Positions 1 to 7,114 of a stretch of DNA of 7,114 nt are shown piece after piece. Within the stretch, counting starts at the first letter, position 1. Every line of letters starts with the position of its first letter. The stretch is from NCBI RefSeq assembly GCF_900188395.1, contig NZ_FZOB01000020.1, forward strand, positions 1 through 7,114. The letters are read 5' to 3'. The notes under the pieces were generated by a model. The model ran no database searches, was not told where the DNA came from, and worked only from the letters and a program-made list of their open reading frames with translations. The translations under genes and the position numbers were made by a program. This stretch comes from Desulfurobacterium atlanticum (lineage in GTDB: Bacteria; Aquificota; Aquificia; Desulfurobacteriales; Desulfurobacteriaceae).

Positions 1-28
1 CGTGGTATAGGTTTATATTTAGCTGCAT
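1..28 (-). CDS. 5' end of an unidentified minus-strand gene (partial)
   Basis: A minus-strand ATG at 28-26 is preceded by a perfect AGGAGG (complement of 35-40) with a 6-nt gap. It opens a frame reading MQLNINLYH before the window edge. Nine codons are too few to identify a family. The call rests on the ribosome binding site and the open frame. The gene would be divergent from the tRNA operon, so its promoter should lie within about 41-176, where I see no convincing minus-strand -35/-10 pair. Confidence 0.5.
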
Positions 29-176
29 GGTTGTCCTCCTGGTAGTGGTTTTGGTTTTCTGAAAATTTGAATGTTTAGTGCTCTTAATATTTTAACTACC
101 AGGTGGGCAGCCTTTTTCCTTTGGTGTGGGTGGGGAGTATGTGTATACCTATGCAGGGTAAATTTCTTTTTTATCG

Positions 177-205
177 TTGACACAAGGGGTGGAAAAGTTT
201 ATATT
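177..205 (+). promoter_or_regulatory. Sigma-70-type promoter of the tRNA operon
   Basis: A perfect -35 TTGACA (177-182) is followed after exactly 17 nt by TATATT (200-205), five of six matches to the -10 consensus. Transcription would start near 211-213, about ten bases before the mature tRNA-Phe end. This is the best promoter in the window, as expected for stable RNA genes. Confidence 0.8.
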
Positions 206-220
206 TCCTTCTACACGGTT

Positions 221-296
<76 letters not shown>

Positions 297-347
297 TTTT
301 TATTTTACCCTCCTGAAAATTTAAAATTCATCTATCTAAAAACATCT

Positions 348-434
348 GCCCGGGTGGCGGAATAGGCAGACGCACGGGACTTAAAATCCCGGGGCCGCAA
401 GGCCGTGCGGGTTCGATTCCCGCCCCGGGCACCA
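348..434 (+). tRNA. tRNA-Leu (anticodon UAA)
   Basis: This is an 87-nt class II tRNA with CCA encoded. The acceptor stem GCCCGGG pairs with CCCGGGC. The anticodon arm CGGGA-CTTAAAA-TCCCG carries TAA at 382-384, and the long variable arm GGGGCCGCAAGGCCGT is typical of tRNA-Leu. It lies 51 nt after tRNA-Phe with no promoter of its own, so the two are probably co-transcribed. The AT-rich PP-loop operon begins about 75 nt downstream. tRNA-Leu genes are frequent integration sites, but no copy of the tRNA 3' end recurs in this window. Confidence 0.97.
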
Positions 435-447
435 TAATGCGTTTCTG

Positions 448-477
448 TTAAATTTTCCTTAAATTTTTTGTTATAAT
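448..477 (+). promoter_or_regulatory. Candidate promoter of the PP-loop operon
   Basis: A perfect -10 TATAAT (472-477) has only a weak -35 partner, TTAAAT (448-453), at 18-nt spacing. Transcription would start near 484, giving a leader of about 25 nt before ATG 510. The promoter is followed closely by a strong ribosome binding site. Together these place the translation start before, not within, the pentamer repeat tract. Read-through from the tRNA operon is also possible, because no good terminator separates them. Confidence 0.5.
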
Positions 478-496
478 AAATCAGCGAAACCAATTA

Positions 497-512
497 GGGG
501 GGTGTTATAATG
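497..512 (+). promoter_or_regulatory. Ribosome binding site and start codon before the repeat tract
   Basis: A purine run AGGGGGGT (G6 at 497-502) sits 7 nt before ATG 510-512. This is the only convincing start signal upstream of the PP-loop ATPase. It is decisive because the ATPase frame itself has no ATG, GTG or TTG between an in-frame TAA at 449 and the SGGKD loop at 611-625. Confidence 0.7.
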
Positions 513-1399
513 AGAAGAGAAGAGAAGAGAAGAGAAAAGAAAAGAAAAGAAAAAGTGAAATAGTAAATCTTATTAAAACAAGATCTATTAAGAAAGTTTT
601 TCTTTTATTTTCTGGGGGTAAAGATGCTTCCGTGATGGCAGATGTAGTTTGTAGTGTTATGAATTTTCTTCCTTCAAACGTAGAAGTCTCTACTTTAACA
701 GTTAAATTTCCAAAAATGATATATGACCCGGATAATATAAATGAAAGAAAGAGAATAGAGGAAGTTTTATCTTTCTGGAAAAATATGGGTTTTTCTCATT
801 TGTGGTTAGAATCGGAAGAGTTTGATGATTCTTTATTTGAACAATATCCTTTGACTCCGTGTGTGGCCTGTGAAATTGTTAAATCTAAAGTTTTGTTTAA
901 CTTTATTAATTCATGCGAGGATACTGCTTTTTTAATCTCACATACGCTTGATGATGTTTTTGGCTATTTAATAGAAAGTCTTTTTCTTATCATACCTTAT
1001 GAAAGGTGGGATATTTTAGAAAAAGAAAACTATTCTTTGTTTGAGAGAGTTGCACAGTTGCAGAAAAGAGTTTATAAGTATTTTGCTTATAGATCATGGA
1101 GGAGAAAAAACGTATTTATATATAAACCTATTTTAGATTTGTCAGAGTCTGAAATTACTAAAATTATAAAAATCAGGAAGTTTCCTTTGATAGAAGAAAG
1201 TTGTCCTTTAAAAGCCGGGAGTAATTTTGTAATGTTTAAACGTTTTATTCATAGAGCTGTAGATTGGTTGAGAAAGAGATATGCTGATGATAGGTTGATA
1301 TTTGAGAACTACGAATCTGTTATTGAATTTTTCAGGAAGAAAAGTTTATTGATTCCAAAGCACATTATAGAAAACATGGAAATTAGGAGTGGCATATGA
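510..1399 (+). CDS. TtcA-like PP-loop ATPase, out of frame with its start (probably phase-variable, OFF)
   Basis: This is an ATP pyrophosphatase of the TtcA/TilS-type PP-loop superfamily, which adenylates an RNA or nucleotide base for thiolation or amidation. The body is read in the frame ending at 1399; the first NTG codon in that frame is GTG 632, but the nucleotide-binding loop SGGKDAS (611-631) precedes it. The real start is therefore upstream, most likely ATG 510. Removing one pentamer gives about 294 residues. In that numbering: PP-loop 33-39, CVAC with C116 and C119, HTLDD near 143-147, KPILDLSESEI, and a third cysteine in SCPL (C230). This CxxC plus distal Cys pattern matches the 4Fe-4S ligands of TtcA, as does the length. 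The N-terminal zinc-finger cysteines of TtuA are absent. The stop overlaps the flavodoxin start (ATGA). The coding sequence is markedly AT-rich. The substrate is unknown. A sequencing or assembly error in the repeat, or gene decay, are the alternatives to phase variation. Confidence 0.8.
513..552 (+). repeat. Pentanucleotide microsatellite, (AGAAG)4(AGAAA)4
   Basis: There are eight uninterrupted 5-bp units, four AGAAG (513-532) and then four AGAAA (533-552), all purine on this strand. The tract begins at the codon right after ATG 510. As sequenced, that ATG encodes MRREEKRREKKRKEKVK and stops at TAG 561-563. A change of one unit shifts the reading frame. Seven or ten units, instead of eight, would join ATG 510 to the PP-loop ATPase frame. 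The tract has the form of a slipped-strand contingency repeat. The first half is also a homopurine mirror repeat. Confidence 0.9.
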
Positions 1400-1953
1400 A
1401 ACCGGCTGTACTTTTTTGGTCTAAAACAGGAAACACAAGGAAATTTGCAAATATTATAAGTGATTTATTGTTGGAATTTAAAATAGAAGATTTTTTGGTT
1501 GCAGAAATTAGAGAAGATTTTACTTTCAATCCTTTAGATTATGATATTGTTTTTCTTGGCTCCCCGGTTTATAGGTTTTTACCACCGAGGGAAGTAATTT
1601 CTTTCGTTGATTTTAATATGGATAAATTTAGACGTTTTCGTTCTCTTAGATCTCCAAAAGTGCCTTTTAAATTCGGTGTTACGTTTTGTACCTACTCTGG
1701 CATTCATACCGGAGTAAAAGAAGCGATACCGGCTTTGAAATATTTGTCTCAATTTCTTGAACATTTTGGATTTTTAGTTGTGGAGGAGATGGCTTTACTT
1801 TCAAAATTCAGTAATTGGCAGGAGGCAAATATCAAAGGCAAGTGTGGAGATATAAGAGATATGCCTGATAATAGGATTATCAGGAATTTTTATAATGATA
1901 TCAAAGACTGGTTTATTTATTTTAAGGAGGTTTTAAGATGGAAGTCTTGTTAG
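1396..1953 (+). CDS. Flavodoxin-like protein
   Basis: This is a 185-residue cytoplasmic protein with a flavodoxin-type FMN-binding pattern. The phosphate-binding loop SKTGNT is at residues 9-14 after the first beta strand. A GSPVY segment follows strand three (55-59), and TYSG near 99-102 is in the position of the loop that contacts the isoalloxazine ring. Flavodoxins carry one or two electrons on FMN. Next to a putative 4Fe-4S PP-loop enzyme it is a plausible reductant, but that pairing is inference. ATG 1396 follows AGGAG (1385-1389) by 6 nt and overlaps the ATPase stop. The last 16 bases overlap the Nudix gene. Both overlaps suggest translational coupling, so a frame switch upstream might also affect this gene. 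The C-terminal 40 residues are not a motif I recognise. Confidence 0.82.
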   Translation: MKPAVLFWSKTGNTRKFANIISDLLLEFKIEDFLVAEIREDFTFNPLDYDIVFLGSPVYRFLPPREVISFVDFNMDKFRRFRSLRSPKVPFKFGVTFCTYSGIHTGVKEAIPALKYLSQFLEHFGFLVVEEMALLSKFSNWQEANIKGKCGDIRDMPDNRIIRNFYNDIKDWFIYFKEVLRWKSC

Positions 1954-2570
1954 GATTAGAAAAATATATTCCAGTTTCTGTATGCGTTCCCTTGATTAAA
2001 ACAGCGGATGATTTGATTTTTTTGTTAGAAAAAAGAAGTTCCAATGTGAAACATTCAAGAGAAATTTCTTTTCCAGGAGGATTTATAGAAAAAGGAGAAT
2101 CACCTGAAAAAGCTGCCAGAAGGGAATTAAAAGAAGAGGTATTAATTTCTTCGGAGAAAATAGAGAAATTTTTAAAATTGGGGATTCTAATTTCTCCACT
2201 GGGATATTTAATACACATTTTTATTTCTATTCTTAACATAAGCAGGAATGACTTAAGTGTTTTTAATAAAAGAGAAGTTGATAACCTTATTCTTATACCA
2301 ATGAAAGAGATTATGATGATGAAACCTGAAATGTATTATGTAAAGTTAAAAATTTTCCCTTATGATGAACTGGAAAATGGTAAGAAAAATTGGTTATTGC
2401 CTGTTGAAAAATTAAAATTAGGCAGCAGGTATTTAAAACCCTGGGGAGGAAAATCTTATAGAGTTATAGTATATAATTATAACGGTGAACCAATATGGGG
2501 AATTACTGGAGAAATTATTTATGAGATTGTTAAAATGTTTAAAAAAGGATATTTAAATTTCTTAAATTGA
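1938..2570 (+). CDS. Nudix hydrolase, CoA-pyrophosphatase-like
   Basis: This is a 210-residue enzyme predicted to hydrolyse a nucleoside diphosphate linked to another moiety. The Nudix box spans residues 48-70: G48, E54 and the metal-binding helix R62-E63-L64-K65-E66-E67. The usual glycine near the end is Leu69. Before it, LLEKRSSNVKHSREISFPGG (29-48) resembles the RS...H.GEISFPGG stretch of the NudL/CoA pyrophosphatase group, so CoA or a similar cofactor is a possible substrate. The C-terminal 100 residues are less conserved to my eye, and KPWGGKSYRVIVY suggests an extra strand. ATG 1938 follows AAGGAGG by 7 nt, inside the end of the flavodoxin gene, so this is the third gene of the operon. 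Its product may clean up or supply a nucleotide for the PP-loop reaction; that is speculation. Confidence 0.85.
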   Translation: MEVLLGLEKYIPVSVCVPLIKTADDLIFLLEKRSSNVKHSREISFPGGFIEKGESPEKAARRELKEEVLISSEKIEKFLKLGILISPLGYLIHIFISILNISRNDLSVFNKREVDNLILIPMKEIMMMKPEMYYVKLKIFPYDELENGKKNWLLPVEKLKLGSRYLKPWGGKSYRVIVYNYNGEPIWGITGEIIYEIVKMFKKGYLNFLN

Positions 2571-2647
2571 AAAATGTTTATAGCAAAATTAATAAAGTAT
2601 TTTGGTATGGCAAATCAATTAGCCTAAAATATTTAAATTTATTGAAA
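2571..2647. other. Convergent intergenic region, AT-rich
   Basis: These 77 bases separate the convergent Nudix and PLP-enzyme genes. No GC-rich terminator is visible. A bulged, A/T-only hairpin (arms 2631-2640 and 2645-2653, loop ATTG) overlaps the end of the PLP gene and might slow transcription in either direction. The 12-mer ATATTTAAATTT occurs at 2549-2560 and again at 2629-2640, but such AT-rich words may recur by chance. Confidence 0.4.
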
Positions 2648-3610
2648 TTAAATGTAAATTATCTGTTCCTGTGAAGGAGGATATTTCTTGACCTTTTCAT
2701 ATCCGCCGCCGGTGATGTGGATTAGAATCTTTTCATCTGGGTTTAATTCATTGTTTTCTATTGCTTTTAAAACGCTTGCGATTGTTACTCCTGCTGAGTA
2801 ATCTATCTCTTCTTCAAGGAACGATTCAAAAGCACTTTTAGCTTTCAAAAGTTCCTCATTTGTTATCCCGTAAATTTTTCCACTGGTTTCTTTTATAAGG
2901 TTTGAAAGAAGTTCTATATTTGTTCTTGCGTTGCTTAAAACTTTCGCAAGGATCTTTTCTGCAAGTTCTGGGGGTGGTAGTGGTTCACCTTTAATGGCAG
3001 AAAGGACAGGTGCATAAGGCAGATTCTGAGAAAGGTATAGTTTTGGCAGTTTTCTATTCAGAGATTTTGCTGTTTTGTAAATGCTTAAAGGTCCAACACC
3101 ACCAGAAACAGCCTGAAAGTAAACATCAAACTCTGGTAATCTTCTAAAAAGTCTGTAAAGTCCTTTTATTCTCCATTCGTTGTTTAAACCACCTTCATGT
3201 TCATACCTTTCAGGATTTTCCTTAACAAGTTTCTTTGAAAAGTCTATGGCATCGTTATATTCACCTTTAACTGCGTATATAGTTACGCTTTTGGATGGTT
3301 TTACAGGAATTTTCAGATTTTCAAGGGCGTATTCTGGAAGCACAATAGTTAAAGGTCTTTTAAGAACAGATGCTTTGTAAAAGAAAGCTCTTGCAACATT
3401 TCCTGCAGAAACGACTACAAGCTCTTTACTTTTGCGAAAATGAAGTGTAAGTCCTGTTATGTAATCTTTAAAAGAGCCTGTGGGGCATTTTGCCTTAAAC
3501 TTTTCAAAGTATCCTGAAAGAAGAATTGTTATATTTTTTCTTCCGAAAAATTCTTCAATAAATGGGTGTCCTTTTAAAAGTGAGGAGAAAAGAATCGACT
3601 GAATGGTCAT
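2648..3610 (-). CDS. PLP-dependent fold-type II enzyme, cysteate/threonine synthase-like
   Basis: This 320-residue protein belongs to the beta-family of PLP enzymes. The segment GSFKDY (45-50) supplies the probable Schiff-base lysine K48. SAGNVARAF (68-76) fits the substrate-carboxylate/cofactor asparagine loop. SGGVGP (169-174) fits the glycine-rich phosphate-binding loop. Read as a whole, including LSQNLPYAPV (193-202), it resembles archaeal cysteate synthase (O-phosphoserine plus sulfite to cysteate, in coenzyme M synthesis) more than a standard threonine synthase, whose N-terminal domain is longer. This is memory-based similarity, and the substrate is open. ATG 3610 follows TGGAGG (complement of 3615-3620) with a short 4-nt gap. 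It is the last gene of a three-gene minus-strand operon, 13 nt after the second radical SAM gene. Confidence 0.75.
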   Translation of the reverse strand: MTIQSILFSSLLKGHPFIEEFFGRKNITILLSGYFEKFKAKCPTGSFKDYITGLTLHFRKSKELVVVSAGNVARAFFYKASVLKRPLTIVLPEYALENLKIPVKPSKSVTIYAVKGEYNDAIDFSKKLVKENPERYEHEGGLNNEWRIKGLYRLFRRLPEFDVYFQAVSGGVGPLSIYKTAKSLNRKLPKLYLSQNLPYAPVLSAIKGEPLPPPELAEKILAKVLSNARTNIELLSNLIKETSGKIYGITNEELLKAKSAFESFLEEEIDYSAGVTIASVLKAIENNELNPDEKILIHITGGGYEKVKKYPPSQEQIIYI

Positions 3611-3623
3611 AAAGCCTCCAGAT

Positions 3624-4658
3624 TTAGCAGGAAAGATTTTTGCATATAGCTTCTGTTTTCTCTATCAAAGATGGACATAGAGATGTTTTTCTTATTTTAC
3701 ATCCGCCGCAAATCTCTTTGTATTTACAATTTACACACTCTTTGAAATAGTTTCTGTCAGCGTATATCTTTGCCATTTCACTTTCAAAGATTTTATCAAG
3801 GGAAGTTTTTTGCAGATTTCCTATCGATTTTTGTATAAGCGGGCAGGGGTAAACGTTTCCTTCACTTGTCACGTAAACAAAATCTTTCACTGCCCTGCAT
3901 CCGGGGAATACCTTATAATAGTATGGAGGAACAAATAAACCTTTCTCTTCCATCTTTTTTAGAACAGCCCAGTAGTGGGGAACAGTGGTTGTGCACAGGG
4001 CAAGGTCTTTGTATTTGCACTGAAGTTCATATATAGTTTTAAGGGATTCTGCTATTTCGTCTGTTTCCATCTCTGCATGGGGAAGTTCCTTTTCACCTCT
4101 TCCCATCTCAACATAGTGGAAGATTATAAGTATATCTGCACCTAATTTGTGACTTAATTCAACAATGTATGGAAGGTCATTATAGTTATATTTTGAAAGG
4201 CAGGTTGTAATTCTAAGAGGGATATCGTGCTTTCTAACAAGCTCCGCTCCTTTAACTGTTAGGTCAAAACTTCCTTTACCTCTTAAAAAGTCGTGGTTTT
4301 CTCTTTTTCCATCTATTGCCACTATGATGTCGTCAACTCCGTAATCTTTGAATTTCTTTATCAGATCGTTAGTAAGGTAAGTTCCGTTTGTTGGCAGAGA
4401 AACGTAAAATCCAAGTTCCTTTGCATACTTAAATATGTCCCAGAAATCCGGGTGCATTGTTGCTTCGCCACCTGTTAAGGTTACTTTCTTTCCTGAAGAA
4501 CACAGTCCATACTTTGAAAGGTTAAGTTCCTTATACTGGTCTAAAATACCCTTCCAGAAGAAACCTGGAAGGGCATTTTTATCTATATTGGTAATGTAGT
4601 GGCAGTATTTACATTTAAGATTGCAGGCTTTTGTTATGGAAAGTTTAAGGTCATACAT
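3624..4658 (-). CDS. Radical SAM/SPASM protein
   Basis: This is a 344-residue radical SAM enzyme. The 4Fe-4S cluster that cleaves S-adenosylmethionine is bound by CNLKCKYC (C12, C16, C19), only eleven residues from the N-terminus. GGEA (63-66) is the SAM-contacting motif, with alanine in place of the common proline. The C-terminal half has a SPASM-type set of cysteines for auxiliary clusters: C254, C272 (in VYPCPL), C308, C311, C317, C320, C328 and possibly C339. SPASM enzymes modify peptides, sugars, cofactors or tetrapyrroles; which applies here is unclear. The ribosome binding site AAGGAG lies inside the last codons of the previous gene. Only 3 nt separate the two genes, so they are translationally coupled and probably act on one pathway. 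No precursor peptide gene is visible nearby. Confidence 0.85.
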   Translation of the reverse strand: MYDLKLSITKACNLKCKYCHYITNIDKNALPGFFWKGILDQYKELNLSKYGLCSSGKKVTLTGGEATMHPDFWDIFKYAKELGFYVSLPTNGTYLTNDLIKKFKDYGVDDIIVAIDGKRENHDFLRGKGSFDLTVKGAELVRKHDIPLRITTCLSKYNYNDLPYIVELSHKLGADILIIFHYVEMGRGEKELPHAEMETDEIAESLKTIYELQCKYKDLALCTTTVPHYWAVLKKMEEKGLFVPPYYYKVFPGCRAVKDFVYVTSEGNVYPCPLIQKSIGNLQKTSLDKIFESEMAKIYADRNYFKECVNCKYKEICGGCKIRKTSLCPSLIEKTEAICKNLSC

Positions 4659-4661
4659 TTA

Positions 4662-5858
4662 TTACTCCTTAATGTTCTTTATAGGACACATAATATCTTC
4701 ACCTAAGAAACTACCTGTTTTTGCGTAGGCTCTTGCTCTGCATCCGCCACATTCTTGTTTAAATTCACACTCTCCGCATATACCGCCAAGTTCTGGTTCA
4801 TAGCCATGTTCTTTCCTGAAAGCTTCTTTCAGCTCTTCAAGTTTTGCAGGATTTTTAACTTCGTCAAAACCGTAAATATCAGGGTTAAAACCTCTTGCAA
4901 GTTTTATGGCTTTAAAGTCTGGTGTTTCTATCGCAATTTTGCTTAATTTCTTTTCTCTAATGTTTCCAACTTTCATCGTAACGTATGCACATGGCCACAC
5001 ATCACCGTTTGGAAGGATGTGAAATCTTGTTATACCTGCAGGGCACCCTATCGGTTTTACTCTTGGAAATACGTTTATCTTTCCTTCTTTGTATTCTTCT
5101 GTCATTTTCTCTTTAAGCCATAGGGTATAGCAGGGGGAACAGATAGGTTTTAGCCATACATTTGTTGTTTTCTGCCTTTCGTAGATATATTCAAATACTT
5201 CCTGTGCTTCTTCAGGTGTTAGGTCTGGTAAATCTTTTCCCCTTCCTGTGGTTATCAGAAAAACAAAGTAAATTCTGTATGTCCCAAGTTCTTCAGCAAG
5301 GTCTATTATCGCCGGGATTTCATCTTTGTTAAGTTTTGAAACTGTGGTGTGAAACTGGAATCTTAATCCCATTTTTTTTGCAAGCTTTAAATTTTTATAG
5401 ACTTCGTCAAAACATCCTTTAAGGCCTCTTATTTCGTCGTGCTTTTCACCAACACCATCTATTGAAACGCCGACTCTCCACATTCCTGCATCAAGGAGTT
5501 TCTTAATGTTTTCTTCAGTTAGAAGGGTTCCGTTTGTTGCCATAACAAGCTGCATCCTTGTATTTTCAAAGGCAAATTTTATGATGTCATAAATGTCTTC
5601 CCTTAAAAGAGGTTCTCCACCTGTGATTGCAAACTTCACAGGTCCAAAGTTTTCCCATATATCCATTATAAGAGCTTTTGCTTCCTCAGTTGTAAGTTCA
5701 TCAGGCCACTTTTTGTTTTTTCCAGACTCTATTGAGCAGTGTTTACACTCAAGATTACATTCGTTTGTGCATGCCCAGACAAACTCTCCAGGCAGATATG
5801 AAAAGCAGCCAAGTCCAACGGTGTCATTATCAAAGATATATTCAAGATTAACAGCCAT
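4662..5858 (-). CDS. Radical SAM/SPASM protein, NirJ/AhbD-like
   Basis: This is a 398-residue radical SAM enzyme, first gene of the minus-strand operon. The cluster motif CNLECKHC gives C34, C38 and C41, and TGGEP is at 79-83. The C-terminal SPASM region has C272, C290 (GDVWPCAYV) and a terminal block CGECEFKQECGGCRARAYA with C361, C364, C370 and C373, then C391. An extra ICSPC pair (C240, C243) and the GCRARAYAKTG block recall the heme d1/alternative heme enzymes NirJ and AhbD, so a tetrapyrrole or peptide substrate is possible. I cannot choose between them. The open frame extends 13 codons further (to 5897), but I start at ATG 5858 because a perfect AGGAGG lies 5 nt before it, and the extension has no such signal. 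Confidence 0.85.
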   Translation of the reverse strand: MAVNLEYIFDNDTVGLGCFSYLPGEFVWACTNECNLECKHCSIESGKNKKWPDELTTEEAKALIMDIWENFGPVKFAITGGEPLLREDIYDIIKFAFENTRMQLVMATNGTLLTEENIKKLLDAGMWRVGVSIDGVGEKHDEIRGLKGCFDEVYKNLKLAKKMGLRFQFHTTVSKLNKDEIPAIIDLAEELGTYRIYFVFLITTGRGKDLPDLTPEEAQEVFEYIYERQKTTNVWLKPICSPCYTLWLKEKMTEEYKEGKINVFPRVKPIGCPAGITRFHILPNGDVWPCAYVTMKVGNIREKKLSKIAIETPDFKAIKLARGFNPDIYGFDEVKNPAKLEELKEAFRKEHGYEPELGGICGECEFKQECGGCRARAYAKTGSFLGEDIMCPIKNIKE

Positions 5859-5863
5859 TTTTG

Positions 5864-5869
5864 CCTCCT
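5864..5869 (-). promoter_or_regulatory. Ribosome binding site fixing the first radical SAM start
   Basis: The complement of CCTCCT is a perfect AGGAGG, 5 nt before ATG 5858. It would lie inside the coding sequence if the upstream ATG at 5897 were used, which argues for the shorter 398-residue protein. Confidence 0.85.
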
Positions 5870-5890
5870 TTAGTAAAATTCCCTTAAATT

Positions 5891-5918
5891 TTAACACATT
5901 AAAAGTTTCTATTTTTAT
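5891..5918 (+). promoter_or_regulatory. Candidate promoter of the heptosyltransferase gene
   Basis: TTAACA (5891-5896, five of six to the -35 consensus) and TTTTAT (5913-5918, four of six to the -10) are 16 nt apart. They would give a leader of roughly 18 nt containing the GGAGG at 5932-5936. The 84-bp gap between the divergent genes must also hold the radical SAM operon promoter. The best minus-strand -10 I see is TAAAAT (complement of 5888-5893), without a good -35. Confidence 0.3.
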
Positions 5919-5942
5919 CGGTTTTCAAATTGGAGGTTTTGG

Positions 5943-6935
5943 ATGAAAATTCTTATATTTCAAACAGCCTTTATAGGGGATCTTGTGCTTGCTTCTTCTC
6001 TTATTAAATCTGTGAAGAAAACTTTTTCTGAAAGCTCAGTTTCTCTTGTTTGCAAAAAAGGGTATGAAAGTATTTATAAGAGGTTTGAGTATCTTGATGA
6101 GGTGATTCCTTATGATAAAAAAGGGATAAGAGGATTTGCCGCTCTTTTGAAAGAGAAAAGGTTTGATGTCGTTTTCTCCCCTCACCGTTCTCACAGAACA
6201 TCTACGGTGCTTTTTCTTGCCAGAATACCTGAAAGAATAGGCTTTGATAATTCAGGTTTCTCTTTTCTTTACACAAAAAAAGTTAAGTATGAAAAGGGAC
6301 TTCATGAAGTTGAAAGAAATATAAAGCTGCTTCTTTCATATAAGTCAGATGCGGTAGTTGACTTAAAACCGGAACTTTATGTTTCTGATAGTGAGAAAGG
6401 GCAGGTACTTGAGAAATTTGGAATAGGTGCACCTTATGCTGTTATTTCTCCCGGTTCTGTATGGCCGACAAAAAGGTGGATTCCTGAATATTTTGCAAAG
6501 GTTGCTCTGTTTTTAAAAAGGAAAGGTTTAGTTCCTGTTATTGCAGGAGGTCCTCAAGACAGGGAGATTGCGGAGACAGTTGCAAAAGGCGCGAAAGGAG
6601 CGGTAAATACAGCAGGGAAAACGTCGTTAAGAGAGTTTATGGCTCTTATATCCCAGGCTCAAGTTGTTATAACAAACGATTCATCACCTACCCATTTTGC
6701 TGTGGCTTTTGATAGACCTGTTGTTACGATTTTTGGACCCACTGTGAAGGAGTTTGGATTTTATCCCTATTCTAAAAAGGGAAGAGTAGCGGAAATAAAC
6801 CTTTACTGCAGACCGTGTGGAATTCATGGAGGTAAAAGATGTAAAGAAAAACACTTTAAATGTATGAGAGATTTAACCCCAGAAAAAGTTATTCCGCTGG
6901 TGGAAGAGGTGTTAAATTCCGAATTAAAATTATGA
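5943..6935 (+). CDS. waaF: LPS heptosyltransferase II (glycosyltransferase family 9)
   Basis: This 330-residue enzyme transfers the second heptose from ADP-heptose to the LPS inner core at the cytoplasmic face of the inner membrane. The N-terminal domain opens with IFQTAFIGDLVLASSLI (5-21), the acceptor-side GD loop. The C-terminal domain has SPGSVWPTKRW (169-179), typical of this family, and TNDSSPTHFAVAFDRPVV from 244, the sugar-nucleotide region. A cysteine-rich tail, CRPCGIHGGKRCKEKHFKCM (289-308; C289, C292, C300, C307), is usual in heptosyltransferase II. No signal peptide or membrane segment is seen, and the length is normal. ATG 5943 follows GGAGG by 6 nt. Its presence argues for an LPS-bearing outer membrane. 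It stands alone here, divergent from the radical SAM operon. Heptosyltransferase I or another GT9 member is the main alternative. Confidence 0.85.
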   Translation: MKILIFQTAFIGDLVLASSLIKSVKKTFSESSVSLVCKKGYESIYKRFEYLDEVIPYDKKGIRGFAALLKEKRFDVVFSPHRSHRTSTVLFLARIPERIGFDNSGFSFLYTKKVKYEKGLHEVERNIKLLLSYKSDAVVDLKPELYVSDSEKGQVLEKFGIGAPYAVISPGSVWPTKRWIPEYFAKVALFLKRKGLVPVIAGGPQDREIAETVAKGAKGAVNTAGKTSLREFMALISQAQVVITNDSSPTHFAVAFDRPVVTIFGPTVKEFGFYPYSKKGRVAEINLYCRPCGIHGGKRCKEKHFKCMRDLTPEKVIPLVEEVLNSELKL

Positions 6936-6943
6936 AAAATCTT

Positions 6944-7114
6944 TCAAAGGTAGGGGGTGAGCACATTCTCCCCACCCTTTTCCAATACCCCCAGCCTATT
7001 AGCCACCACAAAAACATCCTCAAGCAGCACAACAGGGAAACAAGCAACATTAAGATTAAACAAACAATCCCACTTACTCTTTAAAACCTCAAAAGGCGTT
7101 CTCCCATTCATACC
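6944..7114 (-). CDS. 3' end of a transposase/integrase-like gene (partial)
   Basis: The minus strand is open from the window edge (7114) to a TGA at 6946-6944, giving 56 residues. The segment NGRTPFEVLKSKW near the left of this frame matches the (N)G.TP.EVL motif at the end of the integrase catalytic core in rve-type transposases such as the IS481 group. About 40 residues of unrecognised C-terminal tail follow. The catalytic DDE residues would lie outside the window. The stop codon is only 8 nt from the stop of the convergent heptosyltransferase gene, leaving little room for an element end. No terminal inverted repeat can be confirmed without the other end. Confidence 0.55.
   Translation of the reverse strand, partial: GMNGRTPFEVLKSKWDCLFNLNVACFPVVLLEDVFVVANRLGVLEKGGENVLTPYL

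Follow-up and report, generated by a model that had tools for sequence, protein, structure and literature searches.

The question raised by this locus is whether a PP-loop ATPase gene of Desulfurobacterium atlanticum, which follows a tract of tandem pentamers and is out of frame with the start codon in front of that tract, is switched ON and OFF by changes in the number of repeat units, as had been proposed in a preliminary description of the sequence, or whether its layout has another origin. The window, that is, the whole stretch of 7,114 nucleotides analysed, corresponds to contig 20 in a genome of 1.74 Mb. Three of the 136 Aquificota genomes hold the ATPase, all from a single genus: that of the window, a Desulfurobacterium metagenome-assembled genome (G003), which holds a 91%-identical relative, L004 (JALSLT010000013.1), and G002, which carries a wrecked copy. 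No relatives outside the genus were found in the 136 Aquificota genomes, plasmids, phages or viral contigs, and a centre from another phylum was rejected as one. The features on which the argument turns are the following.

348-434, + strand: tRNA-Leu(UAA), the gene beside which the island is attached (ARAGORN, Rfam)
435-2641, + strand: accessory island of three genes, directly behind tRNA-Leu(UAA); empty site in two congeners; right edge approximate
472-477, + strand: TATAAT, a possible -10 element; TATAATA is kept in all three copies
496-504, + strand: Shine-Dalgarno sequence AGGGGGGTG for ATG 510, with counterparts in L004 and G002
510-563, + strand: short ORF from ATG 510 to TAG 561; its ATG...ATAG layout is common to L004 and G002
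513-552, + strand: pentamer tract, 4 x AGAAG followed by 4 x AGAAA (sequence, Tandem Repeats Finder, genome scan)
560-1399, + strand: conserved part of the PP-loop ATPase (NcsA/TtcA-like), in a frame open from 452 and at -1 relative to ATG 510; motifs SGGKD, CVAC, SHTLDD and ESCPL; dN/dS 0.24 versus L004
1396-1953, + strand: flavodoxin-like protein, its ATG overlapping the ATPase stop (ATGA); Pfam Flavodoxin_5, E 1e-4, under the curated cut-off
1938-2570, + strand: NUDIX hydrolase, overlapping the flavodoxin gene; Pfam NUDIX, E 3.6e-13

Two start-adjacent repeat tracts

What the preliminary description had read in the letters was borne out. ATG 510 is preceded by a strong ribosome binding site (the duplex with the anti-Shine-Dalgarno sequence, at -12.8 kcal/mol, is the best of the region) and followed directly by eight 5-bp units, and its frame, encoding MRREEKRREKKRKEKVK in 17 codons, stops at TAG 561. 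The frame of the ATPase, which runs open from 452 to 1399, contains no ATG, GTG or TTG upstream of SGGKD. Loss of one unit or gain of two joins the two frames, as had been claimed: in silico, 7 or 10 units connect ATG 510 to the ATPase frame in products of 294 or 299 aa, while 5, 6, 8, 9, 11 or 12 units yield only products of 12-22 aa, the 8 assembled units thus corresponding to an OFF state.

Tandem Repeats Finder describes the tract as 8.0 copies of period 5 at 512-551 with 97% matches, and its perfect runs are at most 25 and 21 nt long. The tract is beyond chance, because 2 Mb simulated under an order-3 Markov model contained no perfect pentamer run of at least 20 nt (the longest was 17 nt), and because the next-longest pentamer run in the 1.714 Mb of the host genome that was scanned (98.5%) measures 16 nt. 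In a published survey of phase variation (PMC5084427) the cut-off for pentamers was 4 copies, which the window tract passes and of which those of L004 (3.4 units) and G002 (2.2 units) fall short. Its make-up of an AGAAG and an AGAAA block, together with the differing lengths in the relatives, shows that the tract has grown or shrunk. As for other signals in the leader, a sigma-70 scan around 472-477 did not find a full promoter. A predicted RNA hairpin, formed by the tract with 594-614, was considered as a conserved signal and rejected: it is strong at 37 C (z -2.6), absent in the relatives, and nearly or wholly melted at 70 C.

The repeat scan, which covered periods 1-12 over the same 98.5% of the host genome, revealed only two perfect tracts of period 4-12 that are both beyond chance and frame-breaking. 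Besides the pentamer tract there is a (GAAA)12 array (L101:14866-14913, equivalent to G000:C9:34866-34913), located directly behind the ATG of a gene for an outer-membrane beta-barrel protein (Pfam OMP_b-brl_2, E 6.7e-21) whose start resembles a signal peptide; downstream of it follow genes of efflux type that read as TolC/HlyD-like. This gene is likewise OFF as assembled, and one unit more or two fewer would bring it into frame. Repeats next to the start of surface genes are the textbook form of a contingency locus, and the layout shared by both tracts, adjacent to ATG and OFF, is contingency-locus architecture; by a rough estimate, chance alone would place both long repeats of a genome no more than 15 nt from a start in fewer than 1 in 1000 cases. 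The position of (GAAA)12 at the start of a surface gene therefore makes it very probable that this genome has phase variation by simple sequence repeats (SSRs), with (GAAA)12 as its strongest classical candidate and the ATPase as the second. A GAAA array of 20 nt occurs in one other of the 136 genomes (G023), where it was discarded as a switch, lying inside a gene that reads as ribosomal protein S9.

The island, its copies and its encoded enzyme

The preliminary description had overlooked that the ATPase belongs to an island. In two congeners, G001 and G002, tRNA-Phe and tRNA-Leu(UAA) are followed directly by a PALP-type gene, the counterpart of which ends near 2648 in the window, and because of this empty site positions 435-2641 are an insertion comprising the ATPase, flavodoxin and NUDIX genes. 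The island is present in the window and in L004, and the dS values between these two copies are 0.14 for the ATPase, 0.12-0.26 for the flavodoxin gene and 0.26 for the NUDIX gene, against 0.99 and 1.14 for the next two genes. Since the island values lie so far below those of its flanks, its spread most likely postdates the separation of the two lineages. In G002 the copy (L005:4400-4990) sits behind a different tRNA-Leu (CAG), so that this mobile island occupies two different tRNA-Leu genes in the genus. Neither an integrase, among its three cargo genes, nor a repeat of the tRNA end at its right edge was found. Next to the island, at 2648-5897 on the minus strand, lie genes for a cysteate-synthase-like PLP enzyme and two radical-SAM/SPASM proteins, both resembling AhbD/NirJ enzymes of the heme pathway; these genes are conserved in place in the genus. 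The contig end (6936-7114) falls in a repeat present at 16 places of the genome, mostly contig ends, which looks like a transposase C-terminus, its 56 residues having no Pfam match.

Comparison of the window with L004 also provided a measure of selection. Over 279 codons of the ATPase, dN/dS is 0.24, with 23 non-synonymous changes, against about 36 expected at equal rates, and 21 synonymous ones, against about 8 (binomial P about 2e-5; 0.03 under the harshest mutation bias assumed), and for the flavodoxin gene it is about 0.1. The two ATPase frames (285-295 aa) contain no internal stop and no indel, and neither assembled copy has a usual in-frame start codon for them. The ATPase is thus under purifying selection, which means that it is translated now or was until recently, its protein having been produced and used after the two copies diverged. 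The island of the window carries no lesion besides the out-of-frame tract. In L004 a 1-nt deletion at about position 1431 breaks the flavodoxin frame, the rest of the gene being conserved, and this is either a true lesion or an assembly error. The ATPase remnant of G002, with TAA codons at L005:4738 and 4942 and a truncation, is a pseudogene, in which the ATG, purine run and -1 layout are nonetheless preserved.

The leaders of the three copies differ in length and agree in phase. From the ATG to a conserved ATA the distance is 47 nt in the window, 17 nt in L004 and 11 nt in G002, values that are equal modulo 3; each copy is OFF and in the -1 phase, an agreement with a chance of 1/9 if phases are random, and each leader would turn ON with one pentamer fewer. 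The unit count in relatives, to which the preliminary description had pointed as a check, gave a divided answer: lengths do vary, but the relatives' tracts are short and every copy is OFF in one phase. No ON allele was found among the three known copies, one per species. The common phase may be a coincidence, an OFF state inherited, or the result of selection for the -1 layout. A mild hint that the overlap itself is kept comes from GAAGAGAAGAGATAGT, which is identical in L004 and G002 in spite of saturated synonymous sites (dS about 2), an identity expected by chance in about 6% of cases for the four codons R-E-E-I. In 8 viral contigs there is also a 20-nt stretch that matches the L004 leader.

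With regard to the enzyme, the name TtcA-like had been given to it earlier. The resemblance is fair, but the scores are far below every family cut-off (20.3 bits for NcsA, with a cut-off of 500, and 18.6 bits for TtcA, with a cut-off of 272), a Pfam search returned no family above its cut-off, and a role in RNA modification would be conjecture. Numbered from position 512, the protein contains the SGGKD PP-loop, C117-x-x-C120, SHTLDD at 143-148 and a third cysteine, C231, in the order seen in the TtuA-like protein of the host, to which it aligns weakly (probability 4%). An AlphaFold model, built from an alignment with four short rows, reached a pLDDT of 48, and the top fold match of this poor model was NcsA (E 7e-4, TM 0.24), a hint only. 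Libraries of defence systems gave no meaningful match to the ATPase, and the host carries its own TilS and a TtuA-like gene elsewhere in the genome. The protein is NcsA/TtcA-like, yet outside the named families, and a reasonable guess is a tRNA or nucleotide thiolase whose iron-sulphur cluster would be served by the flavodoxin.

Explanations of the out-of-frame layout

These observations are best integrated by assuming that the tract is an SSR contingency locus next to a start codon, carried by a mobile island and OFF in the assembly, a reading to which we would assign a probability of roughly 0.55. According to this model, translation would start at ATG 510, pass through the tract and enter the ATPase only with 7, 10, 13 and so on units; the 8 assembled units would lead to the stop at TAG 561, and slipped-strand mispairing, by adding or removing units, would turn the ATPase ON or OFF. 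Each of the other two genes, flavodoxin and NUDIX, starts within the end of the preceding gene, and both would probably be switched too by a polar effect: as their translation may be coupled to that of the ATPase, an OFF ATPase should lower both. The unit number would accordingly change within the population, and the enzyme would presumably thiolate or otherwise modify tRNA. The earlier claim of ON/OFF switching is thus upheld in part. In its favour are an exceptional tract in the right place, a gene under selection and the sister (GAAA)12 locus, which, being of the same design and at an outer-membrane gene, suggests that the organism carries contingency loci; against it stand the short tracts of the relatives, their identical OFF phase, the fact that one of them is a pseudogene, and the lack of an ON copy. 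The tracts of the relatives are below the length at which slipping is usual, so that a switch need not be assumed for the common ancestor.

The same facts can be arranged as the history of a decaying gene locked in the OFF state, in which the -1 frame is ancestral or spread with the island, the ATPase is untranslated, its copies erode, and the repeat of the window grew later by neutral slippage. Three copies that are OFF in a single phase, the wrecked copy of G002, the frameshifted flavodoxin gene of L004 and the insertion-sequence-like repeat, whose 16 places at mostly contig ends suggest active genome decay, are all compatible with such a course. The dN/dS values of the ATPase and the flavodoxin gene, however, are too low for a silence that predates the split of the two copies, neither of the two long ATPase frames has acquired a stop or a further indel, and the like-built outer-membrane gene speaks for a system and not an accident, so that we regard decay as rather unlikely. 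A start-less frame under purifying selection might also be explained by recoding or coupling, that is, by a -1 frameshift from the short ORF or by ribosomes that stop at TAG 561 and reinitiate on the ATA overlapping it, which would maintain a low steady level of the enzyme and keep the phase while leaving the length free. It would account for a -1 phase kept across length differences of 6 and 30 nt and for the identity of GAAGAGAAGAGATAGT at saturated sites, and the ATAG overlap has the geometry of the common ATGA overlap. Nevertheless, ATA is a very poor start codon; no slippery heptamer (X XXY YYZ in the zero frame) common to the three tracts was found on reading their sequences; the predicted RNA structure is specific to the window and would hardly persist at 70 C; and the 1/9 chance allows the agreement in phase to be coincidence alone. 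This makes recoding or coupling an unlikely origin of the layout.

Two further possibilities carry far less weight. In the pil1 locus of Streptococcus gallolyticus (PMC3894217), GCAGA pentamers lie within a short ORF upstream, the default unit count is OFF, and in-frame changes leave it so. A similar device, in which the repeat would move the stop of the leader relative to a terminator and so change transcription of the island, matches the published design in having pentamers in a short upstream ORF and a default OFF state, but no terminator-like hairpin or attenuator was found at 430-720 and, given that the downstream gene lies in the open frame of the leader in one phase, direct frame switching suffices; we deem it very improbable. 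That the unit count is an error of sequencing or assembly is scarcely credible: although the window is a draft contig ending in a repeat found at many contig ends, ordinary reads span a 40-bp tract, and the separate assembly of L004, with its 17-nt tract, gives a like out-of-frame layout.

Under the favoured switch reading, a free-living thermophile would alternate the expression of a mobile tRNA-thiolase-like operon and of a surface protein, giving rise to a subpopulation with altered tRNA or nucleotide chemistry, perhaps for bet-hedging or defence, a consequence that we put forward tentatively, as a doubtful one.

Relation to known systems

SSR phase variation is known mainly in bacteria associated with a host, and in genes for surface structures or restriction-modification systems, as illustrated by the phase-variable genes of Neisseria and Haemophilus, such as opa with pentamers and lic and mod with tetramers. 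A search of the open-access literature retrieved nothing on phase-variable tRNA modification or on phase variation in Desulfurobacterium. Like those genes, the window locus presents a short tandem repeat with a unit that is not a multiple of 3, placed just after the start, so that the count sets the frame, and a second tract of this kind lies at a surface-protein gene of its host. It differs in that the host is a free-living thermophilic Aquificota from vents and the target is a PP-loop ATPase devoid of a signal peptide and located on a mobile island, as well as in being a candidate known from sequence, with relatives whose tracts are short and all OFF. With the pil1 leader it shares the default OFF state and the retention of that state on in-frame changes; it differs in that no terminator was found and that the ATPase frame itself joins the ATG.

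The island agrees with other tRNA-associated genomic islands in its position at the 3' end of a tRNA-Leu, with an empty site in relatives and a further copy behind tRNA-Leu (CAG) in G002, and departs from them in consisting of three cargo genes only, with neither an integrase nor direct end repeats. With the [4Fe-4S]-dependent PP-loop tRNA thiolases NcsA, TtuA and TtcA (PDB 6scy), the ATPase shares SGGKD, CxxC, H-x-LDD and a third Cys-Pro, all in the same order; in contrast to them, it scores about 20 bits with cut-offs of 272-500, lacks the zinc-finger ends and has a flavodoxin and a NUDIX hydrolase as partners. In the 1.714 Mb scanned, the host has only two long frame-breaking repeats, one at an outer-membrane protein gene and the other at a mobile tRNA-thiolase-like operon. 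If the proposed switch is true, SSR phase variation would reach beyond the systems compared here, to thermophiles that are free-living and to a target that may modify RNA.
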